Below are positions 1 to 64,000 of a DNA stretch of 64,000 bases, one piece after another. The position numbers and the translations under genes were made by a program. The notes beneath the pieces were generated by a model that was not told the DNA's origin, ran no database searches, and saw only the letters and a list, made by a program, of their open reading frames with translations. Each line of letters opens with the position of its first letter. Positions within the stretch are counted from its first letter, which is position 1. The DNA is from Archangium violaceum (GTDB lineage: Bacteria > Myxococcota > Myxococcia > Myxococcales > Myxococcaceae), in the NCBI RefSeq assembly GCF_016887565.1, contig NZ_CP069396.1, forward strand, positions 5,314,001-5,378,000, read 5' to 3'.

Positions 1-732
1 TGGACGTCGCTGGGCGGCAGCCAGTGGGTGAACAGCGATGCGATCGGCCGTTACCGGGACTTCCTGGTCAAGGACGTGGTGGGCTTCGTGGACCGCACGT
101 ACCGCACGCTGCCCAAGCCGGCGGCGCGTGCGGTGGTGGGGCACAGCTCGGGCGGGTACGGCGCGCTGGTGATGGGCCGCTACCACCCGGAGATCTTCTC
201 GCACCTGAGCGCCCAGTCGCCGGACGCCTACTTCGAGTACTGCTACCTGCCGGATCTCCCCAAGGTGGCCGCGGCGCTGCTCAAGGCGGGGGGGGTGGAG
301 GCGTGGTACCAGGACTTCGTCCGGCGCGCCCGCGACACCAAGGCCCGCGGCGATGACTTCACCGTCATCAACGCGCTGGCCATGGCCGCGGCGTACTCGC
401 CGAAGAAGGGCGAGCCGCTCAACCTGGAGCTGCCCTTCGATCAGCAGACGGGCCGCCTGAAGCTCGATGTGTGGAACCGCTGGCTGGTGCACGATCCGGT
501 GCGCTTCGTGCCCAAGTTCGTGGACGCGTTCCGCAAGCTGAAGACCGTCTACATCGACTGCGGCACCCGCGACGAGTTCAACCTGCGCTGGGGCGCCCGG
601 ATGATCGCCGAGGACCTCAAGCCCAGCGGCACCGAGCTCATCCACGAGGAGTTCGAGGACGGGCACACGGGCGTCAACTACCGCTTCGAACGCTCGCTGG
701 CGGTGCTCGGCCCGAGGCTCGCGCTCGAGTAG
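1..732 (+). CDS. Esterase D-family alpha/beta hydrolase, 5'-truncated
   Basis: The frame is open from the first base of the window, so the N-terminus lies upstream and only the last ~240 residues are seen. The nucleophile elbow GHSSGG is clear, and the end of the fold carries DCGTRDEF and EDGHTGV, which fit the acid and histidine of the catalytic triad. This is the pattern of the PF00756 putative-esterase family (esterase D, antigen 85, enterochelin esterase-like), usually 280-400 residues long. The substrate cannot be told from sequence. A 166-bp gap with hairpins separates it from the lysine operon, so co-transcription is doubtful. Confidence 0.8.
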   Translation, partial: WTSLGGSQWVNSDAIGRYRDFLVKDVVGFVDRTYRTLPKPAARAVVGHSSGGYGALVMGRYHPEIFSHLSAQSPDAYFEYCYLPDLPKVAAALLKAGGVEAWYQDFVRRARDTKARGDDFTVINALAMAAAYSPKKGEPLNLELPFDQQTGRLKLDVWNRWLVHDPVRFVPKFVDAFRKLKTVYIDCGTRDEFNLRWGARMIAEDLKPSGTELIHEEFEDGHTGVNYRFERSLAVLGPRLALE

Positions 733-830
733 CGGGCAGCGGGGGCACGATGACGCGGGGCGTTGTCCCCGCACTCGTGCCTTCGCCGTGACGTCCTGGT
801 GACGATGTCTCTGGCGCTCCAACGTTCGCC

Positions 831-882
831 CGGGTAGAGGCTACCCGTGCATTCGCGCGGGTGGGGACCATGCGCACCCGCG
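831..882 (+). promoter_or_regulatory. Two consecutive hairpins in the kdd leader
   Basis: A perfect 7-bp stem (CGGGTAG, 831-837; CTACCCG, 841-847; 3-nt loop) is followed by a perfect 8-bp stem (CGCGGGTG, 856-863; CACCCGCG, 875-882; 11-nt loop). The second ends 4 nt before the kdd ribosome binding site (GGAG, 887-890). The first could terminate the upstream esterase transcript. The second is close enough to modulate ribosome access to the operon. It is too short to be a lysine or cobalamin riboswitch. A regulatory role is inference. Confidence 0.4.
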
Positions 883-898
883 GCCTGGAGACAGAGCC

Positions 899-1930
899 AT
901 GAGTATCGACCGCTACGGACTGTCCCGCGTCGTCGGGGAGAAGGGCGTGCTGCCCCAGCGGGCGCGCAAGTTGGATCCGTCGCTGCCCTGCCGGGAGGCC
1001 GAGCTCCTCATCGACGTGGAGAGCCTCAACATCGACGCCGCCTCGTTCAAGCAGATCAAGGACGAGGTGGGCGCGGAGCCGGCGCGCATCGCCGCGCGCG
1101 TGCAGGAGATCGTCCGCGAGCGGGGCAAGATGCAGAACCCGGTGACGGGCTCGGGCGGCATGCTCATCGGCCGGGTGAAGGAGATCGGTCCGAAGCACCC
1201 GGCGCGCGGCGAGCTCCAGCCGGGCGACCGCATCGCCACGCTGGTGAGCCTCAGCCTGACGCCGCTCGTCATCGACGAGGTGAAGGCCGTGCACCCCTCC
1301 ATCGACCGGGTGGACATCCGCGGCTCGGCCATCCTCTTCGCCACGGGCCTCTACGCGAAGCTGCCCTCGGACATGCCGGACACGCTGGCGCTGGCGGCGC
1401 TCGACGTCGCGGGCGCGCCGGCCCTGGTGGCCCGGTGGTTGCGCCCGGGGATGACGGTGGGGGTGCTGGGGGCGGGCAAGAGCGGGGCGCTGTGCCTGGC
1501 GCAGGCGCGGCGCAGCCTGAAGGGTCAAGGCCGGCTGCTCGCACTCGACATCTCCGAGCAGGCGCTCGCCACCTTGAAGGGCATCGACCTGTGCGATGTG
1601 ACCCTGAAGGTGGACGCGACCCAGGCCGTGGACGTGATGGAGGCCGTGTCGCGGGCGACGGATGGGGCGTTGTGTGATCTGGTGATCAATTGCGCCTCGG
1701 TGGGCAACACGGAGATGGCGTCCATCCTCAGCGCGAAGGACGGGGGAACGGTCATCTTCTTCTCCATGGCGACGAGCTTCACCGCCGCGGCGCTGGGCGC
1801 CGAGGGCGTGGGCAAGGACGTCACCATGGTGGTGGGCAGCGGTTACGTGCCGGGGCACGCGGACTTCACCCTGGAGCTGCTGCGCGCGGAGCCGGCCCTG
1901 CGCCGCCTCTTCGAAACGCGTTACGTATAG
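899..1930 (+). CDS. kdd: L-erythro-3,5-diaminohexanoate dehydrogenase
   Basis: A 343-residue protein matching Kdd, which oxidatively deaminates 3,5-diaminohexanoate to 5-amino-3-oxohexanoate with NAD+. It has the overall shape of a zinc-free medium-chain dehydrogenase. The nucleotide-binding glycine motif GVLGAGKSG is at residues 188-196, and the N-terminal half contains the family's conserved ESLNIDAASF stretch. The start is set by GGAG at 887-890, 8 nt before the ATG. It is the first gene of the lysine operon, and kamD starts 12 nt after its stop. Identity rests on sequence recognition together with the unmistakable neighbours. Confidence 0.93.
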   Translation: MSIDRYGLSRVVGEKGVLPQRARKLDPSLPCREAELLIDVESLNIDAASFKQIKDEVGAEPARIAARVQEIVRERGKMQNPVTGSGGMLIGRVKEIGPKHPARGELQPGDRIATLVSLSLTPLVIDEVKAVHPSIDRVDIRGSAILFATGLYAKLPSDMPDTLALAALDVAGAPALVARWLRPGMTVGVLGAGKSGALCLAQARRSLKGQGRLLALDISEQALATLKGIDLCDVTLKVDATQAVDVMEAVSRATDGALCDLVINCASVGNTEMASILSAKDGGTVIFFSMATSFTAAALGAEGVGKDVTMVVGSGYVPGHADFTLELLRAEPALRRLFETRYV

Positions 1931-1942
1931 TAAGGTGCCGAC

Positions 1943-3493
1943 ATGCCAGGACCGTTCATCGAAGACGCGCAGATCGTTCGCGCGCGCAAGCTGGCGGAGG
2001 ACATCACCGAGCCCATCTTCGAGCTCATCCGCCGCCACACCACTGTCTCCATCGAGCGCACCGTGCTGCGCTTCTTCGGCATCGCGGATGCCGGCCCCGG
2101 AGGCGTGCCACTCGCCAACCTGATGGTGGACCGGCTCAAGGCCGCCGGGGTGCTGAACAGGGGAGCGGCGTATTGGTACGGCCGTGCCCTGCAGCTGGGC
2201 GCCCGCAGTCCGCTGGAGGCCGTGGAGCGCCTGACCGCGCTGCCAGCGGAGAAGCTGGGGCCCCTCTCGCCGGAGATGGAGCACAACCTGCGCGAGGAGG
2301 TGCAGGCCGAGGCCCAGGCGGCCATGGACGATCTCAAGTCCCGCATCGCCCAGCGTGACGCGCTGCGCAAGGAGCTGGGAAGCGCTCCGGCGCCGCACAA
2401 GTACGTCATCGTGGCCACGGGCAACATCTACGACGACGTGGACCAGGCGCGGGCGGCGGCGCAGGCGGGCGCGGACATCATCGCGGTCATCCGCTCCACG
2501 GCGCAGTCGCTGCTGGACTACGTGCCCCACGGGGCGACCACCGAGGGCTACGGCGGCACGTACGCCACCCAGGAGAACTTCCGCATCATGCGCGAGGCCC
2601 TGGATGACGAGAGCCGCAAGCTCAAGCGCTACATCCAGCTGACGAACTACTCGTCGGGCCTGTGCATGGCGGAGATCGCCTTCGCCGCGGCCTACGAGCG
2701 GCTGGACATGCTGCTCAACGACGCGATGTACGGAATCCTGTTCCGGGACATCAACATGCGGCGCACGTTCATCGACCAGTACTTCAGCCGCCGCATCTGC
2801 GCCCTGGCCGGCATCATCATCAACACGGGCGAGGACAACTACATCACCACGGCGGACGCGTACGACGCGGCGCACACGGTCATCGCCAGCCAGTTCATCA
2901 ACGAGACGTTCGCCAAGCGCGCGGGGCTGAAGGACTGGCAGCTGGGGCTGGGGCACTCGTACGAGATCGACCCGTACCGGGCGGACACGCTGCTGTTGGA
3001 GCTGTCGCAGGCGATGCTGGTGCGCCGGTGCTTCCCCAACGCGCCGCTGAAGTACATGCCGCCCACCAAGCACAAGGAGACGGACATCTTCTTCAGCCAC
3101 GCGTACGACGTGATGGCGGACCTGGTGGCCATCTGGACGCGGCAGGGCATCCAGCTGCTGGGGATGATGACCGAGGCCATGCACACGCCGCTGTTGGCGG
3201 ACCGGTACGTGGCGCTCAAGGCGGCCAGCTACATCTACAAGGCGGCCAAGGGCATCGACGAGGAGTTCACCGTGCGCGAGGACGGGAAGATCGCCAACCG
3301 CGCGCGCGAGGTGTTCGCCAAGGCGATGGAGTTGCTGGAGGAGTGCCAGAAGGACGGCATGGTGGCGGCCATCGGCCGGGGCCACTTCGGCGACGTGAAG
3401 CGCACGGAGACGGGTGGCAAGGGGCTCGAGGGCGTGCTGGAGAAGGCGCCGGATTACTTCAACCCGTTCCAGGACATGCTGGAGGCACTGTGA
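1943..3493 (+). CDS. kamD: Lysine 5,6-aminomutase alpha subunit
   Basis: A 516-residue protein of the normal length for the large subunit of the adenosylcobalamin- and PLP-dependent lysine 5,6-aminomutase. The enzyme moves the terminal amino group of beta-lysine (or D-lysine) to C5, giving the substrate of Kdd. This subunit supplies the TIM-barrel that houses substrate and PLP. The cobalamin motif and the PLP lysine are on KamE, as in the known enzyme. AAGGTG at 1932-1937 precedes the ATG. The stop overlaps the next gene's start (TGATG), so translation is probably coupled. Confidence 0.94.
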   Translation: MPGPFIEDAQIVRARKLAEDITEPIFELIRRHTTVSIERTVLRFFGIADAGPGGVPLANLMVDRLKAAGVLNRGAAYWYGRALQLGARSPLEAVERLTALPAEKLGPLSPEMEHNLREEVQAEAQAAMDDLKSRIAQRDALRKELGSAPAPHKYVIVATGNIYDDVDQARAAAQAGADIIAVIRSTAQSLLDYVPHGATTEGYGGTYATQENFRIMREALDDESRKLKRYIQLTNYSSGLCMAEIAFAAAYERLDMLLNDAMYGILFRDINMRRTFIDQYFSRRICALAGIIINTGEDNYITTADAYDAAHTVIASQFINETFAKRAGLKDWQLGLGHSYEIDPYRADTLLLELSQAMLVRRCFPNAPLKYMPPTKHKETDIFFSHAYDVMADLVAIWTRQGIQLLGMMTEAMHTPLLADRYVALKAASYIYKAAKGIDEEFTVREDGKIANRAREVFAKAMELLEECQKDGMVAAIGRGHFGDVKRTETGGKGLEGVLEKAPDYFNPFQDMLEAL

Positions 3494-3984
3494 TGCTCGG
3501 CTCGCTGCTGGTGATGGTGCTCACCGCCGGGGAGCCGGCGGAGGCGCTGAAGAAGTACGAGGTGAAGACGCTGGCGTTGCAGGTGCCCGCCGAGTGGAAG
3601 CAGTCCGAGGCGGACGGCACGCAGCGCTTCGACGACCCGTCCGGGGGCGCGTACCTGCTGGTGGATGTGGGGGCGGTGCAGACGGCGGGGATGAAGCCGC
3701 AGGTGTGCCTGGACAAGGTGCTGGGCGCCATGGGGAACGAGAAGGGCTGGCAGAAGTTGAAGCTCGGCAAGGCCCCGGCGGCGCGGCGGGTGGACACGGA
3801 CACGACGCCGGATGGCGCGGAGTCGGTGGAGACGGTGACGTACGTGGGGTGTGACGGGAAGACCACGTGGTCGCTCGTCTTCCACATGGACACGAAGCAG
3901 AAGGACCGCTTCGAGGCGCTGTCGGCGAAGGTGGCCAACAGCATCGCGTACGCGAAGCCCCCGGCGGGGAAGAAGGGGAAGTAG
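3493..3984 (+). CDS. Small secreted protein inside the kam operon, unknown
   Basis: A 163-residue protein that I do not recognise. Its ATG overlaps the kamD stop (TGATG), and kamE begins 6 nt after its own stop, so it is a genuine operon member. The first 18 residues (MLGSLLVMVLTAGEPAEA) look like a short signal peptide. The mature part has two cysteines (around residues 76 and 117) and a lysine-rich C-terminus (KKGK). An exported protein between two cytoplasmic aminomutase subunits is odd. If the hydrophobic stretch is instead an N-terminal strand, the protein could be cytoplasmic. No catalytic motif is visible. Confidence 0.75.
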   Translation: MLGSLLVMVLTAGEPAEALKKYEVKTLALQVPAEWKQSEADGTQRFDDPSGGAYLLVDVGAVQTAGMKPQVCLDKVLGAMGNEKGWQKLKLGKAPAARRVDTDTTPDGAESVETVTYVGCDGKTTWSLVFHMDTKQKDRFEALSAKVANSIAYAKPPAGKKGK

Positions 3985-3989
3985 GCGCC

Positions 3990-4778
3990 ATGGCGACGAA
4001 GCCGACGAAGCAGATCATCCGTCCCTACGGAGACCGGCGCGATGACGGGGTGGTGCAGCTGTCGTTCACGCTGCCGGTGCCGTTGTCGGAGAAGGCCAAG
4101 GAGGCCGCCGCGGTGCTGGCGCGGAAGATGGGGTTCACGGACGTGAAGGTGGCCGCCGCCGAGCGCGCCGCCGACACGTACACCTTCTTCATCGTGTACG
4201 CGCGCACGCCGCAGTCTCTGGACTACTCGGAGATCGACGTGCCCGAGGTGGTGGTGAAGAAGCTCGGGTTCGACGACCTCAACGGGCTCATCAAGGACAA
4301 GGTGGGCCGGCGCATCGTGGTGTTCGGCGCGTGCACGGGAACGGACACGCACACGGTGGGTATCGACGCCATCCTCAACATGAAGGGGTATGCGGGCGAC
4401 TACGGCCTGGAGCGCTATCCCTGGTTCGAGGCCCACAACCTGGGCAGCCAGGTGCCGAACGAGGACCTCATCAAGAGGGCCATGGCGCGCAACGCGGACG
4501 CGATCCTCGTGTCACAGGTGGTCACCCAGCGGGACGTGCACAAGGACAACTCGCGCCAGTTCATCGATGCGGCCAAGGCTGCGGGCATCCACGGGAAGAC
4601 GCTGCTGCTGCTGGGCGGGCCGCGAGTGGACCACAAGCTGGCGTTGGATCTGGGCTTCGACGCGGGCTTCGGCCCGGGGACGAAGCCCTCGGACGTGGCC
4701 AACTACATCGTGCACCAGGTCCTCCAGAAGGAGGGCAAGGAGGCGAAGAACGTGCACTGGGAGGGGGAGCCGCAATGA
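3990..4778 (+). CDS. kamE: Lysine 5,6-aminomutase beta subunit (B12- and PLP-binding)
   Basis: A 262-residue protein, the normal size for KamE. It carries the base-off cobalamin motif DxHxxG as DTHTVG, with the cobalt-ligating His at residue 121. Lys132 lies 11 residues later, the spacing of the known PLP Schiff-base lysine (His133/Lys144 in the characterised enzyme). It should therefore form an active heterodimer with KamD. The ATG at 3990 is chosen because it begins the conserved N-terminus directly after the preceding gene; longer in-frame readings overlap that gene. The stop overlaps the kal start (ATGA). Confidence 0.95.
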
Positions 4779-5170
4779 GCAACGTGAAGGCGGTCATCCG
4801 GCTGCGCATGAGCAGCCACGACGCGCACTACGGTGGGAACCTGGTGGACGGGGCGCGGATGCTGGGGTTGTTCGGCGACGTGGCCACGGAGCTGTGCATC
4901 CGCCTGGACGGGGACGAGGGGCTGTTCCGTGCGTACGACTCGGTGGAGTTCCTGGCGCCGGTGTACGCCGGGGACTTCATCGAGGCGGAAGGGGAGATCA
5001 TCCAGACGGGCAACACGTCGCGGAAGATGCGCTTCGAGGCGCGCAAGGTGATCCGCCCGAGACCGGACGTGAACGACTCTGCTGCGGACGTGTTGGCGGA
5101 GCCGGTGGTGGTGTGCCGGGCGAGCGGGACGTGCGTGGTGCCGAAGGACAAACAGCGAGGCCAGCGATGA
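4775..5170 (+). CDS. kal: 3-aminobutyryl-CoA ammonia-lyase
   Basis: A 131-residue hotdog-fold protein that eliminates ammonia from L-3-aminobutyryl-CoA to give crotonyl-CoA. The N-terminus ([20 protein letters not shown]) and the segment [20 protein letters not shown] are typical of Kal and its thioesterase-like relatives. It is translationally coupled on both sides: its ATG overlaps the kamE stop, and its stop overlaps the kce ATG. Length and position in the pathway make the assignment firm, although the family is similar to small acyl-CoA thioesterases. Confidence 0.92.
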
Positions 5171-5994
5171 ACACGCCCATGGTGATTACCGCGGCGATGG
5201 TCGGCGCGGAGACGACGCGGGAGCAGACGCCGTACCTGCCCATCAGCGCGGAGGAGATCGCGGAGGACGCGGCGAAGTGCCGGGAGGCGGGGGCGGCGAT
5301 GGTGCACCTGCACGTGCGCACGCCGGACGGCAAGCCGTCGCAGGACACGGAGCTGTTCCGAGCGGCGATCCGGGCCATCCGCAAGAGGACGGACGTGCTC
5401 ATCCAGGTGTCCACGGGCGGAGCGGTGGGGATGGACGTGGACGAGCGCTGCGGCGGACTGCGGCTGACGGGTGAGGATCGCCCGGACATGGCGACGCTGA
5501 CGACGGGCACGGTGAACTTCGGGGACGAGGTGTTCTGGAACCCGCGTCCGCTGGTGCGAGACATCGCGAGACGCATCAAGGCGCTGGGGCTCCGGCCGGA
5601 GTTCGAGTGCTTCGACGTGGGGATGGTCGACGAAGCGCGTGCACTGGCGAAGGAGGGAGTAGCGGAGTTGCCGGGGCACTTCGACTTCGTGCTGGGTGTG
5701 CCAGGGGCGCTGACGGCGCGCGAGGACGCCTTGGACTTCATGATCAAGTCGCTGCCGGAGGGAAGCACGTGGACGGTGGCGGGGGTGGGGAGGCACCAGT
5801 TGCCGTTCGTGGAGCTGGCGGCGGTGCGAGGGGGTAACGCGCGAGTGGGGCTCGAGGACAACATCTACGTGTCCAAGGGAGTGCTGGCGAAGGGCAACTG
5901 GGAGCTGGTGGCGGAGGCGGCGAAGAGGGCGAAGGAAAAAGGCCGGACGCTGGCGACGCCGCAGGAAGCCCGCAAGCTGCTGCGTCTGACGTAA
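5167..5994 (+). CDS. kce: 3-keto-5-aminohexanoate cleavage enzyme
   Basis: A 275-residue BKACE (DUF849) family protein. Kce uses zinc and acetyl-CoA to cleave 5-amino-3-oxohexanoate to 3-aminobutyryl-CoA and acetoacetate. The zinc-binding HxH (VHLHVR, His47 and His49) and the C-terminal GLEDN motif of the family are present. It is the last tightly coupled gene of the lysine operon (ATGA overlap with kal). The expected downstream CoA-transferase and the lysine 2,3-aminomutase are not in this window, so they must be encoded elsewhere if the route is complete. Confidence 0.94.
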
Positions 5995-6007
5995 CCAAAC
6001 CCAAACA

Positions 6008-6042
6008 CCCCTCTCCCTTCGGGAGAGGGACGGGGTGAGGGT
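6008..6042 (+). repeat. REP-like palindromic repeat, copy 1
   Basis: An intergenic palindrome CCCTCTCCC-ttcg-GGGAGAGGG followed by a conserved GGGGTGAGGGT tail. Five copies with the same layout occur in this window, always between genes. This copy lies just downstream of kce and can form a stable hairpin in the mRNA, so it may act as a terminator or 3' stabiliser. Confidence 0.8.
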
Positions 6043-6072
6043 ATCTCGCCCCCCGGGTTGAGCCTGTTCAAG

Positions 6073-6108
6073 CTCCCTCTCCCTCTGGGAGAGGGCTGGG
6101 GTGAGGGT
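6073..6108 (+). repeat. REP-like palindromic repeat, copy 2
   Basis: A second copy in the same orientation, 30 bp after the first: CTCCCTCTCCC-tct-GGGAGAGGG plus the tail GGGGTGAGGGT. The tandem pair fills most of the kce-SDR intergenic region and argues that the SDR gene is transcribed separately. Confidence 0.8.
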
Positions 6109-6166
6109 CTACGACTCGAGAGCCCGTGACCCCGGACCCACGCACCACTGAGGAACCCAAGACACC

Positions 6167-6943
6167 ATGGAAACGGATCTGCGAGGCAAAGGAGTCCTCG
6201 TCACTGGGGGAGCGGGAGGAATCGGGAGCGCGGTGGTGCGAGCCTTCGCGGAGGAGGGGGCGAAGGTGGCGGTGCACTACCACCGGAGCGCGGACAAGGC
6301 CGAGTCGCTGGCGAAGGAGCTGGGAGGAGCGGCGCTGCGCGCGGACCTGACATCCGAGTCCGACGTAGATGCACTGGTCCCCGCCGCGGTGAAGGCCCTG
6401 GGGCGACTGGACGTGCTGGTGGCGAATGCGGGGGTCTGGCCGCCGCCGGACGAAGGCGTGTGGCAGATGTCGCTGGAGCGCTGGCGCCGGACGCTGGCGG
6501 AGAACCTGGACAGCGTGTTCCTGAGCTGCCGCGCCTTCCTGCGCCACGTGGCGACGACGGGGACGGGGAACATCATCCTGATCAGCTCGACGGCGGGGCT
6601 GTTCGGGGAGGCGGGGCACTCGGACTACGCGGCGGCGAAGGGGGCGCTGGCGAGCGGGTTCCTCAAGAGCCTGAAGAACGAGATCACGCGCATCGCGCCG
6701 TTGGGCCGTGTGAACACGGTATGCCCGGGGTGGACGGCGGTGGATCGGCACAAGGACAAGCTGGAGAACCCGGCGTTCATCAACCGGGTGACGCGGACGA
6801 TGCCGATGCGCAAGGTGGGCCGACCCGAGGACGTGGCGCGGGTGGTGGTGACGCTGGCGTCGGACCGCATCTCCGGCCACGTGACGGGCGAGGTCATCAC
6901 CGTGGCCGGAGGCATGGAAGGCCGCGTGCTGCACGAGACCTGA
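6167..6943 (+). CDS. Short-chain dehydrogenase/reductase (SDR)
   Basis: A 258-residue classical SDR. The cofactor motif TGGAGGIG is at residues 13-20, the NAG motif is at 87-89, and the active site Ser140/141, Tyr154 and Lys158 (SDYAAAKG) is complete. The C-terminal GHVTGEVITVAGG is typical of FabG-like 3-oxoacyl reductases. The substrate is unknown. It is co-oriented with the lysine operon and could reduce a 3-oxo or 3-hydroxyacyl intermediate, but two REP palindromes separate it from kce. No strong ribosome binding site is visible before the ATG. Confidence 0.88.
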   Translation: METDLRGKGVLVTGGAGGIGSAVVRAFAEEGAKVAVHYHRSADKAESLAKELGGAALRADLTSESDVDALVPAAVKALGRLDVLVANAGVWPPPDEGVWQMSLERWRRTLAENLDSVFLSCRAFLRHVATTGTGNIILISSTAGLFGEAGHSDYAAAKGALASGFLKSLKNEITRIAPLGRVNTVCPGWTAVDRHKDKLENPAFINRVTRTMPMRKVGRPEDVARVVVTLASDRISGHVTGEVITVAGGMEGRVLHET

Positions 6944-6950
6944 GCGTTGC

Positions 6951-7574
6951 TCACGGCTTGCGCGAGGCGCGCAGGATCTTCACGGGCGGGGTGAGCGCCT
7001 GCCCGCTCGCGGGCGCCTGCTGGATGGATCGGACCACGTCCATGCCGCGCACGACCTTGCCGAAGGCGCCGAAGCCCTGGCCGTCCGGGTTGCGCTTGCC
7101 GCCGTGGTCGAGCGCGGGCTGGTCGCCGATGCAGATGAAGAAGTCCGAGACGGCGGAGTCGGGCGTGTCGCGCGCCATCGAGACCGTGCCGTCCTTGTGC
7201 TGGATGCCGGTCTCGTTCGTGCGCTCGAGGGGAATCGGCGGGCGCTGCTCGGACTCGCGGGCGGGGTTGATGCCGCCCTGGATGACCTCGATCTTCACCG
7301 TGTTGTTCGGCTGGTTGTCGGGCTTCAGCTTCACGGTGCGGTGGAACACACCGCCGTCGTAGAGCCCGGCATCCACATAGGCGAGGAAGTTCTTCACCGT
7401 CTTCGGGGCGCGGGCCTCGTTGAGCTCCAGCTCGATTTCCCCCTTGTCGGTCTGCATCACCACACGGACCGGCTTGGGCTGCTCGGGCTTCGGGTCCTTC
7501 TTCGGAGCGGCGGCGAAGGCGGCGGGAGCGAGGGCGAGCAGCACGGCGAGGCAGGTGGAGGAAAGCGTGTTCAT
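6951..7574 (-). CDS. Exported cyclophilin-type peptidyl-prolyl isomerase
   Basis: About 207 residues. It begins with a signal peptide (MNTLSSTCLAVLLALAPAAFA) and then a lysine/proline-rich linker. The cyclophilin domain shows TDKGEIELELNEARAPKTV, GGVFHRT and GQGFGAFGKVVRGMDVV. The family catalyses proline cis-trans isomerisation in periplasmic proteins. I chose the inner ATG at 7574 over one 14 codons upstream, because CAGGAG sits 8 nt before it and it begins the signal peptide. It is probably the last gene of a minus-strand run with the DMT and aquaporin genes. Confidence 0.88.
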   Translation of the reverse strand: MNTLSSTCLAVLLALAPAAFAAAPKKDPKPEQPKPVRVVMQTDKGEIELELNEARAPKTVKNFLAYVDAGLYDGGVFHRTVKLKPDNQPNNTVKIEVIQGGINPARESEQRPPIPLERTNETGIQHKDGTVSMARDTPDSAVSDFFICIGDQPALDHGGKRNPDGQGFGAFGKVVRGMDVVRSIQQAPASGQALTPPVKILRASRKP

Positions 7575-7612
7575 CGGAATCTCCTGAGCACGGGGGAAGA
7601 GGCGGGAACGCA

Positions 7613-8521
7613 TCACGAAGTCGTCTGGCCCGGCGGCTCACGGGTCCACAGGTCGCGCGAGGCGAGCATGGCGCCACCGATGATGAAGAGACAGGCCAGA
7701 GCCAGGGTGACGCTGGGGCGGGTGCGCCCGGAGACGATGAGCAGCAGCGTGGACAGCAGCGGGGTGGCGTAGGAGAGGCCCGCGAGCGCCCGGATGTTCC
7801 CGCGCTTCACGCCGACATCCCAGACGAAGAAGGCGAGCCCCGTGGGCCCTGCACCCATGAGGAACAGGGCGAGCCACTCACCCGGAGCCGGCCAGACGGT
7901 GCGCTCGAAGGCCAGGTGGCAGAGCGCGGCGAGCACCGCGGTGACGCCGCAGAAGCCGCCGACGGTGTCGGTGGGCACCGAGCCGAAGCGGCGCGAGAGG
8001 ACCGAGTAGGCGCCCCAGGTCACGGCGCAGGCGAGCGCCGAGGCATATCCAGCGACGTACTCGGGGCGGAAGACGACCCGGCCACCATCCGTCACCAACA
8101 GCAGCGTGCCGCACAGGCCCAGCACGGCCCCGGCCACATGCCATGCGCGCAGACGCTCGCCGGGAAGCAGCGCCGAGAAGAGCACGATGAGCAGCGGCCA
8201 CAGGTAGTTGATGAGGTTGGCCTCCACGGGGGGCGCCGTCTTCAGGGCCAGGAAGTAGAGGAAGTGGTAGCCGAACAACCCTCCCACGCCGATCAACCAC
8301 ACCACGCCCGGTTGGCGCAGGTGGCTCCCGATGTCCTCGCGCCGCACCAGCCACTTGCCGAGCGTCAGCAGGAAGGCGACGGCGAAGGAGATGGCCACGG
8401 TCTGGAAGGGAGGCACGGAGCCCGTGAACGTCGTCAGGAGCGCGAGCGAGGCCCAGAGCAGGATGGCCACCGCGCCGATGGCCGTGGCGCGGGCGGTGGA
8501 GGCGGAGGGGGCAGGGGCCAT
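7613..8521 (-). CDS. DMT-superfamily (EamA) membrane transporter
   Basis: A 302-residue membrane protein with about ten hydrophobic segments in two EamA halves (for example AIGAVAILLWASLALLT near the N-terminus and FLMGAGPTGLAFFVWDVGVK in the second half). Family members export amino acids, metabolites or drugs; the substrate is unknown. The start at 8521 is preceded by AAGGGAG with 7-nt spacing, which excludes the longer open frame extending upstream over the aquaporin gene. Its start is 52 bp from the aquaporin stop, and the cyclophilin gene follows 38 bp later. Confidence 0.87.
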   Translation of the reverse strand: MAPAPSASTARATAIGAVAILLWASLALLTTFTGSVPPFQTVAISFAVAFLLTLGKWLVRREDIGSHLRQPGVVWLIGVGGLFGYHFLYFLALKTAPPVEANLINYLWPLLIVLFSALLPGERLRAWHVAGAVLGLCGTLLLVTDGGRVVFRPEYVAGYASALACAVTWGAYSVLSRRFGSVPTDTVGGFCGVTAVLAALCHLAFERTVWPAPGEWLALFLMGAGPTGLAFFVWDVGVKRGNIRALAGLSYATPLLSTLLLIVSGRTRPSVTLALACLFIIGGAMLASRDLWTREPPGQTTS

Positions 8522-8573
8522 GGTCGGCTCCCTTCGTAGGCCGACTCGGCGCGGGCAACAAGGCCGGAGGGCC

Positions 8574-9617
8574 TCAGGTGGTCTCCCGCGGTCCCTCGGG
8601 AGCGGCGACTCCGACGGCGCGCAGGCGCAACCAGCCCCGGTCATGCAGGAAGCGCTGGATGGGCTTGCGCAGCGCCGCGCGCAACTGGCGCTCTCCCTCC
8701 CGAGTCGTGGCTTCGTGGACGGGCAGGCTCCAGGATTCGTCACCGGGCGAGGGGAGCTCGTCCAGCCAGGCCGCGCCAGCCGGTGCGAGCCGTACCACGA
8801 GGGTATGGGGCGCGCGCTCGCCCGCGGGCGGGTGGCTGGCGATCGCCTGGACCCGGTCGGGAGAGGCCAGGCTGTTGAAGAGCGCGGCGGCCAGCTCGGC
8901 GACGCCCTCCTGGGCGCAGTGGAAGACGACGGTCCAGGGCCGAGCGGGCCTCACGTCCGGCACCTGCAACCAGCGGAAGAGGCACACCGCGAGTGCCGCT
9001 CCCAGCAACTGTGCGGCGACGAAGGACTCGACGTCCATGGGATGCACGGCGCTGGCGTGGCTGCTGACCGCGCGCGAGAGGATCAGCGCCGGGTTGGCCA
9101 GGGAGCGCGAGTCGGTGAACCACACGCTGGCGGCCACGTAGCCGGCGACGGCGAGCGGCAGGGCGGCGGGGCGGGTCCGCACGCAGCCGCGCACCACCAC
9201 CAGCAGTCCGAACGTGGTGACCAGCTCCGAGAGGAACTGCGCCGAGCTGGCCGCCGGGGCGCGCGTGGCGATGAGCAGGGGCTCGCCGCACATGAGGTGT
9301 GCCACGAGCCGGCCCGCCAGCCCGCCCAGCAACTGGGCGAGCACATACCGGGGTACATCTCGCCAGGGCGTCCCGTCCTCCAGCGCATCGGCGAACGTGA
9401 GGGCCGGGTTGAAGTGCGCGCCCGAGAGCGGTTGGAGCACCAGCGTGAGGCACGCCAGGACGGCGCCGGCCGCCAGGGACATAAAGAGCCTGCCGTCGGT
9501 GGCGCTCACACCCAGGTGCTCGGCGCCATGGTGCGCCCCCTCGAGGGCCACCACCAACAACCCGCAGCCGAGTGCCTCGACCGCGAGGCGCCGGGGCCTG
9601 TTCAAGCCAGCAGTCAT
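8574..9617 (-). CDS. Aquaporin-like channel fused to a degenerate ArsC/LMW-phosphatase domain
   Basis: A 347-residue protein. Residues 10-220 are a six-helix MIP channel with both NPA boxes (GAHFNPALTF, Asn70; SLANPALILS, Asn175). Residues 228-325 are extra to the family. They resemble a shortened low-molecular-weight phosphatase/arsenate reductase: VVFHCAQEGVAELAAALFNS for the P-loop region (Cys234), then DRVQAIASHPPAGE, then DESWSLP near the end. The CX5R arginine is absent, so catalysis is unlikely. Channel-ArsC fusions conferring arsenate resistance are known in actinobacteria. Here the second domain may be a relic or a sensor. The start is supported by GGAGGG 7 nt upstream. Confidence 0.8.
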   Translation of the reverse strand: MTAGLNRPRRLAVEALGCGLLVVALEGAHHGAEHLGVSATDGRLFMSLAAGAVLACLTLVLQPLSGAHFNPALTFADALEDGTPWRDVPRYVLAQLLGGLAGRLVAHLMCGEPLLIATRAPAASSAQFLSELVTTFGLLVVVRGCVRTRPAALPLAVAGYVAASVWFTDSRSLANPALILSRAVSSHASAVHPMDVESFVAAQLLGAALAVCLFRWLQVPDVRPARPWTVVFHCAQEGVAELAAALFNSLASPDRVQAIASHPPAGERAPHTLVVRLAPAGAAWLDELPSPGDESWSLPVHEATTREGERQLRAALRKPIQRFLHDRGWLRLRAVGVAAPEGPRETT

Positions 9618-9740
9618 CGCGTGGCCCTCCGCCCTGGAGACAGGGACTCGCCAAGGTACGTTACCCTCCGGTGCCCGTCAAAGGCCGCTCCCAGGGCATC
9701 GGTTGCGGCCGTCCGCGCGCGCTGGTGTAGTCGCGCCCCC

Positions 9741-11426
9741 ATGAAGAAGACCCTTCCTCCCTCTGGGAACCCCCAGGGCCTGAGCCGCCGCGCGTTGCTC
9801 GGTGGTGCGGCCGCCGCTGGCACGCTCGTCGCTCTCGATGTCCATGCCGAACCCGCGCCGGGCCACGCCGAGCGCGCTCCCGCCCCCGCTCCGGGCGGCA
9901 AGCCCTTCGAGCTCGAGGAGGCCACCGTCTCCGAGCTCCAGGCCGCCATGACGTCGGGGAAGCACACCGCGCGAGGTCTCGCAGAGCGCTACCTCACGCG
10001 CATCCAGGAGCTGGATCGCTCGGGGGACCTGCCGCTCCTCTCGGTCATCGAGCTCAACCCGGACGCCCTGGCCATCGCCGCCGCGCTCGATGAGGAGCGC
10101 AAGGCGAAGGGACCTCGCGGGCCGCTGCACGGCATCCCCGTGCTCATCAAGGACAACATCGCGACCGCGGACAAGATGCAGACCACCGCCGGCTCGCTGG
10201 CCCTGGTGGGCGCGGTGCCCTCGCGCGATGCGTTCGTGGTGGAGCGGCTGCGGGCCGCGGGCGCGGTCATCCTCGGCAAGACGAACCTCAGCGAGTGGGC
10301 CAACTTCCGCTCCACGCACTCCTCCAGCGGGTGGAGCGGGCGGGGCGGCCAGTGCCGCAATCCCTATGCGCTCGACCGGACGCCGTCGGGCTCGAGCTCG
10401 GGCTCGGGCGCGGCCACCGCCGCGAACTTCTGCGCGGTGTCCGTTGGCACCGAGACGGATGGCTCCATCGTCTCGCCCTCGGCGGCGAGTTCCCTGGTGG
10501 GTATCAAGCCGACCGTCGGGCTCGTGAGCCGCTCGGGCATCATCCCCATCTCCGCGAGTCAGGACACCGCGGGTCCCATGGCGCGCACGGTGGCGGACGC
10601 GGCGGCGCTGCTCGGCGTGCTGGCGGGGATCGACCCGAACGACGCGGTGACGGCCACGAGCAAGGGCCGCGCCCAGGCGGACTACACGCGGTTCCTGGAT
10701 CCGAACGGGTTGAAGGGGGCGCGCATCGGTGTGCCCCGCGAGCGGTTCTTCGGCTACCACCCGGCCACGGACGCGCTCGTGGAGCGGGCGCTGGAGCTCA
10801 TGAAGGCCCAGGGCGCCATCCTCGTCGACCCGGCTCCCATCCCCATGGCCGCGAAGCTGGACGAGCCGGAGCTGGAGGTCCTGCTCTACGAGTTCAAGGC
10901 GGGCGTCGAGGCGTACCTGGCCGGGCTCGGGGACAAGACGCGGCTGAAGACGCTCGCGGACCTCATCCGGTTCAACGAGGAGCACCGCGACAGCGAGCTG
11001 CCCTGGTTCGGCCAGGAGCTCTTCCATCAGGCGCAGGAGAAGGGGGCGCTCACGGACAAGAAGTACCGCAAGGCGCTCGAGGCCTGCCGGAAGCTGTCGA
11101 GGGGGCAGGGCATCGACGCGGTGATGAACAAGCACAAGCTGGACGCGCTGGTGGCGCCGACGCAGGCGCCGCCGGGGCTCATCGACCTGGTGGATGGAGA
11201 CCACTGGCTGGGGAGCAGCTCCACGCCGGCGGCCGTCGCGGGGTACCCGAGCATCACCGTCCCCGCGGGGTACGTGGCCGGACTGCCCGTGGGCCTGTCC
11301 TTCATCGGCCGTGCGTGGAGCGAGCCGACGCTGCTGCGGCTCGCCTTCGCCTACGAGCAGGCCTCCAAGCACCGCCGTCCGCCCGGCTTCGCCCCGACGG
11401 CGGATCTGCGCAAGCCCACCTCGTAG
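9741..11426 (+). CDS. Tat-exported amidase-signature hydrolase
   Basis: A 561-residue protein with a twin-arginine signal (SRRALLGGAAAAGTL, residues 15-29), so it is folded before export. The amidase-signature Ser-cisSer-Lys triad is in place: Lys137 (PVLIKDNI), Ser218 (PSGSSSGSG) and Ser242 (GTETDGSIVSPS). Family members hydrolyse amides ranging from small carboxamides to peptide amides; the substrate is not predictable. The ATG at 9741 sits 7 nt after a TAGTCG hexamer, with no ribosome binding site, which suggests a very short leader. It is divergent from the aquaporin gene. Confidence 0.9.
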   Translation: MKKTLPPSGNPQGLSRRALLGGAAAAGTLVALDVHAEPAPGHAERAPAPAPGGKPFELEEATVSELQAAMTSGKHTARGLAERYLTRIQELDRSGDLPLLSVIELNPDALAIAAALDEERKAKGPRGPLHGIPVLIKDNIATADKMQTTAGSLALVGAVPSRDAFVVERLRAAGAVILGKTNLSEWANFRSTHSSSGWSGRGGQCRNPYALDRTPSGSSSGSGAATAANFCAVSVGTETDGSIVSPSAASSLVGIKPTVGLVSRSGIIPISASQDTAGPMARTVADAAALLGVLAGIDPNDAVTATSKGRAQADYTRFLDPNGLKGARIGVPRERFFGYHPATDALVERALELMKAQGAILVDPAPIPMAAKLDEPELEVLLYEFKAGVEAYLAGLGDKTRLKTLADLIRFNEEHRDSELPWFGQELFHQAQEKGALTDKKYRKALEACRKLSRGQGIDAVMNKHKLDALVAPTQAPPGLIDLVDGDHWLGSSSTPAAVAGYPSITVPAGYVAGLPVGLSFIGRAWSEPTLLRLAFAYEQASKHRRPPGFAPTADLRKPTS

Positions 11427-11541
11427 CGCCGCGGACGAGAGCTCCTCCCCGGCGTCACAAGCCGGCGGATCGCGCGTCTCATGGGTGTCTCCGCGTCAAG
11501 GTCCGTGAGGCCGGCGCGGATGCCGCGGGAGGAACACATCC

Positions 11542-12855
11542 ATGCATGTCGTGATCATCGGTGGCGGGGCGGCGGGCATCGCCGCGGCTCACACCATCCT
11601 GGGCTCGTCGAAGAGCCACAAGGTGACGCTGTTCGAGTCCCGGGGCACCTACGGCGGGCGAGCCCTGACGGACGACACGTCGATCAGCGGCTTCGCGTTC
11701 GACAAGGGCTGTCAGTACATCCAGGACGAGAAGCACAATCCGTGGACGGCCATCGCGAAGGAACTCGGGTTCGACACGTTCCCGGAGAAGGTCGACGACG
11801 TCCTGCGGCGCGAGGAGGAGGACGGGAAGTTCGTGGACGAGAAGACGACGGCGGAGCCGGTCAAGGAGGTCTCCGACGCCATCGAGGCCTCCTATGAGGA
11901 GGCCAGGAAGCAGCCGAATGTCATCGTGGCACGCAAGCCCCGCCTCGATACGCAGGCGGAGATGTTTGGCCACGCCGTCTCGGAGTTCGGCCCGTTCACC
12001 GAGTCCGCCGAGGTCTATCAATACATCGCGGCCGATCGCGCCCGGGTGGTCTCCTATGAAGGAGATGGCAATGCGTTCGTCACCCGGGGACTGGGGACGC
12101 TCGTCAGGGCGTACGGTCTCGAGCTGAAGAAGCGCTTCGGGGACCGGATCACCGAGTACTTCCAGACGCCCGTCGGGATCGTGCGTTACACCGGGAGCGG
12201 CGTGACGGTCGTCTCGAGGAGCGGCGGGAAGACCGTGGCCGCCGACGCGGTGATCATCACGGTTCCCACGTCCGTGCTGGCGAGCGGAGCAATCGCCTTC
12301 GATCCGCCCCTGTCGAAGGAGTACCGGAGCGTCTTCAACATCCTGCGTCTCGGCAGCTACAAGAAGCTGGCCCTGAAATGCAATCGCATCCCGGACGAGC
12401 TCGAGGTCGACACCAATTACTACCTGATCGAGACGGAGCCGGAGGGCGTCTGGAAGTACTACCGTCTGTCGAAGACGCCGGACGTGCTGGTCGTCCATGC
12501 CGCTGGCGACTTCGCCATGGCGCTGGATGGGATGGCCGACAAGGATGTCTTCGCCCTCTTCAAGAAGACACTCCAGGAGGCCTACGAGGGCCTCATCGCC
12601 TACGCGCCCGGCAAGGCGATCACGAACTGGAGCAGGGACCCCGATGCGCTCGGTGCCTATTCCTACACGGCGATGGTCGGTGGCGGCCCATCGGATCCCA
12701 CGGCGTTGAACGCCCGCATCCAGCTCAAGAAGCCGGTGTCCGGGACGGTCCACTTCACCGGCGAGGCCGCGAGCCTGGGGTTCTACGGGACGCTCTCGGG
12801 CGCCTACGACGAGGGCGTCGCGACCGCCAGGGCGGTGCTCGGCGTCTCGGGGTGA
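11542..12855 (+). CDS. Flavin-containing amine oxidase
   Basis: A 437-residue protein of the monoamine/polyamine oxidase family. The FAD Rossmann motif IIGGGAAG is at the extreme N-terminus, followed by ESRGTYGGRA (the GG doublet). The C-terminal FAD block is FTGEAASLGFYGTLSGAY. NWSRDPDALGAYSY matches the family's conserved pre-C-terminal segment. There is no signal peptide, so it is cytoplasmic. Substrate is unknown (amine, amino acid or carotenoid-like). GGAGGA lies 8 nt before the ATG. It follows the amidase after 115 bp and could take amines that it releases, but that link is speculative. Confidence 0.88.
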   Translation: MHVVIIGGGAAGIAAAHTILGSSKSHKVTLFESRGTYGGRALTDDTSISGFAFDKGCQYIQDEKHNPWTAIAKELGFDTFPEKVDDVLRREEEDGKFVDEKTTAEPVKEVSDAIEASYEEARKQPNVIVARKPRLDTQAEMFGHAVSEFGPFTESAEVYQYIAADRARVVSYEGDGNAFVTRGLGTLVRAYGLELKKRFGDRITEYFQTPVGIVRYTGSGVTVVSRSGGKTVAADAVIITVPTSVLASGAIAFDPPLSKEYRSVFNILRLGSYKKLALKCNRIPDELEVDTNYYLIETEPEGVWKYYRLSKTPDVLVVHAAGDFAMALDGMADKDVFALFKKTLQEAYEGLIAYAPGKAITNWSRDPDALGAYSYTAMVGGGPSDPTALNARIQLKKPVSGTVHFTGEAASLGFYGTLSGAYDEGVATARAVLGVSG

Positions 12856-12862
12856 GGTGGGT

Positions 12863-12892
12863 CCGGCCCCCTCGTCGGGACGAGGGGGCCGG
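12863..12892. terminator. Bidirectional GC hairpin between convergent genes
   Basis: A perfect 14-bp inverted repeat (CCGGCCCCCTCGTC at 12863-12876; its complement at 12879-12892) fills the 45-bp gap between the amine oxidase stop and the nucleotidase stop. There is no U-tract in either direction. Position and symmetry fit a shared terminator. Confidence 0.7.
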
Positions 12893-12900
12893 GGCGCGCC

Positions 12901-14733
12901 TCACCGCACCGAGCACTTCGTCGGGCCGAGCGTGGCCTCGAAGAAGTACGCGTACAGGTCCGGCGTGAGCGTGAAGTTGCACGTGTTCACGTCGTTCGGA
13001 TCCAGGTCCGGGTGGCTCTGGATGTAGCGGGCGACGTAGTCGCGCACGCCGTCCGCCGAGGTCCACAGCACCGTGCCCTCCTTGAACATGGAGTAGCCGC
13101 CACCGCCGCTGGCGCGGTAGTTGTTGATGGCGATGCGGAAGACCTGGTCATCGCGCACGTCGGCGCCCTTGAACCGCAGGTGGGTGAGGCGCTGGCCCGC
13201 GGGCTTCGTGAGGTCGTACCCGTACTCGATCCGCGAGTAGAGGTCCCAGTTGAAGTCCGCCACGTTGCCCACCTTGGCCGCCGCGGGCGTGGAGGCGGAG
13301 GGGGGCGCTTCGGGATTCCAGCGAGCGAAGTACTGGGCGTTGAACTCCAGCGCGCGGCGCAGGATGGAGCCGTTGACCTCCATCACATACAGCGTGTTGT
13401 CGTAGATGTAGATGCTGTAGGCATCGCGCAGGGTGATGTTGCCCGCGGGCAGCATGCCGTCATCGGTGAAGAGGGCGGCGAGCGAGAGGTCCACCGGGAA
13501 GCCGTTCTCCTCGGCGGCCTGCTCCTGCACGGCGTTGATGAGGTCGGACAGCGCGCTGTCCCCGTAACGGGCGGGGTTGCCGCCGGGGAAGGGCGCACGG
13601 GTGGTGCCGAGCGGGGCGCTCACGTACTGCAACGTCCGGTCGTGGTAGCTCTGGACGAGCTGCGCCACCGCCGGCTCCACGGTCACGGAGTCGTCCACCG
13701 CGAGCAGCTTGGAGTCCTTGCCGTCCACCTTCCAATGGCCGCCCTCGTAGACGAGGGAGAGGTCCACCTGGCCCAGGTGGCTGCCCCAGCGGTTGGGCTG
13801 GATGAGCAGCACGTCCTGGCCCTGGGTGTTCTTCAGCAGCATCTTCGGGATGGGCTGGTGGGTGTGGCCGGTGAGGAGCACGTCGATGCCCTCGACCTGC
13901 TGGGCGATCTGCACCGCCTCGTTCTCCCCGGGCAGGTTGCCGCGGTCCGCCCACTTGCTGGAGTCCGAGTAGTCGGCGAGCCAGGAGTCGGGATTGCTCG
14001 CGCTGCCGGTGGGCTGCTTGTCCGGGCCGGAGTGGATGGCGACCACCACCACGTCCGCGCCCGCCTGCCGCAGCTTCGGGACGTACACCCGCGCCGTCTC
14101 CAGCGGATCATCGAAGCGCAGGCCGGGGATGTTCTCCGGGCGCTCCCACGTCGTCACGCCCGGCGTCACCAGTCCGAGCACGCCCACCTTCACCCCGCAC
14201 ACCTCCTTGAGGAGGTAGGGCGACAGGGCCTCGCTCCCGTCGCTCCGGCGCACGTTGGCGCCGAGCAGGGGGAAGCCCACCTCGCTCTTGAACTTGTTGA
14301 GCAGGACGAGGCCGTAGTTGAACTCGTGGTTGCCGACCGCCATGGCGTCGTAGCGCAGCTCGTTCATCGCCACGGCCATGGGGTGCTTGGGGGTGTTGTC
14401 CACCAGGGCGTAGTAGGTGCCCAGCGGCGTGCCCTGGATGGTGTCACCGGTGTCGAGGAGCAGGTTGCAGTTCGGATTCTCCGCGCGCGCCTGCTTGATG
14501 AGCGTGGCCACCTTGGTGAGGCCGCGCCTGGTGTCCGCCTTTCCCGTGAAGTAGTCCCAGGGGAAGAGGTTGGTGTGCAGATCGCTCGTCTGCAGCAGCC
14601 GCAGCGTGCGCGGCGAGGTGTCCACTGGGGGCTGCTCGGTGTCACCGCAGGCGGTGAGCTGGAGCAGCGCACAGGTGCCCAGGGTGGAGAGGAGGGCCGC
14701 GCGACGGGCGCTCGCCAGGAAGCTCGGAAGCAT
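12901..14733 (-). CDS. 5'-nucleotidase / 2',3'-cyclic phosphodiesterase lipoprotein
   Basis: A 610-residue lipoprotein (lipobox LTAC, Cys29) of the UshA/CpdB family. The N-terminal metallophosphatase domain shows all metal motifs: SDLHTN, DTGDTIQG, GNHEFN and TGHTHQ. The C-terminal 5_nucleotid_C domain binds the nucleoside (NNYRASGGGGYSMF). The segment DYFTGK...RGLTKVATLIKQAR is more like CpdB than UshA, so 2',3'-cyclic nucleotides are plausible substrates. It probably salvages extracellular nucleotides at the cell surface. It lies downstream of, and co-oriented with, the cytochrome lipoprotein, separated by two hairpins. Confidence 0.92.
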   Translation of the reverse strand: MLPSFLASARRAALLSTLGTCALLQLTACGDTEQPPVDTSPRTLRLLQTSDLHTNLFPWDYFTGKADTRRGLTKVATLIKQARAENPNCNLLLDTGDTIQGTPLGTYYALVDNTPKHPMAVAMNELRYDAMAVGNHEFNYGLVLLNKFKSEVGFPLLGANVRRSDGSEALSPYLLKEVCGVKVGVLGLVTPGVTTWERPENIPGLRFDDPLETARVYVPKLRQAGADVVVVAIHSGPDKQPTGSASNPDSWLADYSDSSKWADRGNLPGENEAVQIAQQVEGIDVLLTGHTHQPIPKMLLKNTQGQDVLLIQPNRWGSHLGQVDLSLVYEGGHWKVDGKDSKLLAVDDSVTVEPAVAQLVQSYHDRTLQYVSAPLGTTRAPFPGGNPARYGDSALSDLINAVQEQAAEENGFPVDLSLAALFTDDGMLPAGNITLRDAYSIYIYDNTLYVMEVNGSILRRALEFNAQYFARWNPEAPPSASTPAAAKVGNVADFNWDLYSRIEYGYDLTKPAGQRLTHLRFKGADVRDDQVFRIAINNYRASGGGGYSMFKEGTVLWTSADGVRDYVARYIQSHPDLDPNDVNTCNFTLTPDLYAYFFEATLGPTKCSVR

Positions 14734-14757
14734 GGGAAGAGAACCTCGGATGGAGAT

Positions 14758-14783
14758 GTGCCCGGGAGGCCGCTCCCGGGCAC
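14758..14783 (-). promoter_or_regulatory. Hairpin at the predicted 5' end of the nucleotidase mRNA
   Basis: A perfect 11-bp stem (14758-14768 with 14773-14783, 4-nt loop). On the minus strand it begins about 7 nt after a TATAGT hexamer (14795-14790), so it would form the very start of the nucleotidase transcript. 5'-terminal stem-loops are known to protect mRNAs from decay; the promoter call itself is weak, since no convincing -35 box is visible. Confidence 0.35.
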
Positions 14784-14801
14784 ACGCAAACTATACGAAT
14801 G

Positions 14802-14827
14802 CCCGCCAGGATGTGCCTCCTGGCGGG
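14802..14827 (-). terminator. Hairpin downstream of the cytochrome lipoprotein
   Basis: A perfect 10-bp inverted repeat (CCCGCCAGGA at 14802-14811; TCCTGGCGGG at 14818-14827; 6-nt loop) lies 14 bp past the cytochrome lipoprotein stop. Its position fits a terminator; there is no U-tract. Confidence 0.55.
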
Positions 14828-14840
14828 TGACATCTCGAAG

Positions 14841-17021
14841 TCAATACTTCTCGGAGGTGCAGCGGACGTAATACTGGTAGGGGGCGCAGGTGGCGTACTT
14901 CACCTGGTTCCAATCCGCCTGGGGCCAGACGGTCTTGGCCCAGTCGGCGATCTCGTTGATGAGCTGGGCGTTCACGCCGTGGTACTTGAACTGCGGGAGC
15001 AGGTACCAGATGCGATTGCCCAGGGAACTGTCATAGAAGCCGTTGATGACCTCGGTGGTGCTCGCGCCGCCACCACTCGTCCGCCAGTCCGAGGCGGGAT
15101 ACTGGCGCGTCTTGTCCCACCAGGTGGACAGGAGCGCCTCCAGGATGGCCCGGCGCTCGTCCGCGGTGATGCCCGCCCAGCCCGACATGTTGGAGGGCAC
15201 CACCAGCCGGCTCAGGTCCGCCGCGGTCCTCGGGCTCCACCCCGCGGAGCCGGGCGTGCTGGGCTTGAGCGTGGTGTTGGAGATCTGCATGCCCTTCACC
15301 AGCCACAGCGTGAGCAGTCCATTGGTCGGTGTGGGGGTGGTGCCAATGCGCTGCATCTCCGAGATGAAGGCATGGACATAGCCCCAGTCGATCGGCCGCT
15401 GGCCATCGCGATCCGCTCCATCCCAATGGTTGCCATTGTAGAGGACCAGCGACAGCTGGTACCACGCCATGGAGAAGTAGGTGAACATCGCCGGGCTGTT
15501 GTCATTGATGCCCGTGTTGTTCCTCGGCAGCTTGAGCAGGTTGGGGGAGCTCTCGAAGGTGGTGTTGGACATCCAGCCCCGGGTCTCCCGCGAGGTGGGG
15601 AACAGCTGGCGCTGCTGGCCCTCGAGCCCGAACTCCTGCATGACCTCCCAGGTCTTCACCAGCTGCCAGAGCGCGGTGGAGTAGATCTTCCGTGAGTAGT
15701 TGATGTCCAGGCCGGTGGTGGCGTTCTGGTACCTCGGCTGGAGGAACTCGTAGTTGGCCTGGGTCCAGGTCCGGTGGGGGTAGAAGAGCTCGGTCCTGTA
15801 GTTGGTGTAGCCCGCGGCCCGGACCTTGGAGGCCAGCTGCCTCACGCTGGCGTTGACGCCGGTCGCGGTCCCCTCGAAGGCGTAGAGCTTGTTGATCCGG
15901 TGGTTGGTGAAGGCATCACCCCAGGCGTCCTTGGGGTGGATGCTGGGCAGCCAGTGATTCCAGTCGGGGAGCTGGTAGGCGAGGGGCACCTCGCGGGCGC
16001 TCAGGTTCGCCGTCGTGGCGATGGCCGCCTTGGTGATGCCATTGGGGAACATGTAGCGGAGGATGTCGCGATCCTTCTCCAGGACCGCGTCGACTCCGGC
16101 GCCGGCCGCCCATTGCGTGACGGGTTTGGCGTCGAGCCCCGGTCCCGGCTGGTACGGTGGATTCCAGGGACGGCCCGGGTTCGGCACGCCCGGCAGGGTC
16201 CGGATGTAGGAGGCGATCTTCTTCGCCTCGGTATCGCCCATGCCGTGGAACTTCGCCCGTTCGATGATGGAGGCATTGGAGTAGTTGAAATACTTCAAGT
16301 CCCGGCCGTCCTGGGCATGGCAATCCATGCAATGGGCGCGGAGGGTCTGGCTGTTCTTGTAGGACGTCACCAGCGTCCGCGTGCGCCAGAGATTCTCACC
16401 CTCGGCGATGGAGGCGGCGTCGGTGAACGGAGGCTGCCAGGTGTTCGGGTCGTCCACCGTGAAGGCGCTGTCCGGGAGGACGCGGCTCCCATCCGCGCGA
16501 AGGAGGTTCAGCTTCAGCACGCGGAAGCCCAGCGAGCGCTCGTCCGCGGTGTTGAACCGGAAGGAGATCTGGTTCGAGCCCGTCACGAGCGCCCCGGAGG
16601 GAACGTTCAGGCTCAGCTTCAGGGTCGCGAAGGCGCCGCCGATGCCGCCGTACGTCTTCCCGAGCCCCTCGACGTTCACCGTGTCGTTGCGCAGGGGCAG
16701 CCAGGTCCCGGAGTTGAATTGGACGCTGGCCTTGTTCGCGTAGCTCAGGCCATGCACCTGCAGCCAGAGCTTCAGCGGCTGGCGTGCATCCTGGTCGCTC
16801 ACGGTGACCGTTACGGTGCGCGAGGTGCCCTCGCGGCCAAAGACCTCGATGGGCAGGACGATCCCCGAGGTGACTTCGCCCGTCTGCTGCTGGAAGGGAG
16901 CCGGCGGCTCCAGTGTTTCCAACTCGTCGGGGGGTGAAAGGCAACCCGTCAGCGCCAGCGCGAGGCTCAGCATGAGGGACGAGGTGAGGCCGTGACTCAG
17001 ATGCTGTCTGGTTTTTGGCAT
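14841..17021 (-). CDS. Large c-type-cytochrome-domain lipoprotein, function unknown
   Basis: A 726-residue lipoprotein (lipobox LTGC, Cys27). Residues ~45-200 look like an extracellular beta-sandwich. A single heme c motif CMDCH is at 231-235, with a possible axial Met in FHGMGDTEAKKIASYIRTLP, as in monoheme cytochrome c domains. The remaining ~450 residues are Trp/Tyr-rich and unfamiliar. It may pass electrons at the outer membrane to or from a partner in the C-terminal part. The ATG has no ribosome binding site and lies in a hairpin (17019-17056). The alternative Met17 would leave a poor signal peptide, so 17021 is kept. Confidence 0.8.
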   Translation of the reverse strand: MPKTRQHLSHGLTSSLMLSLALALTGCLSPPDELETLEPPAPFQQQTGEVTSGIVLPIEVFGREGTSRTVTVTVSDQDARQPLKLWLQVHGLSYANKASVQFNSGTWLPLRNDTVNVEGLGKTYGGIGGAFATLKLSLNVPSGALVTGSNQISFRFNTADERSLGFRVLKLNLLRADGSRVLPDSAFTVDDPNTWQPPFTDAASIAEGENLWRTRTLVTSYKNSQTLRAHCMDCHAQDGRDLKYFNYSNASIIERAKFHGMGDTEAKKIASYIRTLPGVPNPGRPWNPPYQPGPGLDAKPVTQWAAGAGVDAVLEKDRDILRYMFPNGITKAAIATTANLSAREVPLAYQLPDWNHWLPSIHPKDAWGDAFTNHRINKLYAFEGTATGVNASVRQLASKVRAAGYTNYRTELFYPHRTWTQANYEFLQPRYQNATTGLDINYSRKIYSTALWQLVKTWEVMQEFGLEGQQRQLFPTSRETRGWMSNTTFESSPNLLKLPRNNTGINDNSPAMFTYFSMAWYQLSLVLYNGNHWDGADRDGQRPIDWGYVHAFISEMQRIGTTPTPTNGLLTLWLVKGMQISNTTLKPSTPGSAGWSPRTAADLSRLVVPSNMSGWAGITADERRAILEALLSTWWDKTRQYPASDWRTSGGGASTTEVINGFYDSSLGNRIWYLLPQFKYHGVNAQLINEIADWAKTVWPQADWNQVKYATCAPYQYYVRCTSEKY

Positions 17022-17056
17022 TGTGGAGCGGTTTGACCATCAACCGTTCCACAATG
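17019..17056 (-). promoter_or_regulatory. Inverted repeat covering the start codon of the cytochrome lipoprotein
   Basis: The arms 17019-17033 and 17042-17056 are complementary at 14 of 15 positions, with an 8-nt spacer. The gene's ATG is the last three bases of the second arm in the mRNA, so the folded transcript would bury the start codon. As DNA, the dyad could equally be an operator. No Shine-Dalgarno sequence is seen here. Confidence 0.6.
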
Positions 17057-17133
17057 CTATCGACGAGCAGGAGAGCGAGCACCTGTCCGCAAGAGGGGAA
17101 GGCAATGATTGTCAGACCGTGAGTCATTGCCTC

Positions 17134-17173
17134 TTCACGGTTTGTGGGTCATTTTCACGGCTTGTGAGTCATT
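17134..17173. repeat. Tandem 20-bp direct repeats in an intergenic region
   Basis: Two adjoining 20-bp units (17134-17153 and 17154-17173) differ at two positions; the first is TTCACGGTTTGTGGGTCATT. A degenerate third copy (ACCGTGAGTCATT) precedes them at 17116-17128. GGCAATGA at 17101-17108 is an inverted match to the unit ends. They lie between the MFS stop and the cytochrome lipoprotein start. Protein-binding sites or the decayed end of a mobile element are possible. Confidence 0.6.
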
Positions 17174-17202
17174 GCCGTCCCTCGGGTCTGGTTGGTGAGG
17201 GT

Positions 17203-18465
17203 TCAGACGGCGGGGGAGGCGGGAGCAACCTCGGCGCGAGGGCTGGTGACCCGCCAGGCCAGCCCTATCGCGAAGAGCAGCAACGACGCGGCGAGCAGGA
17301 AGGGAGCGCCGGGCAGGTGTGCGCCGCTCTGGGGCGAGATGAAGTGCGCGAACGTCTGGGTGAAGAGGCTGGGGCCGATCATCCCCGCGATGCCCATGAG
17401 GCTGGAGAGCGCGCCCTGGAGCTGTCCCTGCTCCGACTGGCCGATGCGGCTCGACATGAGCCCCTGGGAGGACGGTCCGAACAGCCCCCACAGCGACATC
17501 ACCGGGATTCCGAGCCAGAACATGGCACCGCTCTCGGCCAGCCCGTAGATGGCGAATCCCAGCGCACCGAACGAGAGCCCCAGGAGCAACGTGCGCCGCT
17601 CACCCAGCTTCTTCACGATCGGCCGCACCAGCCCGCCCTGGACGATCAGCGAGGAGATGCCAGTGCCCGCCATGGTGAGCCCCACGGCGCGCTCGTCCCA
17701 GCCGAAGCGGTAGCTCGCATACAGCACGAAGACGCTGGGCAGCGCGACGTGGGCGAGGTTGTAGATGAAGTGGACGGACGCCAGTCCGAGCACCTCGGGT
17801 TTGGAGCGCAGCATGGCCAGCGCGCCCACCGGGTTGGCACGCCGCCACTGGAAGGGCCTGCGGCGCTCGGGCGGCAGGGACTCGGGCAGGACGAAAAGGC
17901 CATACAGGGCGTTGGCGAGGCTCAGTCCGGCCGCCACCCAGAACGGCAGGCGCGGGCTGATGACGCCCAGCATTCCGCCAATCGCGGGCCCCAGCACGAA
18001 GCCGATGCCGAACGCGGCCCCGAGCAGTCCGAAGCTGGCGGCGCGCTTCTCTGGCGGCGTCACGTCCGCGATGTAGGCGCTGGCCGTGCTGATGCTGGCC
18101 GCGGTGATGCCCGAGATGATCCGGCCCGCGAACAGCCAGCCCAGCGACGGCGCCAGCGCCATGAGGATGTAGTCGAAGCCCAGCCCGAAGTTGGACAGCA
18201 GCACCACCGGCCTGCGCCCGAAGCGGTCGGACATCGCGCCGAGCACCGGTGAGAAGATGAACTGCATCAGCGCCCACATCGTGGAGAACAGGCCCAGGAT
18301 CTCGGCCGCTCGCGCGGTGTCTCCTCCGAGGAAGCCCTCCACCATCTTCGGCAGCACGGGGATGATCATCCCCATCGCCAGGATGTCGAGCAGGATGGTG
18401 ATGAAGATGAAGACCAGCGCGGCTCGGCGCGGGCCTGGGGTGGAATGGGAGCTGGGTTCGGTCAT
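17203..18465 (-). CDS. MFS transporter, TetA-like drug:H+ antiporter family
   Basis: A 420-residue, ~12-helix major facilitator. Motif A is GAMSDRFGRRPVVLL between helices 2 and 3. The segment GRIISGITAASISTASAYIADVTPPEKRAASFG is characteristic of the DHA1/TetA group, including the helix-5 GPAIGG. It likely exports a small hydrophobic compound; tetracycline itself is only one possibility. The ATG at 18465 begins the conserved protein; an open extension reaching 18699 overlaps the divergent neighbour and reads as low-complexity. The upstream region is shared with the divergent gene at 18579. Confidence 0.9.
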   Translation of the reverse strand: MTEPSSHSTPGPRRAALVFIFITILLDILAMGMIIPVLPKMVEGFLGGDTARAAEILGLFSTMWALMQFIFSPVLGAMSDRFGRRPVVLLSNFGLGFDYILMALAPSLGWLFAGRIISGITAASISTASAYIADVTPPEKRAASFGLLGAAFGIGFVLGPAIGGMLGVISPRLPFWVAAGLSLANALYGLFVLPESLPPERRRPFQWRRANPVGALAMLRSKPEVLGLASVHFIYNLAHVALPSVFVLYASYRFGWDERAVGLTMAGTGISSLIVQGGLVRPIVKKLGERRTLLLGLSFGALGFAIYGLAESGAMFWLGIPVMSLWGLFGPSSQGLMSSRIGQSEQGQLQGALSSLMGIAGMIGPSLFTQTFAHFISPQSGAHLPGAPFLLAASLLLFAIGLAWRVTSPRAEVAPASPAV

Positions 18466-18578
18466 GGGAGGGGGGGCCGGGTCAGCAGACGGGCAGGGGT
18501 TCCTCGCAAAAAGGAGCCGTTCGCGCAAGTCTGGCGTCTGACCTCGGAGGTCACCCGGATTCGTGGTAGGGAAGTTGG

Positions 18579-19691
18579 GTGTCCACACGTCTCGGGAATC
18601 CAGGTAGGTCTCCCTCTCACTTCGAGCCATCCCAGCTGCCCGGGGTCTCCGCGCCCGAGCTGCTGCGCGCCGCTCGGCGGATCCTCCGGAGCCGGACACG
18701 TGCTCCCCGTTACTGGGCGGCGGCGGATCGGCTCAGCGACCTGTGGCTCGGTGGGCCGCTGCGTTCCTCCTCGGAGTTTCAGCTCGCCGCATCGGCCGAC
18801 CTCGGGGCCGTCATCGACTGGCTGTATGACGAGCCGCTGAGCTCCAGCGCCTCCGCGGCCGAGGAACTGGTGGGGCTCACCGGGCGGCTCCAGGAGATGG
18901 TGGACTTCGAGAAGGCCCTGGCACTGCTGCGGCGGTTCGAGACGGCGCCCCTGGAGCCCGAGGCGGAGCTGGTGGAGGCCACTCGCGCGATCATCGCCAC
19001 GCTGACCGTGCACGGGTACGCGACGCTCCACGGGCGGGGCTCGGCGGAGCTGGCCACCCGGTGGCTGGAGGCCTGGGCCGACGCCATGTGGCGGCAGAAC
19101 GTGCAGCAGCAACAGACCTGCGGATTCGGCCTGTTGGCCCGGCTGCCTCCCGGGGAACGGCCAGCGTGCATGGCGCGCCTGGGTCTGACCCCCGAGGACC
19201 TGATGCCCCGGAGTACCTCCTTCTCCGAGGGCGTGGAGGAGTTCCTGGAGCGGTATGGCGAGACCGCCGCGTCCACGGTGGCCGTGCTCGGCGGCCTGCC
19301 GTTCTCCACGTTGCCCACCTCGGAGGTGGAGGCGCTGCTCCGGCTCTGCACCGGGGAGGCCGGCCTGCTCACCCCCATCTCGCGGCTCCTCCGGCTGGCC
19401 CCGGACGTGAGCTTCGATCCGGCCGAGGCCATGAACACCGGTGTGTTCGCCAGCGCCGCCGAGCAGCGCCGGAGCGTCCTCGAGGTCGTCTCCGAGGGGA
19501 AGCTGTCCAAGCCGGAGCTGGACGCGAGGCTCGGCCAGGAGTGGGCACGCTTCTCGGTCCAGGCGCGCCGCCTGCTCGAGGAGCGGATGGCCACGCACGC
19601 GGAGCAGGTGGGCCCGGAGGTAGCGTCCGGTTGGCTCCCCGCGCTCTACACGTTGCTGGAGCGGCTGGTGCCGGGCACGTGGAAGGGCTGA
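18579..19691 (+). CDS. Unknown mostly alpha-helical protein
   Basis: A 370-residue protein that I do not recognise. It has no signal peptide, no membrane segment and no catalytic motif. It is rich in Leu, Ala, Glu and Arg, which predicts an all-helical fold. A GTG start at 18579 has AGGGAA 5 nt before it; later in-frame starts cannot be excluded because the first ~20 residues are proline- and serine-rich. It is divergent from the MFS gene. Codon usage is like its neighbours, so it is a real gene, probably lineage-specific. Confidence 0.7.
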   Translation: MSTRLGNPGRSPSHFEPSQLPGVSAPELLRAARRILRSRTRAPRYWAAADRLSDLWLGGPLRSSSEFQLAASADLGAVIDWLYDEPLSSSASAAEELVGLTGRLQEMVDFEKALALLRRFETAPLEPEAELVEATRAIIATLTVHGYATLHGRGSAELATRWLEAWADAMWRQNVQQQQTCGFGLLARLPPGERPACMARLGLTPEDLMPRSTSFSEGVEEFLERYGETAASTVAVLGGLPFSTLPTSEVEALLRLCTGEAGLLTPISRLLRLAPDVSFDPAEAMNTGVFASAAEQRRSVLEVVSEGKLSKPELDARLGQEWARFSVQARRLLEERMATHAEQVGPEVASGWLPALYTLLERLVPGTWKG

Positions 19692-19766
19692 GCGGACGGC
19701 CCGGCGGGCGGATGTCGGTGTGTCCAAAGAGGAGGCGCGACACGACCGGTGTAGCATCCGCCCCCG

Positions 19767-19814
19767 ATGAAGATTGAAAGAGTCCTTCGGGATTTGGGAG
19801 AGCGGTCCCCGTGA
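19767..19814 (+). CDS. Possible 15-residue leader peptide
   Basis: ATG at 19767 encodes MKIERVLRDLGERSP and stops at TGA 19812-19814, which overlaps the GTG start of the next gene (GTGA). A TAGCAT hexamer ends 9 nt before the ATG, so the mRNA could be leaderless or nearly so. The arrangement would couple translation of the FGE-like gene to this peptide. It is too short for codon statistics, so this remains tentative. Confidence 0.35.
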   Translation: MKIERVLRDLGERSP

Positions 19815-21703
19815 CGCCACTCGTGCTGATATGGCTCCTGGCGGCGGTGCCGTGCGAGAAGACGCCGCCTCCGGGGATGGTGTGCATCGAGGGGAGTGAC
19901 GCGATCCTCGGCGCCGACGATCAGACGCCCGCCGAGAAACCGCGGCACGCGGTGTTCGTCGAGACGTTCTATGTCGACGCGAAGGAGGTGACGGTCGGCG
20001 ACTACACCCGCTGCGAGCGCGCGGGGGCGTGTCCCAAGCTGCCGCGTCCGTCGTTCTACGCGCGCTTCCAGCGTCCCGAGCTGCCGGCCGTGCCCATCAC
20101 CTGGGACATGGCGCACCAGTACTGCGTCTTCGCCGGCAAGCGGCTGCCCACGGAGGCCGAGTGGGAGAAGGCCTCGCGCGGGCCCGAGGGGCGCACCTGG
20201 CCCTGGGGCGAGGAGCCTCCGTCGTGCGACAGGGCGAACTACAAGGGCTGTCCGGACAACACGACGAAGCCACCCGGCGGCTTCGCGCCCAATGCCCAGG
20301 GCGTCTACGACATGGCGGGCAATGGCTACGAATGGGTGAAGGACTGGTGGACGCCGTGCTACCAGGGCTGTGACAAGGCTTGTGGCAAGGCCTGTGTCGA
20401 GGCCAATCCGCGTGGCCCGTGTGATGGCGCGCGCCCGTGCAAGGGCTACACGCAGCGAGTGCTCAAGGGGGGCTCGTGGTACTGGCCTCCGGAGATGATG
20501 CGCGGCTCCTGGAGGCGCGGGCAGAACCCGTCGAGCGGGCTCCACCGCCTGAGCTTCCGCTGCGCGTCGTCGAGTGCGCGGCTGTCGGCGTGGCCGCCCC
20601 GGTTCATGACGGATCCCCCGGCCCGGCCCGCAGATCCCCCTGCGCCGAGCCAGCAGGAGCGGGAGAAGGCGCTCGCGGTCGTCGAGGACACCGACATCTT
20701 CCAGATCCCCGTGTGCCGCAGCAAGGGCAGGGCGCGCCTCGATTGCAGGGATCCGATGAGCTACATCAAGTCGAACGAGGCGCTCCAATACCTCTTCGGT
20801 GACGCCATCAAGAACGTGGGCGGGGGCTACGTCGGGCTGGGAGCGGATCAGAGCTATTCGTTCATCGCGCACGCGCGGAGCGAGTGGGCGTGGATCTTCG
20901 ACTACGATCCGACGGTGATTCGCATCCACCACGTGTTGCGCGCGGTGGTGAAGCGCGCGCCGACGCGCAAGGACTTCGTCGAGGCCTTCACCGACAAGCG
21001 CGCGGCGGCGACGCGTACCGCGATCGAGCAGGAGTGGGCCTCGCTGCCGGAGGACGAGCGTGACGCCATCGTCGGTGTGTTCGACCAGGCGCGGCGTCAG
21101 CTGTGGGCCGAGTATGCGCGCGAGATGAAGCCCGCGCGTTGGACGGAGGGCTTCGGCTGGCTCCAGAACGACGAGAACTACCGCTACGTGCGGCTGCTCT
21201 TCGAGCAGGGGCGCATCACGGCGCTCAAGGGGAACATGCTCACGGACAAGGCGCTGCCGTCGATCGCGCAGGCCGCGCGCGCCGTCGGGGTGCCGATCCG
21301 CGTCTACTACCCGTCGAATGCCGAGGAGCAGTGGAAGCAACTGCCCCCCCAGTACCGCTTGAACCTGCGCCAGCTCCCATTCGACGAGCGCACGGTGATC
21401 TTGCGGACGTTGTTCACCAAGAAGTTCCACAAGTCGGGCTCGCGCTGGCACTACGTCATCCACGGAGGGCTGCATGCGCAGGCGCACCTCGCCCTTCCTG
21501 GCTACGAGAACGTGTGGAGCTTCATGGAGGATCGTCAGCAGGTGGGTGCGTTCCTGGCCAGGGCCGCGGATGCGGACGTGGAGAAGGAGAAGGCATCCGG
21601 GCGGAAGCGCTACCTCGACTTCCTGAGCTACATCGGCGTTCCCTCGGGGCGCTCGGAGCCCACGGCCAGCGTGGCCACGCCGCGCGCGGAGTCCACGCCG
21701 TGA
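19811..21703 (+). CDS. FGE/sulfatase-modifying-factor-like domain fused to an unknown C-terminal domain
   Basis: A 630-residue protein. After a short signal peptide, residues ~20-250 form an FGE-sulfatase (SUMF1) C-lectin-like domain: AGKRLPTEAEWEKASRG, GVYDMAGNGYEWV, LKGGSWYWPP and LSFRC. The copper-binding cysteine pair of true formylglycine-generating enzymes is missing, so it is not expected to make formylglycine. A Cys-rich insert (CYQGCDKACGKACVE) is unusual. Residues ~280-610 form a second, unidentified domain (GGGYVGLGADQSYSFIAHAR, DYDPTVIRIHHVLRA). GGGAG precedes the GTG by 10 nt. The stop overlaps the next GTG. Confidence 0.8.
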   Translation: MTPLVLIWLLAAVPCEKTPPPGMVCIEGSDAILGADDQTPAEKPRHAVFVETFYVDAKEVTVGDYTRCERAGACPKLPRPSFYARFQRPELPAVPITWDMAHQYCVFAGKRLPTEAEWEKASRGPEGRTWPWGEEPPSCDRANYKGCPDNTTKPPGGFAPNAQGVYDMAGNGYEWVKDWWTPCYQGCDKACGKACVEANPRGPCDGARPCKGYTQRVLKGGSWYWPPEMMRGSWRRGQNPSSGLHRLSFRCASSSARLSAWPPRFMTDPPARPADPPAPSQQEREKALAVVEDTDIFQIPVCRSKGRARLDCRDPMSYIKSNEALQYLFGDAIKNVGGGYVGLGADQSYSFIAHARSEWAWIFDYDPTVIRIHHVLRAVVKRAPTRKDFVEAFTDKRAAATRTAIEQEWASLPEDERDAIVGVFDQARRQLWAEYAREMKPARWTEGFGWLQNDENYRYVRLLFEQGRITALKGNMLTDKALPSIAQAARAVGVPIRVYYPSNAEEQWKQLPPQYRLNLRQLPFDERTVILRTLFTKKFHKSGSRWHYVIHGGLHAQAHLALPGYENVWSFMEDRQQVGAFLARAADADVEKEKASGRKRYLDFLSYIGVPSGRSEPTASVATPRAESTP

Positions 21704-23766
21704 GGTTGCTGGGGGCGCTCGCCATCGCCGTCCTGCTCGTCGCGGGCCGCGCGTGGGGCGAGGGCTATCCCATCCCCCGGGGTGAGCGCCCCATCGCGTG
21801 GAAGGCGGTGGAGAGCGTCGGGGAGTGGCGGATCGAGGGGGATTCTCTCTCCCTCGCCACGCCGCGCGCGAGCCGCAACTACTTCATCCAGGAGGACCTG
21901 GCGCTCCCGGCGCCGTTCCTGCGTGCGCGGGTGCGGAACGTGGCCCGCGCGGACCTGGCGATCCTCTTCCGCGCGAAGGTGCGCGCGACCCAGCCCCTGT
22001 TCTCGCTCACGGGCTATGGCTTCTACGTCGATGGGCGCCGCGAGACCGTCGGGTTCGTGCGCTACGACGGGGCGCGCGTCGATGACAGTGGGGTGCGTGC
22101 CAGGGTGCGCGGGCTCGGGAAGGTGGGGGAGATCGAGATCGCGCTGTTCGTCGCAGGACCCGCCTTCGCCGCTCACGTGTACGACGCACGGAGCAAGAAG
22201 GAGCTCGCGAGCCTCACCTGGTCCGACCCGGCGTTCGCCGAAGGCACTCCCGGCGTGTACGCGAACCGGAGCCAGCCTCCCGAGGTGAGCGTGTCACTGT
22301 TCGTGCCCGAGCCGCCTCCCCAGGAAGCCTCCGCGCGCGATGGTCTCACCACCGAGTGGCTCGTGCGGCTCATGCGGGGCACGGTGCTGGATGCCCAGGT
22401 GCGCGCCCATTTGCGCCGCGCCGATCGCGAGGAGGACGCCGACGTCTACGTGGCCAGCGAGGTTGGCGTGGAGCTCGTGCGTGCGAGCGTGTCCTCCCAG
22501 GTGCGTGACATCCGGGCCGGGGTGCCGTACCGCTTGCGCGACCCTTCCTTCAAGACGCGGCTCGCGAAGGCACGCAACGCGCTTCCACGGGACGCGTTCG
22601 TCGAGGGAATCAAGGACCCCGAGCTCATCGGGCTCGCGTTGAATGCGCTCGCCGCTCGTGAGCCGGCGCGGGCTCGCGTCATCGAGGTGGGCCGTACGCA
22701 CGAGGACAGGCCGATCCTCGGGCTGGTGATTGGGGAGGCACCCGAGGATCGCTCCCGCCCGGCGGTGCTGCTGTGTGGCGGTACCCATGCGAACGAGGCG
22801 GTGACTCCCGAGGTGCCGCTCGATGCCGCGCGCTGGCTGCTGGAGCACCGGGGGGAGCCTCGCGTCGCGCGCTGGTTGCGCACGTACAACGTCGTCGTCG
22901 TCCCGCTCGTCAACCCCGATGGGAGCCATGCCTTCTGGCACGTGTCCGACTCGATCGGGCGCACCAACCGGCGGCGGGACGAGCAGGCGAAGGAACTGGA
23001 GCTGCTCGAGTACGGCGTGGACCTAAACCGCAACTATCCCTTCCAGTGGAGGAACGTGGAGGATCGCTTCAACCGGGATGACGTGCGCTCACCGTTCTTC
23101 CGTGGACCGGCACCGGGCTCCGAGCCCGAGGTGCGGGCGATGATGAAGCTGGGCGAGGCGTGGCGCTTCGTCGGGATGGTGTCGTACCACGCGGCCGCGA
23201 CCCGGCTGCTGGTGCCGTACACGGTCGAGGGGGCGCGCGAGCCCGTGCCCTCGGCGGCGTGGGTGTTGGCGCCCGAACTGGTCGCATCCACCCAGGTGAG
23301 CCCGGCGGGGAAGCGCTACGAGGCCGTGCGCAATCTCTACCCGGTGGGGGGAACGGATCAGGACTGGTTCTATTGGAGCTTCGGGACGCTCGCGTACATG
23401 GTCGAGCTGCCGTTCACGGTGCCGGGAGCACGCCGGCCCCTGGAGCCGATGATCGAGGGCGTGCGACCCATCTGGCAGGTGTTGATGGATCGTTTCCTGG
23501 ATGGCCCGTCGCTCACGGTGCGGGTGCCGGAGACGTTTCGGGCGGAGGGTCCCGTCATGGTGGCCATCGAGGAGATCCAATGGCCGAACGGGGAGCGCTT
23601 CACCACGCATCCGGAGACGGGAGTCTTCCACACGTATCTCCCGGCGGTCGGACGCTACACGGTGCGCGTCACGAGCACGTCGGGGAAGACAATGTCCCGC
23701 GCCGTCGAGGTGGGGACGGGCCGTGCCATGGTCACGCTCGAAGACGGCGCGACACCCGGCCCGTGA
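21700..23766 (+). CDS. Secreted M14 zinc carboxypeptidase
   Basis: A 688-residue exported protein (VRLLGALAIAVLLVAGRAWG signal). Residues ~25-220 look like a concanavalin-type beta-sandwich. The M14 peptidase domain covers ~325-600: zinc ligands His363 and Glu366 (HANE) and His497 (SYHAA), substrate-binding NRNYPF, and the catalytic Glu569 (YMVELPF). A C-terminal beta-domain follows. It would trim C-terminal residues from peptides outside the cell. The GTG start overlaps the stop of the FGE-like gene (GTGA), so the two are translationally coupled and probably work together. Confidence 0.9.
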   Translation: MRLLGALAIAVLLVAGRAWGEGYPIPRGERPIAWKAVESVGEWRIEGDSLSLATPRASRNYFIQEDLALPAPFLRARVRNVARADLAILFRAKVRATQPLFSLTGYGFYVDGRRETVGFVRYDGARVDDSGVRARVRGLGKVGEIEIALFVAGPAFAAHVYDARSKKELASLTWSDPAFAEGTPGVYANRSQPPEVSVSLFVPEPPPQEASARDGLTTEWLVRLMRGTVLDAQVRAHLRRADREEDADVYVASEVGVELVRASVSSQVRDIRAGVPYRLRDPSFKTRLAKARNALPRDAFVEGIKDPELIGLALNALAAREPARARVIEVGRTHEDRPILGLVIGEAPEDRSRPAVLLCGGTHANEAVTPEVPLDAARWLLEHRGEPRVARWLRTYNVVVVPLVNPDGSHAFWHVSDSIGRTNRRRDEQAKELELLEYGVDLNRNYPFQWRNVEDRFNRDDVRSPFFRGPAPGSEPEVRAMMKLGEAWRFVGMVSYHAAATRLLVPYTVEGAREPVPSAAWVLAPELVASTQVSPAGKRYEAVRNLYPVGGTDQDWFYWSFGTLAYMVELPFTVPGARRPLEPMIEGVRPIWQVLMDRFLDGPSLTVRVPETFRAEGPVMVAIEEIQWPNGERFTTHPETGVFHTYLPAVGRYTVRVTSTSGKTMSRAVEVGTGRAMVTLEDGATPGP

Positions 23767-23775
23767 TAACTCCCC

Positions 23776-23810
23776 TCCCTCTCCCTCCGGGAGAGGGTCG
23801 GGGTGAGGGT
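23776..23810 (+). repeat. REP-like palindromic repeat, copy 3
   Basis: CCCTCTCCC-tcc-GGGAGAGGG followed by GGGGTGAGGGT, immediately past the carboxypeptidase stop. It has the same orientation relative to the upstream gene as copies 1 and 2. Confidence 0.8.
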
Positions 23811-23813
23811 ACC

Positions 23814-23845
23814 CGCGCCCGTGCACCCCACCGTGCACGGGCGCG
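23814..23845. terminator. Bidirectional 13-bp hairpin between convergent genes
   Basis: A perfect inverted repeat CGCGCCCGTGCAC (23814-23826) with its complement at 23833-23845 and a 6-nt loop. It sits between the carboxypeptidase stop (23766) and the convergent hydrolase stop (23855). It lacks a U-tract, but position and strength suit a two-way terminator. Confidence 0.7.
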
Positions 23846-23854
23846 ACCCCGGGC

Positions 23855-24856
23855 TCACTTCGAGAGGAATCCGAGCAGCGCCTGGTGCCACTTCTCGGGA
23901 GCCTCGAAGTGAGGAATGTGCCCCACGTTCGGAAGCTCCACGAGGGTGGCGTTGGGGAAGGCCTTCGCGGCGCGCTTGCCGAGCTCGGGGTACTGCCCGA
24001 ACTGCGGGAGCAGCTCGGGGGGCACGCGCCCACGACCGACCACGGTGCGGTCGGCCTGACCGATGACGAGCAGCACGGGGACCTTCACGAGGGGGAACTC
24101 GTGGACCACGGGCTGCTGGTAGATCATCTGCTCGGTGGCCGCCGACACCCAGGCGAGCCGCGGATAGTCACCGCTCAGCGTCTGGCGGAAGGGCACCTGG
24201 ACGTACTCGTCATACTCGGGGCGCCACGTGACGTAGTACGTCTTCTGGTACTTGCGCATTCCCTCCTCGGTGGCGCCGAGCTGGTCGCGGTAGAGGTCCT
24301 CGGTGGAGCGCCAGGGGACGAAGAAGCGGTAGTCCTCGAGGCCGATGGGGTTCTCCAGGACGAGGTGGGTGGTGGTCTCGGGGAACAGGCGCGCGAAGCG
24401 GGTGGCGACCATGCCGCCCATGGAGTGACCGACCACGATCACCTTTGAGACACCGAGGGTATCGAGCACCTGCTTCGTGTTGTTGGCGAGCGTGTGGAAG
24501 CTGTAGTCGAGGGCCGGCTTGGAGGACTTGCCGAAGCCCACCTGATCGGGGACGACGACGCGGTAGCCGGCCTGGCTGAGGGCGCGGATGGTGTCCTTCC
24601 AGTAGGCGCCGAAGAAGTTCTTCCCATGCAGCAGCAGGACGGTGCGCCCAGTGGCCTTCCCGGTGGGATGCACGTCCATGTAGGCCATGCGCACGTCCTG
24701 CCCCTGGAGCGTGAGCGGGAGGAAACGGACGGGGTATGGGTAGGGATAACCCTCGAGCGCGATGCCGAGCGCTTCGGGGGTCTTCGTCGGCTGGGCGGAG
24801 GCGGGCGCGGCGCAGAGCACCAGGATGAGGGCGAGCAGGAGACGTTGAACGGGCAT
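23855..24856 (-). CDS. Exported alpha/beta hydrolase
   Basis: A 333-residue protein with a signal peptide (cut near ASAQP, residue ~22). The fold shows the oxyanion HG at 77-78 (LLLHGKN), the nucleophile GHSMGG (Ser145), the acid in IGQADRTV and the His in NVGHIPHFE. It resembles haloalkane dehalogenase/epoxide hydrolase-like esterases, but the substrate cannot be assigned. GGAGG lies 5 nt before the ATG. It is divergent from the methyltransferase gene across a 121-bp intergenic region that must hold both promoters. Confidence 0.88.
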
Positions 24857-24977
24857 GGATCCTCCGGGAAACGGAATGCGAGGCCTTCCTTATCCGCTCA
24901 GGGTGCCTCGCGCTCGGAGAACCGTGATATCGCGTGGCTCCTGGCTCGAGGAGTCGACACTCGAAGGAGGAAGCGGC

Positions 24978-25769
24978 ATGAAGCGCGATTTCGACCTGAG
25001 GGACTACAACCGCGAGGCCTGGAACCGCCAGGTATCGATGGGGAACCGGTGGACGGTGCCGGTGGGGCCGGAGGTGATCGCCGCGGCGAGGCGGGGCGAG
25101 TGGAGCGTGGTGCTCACTCCGTGCAAGCCGGTGCCTCGCGCCTGGTTCGGAGACCTGACCGGCAAGGACGTGCTGGGTCTGGCGAGCGCCGGAGGGCAGC
25201 AGGTGCCGGTGCTCGCCGCCGCGGGGGCGCGTGTCACGGTCTTCGACAACTCCCCCTCCCAACTGGGCCGGGATCGCGAGGTGGCCGAGCGCGAGGGCCT
25301 GTCGATCCGCACGGTAGAGGGGGACATGCGCGACCTGTCGGTCTTCCCGGACGCGAGCTTCGATCTGATCTTCCATCCCTGCTCCAACGGCTTCGTGGAT
25401 GACGTGCGGCCCGTGTGGCGCGAGGCCTTCCGGGTGCTGCGGCCCGGAGGGGTGCTGCTCTCGGGCTTCTGCAATCCGGTCATCTTCCTGTTCGATCCGG
25501 ACCTGGAGAAGCAGGGGGTGATGCAGCTCAAGTACCGGATGCCGTACTCGGACGTGACCAGCCTCACCGACGCGGAGCGCCGTCGTTACACCGACGTGGG
25601 CGAGCCCCTGAGTGTCGCGCACTCACTGGAGGATCAGATCGGCGGGCAGCTCGAGGCCGGCTTCCTGCTCGCCGGCTTCTACGAGGACACGTTCGGTGAG
25701 GAGGACCGGCTGTCCGAGTACCTGTCGGGATTCTGTGCCACCCGGGCGGTGAAGCCCGCGAAGGACTAG
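24978..25769 (+). CDS. Class I SAM-dependent methyltransferase
   Basis: A 263-residue protein. The SAM-binding motif I is [19 protein letters not shown], with an acidic end to beta-2 (VTVFDNS) and [19 protein letters not shown] as motifs II/III, the UbiE/Methyltransf_11 layout. [14 protein letters not shown] is the typical post-motif. The substrate is unknown. AAGGAGG 7 nt upstream fixes the start at 24978. The next gene starts 5 nt after the stop, so they form a two-gene operon with the GNAT protein. Confidence 0.9.
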
Positions 25770-25774
25770 CCACC

Positions 25775-26563
25775 ATGAGCCTGATCGAACGTCTGCAGTC
25801 CTATATGCGCCGCGCAGCCGCGCGAAGTTACGAGGCCATCGCGGTCCCGCCCTTCACGGCGTTCATCCATCCCTCCGACGGGCTCATCTATTTCAACTAC
25901 GCCATCCCGGACGGGCCCATCACGGGTGACGTGCGCGAGCCCTTGCGGCGGCTCCGTGCGGTGTTCCAGGAGCGCAAGCGGTTGCCCCGCTTCGAGTACG
26001 TCTCCGCGCTGGCGCCGACGCTGGCGGACACGCTCCTCGCCTCGGGCTTCCGGCTGGAGGCCGAGGCCCGGGTGATGGTCTGCACGCGCGAGAGCTTCAC
26101 CCCGGTCCCCGTGCCGGAGGGGCTGTCGTTGTCAGTCCTCACGCCCGGGTCTTCCCGCGAGGAGGTGCGCGCGTACTGCAACACCGGGCGGCGGGGGTTC
26201 GTCCCGAACGAGCCCTACGAGGCCCCCGAGGAGGAGCTCTCCAGGGCGTTGGAGGATGTGAAGTCCGGCGGTGCGGTGCTGGGGCGCGTGGAGGGGCAGC
26301 CGGCCGTGGTGGGCATGTTCACCCCACCGTCCGAGGGCATCGCCGAGCTCGCCGGGGTGGCGACGCTCGAGGGTTTCCGGAAGCGGGGACTTGGCACCGC
26401 GCTGACGTCCCGGGTGGCTCGCGAGGCCTTCGATCGGGGCGTGGAGGTGCTCTTCCTGAGCACCATCACCGAGGAGGCCGGTCGCATCTACGAGCGGGTG
26501 GGTTTCCGGTTCGTGACGCGGATGCTCTTCATCGTCGATGCCGCTCCTCCAGAGGGCATCTAG
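25775..26563 (+). CDS. GNAT-family N-acetyltransferase
   Basis: A 262-residue protein. The acetyl-CoA pyrophosphate loop RKRGLG lies in ELAGVATLEGFRKRGLGTAL (residues ~194-213), followed by the GNAT-typical RIYERVGFRF near the end. The N-terminal ~110 residues are a second, degenerate GNAT-like half. The acceptor is unknown. It starts 5 nt after the methyltransferase stop. Its TAG stop (26561-26563) is inside the terminal inverted repeat of the adjacent MITE-like element, so the native C-terminus may have been altered by insertion. Confidence 0.85.
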   Translation: MSLIERLQSYMRRAAARSYEAIAVPPFTAFIHPSDGLIYFNYAIPDGPITGDVREPLRRLRAVFQERKRLPRFEYVSALAPTLADTLLASGFRLEAEARVMVCTRESFTPVPVPEGLSLSVLTPGSSREEVRAYCNTGRRGFVPNEPYEAPEEELSRALEDVKSGGAVLGRVEGQPAVVGMFTPPSEGIAELAGVATLEGFRKRGLGTALTSRVAREAFDRGVEVLFLSTITEEAGRIYERVGFRFVTRMLFIVDAAPPEGI

Positions 26564-26611
26564 TGGAGTGTCCGCGAAGTTTTTGGACAGAGTCCGAGGG
26601 CTCGTGGATAT

Positions 26612-26646
26612 CCCCTCTCCCTCTGGGAGAGGGCTAGGGTGAGGGT
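26612..26646 (+). repeat. REP-like palindromic repeat, copy 4 (inside the MITE)
   Basis: CCCCTCTCCC-tct-GGGAGAGGG followed by CTAGGGTGAGGGT, the same layout as the copies at 6008, 6073 and 23776. Confidence 0.75.
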
Positions 26647-26748
26647 CTTCCCGATGGAGCGCATGACCCCATGGGAGCTCACAGAGGGCGGCGAGGGGGG
26701 CAGTTGCGTGCCGTGATGCAAGCCGGGGCGCGGAACACGAGGGTGACG

Positions 26749-26784
26749 ACCCTCACCCCCCGCCCTCTCCCAGAGGGAGAGGGA
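26749..26784 (-). repeat. REP-like palindromic repeat, copy 5 (inside the MITE, inverted)
   Basis: The reverse-oriented copy: ACCCTCACCCCCC tail, then CCCTCTCCC-aga-GGGAGAGGG. With copy 4 it forms a second, nested inverted pair inside the element's terminal repeats. Confidence 0.75.
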
Positions 26785-26939
26785 GCATGCGCAACACGAC
26801 TATCTCCACGAACTTCGTGGACACTCCACTAGCCGTCCGCTCCGGGCCAGGAAAGGGGCGCCCGCTCCTCCCTTCGCCCGGCGGGCGGCGAGGCGGATTT
26901 GTTCTCAGCCACGCGGGGGCGCGGTAGCTTGGGCGCGAG

Positions 26940-27803
26940 ATGGAGAATCACCTCGCCCGCGCGCTCGTGTGCCTCACCGTCCTGTTCACGGGGGTGGTGC
27001 ACGCCGTCGAGTCGCCTCCTGCTTCCGAGAAGCCCGCGTCCACGCGGACCGTGCTGTTGCTCGGCGACAGCCTGATCGTCACCAGCTTCGGCGAGTACCT
27101 GGAGAGCTCGCTCAACGAGCAGCCGGGGATTCGCGCCGTGCGCCGGGCGAAGTCCTCCACGGGGCTCGCCCGTCCCGACTTCTTCGACTGGATGAAGGTC
27201 GGGCGCGAGGAGATCGAACGCCACCGGCCCGACGTGGTCGTCGTCATCATGGGAGGCAATGACGGGCAGGATCTCACGGACGACAAGGGCAAGGGGCGGG
27301 TCCACTGGGGCAAGCCCGCGTGGGAGGCCGCGTACCGTCAGCGCGTCGGGGCGTTCCTGGACATCCTCGCCGCGCCCGGCCGGAAGATCCTCTGGGTCGC
27401 GCTGCCCATCACCGGGTTGAAGAATTTCGAGCGCAAGCTGGAGGTGATCCGCCGCGTCCTGCACGAGGCGGTGTCCGCGCGCGAGGACTCGCTCCACCTG
27501 GACACGAAGTCCTTCTTCACCGACGCGAAGGGCGGCGTCCTGCGCGAGGCCTCCGTCGAGGGCTTCCGCAAGCCGATGCGGCTGAAGATGGACGATGGCG
27601 TCCACTTCACGGTGGCGGGCGGCCGGTACTTCGCGAGCAAGGTCCGTCCCGCGGTACTCGCTCTGCTCGGATCCACCATGCCGGAGCCCGACACCGTCCC
27701 GACTCCGCCCGAAGCGGCGGGAAGTCCGGAGCCGGCGGTCTGCCGCGAGTCCGATGCCGCATCCGAGGTCCCGATGACGCCCATGGCCTTCTGCGGTCCG
27801 TGA
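26940..27803 (+). CDS. Exported SGNH/GDSL hydrolase (DUF459 type)
   Basis: A 287-residue protein with a signal peptide ending near VVHA. SGNH blocks are visible: LLLGDSL (nucleophile Ser, block I), VVVIMGGND (block III Gly-x-Asn) and DGVHFTVAGG (Asp and His, block V). DUF459 members act as esterases or acetyl-transferring/deacylating enzymes on envelope polymers. A TAGCTT hexamer ends 9 nt before the ATG, and there is no ribosome binding site, suggesting an almost leaderless mRNA. It is followed 3 nt later by a lipase gene, so the two form an operon. Confidence 0.87.
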   Translation: MENHLARALVCLTVLFTGVVHAVESPPASEKPASTRTVLLLGDSLIVTSFGEYLESSLNEQPGIRAVRRAKSSTGLARPDFFDWMKVGREEIERHRPDVVVVIMGGNDGQDLTDDKGKGRVHWGKPAWEAAYRQRVGAFLDILAAPGRKILWVALPITGLKNFERKLEVIRRVLHEAVSAREDSLHLDTKSFFTDAKGGVLREASVEGFRKPMRLKMDDGVHFTVAGGRYFASKVRPAVLALLGSTMPEPDTVPTPPEAAGSPEPAVCRESDAASEVPMTPMAFCGP

Positions 27804-27806
27804 GGC

Positions 27807-28592
27807 ATGCCGGGGCCCGTCGTCGCACACCGCCTGGTTGCGCTCCTGTTGCCGCTGGCGACATGCTCGTGCGGAGCCGTCACCATGACTCCAGCCACCG
27901 TGCGTGTCTCCGCCTCCCTCGCGTCCACTGCCTCCGCCTCGACTTCGGCCTCCGAGCGGCTGCCGGTGTTGTTGGTGCATGGCATCGATGACGATGCGCG
28001 TACCCTGGCACCGCTCGCGGCGTGGTTGACGCGGGCCGGCTTTCAGCAAGTGCGGATCGTCGAGCTGAAGCCCAACAACGGAGATGCACCCATCGCGGTG
28101 CTGGCCGGGCAGGTGGCCGAGGCCGCCGCGGACCTGCGCGCGCGGACGGGCAGTGCGCGGCTGGACGTGGTGGGCTTCAGCATGGGGGCACTCGTCAGCC
28201 GCTACTACCTGCAGCGGCTGGAGGGCCGGGCTCACGTGCGCCGCTTCGTGTCCATCTCCGGGCCCCATGCCGGAACGCTCACGGGCTGGTTGCGTTACAA
28301 CCCCGGGGCCCGGGACATGCGGCCGGGGAGCGAGCTGCTGCGAGGGCTCTCCGCCGAGCCGGCTCCCTTTGGTGACGTCCAGGTCTTCACCCTGTGGACG
28401 CCGCTCGATCTGATGATCATCCCGGCCAACTCCTCTCGCCTGGACGGAGCGCGGGAGCGCACCATTCCCGTCATCCTGCACCCCCTCATGGTGAGGGACG
28501 GCCGGGCGCTCCGCGCGGTGGAGGAGGCGCTGACGGTGGAGCGTCCGGAGGACTTCATGCCCCGGCCGCTCGTGCCTCCGCGCGAACCGTGA
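27807..28592 (+). CDS. Lipase/esterase-type alpha/beta hydrolase, exported
   Basis: A 261-residue protein. The N-terminus (LVALLLPLATCSCG) is a signal peptide with an imperfect lipobox. The fold shows VLLVHGIDDD (oxyanion), GFSMGALVSRYYLQ (nucleophile Ser125), TPLDLMI (acid) and ILHPLM (His), as in the small EstA/LipA lipases. SGPHAGTLTGW is also typical of those lipases. It starts 3 nt after the SGNH hydrolase stop and is presumably co-transcribed, giving a pair of surface esterases. Confidence 0.85.
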   Translation: MPGPVVAHRLVALLLPLATCSCGAVTMTPATVRVSASLASTASASTSASERLPVLLVHGIDDDARTLAPLAAWLTRAGFQQVRIVELKPNNGDAPIAVLAGQVAEAAADLRARTGSARLDVVGFSMGALVSRYYLQRLEGRAHVRRFVSISGPHAGTLTGWLRYNPGARDMRPGSELLRGLSAEPAPFGDVQVFTLWTPLDLMIIPANSSRLDGARERTIPVILHPLMVRDGRALRAVEEALTVERPEDFMPRPLVPPREP

Positions 28593-28602
28593 CGCCCGGG
28601 TG

Positions 28603-28818
28603 TCAGGATGGGGTGGGCCCGGAGCCCGAGGGCGCCGGGGCTGGCCTCTTCGGCACCAGGGAACGGCGCGGGCCCCGGATGGCGTAGTTGAGCAGCATCG
28701 CCGCCGGCATGAGCATCCCCAGTCCCTGGGTGAGGTTTTCGGGCGGATGGACCACCGCGCCGAGTGCCATCGCGGCGAAGAGAACACCACAGACCACACG
28801 GATGATGAGGGAGCTCAC
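28603..28818 (-). CDS. Small two-helix membrane protein
   Basis: A 71-residue protein with two hydrophobic segments (LIIRVVCGVLFAAMALGAVV and LGMLMPAAMLLNYAI) and a basic, proline-rich tail. The GTG start at 28818 is supported by AAGGAA 6 nt upstream, which is why it is kept despite its size. The function is unknown. It is convergent with the lipase gene, with only 10 bp between stops. Confidence 0.6.
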   Translation of the reverse strand: MSSLIIRVVCGVLFAAMALGAVVHPPENLTQGLGMLMPAAMLLNYAIRGPRRSLVPKRPAPAPSGSGPTPS

Positions 28819-28882
28819 GAGCGTTTCCTTGGAACGGTGCGAACCATGATAACCAGGGGTTCACACCGCGCACGTCCACCCC

Positions 28883-29851
28883 ATGCGAAAGTCCTCCTCC
28901 GCTCTGCCCGCGCTCCTGATTGGTCTGGGCTCGGCGCTGTTCTTCACCATGACCTATGTGCTCAACCGCAGCATGGCGGCGGCGGGGGGACACTGGGCCT
29001 GGAGCGCGGCGCTGCGCTACTTCATCATGCTGCCCATCCTGTCCGTGCTGGTGGGCCTGCGCGGAGGCTGGCCCTCGCTGGGGGCCGAGCTGCGGCGGCA
29101 CCCGCGTGAGTGGTTGCTCTGGGGCGGGGTGGGCTTCGGCGTCTTCTACTCGTTCCTGGCCTTGTCGGCCGACTACGGGCCCTCGTGGCTGATCGCCGGC
29201 TCCTTCCAACTGACGGTGCTCGCCGGCCCGCTGCTCTCCCCGTTCATCTACACGGACGCCCGGCGGCGGATACCGCTCAAGGCCGTGGCGGTGGGCTCGC
29301 TGATCCTCGTGGGCGTGCTGGTCCTGCAGCTGGGTCACTTCCACCTGGCCATGCCCGCCAGTGCCTGGCTGGCCCTGGTCTTCGTGGTGCTCTCGGCCTC
29401 GGCCTACCCGCTGGGCAACCGCAAGCTGATGCTGCACCTGGAGCGCGAGGGCGTCTCGCTGGATGCCAGCCAGCGCGTGCTGGGCATGACGGTGGGCAGC
29501 CTGCCGGTGTGGTTGTGCGTGGCGGCCTACGGCTACGTCCGGGCGGGGTGGCCCTCGCCAATGCAGGTGCTGCAGTCCGCTGGCGTGGCGGTGTCCTCCG
29601 GGGTGATCGCCACCACGCTGTTCTTCCGCGCCACGCACATGACCGCGAACAACCCGGTGGGACTGGCCGCCGTCGAGGCCACGCAGGCCACCGAGCTGCT
29701 CTTCGCGCTGGTGCTGGGCGTGCTCTTCCTGGGCGAGGAGTGGCCCTCACCCTTCAGCCTGGTGGGGGCCGCGCTCATCGTGGTGGGTATGGTGCTCTAC
29801 AGCCGCATCAGCGTGAGCTCCGAGCTGGAGCCCACCGCCGTGCAGTCGTGA
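28883..29851 (+). CDS. Multidrug-resistance-type DMT transporter (EmrE-like, PF13536 group)
   Basis: A 322-residue membrane protein with about ten helices. It resembles the 'multidrug resistance efflux transporter' branch of the DMT superfamily (LNRSMAAAGGHWAWSAALRY, SAYPLGNRKLM, AAVEATQATELLFAL). It is not the same subfamily as the EamA protein at 7613. Substrate is unknown. Its stop abuts the convergent gene's stop (29851/29852), leaving no room for a terminator. No strong ribosome binding site is seen at the ATG. Confidence 0.85.
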   Translation: MRKSSSALPALLIGLGSALFFTMTYVLNRSMAAAGGHWAWSAALRYFIMLPILSVLVGLRGGWPSLGAELRRHPREWLLWGGVGFGVFYSFLALSADYGPSWLIAGSFQLTVLAGPLLSPFIYTDARRRIPLKAVAVGSLILVGVLVLQLGHFHLAMPASAWLALVFVVLSASAYPLGNRKLMLHLEREGVSLDASQRVLGMTVGSLPVWLCVAAYGYVRAGWPSPMQVLQSAGVAVSSGVIATTLFFRATHMTANNPVGLAAVEATQATELLFALVLGVLFLGEEWPSPFSLVGAALIVVGMVLYSRISVSSELEPTAVQS

Positions 29852-30247
29852 CTAGCCGAGCCAGTCGATGAGGGCGCGGACCGTCTCCTCCCGCCGGCGG
29901 GAGGACTCCTGGACGGCCTGGAGCGTGCCCGTCAGCGCGCCCATCATCCCTCGGGAAGCCCGCTCGGGAGCCGTCCGGTAGTTCTCCGCCAGCTGCTCCA
30001 ACTGCTCGCGCAGCCACGGGTAGCGATCGCGCACGCGGGCCGGCTCGGTGCCCGCCTTCACCTCCGTGAGGAGCGACGTGGCGAGCTGCCGCCATCCATC
30101 GAGGCCCTGCCCGGTGCGGCCCGCGAAGCCGCGGCGCACCATCGGTCTGACGAAGAACGGCATGGACGCGAAGTCACGCTCCGTGTCCTCGATGGCATTG
30201 CGGAACGCGGCGACGAGCGTGACGGAATCCGAGGTGGTGGCGGTCAT
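29852..30247 (-). CDS. Small helical protein, last gene of the P450-glycosyltransferase operon
   Basis: A 131-residue soluble, charged, probably all-helical protein that I do not recognise. It starts 6 nt after the glycosyltransferase stop, so it is co-transcribed with it. It has no signal peptide, cysteine or catalytic motif. It could be an accessory protein of the tailoring pathway or an independent conserved protein. Confidence 0.7.
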   Translation of the reverse strand: MTATTSDSVTLVAAFRNAIEDTERDFASMPFFVRPMVRRGFAGRTGQGLDGWRQLATSLLTEVKAGTEPARVRDRYPWLREQLEQLAENYRTAPERASRGMMGALTGTLQAVQESSRRREETVRALIDWLG

Positions 30248-30253
30248 GGGGGC

Positions 30254-31666
30254 TCAGGCGCTCCGTGTGGCGGGGGTTGTCGAGTCGTCGAGTGAGGCGA
30301 GCAGCGAGTCCAGGCCCGTGCGCGTGACGGTGCGCGGCGAGCCGAGGGGGAGGCACAAGGGCTTGCGGCGGCGCGCCAGCAGGGAGATGAGGGCCGAGGC
30401 CGAGGTCGGACCGTCGCTCTCCTCCAGCCACAGGCCCAGCGCCTCGGCGTTCTCGCGGTAGGTGGGCTCCTGCCGCAGTCGCGTCACCTCCTGGCGCAGG
30501 CGCTCCGCGGTCAGCTCCAGCAGGGGCAGGAACAGCCCGACACCGAGGTACTCCACCCGCCGCGCGTTGTCGTGCTGCTCGCCGCCCACCGGAATCACCA
30601 GCAGGGGCTTGCCCGCCGCCAGCGTCTCGTTGGTGGTGTTGTTGCCCCCGTGGCCGATGACGAGATCCATCTTCGGCAGCAGGTCCACCTGGGGGACGCG
30701 GCGGAAGAGGAGCACGTTGGACGGCAGGGGCTTGGAGATCAGGCTCGGGTAGGCCGCTCCCGCGCTCACGACGACCTGGATGCCCGGCGCGTCGAGTCCC
30801 CGGAGGATGGTGCGGAACACCTCTGGCTTGTCGTTGAAGACGGTGCCGAGCGAGACGTACACCTTGTAGAGGTTGTTGTTCAGCTTCTCGAAGGGGAAGC
30901 CCTCGGCATCGATGCCGCGTCGCGTCGAGAAGCAGGGGCCGACGTAGAAGCAGCTCTGTCCCTCGTTGGAGCGCGGCGCCTCGAGCCCCTCGTGGCTCAT
31001 CACCAGGTTGAGCCAGGGCGAGGCGGGGTTGCGCAGCACGTCGTCCGGACCGGGGCCCAACCCGAGCGAGCGCCGGACCTTGTTCATCTTGCGCGCCAGC
31101 TTCGCGAGCACCTCCGCCTCGGCGTCCTCGGCGGCCTTCAGCTCGGGACCGGTCTGGGTGCCGAGCGGCAGACCGCTGCCCCAGGGGGGCACGCCACGGC
31201 CCCGGAAGGTGAGGCCCGAGTGGTAGACGGCCGCCCAGGGCAGGCCCAGCTTCTCGGCCGCGAGGATGGCCGGGTAGAAGACGAAGTCGGTCACCACCAC
31301 CTCGACGGGGTTCTTCTCCAGCCTGCGGATCACCTCGCGTGCACCCGACTCGGCCCCGGCGGTGAAGAGCTCCAGGGCGATCCGGGTCTCCTGGTAGGCC
31401 ATGCTCCGGGCGAGCCGGATGGCGTGGTAGAGCACGCCGAGTGCGGGACGAAGTCGTTCCAACGGCAGTCCCGCGCGCTCCACCATGGCGGGCACGTCCA
31501 CCACGTTGTTGAGGATGTCTGGCCGCAGCCGGAACCCCAGGGAGGGTGCCCCCGGCACGAGGAGGCGAGGGTTGTAGACACCCTCGACCTTCATCTTCAG
31601 TGCCGTCGACAGCAGCGTGTTGAGGTGTCCCACCGTGGGGTGGCACAGGAATGCGATGTCACTCAT
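30254..31666 (-). CDS. GT1 (MGT/UGT-type) glycosyltransferase
   Basis: A 470-residue GT-B glycosyltransferase. The N-terminus HPTVGHLNTLL carries the acceptor-activating His. The donor-binding C-terminal signature is IGHGGNNTTNETLAAGKPLL...GGEQHDNARRVEYLGVG, as in macrolide, sterol and antibiotic glycosyltransferases. It would transfer a sugar from an NDP-sugar to a small-molecule acceptor. The P450 gene ends 67 bp upstream and the small helical gene follows 6 bp downstream. No sugar-biosynthesis genes are nearby, so a common donor such as UDP-glucose is likely. Confidence 0.9.
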   Translation of the reverse strand: MSDIAFLCHPTVGHLNTLLSTALKMKVEGVYNPRLLVPGAPSLGFRLRPDILNNVVDVPAMVERAGLPLERLRPALGVLYHAIRLARSMAYQETRIALELFTAGAESGAREVIRRLEKNPVEVVVTDFVFYPAILAAEKLGLPWAAVYHSGLTFRGRGVPPWGSGLPLGTQTGPELKAAEDAEAEVLAKLARKMNKVRRSLGLGPGPDDVLRNPASPWLNLVMSHEGLEAPRSNEGQSCFYVGPCFSTRRGIDAEGFPFEKLNNNLYKVYVSLGTVFNDKPEVFRTILRGLDAPGIQVVVSAGAAYPSLISKPLPSNVLLFRRVPQVDLLPKMDLVIGHGGNNTTNETLAAGKPLLVIPVGGEQHDNARRVEYLGVGLFLPLLELTAERLRQEVTRLRQEPTYRENAEALGLWLEESDGPTSASALISLLARRRKPLCLPLGSPRTVTRTGLDSLLASLDDSTTPATRSA

Positions 31667-31733
31667 GTACCCCTATGATGGACGAGCACGCGGTCGCATG
31701 CGAGTGCCACTCCCTCGGCTGGGGTTCGTTTTG

Positions 31734-32954
31734 CTACGGGTGTGGTCCAGGTTGGCGCGTCGCGTCGGCGCTCTGCTGGTGAGTCGGTTCCAGGTGGAGC
31801 GATAGGCTCAGGGGGCCTCTGGCGATGATCGACCGCGACCAGGAGAGCTCGCTCCGCGAGAGGGAGAAGCCGCGGATTCGCGAGAAGAGTGCCTCGAGCC
31901 CCAGGCGGGCCTCCAGGCGAGCGAGCATCGCTCCCAGGCAGAAGTGGGGGCCGTGTCCGAAGGACAGGTGGCTCTGGCCCTCGCGCTCCAGGAGGAAGCG
32001 GTCCGCCTGGGGGAAGCGGCGCTCGTCGCGCATGGCCGCGCCCATCAGGACGACGACGAGGGCCCCGCGGGGGATGGTGACTCCGGAGAGCTCCACGTCC
32101 TCGGTCGCGAGCCGGAGGCTGCTCTGCCCGGGTGGCTCGTAGCGGAGGACCTCCTCGACGAGCCGGGGGATGAGCGCCGGCTCCGCGCGCACGCGCTCCA
32201 GCTCGTGCGGATGGTCCGCGAGGACGACCATCGTGTTGGCGAGGAGGTACACGGTCGTCTCCATGCCTGCGGGCACCATGCCGAAGAGGAAGCTCAGGAG
32301 CTCCTCGTGCGTCAGCGCCTCCGAGCGGAGCAGCTCGCTCACCAGGTCATCGCTGGGCTCGGCGCGCCGGGCCTCGATGAGGGCCTCGAAGCAGTGCTCC
32401 ATCTCCGCGAGGCTTTGACGGACCTCTGCAATGCGCTCGGGCGAGGGCTGGCTGGCGGGGATGCTGACCAGATCGTCCGCCCAGCGCTTCAGACGCGACG
32501 CCATGGAAGGCTCCAGGCCGAAGAAGAGGTTCAGGACGCGGGTGGGGAGGGGCAGGGCGAAGTCGGCAACGAAGTCCACGTCCTGGCGGCGCACGGCGGC
32601 CTCGGCGAGCTCCTCGGCGATGGCGCGGATGCGCGGCTCCAACCGGCTCAGCGCCGGACCGCCGAAGGCCTTGCCGACCAGGGTGCGCAGTCGGGTGTGC
32701 TCGGGCGGATCCTTCATGACCAGGGAGTCGGCCGTGGGATTGCGCTCCAGCCAGGGCGGCCGGAAGCTCCGGCCCAGTCCCTCCGAGGAGAAGCGCCGGG
32801 GATCCTTGAGGACGGCGACCACGTCGTCGTAGCGGCTGATGGCCCACATGCCTCCCGGCTCCACCTGGCACACCGGCCCGCGTCGGAGCTCCTCGTAGAA
32901 CGGGTAGGGATTGGCCCTCACTTCGGGTGCCATCAGGTTCAGGGACTGGTTCAT
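31734..32954 (-). CDS. Cytochrome P450
   Basis: A 406-residue bacterial class P450. The I-helix oxygen-binding motif is AGMETT (229-234), the K-helix ExxR is E268-R271, and the heme loop FGHGPHFCLG places the ligand at Cys339. It would hydroxylate or otherwise oxidise a small hydrophobic substrate using external ferredoxin. The ATG at 32954 has GAGGAA 8 nt upstream; the open extension to 33164 is not used. It heads the operon with the glycosyltransferase. A decayed paralogue with a nearly identical N-terminus lies at 60724. Confidence 0.93.
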   Translation of the reverse strand: MNQSLNLMAPEVRANPYPFYEELRRGPVCQVEPGGMWAISRYDDVVAVLKDPRRFSSEGLGRSFRPPWLERNPTADSLVMKDPPEHTRLRTLVGKAFGGPALSRLEPRIRAIAEELAEAAVRRQDVDFVADFALPLPTRVLNLFFGLEPSMASRLKRWADDLVSIPASQPSPERIAEVRQSLAEMEHCFEALIEARRAEPSDDLVSELLRSEALTHEELLSFLFGMVPAGMETTVYLLANTMVVLADHPHELERVRAEPALIPRLVEEVLRYEPPGQSSLRLATEDVELSGVTIPRGALVVVLMGAAMRDERRFPQADRFLLEREGQSHLSFGHGPHFCLGAMLARLEARLGLEALFSRIRGFSLSRSELSWSRSIIARGPLSLSLHLEPTHQQSADATRQPGPHP

Positions 32955-33077
32955 CTCGGGGTTCCTCGCGGGGGTGGAGTGAAGCGGTTCCACGCGCGAG
33001 GGTGGCAATTCGCGGGCCAGTCGCCGTGCTCGCCGTTCTCCGAGGGAGGACGGAGCACGGGACCCCGAGGTCCCCCG

Positions 33078-33102
33078 CGCCGGTCGGTCGAAGCGACCGG
33101 CG
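33078..33102 (-). terminator. Hairpin downstream of the MopE-type lipoprotein
   Basis: A perfect 9-bp inverted repeat (CGCCGGTCG, 33078-33086; CGACCGGCG, 33094-33102; 7-nt loop) sits 28 bp past the lipoprotein stop on the minus strand. There is no U-tract. It probably ends that transcript before the P450 gene. Confidence 0.55.
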
Positions 33103-33130
33103 GGGTCGTTCAAAACGGAAGAGCGGGGTT

Positions 33131-35704
33131 CTAGGGCTCGAGCTGGACGGCGTAGGAGGTCCACTTCGCGGCATCCGAGGAATTGTCGCGGAGGATCTCC
33201 AACCTGCCGTCGGGGGTGAACCGGAGCCGCCCGGTGGCCACGCCGATGATGTCATCGCCTCTGTGTCCGCTCTCGCCGCCTCCCTGACCGCTGAAGCCCT
33301 GGCTGCTGGAGAGGAGCAGGGTCCGGGTGGGATCCACCACCGTGGGGAGGGTCGCGGTGGCGTTGTTGGAGCCACCGTTCGCGGTCAGCGTGCTGGTCTG
33401 GACGAGAACATGGGAGGGGAATGTGATGCGCTCCCAGACGATGGAGGAGATGGCGTTGCCGAGGTCGCACGACGTGTTGCCCGCCGAGCGAGAGAAGCGC
33501 AGCTGGGTGTCGTTGACGATCTCGCCCCGCACCATGCGGTTGCAGATCTCGGTGTTGGCGACCAGGGTATTCAAGCTGGACAGCAACACGGAGTGGTTGG
33601 AATCCGCCGTGGCGAGGCCCGACACATCGACCGAGCTCTTGTTGGCGTTCATGGACGCCGTCACCCCCCGGGTCACCGAGAGGCCATCGAGCTCCACGAC
33701 CTGCAGGGCGTAGCGGGTGGGGGCGCAGCCCCCCTGGTTGGTGATGTCCACCCGGGTGTTGTTGGCGAGCTGGGCCATCACGACGTCGTTGGAGTCGACC
33801 GTTGTTCCGGCTTGCGCGACACTGAAGAGGACGAAGGTCTTCTCCGGCTGCACCGTGGTGATGTTCACGGAGGTCGTCAGGCCCGTGCAAGTCACCAGTC
33901 GGTGCTGGACGCGCAGGCCGCGGAGGAGTTCGACCACCTGCCATTGAATGAAGGCGTTTCCCTGATTGCTGTCGCGGTCGCAGGTGATCTTGTTGTTGTC
34001 GGGCAGCGCGCAGCGGACGAACGCGGAGCCGGGAGTGTTGTTGCTGGTGCTGGCCTGGAAGATGAGGAAGGCCTGGTCGCGGTTGCGCAGCGGAATCGGC
34101 AGGGCACAATCGACGCTCGTGTCACCGTTCTTCAGGAGGCACTCGCCCCGGCGGACCGCGGGAACCACCGTCTCCGACTGCTTCGCCTGGGCGAGCGTCG
34201 ATGCGGACGCGGACACGGTGATCTCCACCGTCCCGCCGGTCCTCCCCTTGAAGCGGAAGCCCGTATCGGTGACTCCGTCGGGAAGGTTGAGCGTGGAGGT
34301 GGTGGCGCCCGCGCATTGGGTATCCGTGTAGAAACCGAAGCCCTCCGCCGGCTGGGCATTCAGGGTGAGGGTGGTGCCTCCCGGGATGGAGGTCACGTTG
34401 TCGAACTCGTCCCGGATCCCCACGGTCACGGAGCTCGAGCACTCACCCGCCAGCAGGGTCTGCCCGGTGGTGGGGCCGAGGACCAGTTTCTTGGGTTCGC
34501 CGGGCTTCACGGTCTGCTTCTGCTTGTCGCCGGTGACTTCGAGCGCCGAGGCCGAGACCTCGAACGAGTCCGCACGGGTGGCGCGGAAATAGAAGGTGAG
34601 CGCCGAGTCCTGAGCGGAGAAGGTCGGGGAGGTGAGGGGCGTGGCACAGCTCGCGTCCTGGTAGAGGGCGGCCTGCGCCGAGGGCACGGGCGTGAGGGTG
34701 AGGGCCTGGACCGTCCCGGAGGTGGGGTTGTCGAACTCGTCGCGCCGCTCGACGGTGATGGGGGCGCACTCGCCCGCCTTCGGGGTCCGCGGTGGAGAGG
34801 TGAAGACGAGCTTCGACACCAGTCCCGGGATGAGGGTGTGGCCCAGGGTGGCCGGCTGGAACCCGCTGGACGTGGCGGTCAGCTCTCCGGCCCCGGGGCG
34901 GGTGCCGCGCACGTAGAAGGAGAGGGTGCTGCTACCCGGAGCGATGGAGGGCGACGACAGGGGACGTGTGCAGTCCGAGTCCGCGTGGAGGGTGGTGCCG
35001 GCCGGGAGCGTATTCTCGAGCGCGACAGGGGTGGCGAGCTGGGGCGCCGCCGGGTCGTTCTTGGAGTCGTTGCGCTGCACGACGAACGGCCCCGAGCACT
35101 GGCCCGCGCGCGCCTGTCTCGGGGGGCTGGTGAAGGCGAGCGAGGTGGGCATCCAGGCGCAGGCCGTGGGCGAGCACGTGGCATCGTCACAGCCTCGGTT
35201 CCCGTTGCAGTTGAGGTCCTCGCTGCCGTCGCACACCTCCTGGGCGCTGGGGTTGCGAGGCGTCCGGTCATCGTCGCAGTCCGGGCCACCGCTCTGGTCG
35301 GAGATGAAGCCGTCCTGGTCCGCGTCCTCGGAGAGGGAAGGCCGTAGCAGCTCGATGGGGATGGTGTGGATCTGCTCCGGATCGAAGCGCGCCTCGTAGC
35401 TCCTGCTCCGTCCGTTGAAGCTCAGCGCCTTCTCGTCCTGGCAGTTGGCGCCCCACAGGGCCCTGGCCCGGAGCTGGAGCTCCTGGGGCAGGTCGCCCCG
35501 GAAGATGGCGATGCGCAGCTCGTTCCGGTCGGCGCGACGGGCGATCAGTCGGCTGTGCAGGACCGTCCCGTCATTCGAGACCACGTCCAGGGCAATGCAG
35601 CTCGCGGGCAGCTGGGGATCGATCTGGATGACGGCCTGGATGGCTCCTGGATCCTGGCTGCAGCCGACGAGCACGAGGCTGAGGGCGAGGGCGACTCGTT
35701 TCAT
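33131..35704 (-). CDS. Repeat-rich surface lipoprotein with MopE-type metal-binding motif
   Basis: An 857-residue lipoprotein (lipobox LVGC, Cys15). Residues 127-172 form a Ca/Cu-binding MopE-like segment: DADQDGFISDQ, PDCDDD and CDGSEDLNCNGN. Three Ig-like repeats of ~105 residues follow (188-293, 298-401, 406-517), each opening with L.FTSPPR or a variant and a GEC/GQC. Residues 520-857 hold about four further repeats ending in WQVVEL, LQVVEL, IVWERI and YAVQLE. It is likely a cell-surface or outer-membrane-vesicle protein, perhaps adhesive. It has no enzymatic motif. Confidence 0.82.
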   Translation of the reverse strand: MKRVALALSLVLVGCSQDPGAIQAVIQIDPQLPASCIALDVVSNDGTVLHSRLIARRADRNELRIAIFRGDLPQELQLRARALWGANCQDEKALSFNGRSRSYEARFDPEQIHTIPIELLRPSLSEDADQDGFISDQSGGPDCDDDRTPRNPSAQEVCDGSEDLNCNGNRGCDDATCSPTACAWMPTSLAFTSPPRQARAGQCSGPFVVQRNDSKNDPAAPQLATPVALENTLPAGTTLHADSDCTRPLSSPSIAPGSSTLSFYVRGTRPGAGELTATSSGFQPATLGHTLIPGLVSKLVFTSPPRTPKAGECAPITVERRDEFDNPTSGTVQALTLTPVPSAQAALYQDASCATPLTSPTFSAQDSALTFYFRATRADSFEVSASALEVTGDKQKQTVKPGEPKKLVLGPTTGQTLLAGECSSSVTVGIRDEFDNVTSIPGGTTLTLNAQPAEGFGFYTDTQCAGATTSTLNLPDGVTDTGFRFKGRTGGTVEITVSASASTLAQAKQSETVVPAVRRGECLLKNGDTSVDCALPIPLRNRDQAFLIFQASTSNNTPGSAFVRCALPDNNKITCDRDSNQGNAFIQWQVVELLRGLRVQHRLVTCTGLTTSVNITTVQPEKTFVLFSVAQAGTTVDSNDVVMAQLANNTRVDITNQGGCAPTRYALQVVELDGLSVTRGVTASMNANKSSVDVSGLATADSNHSVLLSSLNTLVANTEICNRMVRGEIVNDTQLRFSRSAGNTSCDLGNAISSIVWERITFPSHVLVQTSTLTANGGSNNATATLPTVVDPTRTLLLSSSQGFSGQGGGESGHRGDDIIGVATGRLRFTPDGRLEILRDNSSDAAKWTSYAVQLEP

Positions 35705-35757
35705 GGGGCCAGCATTCTAACCAGGAGATCGCTGGATGCGCCGTGCCGCGTGCGCTT

Positions 35758-37050
35758 TCACTTTTCGAGAACGATGAACTCCACGCGCCGGTTGAGCTCA
35801 CGTCCGCGAGGCGTGAGGTTGGGGGCCTTCGGCCGGGTGTCACCGAAGCCCGCCGACTCGATGCGTGCCGGGTCCACTCCCGCCTTCACGAGCCACTCCA
35901 CCACCGCGCGCGCCCGTGCCTCGGAGAGCTGCGGGCGCTCGGACTCCGCGGCCTCCATGTTGTCGGAGTGTCCCTCGATGCGCAGGCGTCGCTGGGGGCG
36001 GCGCACCAGGGCGTCCACGACGTGCTGGAGGAGGGCGGCCCCGCGTGGCTCGAACGCCGCCTGGCCCATGCGGAAGCGGAGCGGCTGCCGCGGCTCGAGC
36101 CGGTTCTTCTTCTCCTGCACGAGCTTCCTCTTCGGAGCACGCACCAGCTCGAAGCCCAACGGCAGCTTCTTGTCTCCCGCGAGCTCCACCCGGCGCGTCT
36201 GCGCGAGATAGCCGGGAGCGAGGATGTCCACCGTGTAGGCGCCCGGTGGCATCTCCACCTCGGTGGCGGTCCTGGCTCCACGCTTGAGTGCCACCTGCCG
36301 CTGGGTGGCCCCGCGCACGAGGAGCGTCGCCCCCACGGGCTTGCGGCGCGCCGTGGCTCGCACCAGCAGTCGCCCCTTCTGTGTGGCGTCCGCGGTGCTC
36401 GGCCGCGGCTCCGGGCTGCTCGCGGTGGAGGCCGTTGGGGGCGCTGGCACCGGCTCGGGGAGCTCGCCGTCGGCGAGCTTCGCGGTCATCTCCACCGTCA
36501 CGTCGTGCGACAGCTTGAGCTTGAGCCGGGGATCCTTCGCGTCCGGCACCAGCACGGTCACGGCCTTCACGTCCACGCGCAGCCCGCGTTGCGCCTGGAA
36601 GTTGAGCGTGGAGGTCATGTTCCACAGGAAGCCGGAGGTCTCGCTGAACAGGTTCCACGAGGCGTCCATGTAGACGACGTTGGACACGAGCGTGTGCGGA
36701 CCCTCCGCCACCTGCCGGGAGGTCAGCACCCGCGGTCCGGGCGAGCCCAGCTCCTCCACCGGAGGCACGTCGAGAGGCTGGCCATCGAGCGTGAAGTGGA
36801 CCTCGACGAGCTTGTGCTCCGCCGGGTCCAGGCCGGCGAACAGCAGCCGTACCTCCGGCGGCGAGCTGGTCACCATCTCCTGGAGCTGCCGGTCCAGCTC
36901 GGCGCGTACCCGCTCGGTGCGCGCCTGCTCGGCGGACACGGGATCCTCCGCGCGAGCGGTGCTGGCGCAGAGCAATACCGTGAGGAGGGCGAGCTTCAGT
37001 GGCGAATCCAAGGGGGTGGTCCAGGCCTGGGGGGCGCCGGCATCGTACAT
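35758..37050 (-). CDS. OmpA-family peptidoglycan-binding protein with PEGA-like domain
   Basis: About 430 residues. A hydrophobic signal (LALLTVLLCASTARA) is followed by a beta-rich domain, a PEGA-like segment (~225-295: GRLLVRATARRKPVGATLLV, PPGAYTVDILAPGYL) and a C-terminal OmpA domain (~325-425: LRIEGHSDN, LSEARARAVVEWLVKAG, FGDTRP, GRELNRRVEFIV). The last binds peptidoglycan and anchors an envelope complex. The start is uncertain: ATG 37050 or a TTG at 37011, which would place the signal peptide at the N-terminus. Neither has a clear ribosome binding site. Confidence 0.85.
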   Translation of the reverse strand: MYDAGAPQAWTTPLDSPLKLALLTVLLCASTARAEDPVSAEQARTERVRAELDRQLQEMVTSSPPEVRLLFAGLDPAEHKLVEVHFTLDGQPLDVPPVEELGSPGPRVLTSRQVAEGPHTLVSNVVYMDASWNLFSETSGFLWNMTSTLNFQAQRGLRVDVKAVTVLVPDAKDPRLKLKLSHDVTVEMTAKLADGELPEPVPAPPTASTASSPEPRPSTADATQKGRLLVRATARRKPVGATLLVRGATQRQVALKRGARTATEVEMPPGAYTVDILAPGYLAQTRRVELAGDKKLPLGFELVRAPKRKLVQEKKNRLEPRQPLRFRMGQAAFEPRGAALLQHVVDALVRRPQRRLRIEGHSDNMEAAESERPQLSEARARAVVEWLVKAGVDPARIESAGFGDTRPKAPNLTPRGRELNRRVEFIVLEK

Positions 37051-37074
37051 CGAGAAGGCCCGGCCCGGTGGTTC

Positions 37075-37683
37075 TCAGCCCCAGGTGAGCGCGAACTCGC
37101 TGTCCGCGGGGCCGATCTGCTGGCCCGTGACCTTCACGTTGGCCACTCCCGTGGCCATGAGTACCTCACTCAACACTCCCTCGAAGTAGGGGTAGGGAAT
37201 GACATTGCCGTGGATGAAGGCGGTGTACTGCCCGGGGCCCATCCACTGCACCGTGCTGATCCCATGCTGCCAGCCCGTCCGGTAGGCGGACGGCAGGCCC
37301 TCGGCCAGACGCTTGGGGTTCCTCCCCGCCAGCAACAGCATCGTCCTGCCCACCGTGTTCCGCAGGAACTCCTGGGCCACGTTTCTCCCGAGGTGCCGCA
37401 GGGCTCTCTCGAAGCCGCCGTGCTTCTCGCTCAGGCCCCACGCCGCGGTGTAGAGCAGCCGGAGCAGGGAGCTGATGGGGTAGTTGAAGAAGGCGGCGAA
37501 CTTCTCCTGCCCGAGCACCTCGATGCAGCGCTTCAACACCGCCTCGTCGTCCTGACGCCGGACCTCGTCCAGGGCACAGTTGAAGAAGTAGCCGCACGCG
37601 GTGTCCTCGGGCCTGACCAACGCCAGCCGTCGTTCCAACTCCTGTGGCGAATCCATGCTCGCCAGGCTCTGCACCAAAGTCAT
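37075..37683 (-). CDS. TIGR02265/DUF2378 myxobacterial paralogous family protein
   Basis: A 202-residue protein of the DUF2378 (TIGR02265) family, known as an expanded paralogous family in Myxococcus and relatives, with no assigned biochemical function. Recognisable stretches are LERRLALVRPEDTACGYFFN, NYPISSLLRLLYTAA and FEGVLSEVLMATG. The start at 37683 (MTLVQSLAS) gives the family's usual length. The frame is open far upstream, but that extension is antisense to the FkbM gene. It is divergent from the NRPS operon, separated by 366 bp. Confidence 0.82.
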   Translation of the reverse strand: MTLVQSLASMDSPQELERRLALVRPEDTACGYFFNCALDEVRRQDDEAVLKRCIEVLGQEKFAAFFNYPISSLLRLLYTAAWGLSEKHGGFERALRHLGRNVAQEFLRNTVGRTMLLLAGRNPKRLAEGLPSAYRTGWQHGISTVQWMGPGQYTAFIHGNVIPYPYFEGVLSEVLMATGVANVKVTGQQIGPADSEFALTWG

Positions 37684-38049
37684 GTCTTTCCCAGGGGAAG
37701 CGGGAGAGCCCTCTACCTCATGCGTGCCGGGCTCGCAGCTGACTGGTGTCGTTTCCCAGGGGGGTAAACCTAACATGTGGCTCTTCTCCCGATGTGGCTT
37801 TGCTCCCAGTCGTGATCGGTCCGGGTGCTCTCCACATGGAGTGAGAGCATGTGCATCGGTGGCGCGGTGCGTACCCATCGGGACGCAGTCGCAGTCGGGT
37901 TCTGGACGTCGCGCGAGTCGCGCATCCCGGGCGCATGACCTCCGCGGTGGCTCCAGAGGCGGAAGAGCACATCTCGGACTTCGATAAAATGGAGCCTGGC
38001 ACGAAGCCTGGGCGCGGCGTGGCGCATCGGCTAGTGTTCGCGCCAAAAC
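37684..38049. other. 366-bp divergent intergenic region upstream of the NRPS operon
   Basis: No gene is supported here. The stretch must hold promoters for the DUF2378 gene (minus) and the FkbM-MFS-NRPS-JmjC operon (plus). A TAGTGT hexamer at 38032-38037 ends 12 nt before the FkbM ATG and could be its -10 box with a very short leader; no ribosome binding site is present. A TATA-like TAAAAT occurs at 37985-37990. Confidence 0.4.
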
Positions 38050-38742
38050 ATGTACACCTTCCGCACTCTCTTTCGGACCCATGGCGTGAAGCCCGGCGGT
38101 CTCATCTACGCTGGCGCTCACGTTGGTGAGAACCTCGGCGCCTTCCTGGACGCTGGCTTCGAGTCGGTGCTCGCCATCGAGCCCAACCCGGAGGACTTCT
38201 CCAAGCTCGCGCGGCTCGAGTCCCAGCGCATCCGCTGCGTCAACAACGCCCTGTCGGACAGTGATGGGGCGTGCACCTATTTCATGATCCCCGGTGTCCC
38301 CACGCTCAACTCGCTGCTCGAGCCGGACTACGACTACTGGGTCCGGCAGGTGGGCAAGGAGGCCGCGGACGCGCACGCTCCGGCGAAGGTGCAGGTGGAG
38401 GCACTCCGGCTCGACACCCTGATGGAGCGGCACGGGCTGGCGGGTAGGTACAACGTGCTCTACATGAACATCCAGGGCGGCGAGCTGAAGGCGCTGCGCG
38501 GTGCGCCCCGGACGCTCCAGGACATCGACACCCTCTTCGCCGAGGTGAACTTCGAGAAGCGCTACACGGGCTGCGTGCTCTTCGACGAGCTGGACGCGTT
38601 CCTGCGCGACAATGGCTTCCGCCTCATGTACCTGGAGAAGTTCCCGCACTCGGCGGGCGAGCACGGCGAGGCGCTCTACCGGCGCATCTCCTCGCTGCCG
38701 CGGCCGACGCTGGAGCCCACGTCCGACCTGGAGGCGCGCTAG
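38050..38742 (+). CDS. FkbM-family methyltransferase
   Basis: A 230-residue SAM-dependent methyltransferase of the FkbM (Methyltransf_21) family, which O-methylates hydroxyl groups on polyketides, peptides or sugars. Seen are IYAGAHVGENLGAFL (motif I region), VLAIEPNPEDF and LYMNIQGGELKALRGA, the family's hallmark second half. It is the first gene of the NRPS operon, with the MFS gene 12 bp downstream. That makes tailoring of the peptide product its likely job, for example methylation of a hydroxyl introduced by the JmjC protein at the operon's end. Confidence 0.9.
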   Translation: MYTFRTLFRTHGVKPGGLIYAGAHVGENLGAFLDAGFESVLAIEPNPEDFSKLARLESQRIRCVNNALSDSDGACTYFMIPGVPTLNSLLEPDYDYWVRQVGKEAADAHAPAKVQVEALRLDTLMERHGLAGRYNVLYMNIQGGELKALRGAPRTLQDIDTLFAEVNFEKRYTGCVLFDELDAFLRDNGFRLMYLEKFPHSAGEHGEALYRRISSLPRPTLEPTSDLEAR

Positions 38743-38754
38743 CGCGCGAGGGGG

Positions 38755-40092
38755 GTGGGCTCACAACCAGCGAGCGTCCGTCGAGTGGCCACGGGCTTCC
38801 AGGCCTTTTTCATCCTCTGGATCGGCCAGTGGCTCTCCCTGCTCGGCTCGCGCCTGTCGCGGTTCGCGCTCGGTGTGTGGCTCTTCCAGCGCACGGGAGC
38901 GGTGGCGGACTACGCGCTCATGGCCGCGTGTGACATGGTGCCCACCCTGGTGCTCACGCCCTTCACCGGCGTGCTGGCGGACCGCTATGACCGGCGCACG
39001 GTGATGCTGCTGGCGGACACGGGCGCCGCGCTGGGCATGCTGGTGGCCGTGGGGCTCGTCCTCGCGGGGCGGTTCGAGCCCTGGCATCTCTACCTGGCCA
39101 TCGTGGTGAGCGCGAGCGCCGGTGCGCTGCACTCCCCCGCCTGGTCCGCCGCGACGGCGCTCATCGTTCCCCGGGCGCAGCTGGGCCGGGCGGTGGGATT
39201 GACGCAGGTGGGCGAGGGCGTGGCGGACATCGTCGTCCCGTCGCTGGCGGGAGTCCTGCTCGTGTCGACGGGCATCATGGGCGCGCTCGTGGTCGACTTC
39301 ACGTCCTTCCTGGCGGGAATCTCCGTACTGCTCGCGTTCCGCTTCCCGCCCGTGCCGCGCGTCGCGGGCGAGGCGCCGGTGCGCTCGGTCTGGGGCGAAG
39401 TGGCCGAGGCCTGGGCGTACACGGCCGCGCGGCCCGCGCTCGTGGGTCTGCTGGTGCTCTTCGGCTTCGTGATCCTCGCCCTCTGCGCGGTGCAGGTGCT
39501 CGTGATGCCGATGCTGCTGGCGCGGGCCTCACCGGAGGCCATGGGCCTCGTCCTCTCCGTGAGTGGGGTGGGCGCGCTGTGTGGCAGCGTGGCGATGAGC
39601 GTGTGGGGCGGGCCTCGGCGGCGTGTGGACGGGATGCTGGGCGGCGGGGCGGTGGTGGGCCTGGGCCTCGTGGTGGGCGGGGCGGTGCCGTCTCTGCTGG
39701 CGATGGCGGTGGTCGGCTTCGTGATCATGTTCTGCGCGCCGGTGGTGCTCGTGTGCCACGCGGCCATCTGGCAGACCCGGGTGCCGGCCGAACTGCAGGG
39801 CCGGGCCTTCAGCCTGCGGCGGGTGTTGGGCGCATGCATCTCGGTGGTGACCTACCTGTCGGTGGGGCCGCTCGTGGACCGGGTGCTGGAGCCGCTGCTC
39901 CTGCCCGGTGGGGCGCTCGTCGAGAGCGTCGGGCGCGTCATCGGCGTGGGGCAGGGCAGGGGCTCCGGCCTGCTCTTCATCATCATTGGCGTGGTGCTGG
40001 TGCTCATGATGGCACTGGGCCGCGCATCGCGCCTCATCCACAACATAGAAGACGCGCTGGAGCCAGGTGCCGCCCCGGTGCCGAGCGCATAG
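38755..40092 (+). CDS. MFS exporter (MFS_3 / macrolide-efflux type)
   Basis: A 445-residue 12-helix transporter like Mef-type macrolide exporters and those found in NRPS/PKS clusters. Motif A is GVLADRYDRRTVML. Conserved SAGALHSPAWSAATALIVPR and LGRAVGLTQVGEGVADIVVP follow. The GTG start lies 12 bp after the FkbM stop. Position between the methyltransferase and the NRPS gene indicates export of, or self-protection against, the cluster product. A T-rich run (40105-40112) follows the stop, but no strong hairpin is formed, so read-through into the NRPS gene is expected. Confidence 0.9.
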   Translation: MGSQPASVRRVATGFQAFFILWIGQWLSLLGSRLSRFALGVWLFQRTGAVADYALMAACDMVPTLVLTPFTGVLADRYDRRTVMLLADTGAALGMLVAVGLVLAGRFEPWHLYLAIVVSASAGALHSPAWSAATALIVPRAQLGRAVGLTQVGEGVADIVVPSLAGVLLVSTGIMGALVVDFTSFLAGISVLLAFRFPPVPRVAGEAPVRSVWGEVAEAWAYTAARPALVGLLVLFGFVILALCAVQVLVMPMLLARASPEAMGLVLSVSGVGALCGSVAMSVWGGPRRRVDGMLGGGAVVGLGLVVGGAVPSLLAMAVVGFVIMFCAPVVLVCHAAIWQTRVPAELQGRAFSLRRVLGACISVVTYLSVGPLVDRVLEPLLLPGGALVESVGRVIGVGQGRGSGLLFIIIGVVLVLMMALGRASRLIHNIEDALEPGAAPVPSA

Positions 40093-40154
40093 CCCCCTTC
40101 GAACCTTTTTTTCACTCCAGAGAGCGAGAGCGCGCCTTGCGCGCGTGAATCCGC

Positions 40155-47333
<7,179 letters not shown>

Positions 47334-47375
47334 TTCCATGGTAGTTAGTTTTTTCTCGGAAACGAGCCAGCCATC

Positions 47376-48203
47376 ATGAGCAAGAGACCCGTTGACGTCC
47401 GCGAGAACCTGACCCCCGAGGAGTTCATCCACGAGTACATCGAGAAGAACCGACCCGTCATCGTGACGGGCGCGATGAAGAACTGGCGCGCCCCGTCCAC
47501 CTGGACGCCCGAGAGCTTCCGGGAGCTCTTTGGCGACATGCCGGTGGAGGTGACGGCGGACGGTCCCGTCGTGCTGGAGAAGATGCCGTTCTCGGCCTTC
47601 TACGAGCACCTGAAGGCCGCCAGCGAGGGCCCGGGCGAGCCGGACGGCAGCATCGACAAGCTGCGCTACATGCGCATGCGCGAGCTGGAGTCGCTGGAGA
47701 AGGTGAATGGCGACTGGGCGCGGCCCGGCTTCATGCCCGAGGGTGGCTACGTCATCCCCTTCGCCCCGTTCGGGATGGATCCCACGCGCAAGCGCTTCCC
47801 GGGCTTCGGGTTGTTCATCTCCCCCAAGGGCGCGGCCAGCAAGCTGCACGTGGATGGCATTCGCTCCAATGCCATCGTCTGTCAGGTGTACGGCTCGAAG
47901 CGCTGCTTCATGTTCGCCCCGGACCAGGAGGCGCTGCTGCCGGATCAGGAGTCGCGCCGCGCGCGCAAGCTGAAGCGGCTGGACTACGAGCGTCCGGATT
48001 TCGGCAAGGCGAAGATGGTGGAGTTCGACGTCAACCCCGGAGAGATCGTCTTCGTGCCTCGCCAGTGGTTCCACGAGGTGCACACGCTGAACACCAGTAT
48101 CTCGCTGACGTACAACTTCGTGCACGGCTGCGAGGCGCTCGGCTTCGCGTCGTGGTTCCTCCGTACGTCCATCACCAACCCGGCGTCCCACAACGTCGGG
48201 TAG
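47376..48203 (+). CDS. JmjC/cupin_8 Fe(II)/2-oxoglutarate-dependent hydroxylase
   Basis: A 275-residue JmjC-fold protein. The iron triad is visible as HxD (KLHVDG, His158 and Asp160) and a distal His (RQWFHEVH, His233 most likely). Cupin_8 proteins in NRPS operons hydroxylate amino-acid side chains, either free or bound to a carrier protein. It starts 42 bp after the NRPS stop and is the last gene of the operon. Hydroxylation here followed by FkbM methylation would give a methoxylated residue, which is inference from gene content. Confidence 0.88.
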   Translation: MSKRPVDVRENLTPEEFIHEYIEKNRPVIVTGAMKNWRAPSTWTPESFRELFGDMPVEVTADGPVVLEKMPFSAFYEHLKAASEGPGEPDGSIDKLRYMRMRELESLEKVNGDWARPGFMPEGGYVIPFAPFGMDPTRKRFPGFGLFISPKGAASKLHVDGIRSNAIVCQVYGSKRCFMFAPDQEALLPDQESRRARKLKRLDYERPDFGKAKMVEFDVNPGEIVFVPRQWFHEVHTLNTSISLTYNFVHGCEALGFASWFLRTSITNPASHNVG

Positions 48204-48220
48204 GTGTCCCGGGTTGCTCT

Positions 48221-48236
48221 CGGGCTCTCTAGCCCG
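48221..48236. terminator. Short hairpin between convergent NRPS operon and pheA
   Basis: CGGGCT-ctct-AGCCCG, a 6-bp perfect stem spanning the pheA stop codon, lies in the 25-bp gap between the convergent stops. It is weak, but it is the only structure available to separate the two transcripts. Confidence 0.35.
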
Positions 48237-49371
48237 GGGGCAACTCCACGCGGGGATAGGTGCCGAGCAGCCGCATCGCGGTGGTGTAGGGCCGCAGGGC
48301 CTGGAGCACGGCCTCGATCGACGCGGAGGCGGCATGCCCCTCCAGGTCCAGGAAGAAGCGGTAGGCCCACGGTGTGCCCGGCAGCGGCCGGGACTCCAGC
48401 CGGGCCAGGTTCACCCCGTGCTCGGCGAGCACCAGCAGCGCCTTGCTGAGCGTGCCGGGCCTGTTCTCCAGCACCATCAGCAGCGACGTCTTGCAGGGCA
48501 CGTCCGCGGGCAGGGGCGTGGCCTCCCGCGCCACCTCGAGGAAGCGGGTGAAGTCCGCGCTGGCTCCCTGGAGATCGCGCGCCAGCACCTCCAGCCCGAA
48601 GCGCTGCGCCGCCGAATCACTGGCGATGGCCGCCACGGTGGGATCATTCCCCTCGCGCACCCGCTGGGCCGCGCCGCCCGTGTCCAGCTCGGGGAGCTGG
48701 AGCACCCAGGGCAGCTGCTCGCGCAGGAAGGTCTCGCATTGGAGCAGGGCCTGCGGATGGGAGCGCACGATGCGCAGCGACTCCAGCTTCGCCCCGGGCA
48801 GCCCGAGCAGCCGGTGCTGCACCTGGCCCACCAGCTCGGAGATGATGGTGATGCCCTCCTCGGCGAGCGCATCGTACGTCTCGTACATGGCCCCCGCGGT
48901 GGTGTTCTCGATGGGCAGCAGCGCCAGGTCCACCTCGCCCTGGCGGAGCGCGTCCACCGCGCCGCGCGAGGTGTCGAAGCCGGTGAGGAGCACTCCGCCG
49001 GGCCGGCCCCCGTAGCGCTTGTGCGCCGTCAGGTGGCTGTAGGAGCCCTCCACGCCCGGGTAGGCCACCCGGAGCGGCGTGGTGTCCAGCGTCGTCACCA
49101 GCGCCTGCTGCCGGGCCACGGACATCTCCATGATGAAGCGGTAGAGACGCTCCACCTCATGGGGATCCAGCTGACGGGCCACCGCCGCGGCGCGGATGCG
49201 GCGCAGCAGCAGATCCTCCCGCCGTTGATCCCGGATGGGGGACGCCGCGGCCAGCTTGGCCCGGGCGATGTCCTCGGCCAGATCCATCCGGCGGCGCAGG
49301 GCGTCGAGGAGATCCTCGTCCACCCGCTCGATGGCTACACGCAGTTGCTGCAGATCCGGAACGTCCGACAT
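48229..49371 (-). CDS. pheA: Chorismate mutase / prephenate dehydratase (P-protein)
   Basis: A 380-residue bifunctional enzyme of phenylalanine biosynthesis. The N-terminal ~90 residues are an AroQ chorismate mutase (LRVAIERVDEDLLDALRRRM). The prephenate dehydratase domain (~97-285) shows YPGVEGSYSHLTA, LLPIENTTAG and the catalytic TRF motif (DFTRFLEV). The C-terminal ACT domain (KTSLLMVLENRPGTLSKALL, RLESRP) gives feedback control by phenylalanine. The start at 49371 is the first Met of the conserved protein. It is a housekeeping gene and not evidently part of the neighbouring NRPS operon. Confidence 0.95.
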   Translation of the reverse strand: MSDVPDLQQLRVAIERVDEDLLDALRRRMDLAEDIARAKLAAASPIRDQRREDLLLRRIRAAAVARQLDPHEVERLYRFIMEMSVARQQALVTTLDTTPLRVAYPGVEGSYSHLTAHKRYGGRPGGVLLTGFDTSRGAVDALRQGEVDLALLPIENTTAGAMYETYDALAEEGITIISELVGQVQHRLLGLPGAKLESLRIVRSHPQALLQCETFLREQLPWVLQLPELDTGGAAQRVREGNDPTVAAIASDSAAQRFGLEVLARDLQGASADFTRFLEVAREATPLPADVPCKTSLLMVLENRPGTLSKALLVLAEHGVNLARLESRPLPGTPWAYRFFLDLEGHAASASIEAVLQALRPYTTAMRLLGTYPRVELPPG

Positions 49372-49481
49372 GGCGACCTGAACTCCCTGGAGGGATGCGA
49401 GCACCCGCACCGAACGAATTCGCAGTGTACCCGACGGGATTCCAGGTCGACCCCGATTTCGTGGACACCCCGGAGGGGCGC

Positions 49482-50636
49482 CTACGCCTCGGCCATCAAC
49501 CCGTCCGCCTGGCGGCGGCGACGGCGCAGCACCGCGCGCAGCCACTGGCGTGCCGGCTCCTCCACCCAATGGAAGGCCGCCAGGGAGAAGAGCACGGCCA
49601 CGCCCAGGTAGCAGGAGAAGAGGAGGGGTCCGGGGGTCACCCCCAGGGCGCTGCCCGCCTGGACCACGTAGCTCTTGATGGGCTGGTGGAGGATGTAGAG
49701 GCCGAAGCTGGAGCGCCCCAGGAGGACGAGCACGGGGTGCCGCAGCCAGTGCTGGCCCGGCGTCTGCCGGAGGGCCAGCCCGTAGACGATCATCGCGAAC
49801 AGCGGCAGCAACAGCCCATTGTGCAGCAGCAGCGGGGGGATGCGAGGGCTCACCAGCAGCACGCCCAGGAGCCCGGCGGCTCCGGCGGGCGCGAGCAGTC
49901 GCAGGGCCGGCGGTACCGGCAAGGACTGGGAGTGCCTCAGGAGGTACATCCGTCCGAGCACGATGCCGGCCAGGAACTCGGGCAACCGCATCAGCGGGTT
50001 GAAGCCGGCCAGGCCCATCCAGAAGCCACTCGCCGCCGCATCGATGCCCCAGACGAAGGGCGCGGTGAGCAGCAGCGAGGCACCGGTGCAGGCGGCGAGC
50101 ATGGGCACCAGCCACCGCGCGCGGAGCCGTCCCACCCGCTCCGCCAGCAGGGGGTACAGCAGGTAGAAGAAGGCCTCGTTCGACAGCGACCAGCCCGGGG
50201 CGTTCCAGGCCGAGGCGAGCTGCGGCAGCCAGGCCTGTACCAGTCCCAGGTACGCGGCTCCGGCCACCATCGACTTGAGGGCCCCGAGCAGGGGAGGGTG
50301 GTGGTCGAGGAAATAGCCGACCGCGCGCGGGGCATCGAGCAGGAAGCTCAGCAGGTAGATCGGGTAGATGCGCGCCACCCGGGCCTTCCAGAACGCTCCA
50401 CGGTCCAGCGGCTTCTCCGGCCCGGTGTCTCCGTAGGCGTACGCGAGCACGAACCCCGACAGCAGGAAGAAGAAGCTGACGGAGACGAACCCCGTGCTGA
50501 CGAGCGTGTGGACCCAGGCCGGAAGCGCACGCGCCGAATCCCCGAGCAGGTACAGGTTGTGGAACAGCACCACGTGCAGCGCCGCGAAGGCACGCAGGCT
50601 GGTCAGCTCCAGGAACTCGGGCTTGGCTCGACCCAT
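49482..50636 (-). CDS. Acyltransferase 3 family membrane protein
   Basis: A 384-residue integral membrane protein with about ten helices. The N-terminal LTSLRAFAALHVVLFHN contains the essential Arg and His of the acyltransferase-3 family (OafA/NodX type). SFFFLLSGFVLAY and WSLSNEAFFYLLYP are also family hallmarks. Such proteins O-acylate cell-surface glycans, lipids or antibiotics. The start could be 50636 or 50648; neither has a good ribosome binding site, and the frame upstream is open but antisense to the next gene. Confidence 0.9.
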   Translation of the reverse strand: MGRAKPEFLELTSLRAFAALHVVLFHNLYLLGDSARALPAWVHTLVSTGFVSVSFFFLLSGFVLAYAYGDTGPEKPLDRGAFWKARVARIYPIYLLSFLLDAPRAVGYFLDHHPPLLGALKSMVAGAAYLGLVQAWLPQLASAWNAPGWSLSNEAFFYLLYPLLAERVGRLRARWLVPMLAACTGASLLLTAPFVWGIDAAASGFWMGLAGFNPLMRLPEFLAGIVLGRMYLLRHSQSLPVPPALRLLAPAGAAGLLGVLLVSPRIPPLLLHNGLLLPLFAMIVYGLALRQTPGQHWLRHPVLVLLGRSSFGLYILHQPIKSYVVQAGSALGVTPGPLLFSCYLGVAVLFSLAAFHWVEEPARQWLRAVLRRRRRQADGLMAEA

Positions 50637-50783
50637 GGTGTCCAGCATAGGACAGTCGGTGCGCGAGCGCGCCAGCGATCTCCCATGCCTGCCCGGCCCC
50701 CTCTTCTGCGTCCAGGCGCTGTCAGGAACCTCGGCGGAACGGCGTCCTCTCGCGCGCCAACCCGTCGATGAAAGTGGGACTCG

Positions 50784-51689
50784 TTGATCCTCTCCTCTTC
50801 GCTCCGTCTCCTGCCTGGCCTCTCCCTGCTGCTCCTCGCGGCGGGTCCTTCGCTGCCCGCTCACGCGGGTTCCGCTTCCGAGTCCCTCTTCGCTGGATGT
50901 ACGGCGGAGCCGATCGCGGACGAGGGGTGGAGCTACGAGTGCGGCGACTTCAACGCCATCGTCTCCGACCATGCGGCCGTCTCCGCCGAGGTCTTGTGGG
51001 AGAGCAGTCGCCGCACGTTCGAGGGACAGGCCGCGGGCCGGATGAAGTTCGAGGAGGAGCCGGCGACGCTGGCGGGCAGGAAGGCCCGGCTGCTGCGCAT
51101 GAGCGCGAAGGAGCCGGCGGCACAGGAGCTGTCGGCGTTCGCGGTCTTGCCGGTGGAGGGGAAGGGGGCGCGGCGGGTCCTCTGTAAGGCCCGGAACACT
51201 CCGGAGCACCAGGCGCGCTGCGGGCGCGTGTTGGAGAAGCTCGCGGGCAATGGGTGGAGGGCCGGACCCGAGGCGGGGGTGAGCGTGAAGCACTCGGAAG
51301 CCTCGCTCGCTGGCCGGGAGCTCCCCGCGCCCGCCGGGTGCAAGGTCCTGGCCGATGACGGCAGCGGTCGGGTCGAGTGCGAGGATGGCTCGCGGCTCGG
51401 TTGGACCCATCTCCCCGAGAGCTCCCGACTGGGGGCGTTCGTGAGGGATGGCGTGAAGACGTTCAAGGATGTCGCTCGGGTTCCGTACATGGAGTCCCGC
51501 ATCCCTTGCGTCATCGACGGTGTCCGGACGGAGTGCACGCACCTGCGCCTGCTCGAGCCTGGCGGACGGCGTGATGTGTACGTCGGGGGCGTCGAGTTGC
51601 GCGGCTCGGCGACCGTCATCACGTGCATGGCGGGAGGGACCTCGCGGCAGGTGCCCCACGCCTGCCAGCAGGTGCTGAGCTTCCGCTGA
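50784..51689 (+). CDS. Secreted protein with two-fold internal repeat, unknown
   Basis: A 301-residue protein from a TTG start, with a clear signal peptide (LLPGLSLLLLAAGPSLPAHA). The mature protein seems to be two related halves. Each opens with AGC and a D-x-G-rich turn then EC (ADEGWSYECGDF; ADDGSGRVECED), and each ends with a cysteine-bearing segment (RCGRVLEKLA; ACQQVLSFR). Cysteines probably pair in the periplasm. No catalytic motif is visible. It is divergent from the acyltransferase gene. Confidence 0.7.
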   Translation: MILSSSLRLLPGLSLLLLAAGPSLPAHAGSASESLFAGCTAEPIADEGWSYECGDFNAIVSDHAAVSAEVLWESSRRTFEGQAAGRMKFEEEPATLAGRKARLLRMSAKEPAAQELSAFAVLPVEGKGARRVLCKARNTPEHQARCGRVLEKLAGNGWRAGPEAGVSVKHSEASLAGRELPAPAGCKVLADDGSGRVECEDGSRLGWTHLPESSRLGAFVRDGVKTFKDVARVPYMESRIPCVIDGVRTECTHLRLLEPGGRRDVYVGGVELRGSATVITCMAGGTSRQVPHACQQVLSFR

Positions 51690-51896
51690 GCCTTCCTCGG
51701 GGCGAGGGCGGAATGGACGCCCGGGGCCGAGGGTTACATCCCCAGCCGCCAGTCACGGGGGCCACTTTTCGGAGATATTCGAAGGGGGGGCCCTATGCAC
51801 GAGCCTCGAATCGTGACACACGGCAATGGTCGCGCCCGGTTGGGAAGCGGCCTCCGGCTCAACTCTTTGAGGCTGGACAAGAAAGAAGACGAGTAA

Positions 51897-52100
51897 ATGG
51901 CAATCGGTACCGTGAAGTGGTTCAACGACGCGAAGGGCTTCGGTTTCATCACGCAGGAGGGCGGGGGCGAGGATCTCTTCTGCCACCACAGCGCGATCCA
52001 GGCCGACGGCTTCCGCTCCCTTCAGGAAGGGCAGAAGGTCGAGTTCGATGTCGCCCGCGGCCCCAAGGGTCTGCAGGCGCAGAACGTCCGCCTCGCCTGA
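51897..52100 (+). CDS. Cold-shock (CspA-family) RNA/DNA-binding protein
   Basis: 67 residues, a single cold-shock domain. RNP1 is KGFGFI. RNP2 is DLFCHHSAI, where the usual VFVH is replaced by LFCH. Family members bind single-stranded nucleic acids and melt mRNA structure. A 207-bp gap upstream, including the dyad TCGGAGATATTCGA near 51777, could be a long structured leader of the kind common for csp mRNAs. AGAAGACGAG precedes the ATG. A strong terminator follows. Confidence 0.95.
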
Positions 52101-52137
52101 GTCGCGACGTCAGGTCCTGTCACCAGGCCCTGTCACC

Positions 52138-52170
52138 AGGCCCAGTCTCCTCGAGAGGTTGGGCCTTTTT
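52138..52170 (+). terminator. Rho-independent terminator of the cold-shock gene
   Basis: AGGCCCA (52138-52144) pairs with TGGGCCT (52160-52166), followed directly by a run of T (52166-52170). The 15-nt loop contains a further small dyad around CTCGAG. It is the only classical hairpin-plus-U-tract terminator I see in the window. Confidence 0.85.
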
Positions 52171-52428
52171 CATTTCCAACGCGGCACCCGGTTGTCGGCG
52201 TTGGATGATGGACACCCCCCTGTGTTGGGGTGGCATCTCCGGTTCAGGTGCTTAAATCCATGGTTCACCGCGCTCCGATGAGCCGGGCGGTGCCCTGAAG
52301 GATTCCCATGACGGGAGGCTTCTGGGTCTCCTTGCCTGCCTGGCGGGCGCGGTTCCATGTGCATCAGACTGTCAGCACGGGCCCGTCTCAGGGAGGAGAC
52401 AGGCCTCTCACTCTCTCCTTGGAGTCTC

Positions 52429-52611
52429 ATGACCGTCACATTCATCAAGCGTCAGAAGGAACGGGCCCGTCAGCAGCGCAATCAGGACAAGCAGGTCAAG
52501 CGCGAGGAGCGCAAGCGCTTGAAGTCCGAGCGCCCCAGCCGTGCGGAGTGCGGAATGGATCCGGACATCGCGCACATCATCCCGGGGCCCCAGCCGCCGC
52601 TGGAGCCGTGA
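52429..52611 (+). CDS. Small, highly charged protein ending in a DPDIAxIxPGPQP motif
   Basis: 60 residues, about half Lys, Arg, Glu and Gln (KRQKERARQQRNQDKQVKRE), then the C-terminal motif DPDIAHIIPGPQPP. I recall short proteins with this layout in other delta-proteobacteria, but no function is known. GGAG 5 nt upstream fixes the start at 52429. The charged helix could bind RNA or ribosomes, which is inference. It is convergent with the next gene. Confidence 0.7.
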   Translation: MTVTFIKRQKERARQQRNQDKQVKREERKRLKSERPSRAECGMDPDIAHIIPGPQPPLEP

Positions 52612-52616
52612 GGACC

Positions 52617-53660
52617 CTAGAAGGCGCCCATGCTCACCAGGCCGAAGGAGTGCCTCACCCGGCCCTGGATGCCGAAGAAGAGCCCGGACAGCACCGGGCC
52701 CGTCCGCAGCGTGGCCGTGGCCATGGCGTGGGTCCGCGTGGTCACCCACTGGTGGCTGAACACGGCGCGCAGGTCGAATTGATCGCGCCGCATGATCGTC
52801 TCGAGGTCCATCCAGAGCAGAGGCTCGGCGTGGTTGGAGCGGACCCCGAAGGTCAGCTCGAGCCAGGACAGCCGGCCCCGCAGGTGGGCCCACCGCTCAT
52901 CGAGCAGGAGCCCTTGGGGGACACGCGCGGCCGAGCCTCCCACCTCGAGCTGTTCGAGCCGGGCGCCGAGCAGCTTCAGCCGCAGTGTCTCCGGCAGGCG
53001 GAAGCTCGCCGCCACATCCGCGCGTGCGTTCTGGAAGTGGGGCTCGGTCAGCAACCGGACGGACGCGCGGAGGTGCCCGCCGAGCGTGGTGCCCCTCAGC
53101 TCGGGCGACAGCCCGAGGGCTTGCGCCTGGGTGGTGCCGAACTGGTAGGCCAGCCCGACTCCCGCCACGGTCGCCGCGATGATCGCGGTCGTCTCCTGTC
53201 CAGGCAGGCGATCGAGGAGCGGCCGCAGGGTCTTCTGGATCGGACTGTTGGGCCCGCGTAGCCACGGGCCGAGGTCGTGCACCCGGAAACGTTCACCCTC
53301 GGGACCGAGCTCCAGGAACTTCGCCAGGCGGCCTCCCGCCGGAATGTCGGACAGGGTCAGGTCCTGCGAAGACAGGGAGAGCACGTCCCAGGCCTCCCGC
53401 TGATCGCGCGCCCCGGGCCGCACGAATCCCCAGGCCCGCGCGCGCACGGCGAGCGAGAGGTTGGGGACGGCGAAGCCTCCCTCCAGGGCGCGCTGGGGAT
53501 CCGCGAAGGAGAAGAGCAGCTCCTCGAAGGCGGGCAGTTCGGGCAGCTCCACCGGAGGAGTGGTGTATTGCCGGTGCACCTCGAGGGGCTCCGCACCGGC
53601 TGGGAGCGCCCGGAGCGCCACCATGAGCGTTACCGCGCATGCTGACACGAACCGGCCCAT
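52617..53660 (-). CDS. Exported protein, possibly outer-membrane beta-barrel, unknown
   Basis: A 347-residue protein with a signal peptide (cut after PAGA). The C-terminal third alternates hydrophobic and polar residues and ends in Phe (LVSMGAF), the usual final residue of outer-membrane barrel proteins. Segments such as HLRASVRLLTEPHFQNARAD and LRGRLSWLELTFGVRSN could be barrel strands. There is no recognised domain. It lies downstream of the PH-domain gene on the same strand, 205 bp away. Confidence 0.65.
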   Translation of the reverse strand: MGRFVSACAVTLMVALRALPAGAEPLEVHRQYTTPPVELPELPAFEELLFSFADPQRALEGGFAVPNLSLAVRARAWGFVRPGARDQREAWDVLSLSSQDLTLSDIPAGGRLAKFLELGPEGERFRVHDLGPWLRGPNSPIQKTLRPLLDRLPGQETTAIIAATVAGVGLAYQFGTTQAQALGLSPELRGTTLGGHLRASVRLLTEPHFQNARADVAASFRLPETLRLKLLGARLEQLEVGGSAARVPQGLLLDERWAHLRGRLSWLELTFGVRSNHAEPLLWMDLETIMRRDQFDLRAVFSHQWVTTRTHAMATATLRTGPVLSGLFFGIQGRVRHSFGLVSMGAF

Positions 53661-53700
53661 TGGAGGTAAAGGTGGGCACCCTTCCCCCTGGCCGCAAGGA

Positions 53701-53720
53701 CGCCCCCTGCGTAGGGGGCG
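53701..53720 (-). terminator. Perfect hairpin between the PH-domain and barrel-like genes
   Basis: CGCCCCCT-gcgt-AGGGGGCG, an 8-bp GC stem with a 4-nt loop, downstream of the PH-domain gene and 41 bp upstream of the next gene's start. There is no U-tract; it may be a terminator or a leader hairpin of the barrel-like gene. Confidence 0.45.
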
Positions 53721-53865
53721 TAGAAGGGTTCATTGCCTGTCTTCCAGCCCGCTTTGATGGACTTCCGACACCTGCCGGTCGGCTCCACACGGGCTCGCTC
53801 GTCATCCAGCCGCTCGTCCAGGTTGTAGAGCGGGAAGGGCCTTCATGCGCCCGAGCCTGGCGACC

Positions 53866-54480
53866 TCATGCCTTGATGTAGCGCTCGAACACGAAGCCGA
53901 AATCCTTCACCCAGTATTTCTGCTGAGCGCCAGCGAGCCACGAGAAGGCGGCCTGGTTGAGCTCCTTGAAGGACTCCACGATCGGCGCGGCGCCAGCCTG
54001 GCCGCGACCGAGGGTGGTGGAGGCGACCTCGATGCTGGCCTTGGCGTGGCCGAGCGCCACTTCGTTCTCGTGCATCAGTTCGGAGATGCGGAACAGTGCC
54101 TTGTAGAGGTCCTTCACCTGCTCGAGGTGCTTCTTGTGCACGTCGATCGAGAAGTCCTTCGTGCCGAGGCGGAACTTGATCTCCACGTCCATGTCGATGT
54201 TGCCGGCGGTCTCGAGCAGCACATTCGAGACAGGGTGGGTGCTGTAGCTGTAGCGGCGCAGCGTGCGCTTCTTGCTGGCGGCGCTGGTGCCGTCGAGGTG
54301 GACGAGGGCCTTGTTGGTGAAGCAATACTCGTCTGACTTGGACTTGATCAGGAAGAAGATCTTCTCCTGGTCCTCGTGCATCACGTAGTCGTCGGCGTCC
54401 ACCTTGTTGTAATCCGTGGGGGCGATGACCGAGCCGATGTCGCTGAGGCCAAGGGCGTCGGCGGCGATTTTCCCGAACAT
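53866..54480 (-). CDS. YvbH-like bacterial PH-domain protein
   Basis: A 204-residue protein closely resembling Bacillus YvbH from memory: an N-terminal bPH_1 pleckstrin-like domain (DADDYVMHEDQEKIFFLIKS, TNKALVHLDGTSAASKKRTL) and a C-terminal YvbH-type oligomerisation segment. The molecular role of the family is not established. The start at 54480 is chosen because AGGAG lies 7 nt before it, whereas the upstream ATG at 54486 is only 1 nt from that site. It is divergent from the DUF4082 gene. Confidence 0.85.
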   Translation of the reverse strand: MFGKIAADALGLSDIGSVIAPTDYNKVDADDYVMHEDQEKIFFLIKSKSDEYCFTNKALVHLDGTSAASKKRTLRRYSYSTHPVSNVLLETAGNIDMDVEIKFRLGTKDFSIDVHKKHLEQVKDLYKALFRISELMHENEVALGHAKASIEVASTTLGRGQAGAAPIVESFKELNQAAFSWLAGAQQKYWVKDFGFVFERYIKA

Positions 54481-54705
54481 GTTCATTCTCCTGGGGTAGG
54501 TGCTGCGTCGGAGGGTGGCGGTGTGAGCCCGCGGTCCCGTGCCAACATAGCTCAATCCATCGAGCGCCTTGCCACAACCCGATGCATCTTCATGAGGGTC
54601 GAGCAGGCGGATCCCGATTGTGGACGAATCAACCAGGCGGATAGATGGGGATGCGCGGTTGCCACCGCGTTACAACACGACTCCACCCTCATCAGGAACG
54701 TCCCA

Positions 54706-57700
54706 ATGACATCACATCTCCAACGGCCCCACCGGGCCGTCCAGCACCTGCTCCGGTGCGTTACCACGGCGCTCGCGTTGGCCCTCCTGGCCCTCACCCC
54801 CGGGAGCGCGCACGCGCAGACGACCTTCTCCCTCCTCTCGCCCAACAGCACGCCCGCCGTGCCCTCGGTGACGAATGACTCCACCGCGGTGGAGCTGGGC
54901 GTGAAGTTCAAGTCCGACGTGGCGGGCGACATCGTCGGCATCCGCTTCTACAAGGGCGCGGGCAACATCGGCACCCACATGGGCCACCTGTGGAGCGCCA
55001 CCGGGCAGCTGCTCGCCTCGGCCACCTTCGTCAACGAGACGGCCACTGGCTGGCAGCAGGTGACGTTCGCCACGCCGGTGCCCGTCGCCGCCAACACGAC
55101 GTACGTGGCCTCGTACCACGCGCCCAACGGGGCCTATGGCTTCACGGACTCGGGCCTCATCGTGGGCATGGACAGCCCGCCCCTGCACGCACTGCCAGGC
55201 AGCACCACCAGCGGAGGCAACGGCGTCTTCAAGTACGGCCCCTCCGGTACCTTCCCCACCGACAGCTTCCGCAACTCCAACTACTGGGTGGACGTGGTCT
55301 TCCGGCCCGCGGCGCCGGTGAGCATCTGGCCGTCCACCGCCATGCCGGTCATCGCCTCGGTGACCAATGACTCCCGCCCCGTCGAGGTGGGCGTGAAGTT
55401 CCAGACCTCCGTGACGGGCAACGTGGTGGGCGTACGCTTCTACAAGGGCGCGGGCAACACCGGCACCCACGTGGGCCACCTGTGGAGCGCCACCGGGCAG
55501 CTGCTCGCCTCGGCCACCTTCGTCAACGAGACGGCCACCGGCTGGCAGCAGGTGACGTTCTCCAACCCGGTGCCCATCGCCGCCAACACGACGTACGTGG
55601 CCTCGTACCACGCGCCCAGCGGGGCCTATGCCTTCGACGACGCGGGCCTCGTCAATGGCGTGAGTGCCCCGCCCGTGTCCGCGCTTCCCGGCCCCACCAG
55701 CGGCGGCAACGGCGTCTACGCGTATGGGCCCTCGGGAACCTTCCCCACCGGCAGCTACGGCGACTCCAACTACTGGGTGGACGTCCTGTTCCAGGCCACG
55801 GGCGCGCCGCCGCCGGAGCCGCCTCCGCCGGGCAACACCTTCAGCCTCTTCCCCGTGAGCACGACGCCCGGCACCCCCACGGCCAATGACACGTCCTCCA
55901 TCGAGGTGGGCGTGAAGTTCCGTTCGGACGTGGACGGCCGGGTGAAGGGCATCCGCTTCTACAAGGGCGGGGCCAACACCGGCACCCACGTGGGCAACCT
56001 GTGGAGCGCCTCCGGCCAACTCCTGGCCAGCGCCACCTTCGTGAACGAGACGGCCACGGGCTGGCAGCAGGTGACGTTCGCCTCGCCGGTGTCCATCACC
56101 GCCGGCACCACGTACGTGGCCTCGTACTTCGCCCCGGTCGGCGGCTACTCCGCCGACCTGGGTGGGCTGGCCAACGGCGTGGACAGCCCGCCCCTGCACG
56201 CACTTCCGGGCAGCACCACCAGCGGCGGCAACGGCGTGTATGCCTACGGCGCGGTGTCCAGCTTCCCCAACAGCAGCTACCAGAACGCCAACTACTGGGT
56301 GGACGTCCTCTTCGAGTCGAACGGCCCGCCGCCGCGCCCGGGTGTCACCGGCTCTGGCCCGGTGCTGCTGGCCACCGACCCGGCCAACCCCTTCACCGAC
56401 TACCTGAAGGAGATTCTAAAGGCCGAGGGCATCGCCTCGTTCGCCACCACCGACGCCGGCAATATCGGCGTGTCGGTGTCGCTCAATGACTACCGGGTGC
56501 TCATCCTCGGCGAGACGACGCTGAGCGCCGCCCAGGTGACGCTCGTCACCAACTGGGTGAGCGCGGGCGGCAGCCTCATCGCCCTGCGGCCCTCCGCCAA
56601 CCTCGACGCGCTGCTCGGCCTCAACCCGTCCACGGGCACGCTGTCCGAGGGCTACCTCCTGCTCGACACCACCCAGGCGCCGGGCGCGGGCCTCACCGCG
56701 GAGACGATGCAGTACCACGGCACCGCGGACCTGCACACGCTGGCCACCGGCACGCGCGCCGTCGCCGCGCTCTACTCGAGCGCCACCACGCCCACGTCCT
56801 ACGCGGCCGTCAGCCTGCGTCCGGTGGGCAGCGGTACGGCCATCGCCTTCGCGTACGACCTGTCGAAGTCCGTCGTTCTCACGCGCCAGGGCAACCCGGC
56901 GTGGCAGGGCCAGAACCGCGACGGCTCCGGCATCGGCCCGGGGGCGCGCTCCAACGACATGTTCTACGGCAACGCGTCGTTCGACCCGAAGCCGGACTGG
57001 GTGGACATGAGCAAGGTGCAGATTCCCCAGGCGGACGAGCAGCAGCGCCTGCTGGCGAACATGCTCCACCTGACCAGCGCCGTCCCGTTGCCGCGCCTCT
57101 GGTACTTCCCCAGCGCGAAGAAGGCCGTGGTGGTGATGACGGGTGACGGGCACCCGGGGGGCGCCACCGTGCAGCGCTGGCAGCAGTACCTCGACGCCAG
57201 CCCCGCGAGCTGCAACGTGGACAACTGGGAATGCGTGCGCGGCACCGTCTATGACTTCATCGGCGGGCTGACGGCGACGCAGGCCGCGGCATACGAGGCC
57301 CAGGGCTTCGAGTACGCCCTCCACGTCAATACCGGCTGCGCGGACTACACGGCCACCACACTGGACCCGAACTTCTTCACGCCGCAACTGGCGAACTTCG
57401 CCGCGTCGTACCCGGGCATCCCCGCGCCCACCACCAACCGCACGCACTGCATCGCCTTCAGCGACTGGGCCACGCAGCCGAAGGTGTCGCTGCGCCACGG
57501 CATCCGGCTGGACACGAACTACTACTACTGGCCGGACTACTGGGTGCAGAACCGCCCGGGCCTGTTCACCGGCTCGGGACTGGCCATGCGCTTCGCGGAC
57601 GTGGACGGCACGCCCATCGACGTCTACCAGCTCGCCACGCAGATGACGGACGAGTCCGGCCAGTCGTACCCGCTGCACATCGACACGCTGCTGGCCAACG

Positions 57701-58101
57701 CGCTCGGCCCCAAGGGGTACTACGGTGCGTTCAACGCCAACATGCACGTGGACGCGGACCCGTCGGCGGGCTCCTCGGGCTCGGCGGCCATCATCGCCTC
57801 GGCTCGGCGCGAGGGCGTGTCCGTCATCACCGCGAAGCAGCTGCTCGCCTGGCTCGGCGCGCGCGAGGCCACCCAGGTGTCCTCCGTGGCCTTCACGGGC
57901 ACGGCGCTCACCTTCACCGTGGCCACCCCGGCGCGCAACCTGTCGCTCATGATCCCCACGCGGACGGCGACGGGTCGCACGCTCGTGTCCGTGAGCGTCA
58001 ACGGCACGCCGGTGACGACGGTGCCGCAGACCATCAAGGGCGTGGGCTTCGCGTTCATCAACGGCGCGCAGGCCGGCACGTACACGGCCACGTACAACTG
58101 A
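54706..58101 (+). CDS. Large secreted protein with three DUF4082 domains and a deacetylase-like C-terminus
   Basis: 1131 residues with a signal peptide (cut near AHAQ, residue 37). Three DUF4082 repeats follow (~40-200, ~205-365, ~378-536), each with VGVKF, GIRFYKG and WQQVTF. DUF4082 is a beta-sandwich often attached to glycan-active proteins. Residues ~545-755 resemble a GATase1/ThuA-like fold (YRVLILGETTLSAAQVTLV). Residues ~790-1060 look like a polysaccharide-deacetylase-type barrel (VVVMTGDGHPGG, YALHVNTGCAD). It is probably an extracellular polysaccharide-modifying enzyme; activity is unproven. AGGAA lies upstream of the ATG. Confidence 0.82.
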   Translation: MTSHLQRPHRAVQHLLRCVTTALALALLALTPGSAHAQTTFSLLSPNSTPAVPSVTNDSTAVELGVKFKSDVAGDIVGIRFYKGAGNIGTHMGHLWSATGQLLASATFVNETATGWQQVTFATPVPVAANTTYVASYHAPNGAYGFTDSGLIVGMDSPPLHALPGSTTSGGNGVFKYGPSGTFPTDSFRNSNYWVDVVFRPAAPVSIWPSTAMPVIASVTNDSRPVEVGVKFQTSVTGNVVGVRFYKGAGNTGTHVGHLWSATGQLLASATFVNETATGWQQVTFSNPVPIAANTTYVASYHAPSGAYAFDDAGLVNGVSAPPVSALPGPTSGGNGVYAYGPSGTFPTGSYGDSNYWVDVLFQATGAPPPEPPPPGNTFSLFPVSTTPGTPTANDTSSIEVGVKFRSDVDGRVKGIRFYKGGANTGTHVGNLWSASGQLLASATFVNETATGWQQVTFASPVSITAGTTYVASYFAPVGGYSADLGGLANGVDSPPLHALPGSTTSGGNGVYAYGAVSSFPNSSYQNANYWVDVLFESNGPPPRPGVTGSGPVLLATDPANPFTDYLKEILKAEGIASFATTDAGNIGVSVSLNDYRVLILGETTLSAAQVTLVTNWVSAGGSLIALRPSANLDALLGLNPSTGTLSEGYLLLDTTQAPGAGLTAETMQYHGTADLHTLATGTRAVAALYSSATTPTSYAAVSLRPVGSGTAIAFAYDLSKSVVLTRQGNPAWQGQNRDGSGIGPGARSNDMFYGNASFDPKPDWVDMSKVQIPQADEQQRLLANMLHLTSAVPLPRLWYFPSAKKAVVVMTGDGHPGGATVQRWQQYLDASPASCNVDNWECVRGTVYDFIGGLTATQAAAYEAQGFEYALHVNTGCADYTATTLDPNFFTPQLANFAASYPGIPAPTTNRTHCIAFSDWATQPKVSLRHGIRLDTNYYYWPDYWVQNRPGLFTGSGLAMRFADVDGTPIDVYQLATQMTDESGQSYPLHIDTLLANALGPKGYYGAFNANMHVDADPSAGSSGSAAIIASARREGVSVITAKQLLAWLGAREATQVSSVAFTGTALTFTVATPARNLSLMIPTRTATGRTLVSVSVNGTPVTTVPQTIKGVGFAFINGAQAGTYTATYN

Positions 58102-58110
58102 GTCGCGCGC

Positions 58111-58164
58111 CACCCCGTCCTTCGGGGTGACGCAAGCGGCCCGGCGCGGAGTCCTCGCGCCGGG
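58111..58164. terminator. Two hairpins between convergent genes
   Basis: CACCCCG-tcctt-CGGGGTG (58111-58129) and CCCGGCGCG-7nt-CGCGCCGGG (58140-58164) occupy the gap between the DUF4082 protein stop and the alcohol dehydrogenase stop. They probably terminate transcription from both sides. Confidence 0.65.
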
Positions 58165-58212
58165 TCCACCCGGCACTGGCTGACGGGGGCCAGACATCGA
58201 GAGCCCCAGCTC

Positions 58213-59268
58213 TCAGGGCCGGATGGCGACCTTGATGACGCCCTCGCGCCGCTCGCCGAAGAGAGCATAGGCGTTCCGGATGTCGTCGAGCTTGAAACGA
58301 TGCGTGAGCAGCGGCGTGAGATCCACCCGCTTGCTCCGCACCATCTCCATCAGCCGCCGCATGCGCTCCTTGCCGCCAGGACACAGCGTGGTGACGACGT
58401 GGTGGTCTCCCAGGCCCGCCACGAAGGCGTCATGGGGCAGCTCCAGCTTCTCCGAGTACACGCCCAGGCTGGAGAGGGTGCCCCCGGGCCGCAGGCAGCG
58501 CAGCGCGTTCTCGAAGGTGCCCGGCGTTCCGAGCGCCTCGATCGCCACGTCCGCGCCGCCTCCGGTGAGCCGCTTCACCTCCCGCACCACATCCACCTGT
58601 CGATAGTCGAGCACCACGTCCACGCCCATGCGGTGCGCCATCTTCAGGCGGCTCTCATCTCCATCCACGCCGATGACGAGGGCCGCGCCCATGAGGCGGG
58701 CCCCGATGGAGGCGCATAACCCGATGGGCCCCTGGGCGAACACCACCACCGCGTCGCCGATGCGCACCCTGCCGGACTCCGCGCCGCTGAAGCCGGTGGA
58801 GGCGATGTCCGTCAGGAGCACCACCTGCTCATCGGTCAGCTCGTCCGGGATGGGGGTCAGGTTGGCCTGGGCCGAGGGCACGCGCACGTACTCGGCCTGG
58901 ACACCATTCAGCGTGTGGCCCAGGCGCCAGCCGCCGAGCGCCTCGTGGCCTCCGCCATGTCCGCACTGCGAGAGCAGCCCGGAGAGGCAGGCGCGGCACT
59001 GACCGCACGGAGTGACGGCGCCCACCAGGATCCGTTGCCCGGCCTGATAGCCCTCCACGCCGGGGCCCAGTTCCTCGATGACTCCCACGAGCTCATGGCC
59101 GATGACGAGCCCCGGCTTCACCGGGTACTCGCCCCGCACGATGTGCAGGTCCGTGCCACAGATGGTGGTGAGCGTCATCCGCACCACGGCCTCACCGGGG
59201 CCTGCCTTGGGACGCTCGACCTCCTCGATTCCAAACTGATTCACGCCGCGAAAGACGTTGGCCCGCAT
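58213..59268 (-). CDS. Zinc-dependent medium-chain alcohol dehydrogenase
   Basis: A 351-residue MDR dehydrogenase. Catalytic zinc ligands are Cys37 (CGTD) and His58/Glu59 (GHE). The structural zinc cysteines are Cys88, 91, 94 and 102. The NAD-binding region is VVFAQGPIGLCASIGARLMGA. It resembles secondary alcohol/threonine/sorbitol dehydrogenases; LTDIASTGFSGAE is typical of that group. The ATG at 59268 begins the conserved protein; the frame upstream is open but reads as low-complexity. A weak AGGCGG precedes it. Confidence 0.92.
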   Translation of the reverse strand: MRANVFRGVNQFGIEEVERPKAGPGEAVVRMTLTTICGTDLHIVRGEYPVKPGLVIGHELVGVIEELGPGVEGYQAGQRILVGAVTPCGQCRACLSGLLSQCGHGGGHEALGGWRLGHTLNGVQAEYVRVPSAQANLTPIPDELTDEQVVLLTDIASTGFSGAESGRVRIGDAVVVFAQGPIGLCASIGARLMGAALVIGVDGDESRLKMAHRMGVDVVLDYRQVDVVREVKRLTGGGADVAIEALGTPGTFENALRCLRPGGTLSSLGVYSEKLELPHDAFVAGLGDHHVVTTLCPGGKERMRRLMEMVRSKRVDLTPLLTHRFKLDDIRNAYALFGERREGVIKVAIRP

Positions 59269-59608
59269 GGTTTTCCGCCTCCTTGAGAAGCGGGCACACG
59301 GTGACATCGCACCTCGTCGTCCCCATCCGTCCCGGAGGAGGGGTCGCGGCCTTCCGTACAGAACCGGCCCGTGCACCGTCGAGCGGCACACGTCCCCCTG
59401 CCTCCCCGGACGATGGACACCTGGCTACTGCGTCGAGAGGGCGCTCCGGGCGGGCCTCAGGGCATGGCCCACCTCATCCTCGTCGGGATCGAACCCCAGC
59501 AACCGTGGGATCGAGCCCGTGGGGCCGGGAGCAATGCACTCCGTCGTTGGCGACGAAGTGTCGGAGGGACCCCAGGGCTCGGAGCCGTGGAGGCTGTCGT
59601 TCCAGCTC
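59269..59608. other. 340-bp intergenic stretch without a convincing gene
   Basis: It must contain the alcohol dehydrogenase promoter and the 3' end of the M57 gene transcript. A plus-strand frame from about 59464 reads MAHLILVGIEPQQPW and continues antisense into the M57 gene. That could be a gene remnant, but I cannot support a function. No palindrome or repeat stands out. Confidence 0.4.
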
Positions 59609-60373
59609 TCAGTAGAGGTAGTCCAGCGCGGTCTTGTCGGAGCTGCTCCACTCGCCGGACTCGGTCGCCCGGAAGCAGGAGTTCATGATCGACCCGCCCA
59701 CGCGGGCATCGGACGGCGTGCCGGGGATGAGGATGGCTCCCACGTTGGAGGCGCCCTCGTTGCTGTAGGCGCCGCCGCAGCTGATGGACCGATCGTAGTA
59801 GTCCGAGTGGCGGAAACCGATGCAGTGGCCAAGCTCGTGGGTGATGACGTGCTCGCTCACGTCAACGCTGTAGTTCTGCAGGCCGGTGCCGATGTTGATG
59901 GTGCCGTAGGGCTTGCCGCCCGTGGGGAAGCCCGCGGAGCCGCCGGTGCCGTTCGTGGTCTTCGCGGAGATGGTCGCGCTGCAGTCGGGGGCCGAGCCGC
60001 GCACCATGGTAAAGGACAGGTTCTGGCTATTGTAATTCTCGATGGCCAGGTCGAGCCCCGCGCTGAGGGTGCTATAGTTGTTGAACGTGGAGGTGGGGAT
60101 GACGCAGATCTTCGTCACGCTGGAGCTGACGAGATTGGTCGTCCGGTACTGCTCCGCGCTCTCCTGGGTGGGCTGCAGCATCTCGAGGGACGCCGCGAGG
60201 GTCACGTGCGCGTCGTTCCCCACGTACACGGAACCATCGGCGACCATGATGTCGTTGGCCGGAAACCCAGCCTCGATCAGGTTGGAGATGATCTGCTGGT
60301 TCTCGAGCTCCGGGTCGACACCGCAGCCGACGAGAGCAACACCGGCCAGCAACGCCATGGACAGCTTCCGCAT
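59609..60373 (-). CDS. M57-type zinc metalloprotease lipoprotein
   Basis: A 254-residue lipoprotein (lipobox LVGC, Cys17) with the extended zinc motif HELGHCIGFRH (residues 179-189), typical of the myxobacterial M57 'dual-action HEIGH' metalloproteases. Four cysteines in the mature part may form disulfides. A short propeptide-like N-terminus precedes the catalytic domain. It likely acts at the cell surface in predation or protein turnover. AAGGAAG lies upstream of the ATG. The nearest neighbours are a dehydrogenase and a P450 relic, so there is no clear operon. Confidence 0.92.
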   Translation of the reverse strand: MRKLSMALLAGVALVGCGVDPELENQQIISNLIEAGFPANDIMVADGSVYVGNDAHVTLAASLEMLQPTQESAEQYRTTNLVSSSVTKICVIPTSTFNNYSTLSAGLDLAIENYNSQNLSFTMVRGSAPDCSATISAKTTNGTGGSAGFPTGGKPYGTINIGTGLQNYSVDVSEHVITHELGHCIGFRHSDYYDRSISCGGAYSNEGASNVGAILIPGTPSDARVGGSIMNSCFRATESGEWSSSDKTALDYLY

Positions 60374-60723
60374 GGGGGCTTCCTTTTCGGGGGACTACAG
60401 GGATGGGGCGCTGCCGCCTGGGGTCTCCAGCCTTCGGCCGCGCACCCATTGCCCTGAGCAACCCTCGGGCCAAGCCCTGGATATACGGAAAAACAAAACC
60501 TTAGAAAGTAATACCCGGTTGGCACTGGATCATGGGTGTACCTATCGTCCCGGGAAATCTTGTAAAGAGTCCTGACATTTCCTGGTGAATTGTTTGTTGG
60601 TTCAAAGGGTTGCGAGCATGAATCTGGATTGTCCGAGTCTCGGACGGGGTGTTCACGAATCGGACAGTGGGCCCGCACTCCAAAAAGACGCATGAAGGCG
60701 TGGACCCGGACAAGGAGGAGACA
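60374..60723. other. 350-bp intergenic region, relatively AT-rich
   Basis: It should hold the M57 promoter (minus strand) and the former promoter of the P450 relic (plus). The part around 60480-60600 is markedly richer in A and T than the rest of the window. A strong ribosome binding site AAGGAGGAG (60712-60720) survives just before the relic's ATG. I see no gene or clear palindrome. Confidence 0.5.
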
Positions 60724-61043
60724 ATGGCGAAGCCTATCAACCTGATGGCGCCAGAAGTTCTCGCGAATCCCTATCCCCACTACGCGGAGCTGCGGCGCCT
60801 GAGCCCGGTGTGTCAGGTGAAGCCGCTGCGCTCCCTGGTGTTGCGCGCGTTCGGGCCCACCACCATTGCCCGGCTGGAGTCACGCGTGCGGGCCACCGCC
60901 GAGAAGCTCACGAGCGGTCTCGTATCTCCTTGGCAACTCGCTCCTCTTTCTGGCCAACCATCCCGAGATGATGGCGCGCTTGCGTGCGGAGCCCTCCCTG
61001 ATTCCGTTGTTCATCGAGGACCAGTCTCTCTCGGAGCACGAAC
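60724..61043 (+). pseudogene. Cytochrome P450 relic, paralogue of the P450 at 31734
   Basis: Three collinear fragments of a P450 remain. 60724-60828 matches residues 6-33 of the intact P450 (INLMAPEVLANPYPHYAELR). 60829-60912 matches about residues 89-116 (LRSLVLRAFG...ARLESRVRATAEKL). In another frame, 60923-61021 matches about 236-268 (YLLGNSLLFLANHP, RLRAEPSLIPLFIE). Two internal deletions, a frameshift and loss of the ExxR and heme-cysteine regions make it non-functional. The ATG and its ribosome binding site are intact, so a short junk peptide could still be made. Confidence 0.85.
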
Positions 61044-62471
61044 ATGAAGCATCCCACTTTCGCAGCCGTGGTCGCGCTCTGGGGCGCACTCGTCCTGGGC
61101 AGTTCTTCACACGCGTCCGATCAAGGCACGGCGACTCGTGCCGATGAGTTCATCGGTTGCCCGGACGCGAAGGAGGATGACGCCCTCGCCGGTTCCCTCT
61201 GCGCTCGCTTCAGCGCACCGTTGGACTACGCGGAGCCGAGCCGTGAGCGGCTCGAGCTTTTCGTCCGCAAGTTCCCGGCTCCGGGGCGAGCGGCCGGGCA
61301 AGTCTGGCTCGTGGCGGGTGGGCCCGGCGAGTCAGGGGCTTCGTTCTACCCTCTGCTCAAGACCCTACGGGCCGCCTTCCCGGGATATGACTTGCTGGTC
61401 CCCGATCATCGCGGGACCGGTTTCTCGAGCCGGCTCTGCCAGAAGGAAGAGGCCGCCGACAGCGCCGATGGTTTCGCGCTTCAAGGGGCCGAGTGGGCGA
61501 CATGCTTCGAGGCGCTGGAGTCCGATTCCAAGCGCACCCGCGCCTTCACCATCACCCACGCCGCCTACGATCTGCGTGCGCTGATGGAGCGCTACTCCGC
61601 CGGCCGGCCAACGTGGCTCTATGGGGTTTCCTACGGCACGCAGCTGGTGTTGCGCATGATGACGGTCGCCCCGCCGAAGCGCCTCGAGGGGATCGTGCTC
61701 GATTCCCTCGTTCCTCCGGAAACGACCGAGCAATGGGACCTCAGTCATCGATCGGCCGTCGTCGACGAGGTGGGCCGTGCGGTTCTCGCGCAGTGTGACG
61801 CGGACCCTGGCTGCCGTGCTCGTCTCGGAGGCTCGGCGGTTGCCGCCATGCAGGGGCTCGTCGACGACTCCAAGTTGTCCGCTGCCGTCCCCGGGGGGCG
61901 TCCGAAACTCTTCTTCGGCGCACTGTTGGACAGCCCGGAGCCGCGGGCGCGGATTCCCCTTGTCCTCGCGGGCCTCAGAGGCGGCGACCTCGAGCCGTTG
62001 CGGCAGGTCCAGCGTGACTTGGAGGCACTGAGCGCCCGGTTCGGCCGCTTCCCGCAGTCGTCGATTTCCATCCCGCTCGTCAGTGTCATCAGCGCATCCG
62101 AGAACAACGCCCGGCCGGGCCTCACCAAGGCCCAGGTGGAAGCCGAGGCCGCCCGGTTCCTGTTCGTCAGCAGCCTGCCGGGTCAGCTCGTCGGTCGAAC
62201 GTCTCTGTCCTATCCGCGCGACGAGTGGTTCGGCCGGTCTCCCGCCGCTCTTCCGCCCGTTCTGGTTCTCCAGGGCGACATGGACCCCAAGACACCCCAT
62301 GCGGGTGCCCAGGCCCATATCCGTCTGCTGCCCAAGGCCGCTGGCATCAACCTGTTCACCGTCAAGGGCGGGCCGCACTTCCTGCTCTTCACGGCGCCAG
62401 ATTGCTTCAAGGCCGCGGTGAGCACCTTCGTCCAGAAGCGGCGAGCGCCTCGTGCGGCCTGCTCGATTTGA
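61044..62471 (+). CDS. Secreted S33-type alpha/beta hydrolase (tripeptidyl aminopeptidase-like)
   Basis: A 475-residue protein with a signal peptide (cut near SSHAS). The fold carries GGPGESG (oxyanion region), VPDHRGTGFSS, the nucleophile GVSYGTQ (Ser196), the acid QGDMDPKTP and the His in GGPHFLLF. This is the layout of proline iminopeptidase/TAP-like S33 peptidases. Conserved cysteines fit an extracytoplasmic location. It probably removes N-terminal residues or short peptides outside the cell. It starts immediately after the P450 relic. Confidence 0.9.
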   Translation: MKHPTFAAVVALWGALVLGSSSHASDQGTATRADEFIGCPDAKEDDALAGSLCARFSAPLDYAEPSRERLELFVRKFPAPGRAAGQVWLVAGGPGESGASFYPLLKTLRAAFPGYDLLVPDHRGTGFSSRLCQKEEAADSADGFALQGAEWATCFEALESDSKRTRAFTITHAAYDLRALMERYSAGRPTWLYGVSYGTQLVLRMMTVAPPKRLEGIVLDSLVPPETTEQWDLSHRSAVVDEVGRAVLAQCDADPGCRARLGGSAVAAMQGLVDDSKLSAAVPGGRPKLFFGALLDSPEPRARIPLVLAGLRGGDLEPLRQVQRDLEALSARFGRFPQSSISIPLVSVISASENNARPGLTKAQVEAEAARFLFVSSLPGQLVGRTSLSYPRDEWFGRSPAALPPVLVLQGDMDPKTPHAGAQAHIRLLPKAAGINLFTVKGGPHFLLFTAPDCFKAAVSTFVQKRRAPRAACSI

Positions 62472-62622
62472 CCCCGGCATCATCGGGCAGACAGCCAGGA
62501 GGCCCCTGGCCCCCGCCGCGCCCTTCATGCTTTGACACCGCTTGGGGATGCTGGACAGCGGCAACCCCAACCGCGTAGGGCTTCGCGGGTGTGATTGGCC
62601 GAACCGGCCGAGGGAGGGGACG

Positions 62623-64000
62623 ATGATGAAGAAGGCATGGGCCTTGGGGCCATGGGTGCTGGCGGGACTCTGTCTCTCGCTGGCCACGAGCGCGGGGGCC
62701 GCGACCGAGCGCAGCACCGTGTTGCTCCTGGGCAACGTCGCGGGGCGCCAGCAGGTGGAGTACCTCCCCGAGGGAGAGGTGAGGGTCCACTACGAGTTCA
62801 ACGATCGCGGGCGGGGACCGGTGCTCGATTCGACGTTCCGCGTGAGCGCGAATGGCACGCTGGTTTCAGCCGAGAGCCGTGGCGTCGACTATCTCAAGGC
62901 GCCCGTCGACGAGCGCTACTCCGCCACTGGCGCATCCCACCACTGGAAGAGTTCGGCCGGGGAGGTGCGGCGCGAGGTCTCCGGGCCCGTCTTCTACCTG
63001 AGCCTCGAGTCCCCGCCCGAGGAGGCCGTACTGCTCATCCGCGCGGCGCTCCGGGCGCCCGGGCAGCGGATGGCCTTGCTTCCCTCGGGCGAGGCCCAGG
63101 TCGCCGCTGTCGGCTCCCTGACCGTCAAGAGCAAGGCCGGCAGCCGGCGCGTGCGGCTCTACTCCCTGAGCGGGCTGGACCTCGCTCCGAGCTATGTGTG
63201 GCTCGATGAGCAGCAGCGCTTCTTCGCCAGCGTCTCGAGCTGGATGAAGCTCGTCCGCGAGGGCTTCGAGGATACCCTGGAGCAGCTGGATGGATACCAG
63301 GAGGCCGAGCAGCGCCGCCTCGCGCGGGCGCGGGCGCGCGCCCTCACGACGAAGCTCGACCGTCCGCTCGCCATCACGCATGCCCGCGTCTTCGACCCGG
63401 GAACGCTCACCGTGGAAGAGGACCAGACCGTGCTCGTCACCCAGGGCCGCATCTCGGCCGTGGGCCCCTCGGCGAAGCTGGTGGTGCCTCGCGACGCGCG
63501 GATCCTCGATGCCCAGGGCCGCTTCCTCATGCCAGGCCTCTGGGACATGCACGTTCACATCACGGGGGGCGCCGATGGTCCGCTCGCCCTCGCGGGCGGG
63601 GTGACCACGGTGCGCGATCTCGCCAACGAAGACCGCACGTTGACGCGGCTCATCCAGGAGATCGAGGCCGGTCACGACATCGGACCCCGGGTGCTCAAGG
63701 CCGGTTTCATGGATGGCCGCAGCCCGTACTCAGGGCCGACCCGGGTCTTCGTGGACAACGAGGAGGAGGCGCGCACCGCCATCGACAACTACGCGGCCAG
63801 GGGCTACGAGCAGATCAAGATCTACAGCTCCATCAAGCCGGAGCTCGTCCCGACGCTCGTGCGCCTGGCCCATGCGAAGGGTCTCCGGCTCAGTGGCCAT
63901 GTGCCGGCCTTCATGACGGCGCGGCAGTTCGTCGAGGCCGGCGCCGATGAGCTTCAGCACATCAACTTCCTGGCGCTCAACTTCCTGTTCGACCGGGTGC
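62623..64000 (+). CDS. Exported amidohydrolase, 3'-truncated by the window edge
   Basis: 459 residues are visible and the frame is still open at the last base. A signal peptide (LGPWVLAGLCLSLATSAGA) is followed by ~220 residues of beta-rich, unassigned sequence. The amidohydrolase barrel then begins, with metal ligands His310 and His312 (DMHVHI), a likely carboxylated Lys399 (QIKIYS), His426 (SGHVPA) and His446 (LQHINF). This resembles prolidase/imidazolonepropionase-like secreted amidohydrolases. The start is ATG 62623 or 62626, just after GGGAGGGGAC. The long N-terminal domain is unusual for the family. Confidence 0.88.
   Translation, partial: MMKKAWALGPWVLAGLCLSLATSAGAATERSTVLLLGNVAGRQQVEYLPEGEVRVHYEFNDRGRGPVLDSTFRVSANGTLVSAESRGVDYLKAPVDERYSATGASHHWKSSAGEVRREVSGPVFYLSLESPPEEAVLLIRAALRAPGQRMALLPSGEAQVAAVGSLTVKSKAGSRRVRLYSLSGLDLAPSYVWLDEQQRFFASVSSWMKLVREGFEDTLEQLDGYQEAEQRRLARARARALTTKLDRPLAITHARVFDPGTLTVEEDQTVLVTQGRISAVGPSAKLVVPRDARILDAQGRFLMPGLWDMHVHITGGADGPLALAGGVTTVRDLANEDRTLTRLIQEIEAGHDIGPRVLKAGFMDGRSPYSGPTRVFVDNEEEARTAIDNYAARGYEQIKIYSSIKPELVPTLVRLAHAKGLRLSGHVPAFMTARQFVEAGADELQHINFLALNFLFDRV

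What the first reader, a model, noticed from the sequence alone, without database searches (positions are those of the whole stretch)
38050..48203. Compact four-gene NRPS operon: FkbM methyltransferase, exporter, C-A-T-C-A-T-TE synthetase, JmjC hydroxylase
A minimal, self-contained pathway. The leading C domain implies acylation or capping of the first residue, and two modules with a TE give a very small product. The flanking JmjC and FkbM genes suggest hydroxylation then O-methylation. I do not recognise a known compound family with this exact gene set, and neither A-domain code matches a standard substrate.
Basis: partly seen in the sequence, partly recalled or inferred. Interest (0 to 1): 0.7.

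Follow-up and report, generated by a model that had tools for sequence, protein, structure and literature searches.

The report
Detached finishing half of lipopeptide line
These four genes, from a soil-dwelling myxobacterium, form a compact block that looks like the finishing half of a two-part assembly line for a fatty-acid-capped peptide; in this strain it lies far from any starting half, so it probably borrows one from elsewhere in the chromosome or works alone.

Summary
The four genes and their domains are as described. They form a conserved cassette: three other Myxococcaceae carry it at about 70% identity, and in a close relative the 10.3-kb block is missing. The 'self-contained, N-capped dipeptide' reading is weakened. 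C1 is an elongation-type (LCL) condensation domain, not a lipid starter. Its closest kin are N-terminal C domains of releasing synthetases (NRPS-B) paired with NRPS-A proteins (starter C, three modules, no TE, conserved C-terminal tail). In Archangium violaceum and A. lansinium the cassette lies beside such an NRPS-A and is its only NRPS-B-type partner found. All four cassette genomes carry NRPS-A, against 8 of the other 92 in the family. In the window strain the only NRPS-A found lies 0.45 Mb away, is of another subtype, and has its own NRPS-B. Best reading: a mobile releasing half that adds two residues (A1 Val/Ala-like; A2 non-standard) to a chain from NRPS-A, with JmjC hydroxylation and FkbM O-methylation. 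Whether it uses the distant NRPS-A in this strain, or acts alone, is untested. Product unknown; comparison with known clusters (MIBiG) could not be run.

The parts
37929..48230 (.). Block absent from relative G004, where 116 bp stand in its place; contains the four genes
   Evidence: Flanks 31192-37928 (89.6% DNA identity) and 48231-50703 (94.1%) are colinear in G004:C14
38050..38742 (+). FkbM-family methyltransferase, 230 aa; predicted O-methyltransferase
   Evidence: PF05050 63.2 bits and TIGR01444 59.7 bits, both over cut-off; 71-73% identical in three cassette genomes
38755..40092 (+). MFS exporter, 445 aa, GTG start
   Evidence: MFS_3/MFS_1 80 bits; 55-62% identical in the other cassettes and 51% to the MFS gene next to NRPS-A in G031
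40155..47333 (+). NRPS, 2392 aa: C1-A1-T1-C2-A2-T2-TE; proposed releasing synthetase (two-module NRPS-B)
   Evidence: Pfam domains; 72-73% identical in three cassettes; colinear with modules 1-2 of 3-module NRPS-B proteins (46% G000B, 55% G040B) and with two-module G031B (46%, full length)
40155..40226 (+). N-terminal stretch running into C1 (..EELQKGEAFAFPAS), conserved in NRPS-B heads; possible docking acceptor
   Evidence: Similar heads in 11 NRPS-B and cassette proteins; NRPS-A tails end I.R..R..R(K/R)VKR in 9 of 9. The docking role is inferred
40200..41519 (+). C1, LCL-type condensation domain, motif HHIVADGWS intact
   Evidence: Tree; PDB score comparison; nearest kin outside the cassettes G040B C1 66% and G000B C1 57%, then generic domains at about 52%
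41589..43079 (+). A1, code DVFWIGGCFK (Val/Ala/Abu-like)
   Evidence: compared with codes in PMC12283262
43383..44726 (+). C2, condensation domain, motif HHAVSDGWS intact; sister to the second C of G000 NRPS-B
44745..46274 (+). A2, code DPLEFGTVDK, invariant in four genomes, no standard match; nearest A domains by sequence mostly carry the Ser code DVWHxSLV(D/E)
46533..47330 (+). TE, type I thioesterase with GWSFGG nucleophile motif
   Evidence: PF00975 115 bits; motif
47376..48203 (+). JmjC/Cupin_8 Fe(II)/2OG-type hydroxylase, 275 aa; His158-x-Asp160...His233 triad and Lys175 conserved
   Evidence: closest folds JMJD6, JMJD5, JMJD7 and TYW5

Best explanation
The cassette encodes the releasing half of a two-protein lipopeptide synthetase, with its tailoring enzymes and exporter, rather than a complete pathway. 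An NRPS-A protein (starter C domain, then three modules with a Gly code, an unassigned residue and a basic-type residue, no TE) builds an acyl-tripeptide and, probably through its conserved basic C-terminal tail, hands the chain to an NRPS-B-type protein. The window NRPS is a two-module NRPS-B: C1 accepts the peptide, A1 adds a small aliphatic residue, A2 adds an unusual residue, and the TE releases an acyl-pentapeptide. JmjC hydroxylates one side chain, FkbM methylates a hydroxyl, and the MFS protein exports the product. In the window strain the block is not next to an NRPS-A; the one NRPS-A found in this genome is at G000:C1:5816275-5825835, so the cassette most likely draws on it in trans, alongside that locus's own three-module NRPS-B. 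Shown: domain content, conservation, empty site, C1 type, homology to NRPS-B, adjacency to NRPS-A in two Archangium species, co-occurrence. Inferred: chain transfer, use of the distant NRPS-A, residue identities, docking, order of tailoring.
For: C1 is LCL, not starter. C1 and C2 are sisters of the first two C domains of NRPS-B at 5.826-5.836 Mb in the same genome, and the whole dimodule is colinear with NRPS-B proteins. NRPS-A plus NRPS-B pairs sit together in several further genomes, with congruent A and B trees for the subtype that the window genome also carries. A two-module NRPS-B of the same architecture lies in the same cluster as NRPS-A in G031. The cassette lies beside NRPS-A, AGAT-like and desaturase-like genes in A. 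violaceum and A. lansinium, and no other C1-clade synthetase was found in those genomes. All 4 cassette genomes carry NRPS-A against 8 of the other 92 (Fisher p 1.5e-4, or 1.2e-3 with the two sister species merged). The tail ..R(K/R)VKR is found in all nine NRPS-A proteins read and in no other listed NRPS protein of this genome.
Against: In the window strain the cassette is 0.45 Mb from the only NRPS-A found, which has its own adjacent NRPS-B and belongs to the other subtype; the AGAT gene that accompanies the cassette's natural partner is absent. G040 also has the cassette and its NRPS-A/NRPS-B on different contigs. The docking motifs are only a conserved sequence pattern. The co-occurrence test ignores relatedness among genomes. 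The four genes occur as a unit without NRPS-A, which a self-contained pathway would also explain.
Confidence: 0.55

Rival explanations
1. Self-contained minimal pathway: C1 is idle or takes an acyl-CoA or free acid, the two modules make a (capped) dipeptide or diketopiperazine, the TE releases it, JmjC and FkbM tailor it.
For: The four genes occur as one unit without NRPS-A: empty site in G004 and different flanks in the window and G040. Genes are intact and under purifying selection. An exporter is included.
Against: C1 is not of the starter type and its kin are N-terminal C domains of synthetases paired with NRPS-A. Every cassette genome also carries NRPS-A.
Confidence: 0.22
2. Orphan cassette: acquired without its cognate subtype-II NRPS-A, it makes nothing or little in this strain and persists through recent acquisition.
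For: No subtype-II NRPS-A or AGAT found in the window genome. The block is missing from a close relative with 90-94% identical flanks, so it may be recent.
Against: All active-site motifs are intact and dN/dS is below 1. G040 shows a similar separate arrangement, so separation from NRPS-A is not unique to this strain.
Confidence: 0.15
3. The cassette NRPS takes its chain from a different synthetase or carrier protein of this NRPS-rich genome (102 matches to the condensation family), not from NRPS-A.
For: The genome holds many NRPS proteins, some of whose ends were cut in the stretches read.
Against: No other listed NRPS protein carries the NRPS-A tail, and no other synthetase was seen paired with this C1 type.
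Confidence: 0.08

Closest known systems
Split-locus Pseudomonas lipopeptide synthetases (xantholysin: xtlA, xtlB and xtlC in two unlinked DNA regions, PMC3656897)
   Same: Synthetases for one lipopeptide encoded at unlinked places
   Different: There the unlinked parts are each other's partners; here the window strain has one NRPS-A with an adjacent NRPS-B plus a second, unlinked NRPS-B-type cassette that in other species lies beside NRPS-A
Myxobacterial NRPS-A/NRPS-B pairs found here (window genome 5.816-5.836 Mb, G024, G026, G034, G069, G071, G040 C134, G031 C5)
   Same: Colinear NRPS, same N-terminal C clade, TE at the end, hydroxylase or exporter nearby in several
   Different: Three modules (Ala-Gly-Ser or Val-Gly-like-Dab-like codes) in all but G031; an Asp/Asn-type hydroxylase in place of JmjC in several; no close FkbM gene
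PbsQ/BpmG Orn hydroxylases of the biphenomycin-type RiPPs (PMC12257519)
   Same: Cupin-like/JmjC protein in a peptide pathway; hydroxylates a basic (Orn) residue
   Different: RiPP pathway, not NRPS; direct sequence relationship to the window JmjC was not tested
JMJD6, JMJD5, JMJD7, TYW5
   Same: Closest solved structures by sequence and fold; most hydroxylate Lys or Arg side chains in proteins (own knowledge)
   Different: About 16-22% identity; eukaryotic protein or tRNA substrates

Membership tests
Lipid-starter (Cstarter) condensation domain | Closer to CDA-C1 and RzmA-Cs than to elongation domains | tested here: not met
   C1: Txo2 354, Txo1 347, TycC 260 bits against CDA-C1 82 and RzmA-Cs 61. 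Control starter at 5816347: RzmA-Cs 145, CDA-C1 112, Txo2 100. Tree places C1 inside the LCL group
LCL elongation condensation domain | Intact HHxxxDG motif and position among LCL domains, apart from E and DCL groups | tested here: met
   HHIVADGWS; tree; group names assigned from motifs and position, without NaPDoS
NRPS-B (releasing synthetase of the NRPS-A/B family described here) | N-terminal C of the NRPS-B clade, colinear modules, TE at the C-terminus | tested here: met
NRPS-B (releasing synthetase of the NRPS-A/B family described here) | Encoded beside an NRPS-A | tested here: inconclusive
   Met for the same cassette in G003 and G005; not met in the window strain (0.45 Mb apart) or in G040 (different contigs)
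NRPS-B (releasing synthetase of the NRPS-A/B family described here) | Accepts the peptide chain from NRPS-A | not testable with these tools
   Needs in vitro transfer or gene deletions
JmjC/Cupin_8 Fe(II)/2OG oxygenase | HxD...H facial triad and 2OG-binding Lys | tested here: met
   H158, D160, H233 and K175 invariant in seven relatives; fold matches JMJD5/6/7, model pLDDT 63
FkbM methyltransferase | PF05050/TIGR01444 above curated cut-off | tested here: met
   63.2 bits (cut-off 22.7), 59.7 bits (37.7)
FkbM methyltransferase | Methylates an oxygen of the peptide product | not testable with these tools
   No solved relative by sequence
A characterised natural-product cluster (MIBiG entry) | Same gene set and known product | not tested
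   MIBiG/antiSMASH not available; paper searches found no description

The most novel reading that the evidence does not exclude
One starter synthetase (NRPS-A) serves two releasing synthetases encoded at distant loci, so the window strain makes two lipopeptides from one acyl-tripeptide: a hexapeptide through its adjacent three-module NRPS-B and a hydroxylated, O-methylated pentapeptide through the cassette. Releasing halves would then be exchangeable parts that spread between myxobacteria by themselves.
Probability: 0.35. Interest if true: 0.72.

Novelty: new variant of a known kind. Interest (0 to 1): 0.52.

Why it matters
If releasing halves of NRPS assembly lines can be picked up as four-gene cassettes and plugged into a starter synthetase at a distant locus, cluster-by-cluster product prediction (which would call this a dipeptide) is wrong for such cases. 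Nature would also already be doing the subunit swapping that NRPS engineers attempt, with a short tail/head motif as the candidate connector. The A2 code and the JmjC/FkbM pair point to an undescribed modified residue.

Tried and rejected
A genome-contig scan with the single JmjC sequence found nothing; the seven-sequence alignment worked. Orn as the A2 substrate: DPLEFGTVDK shares D235, E278, G301 and D331 with the Orn code DVGEIGSIDK (PMC3992020), but its nearest A domains by sequence mostly carry the Ser code, so the substrate is left open. Flanking genes as pathway members (DUF2378 and OmpA upstream, chorismate mutase-prephenate dehydratase downstream): rejected, since the flanks are present without the cassette in G004 and homologues were not found in the fetched stretches around the other cassettes. 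Third module of G040 NRPS-B as a marker: too divergent to tell NRPS-B from generic modules. The two junctions were checked for shared repeats of 9 bp or more: none. FkbM against PDB: no hit. Paper searches for the compound family gave nothing usable.

Full report
WHAT IS THERE. The window is G000:C1:5314001-5378000 of a 13.2-Mb genome with 102 matches to the condensation-domain family. Catalytic motifs are intact: HHxxxDG in both C domains, GGHSL/GGHSM in the T domains, GWSFGG in the TE, and HxD...H plus Lys in JmjC.

CONSERVATION AND MOBILITY. JmjC at 68-70% occurs in three of the other 95 family genomes searched, and FkbM at 71-73% in the same three. All four genes lie there in the order FkbM-MFS-NRPS-JmjC. 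In relative G004 the flanks are colinear at 90-94% DNA identity and the block 37929-48230 is missing, replaced by 116 bp. No direct or inverted repeat of 9 bp or more links the two ends. Whether this is gain in the window strain or loss in G004 is not settled; the scattered distribution and different flanks favour gain. dN/dS estimates against the window are 0.28-0.57 (simple counting method, not corrected for high GC).

C1 IS NOT A STARTER. Against solved structures C1 scores 354 and 347 bits to Txo2 and Txo1, 270 to 5u89 and 260 to TycC, but 82 to CDA-C1 and 61 to RzmA-Cs. The genome's own domain at 5816347 gives the opposite pattern, 145 and 112 bits to the starters RzmA-Cs and CDA-C1. A tree of 101 C/E domains places C1 among the LCL domains. 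It is sister (support 100) to the first C of the NRPS at 5825832-5836142, and C2 is sister (97) to the second C of the same protein.

THE A/B FAMILY. At 5816275-5825835 the genome encodes NRPS-A (three modules beginning with a starter C, no TE), followed by NRPS-B (three modules with TE) and an Asp/Asn-type hydroxylase. The same NRPS-A/NRPS-B pair occurs in G024, G026, G034, G069 and G071 (the ORFs of G026 are broken up in its draft assembly). In G040 a three-module NRPS-B, an EctB-like aminotransferase, an amidinotransferase (AGAT-like) and NRPS-A lie together. In G031 a two-module NRPS-B (2416 aa, C-A-T-C-A-T-TE, 46% to the window NRPS) and NRPS-A lie 15 kb apart in one cluster. In A. lansinium and A. 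violaceum the cassette itself lies divergently beside a desaturase-like gene, AGAT (PDB matches HsvA, SxtG and human AGAT) and NRPS-A. Among C1 relatives in those two genomes the cassette stands alone; the next hits are generic at about 52% or less. NRPS-A-type module 2 (code DVHDCGYLNK) passes the threshold in 12 of 96 family genomes, including all four cassette genomes: Fisher p = 1.5e-4, or 1.2e-3 with the two sister species merged. A truncated NRPS-A-like gene in G049, followed by an aminotransferase and a JmjC homologue, falls below that threshold. These tests do not correct for relatedness. The six other genomes compared for the starter C (G002, G004, G006, G035, G039, G041) have only distant matches (E of 1e-54 or weaker, against 1e-106 or stronger).

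CONNECTORS. All nine NRPS-A proteins read end in I.R..R..R(K/R)VKR, and the NRPS-B and cassette heads share a short stretch close to (D/G)E(V/A)(F/Y)(V/A)FPAS, with variations. No other NRPS protein listed from this genome ends like that (some ends lie outside the stretches read). That these are docking elements is inference. A and B trees agree for subtype I; the window genome's NRPS-A is subtype I with its own NRPS-B, while the cassette groups with the three other cassettes. So the cassette's cognate subtype-II NRPS-A and the AGAT gene were not found in the window genome.

SUBSTRATES. A1 resembles Val/Ala codes. A2, DPLEFGTVDK, is invariant and unassigned. It has acidic residues at 278 and 331, as in the Orn code DVGEIGSIDK, but its nearest A domains by sequence mostly carry a Ser code. 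The JmjC model (pLDDT 63) matches JMJD6, JMJD5, JMJD7 and TYW5; most of these act on Lys or Arg side chains (own knowledge). PbsQ and BpmG, cupin/JmjC enzymes of another peptide class, hydroxylate an Orn residue (PMC12257519). A hydroxylated basic residue, O-methylated by FkbM, is therefore the favoured but unproven tailoring outcome.

MECHANISM AND ALTERNATIVES. Favoured: the cassette is a releasing half that extends and releases a chain made by NRPS-A. In the window strain it would do so in trans with the NRPS-A 0.45 Mb away. Unlinked lipopeptide synthetase genes are known, for example xantholysin in two unlinked regions (PMC3656897). What would be unusual is a second, exchangeable releasing half. 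Against: subtype mismatch, distance, and presence as a unit without NRPS-A. The self-contained dipeptide and orphan readings remain open. Gene deletions with LC-MS would decide.

VERDICT. The interpretation as a self-contained, N-capped dipeptide pathway is weakened by the C1 type and by the company the cassette and its relatives keep. The product is unknown, and comparison with known clusters (MIBiG) could not be run.

Noticed in passing
G000:C1:5815147-5837564 (L056, L075): Two-protein six-module lipopeptide line (codes Gly, unassigned, Lys-like, Ala, Gly, Ser) with a desaturase-like protein whose best NCBIfam match, below cut-off, is the GntB Arg hydroxylase, and an Asp/Asn-type hydroxylase; also in five other genomes of the family, Corallococcus among them. 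No product found in the papers searched.
   Followed up: partly
L040-L043, L045, L046 around 10001-10860; L044 510-1292: JmjC relatives (about 31%) in Xenorhabdus and Photorhabdus directly downstream of large NRPS/PKS-like genes and near a 3-hydroxyacyl-CoA dehydrogenase-like gene; the Chromobacterium copy lies near the contig end.
   Followed up: no
L028:9821-12855: Corallococcus sp. AS-1-6: JmjC, MFS and FkbM homologues (37-48%) side by side next to an NRPS on the other strand with a Ser code; the tailoring trio occurs with another synthetase.
   Followed up: partly
L027:9664-10446 (G000:C1:6437663-6438445): JmjC paralogue (43-45%) in the window genome with no NRPS hit in the 20-kb stretch around it.
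   Followed up: no
all NRPS-A proteins, second A domain: Code DVHDCGYLNK is nearly invariant (one DVHDGGYLNK) across genera while the third code varies; substrate unknown.
   Followed up: no
L031:7235-8662: Reverse-transcriptase (RVT_1) gene just beyond NRPS-A in A. lansinium, with a very similar protein in A. violaceum (L030:8352-9779); possible retron or group II element.
   Followed up: no
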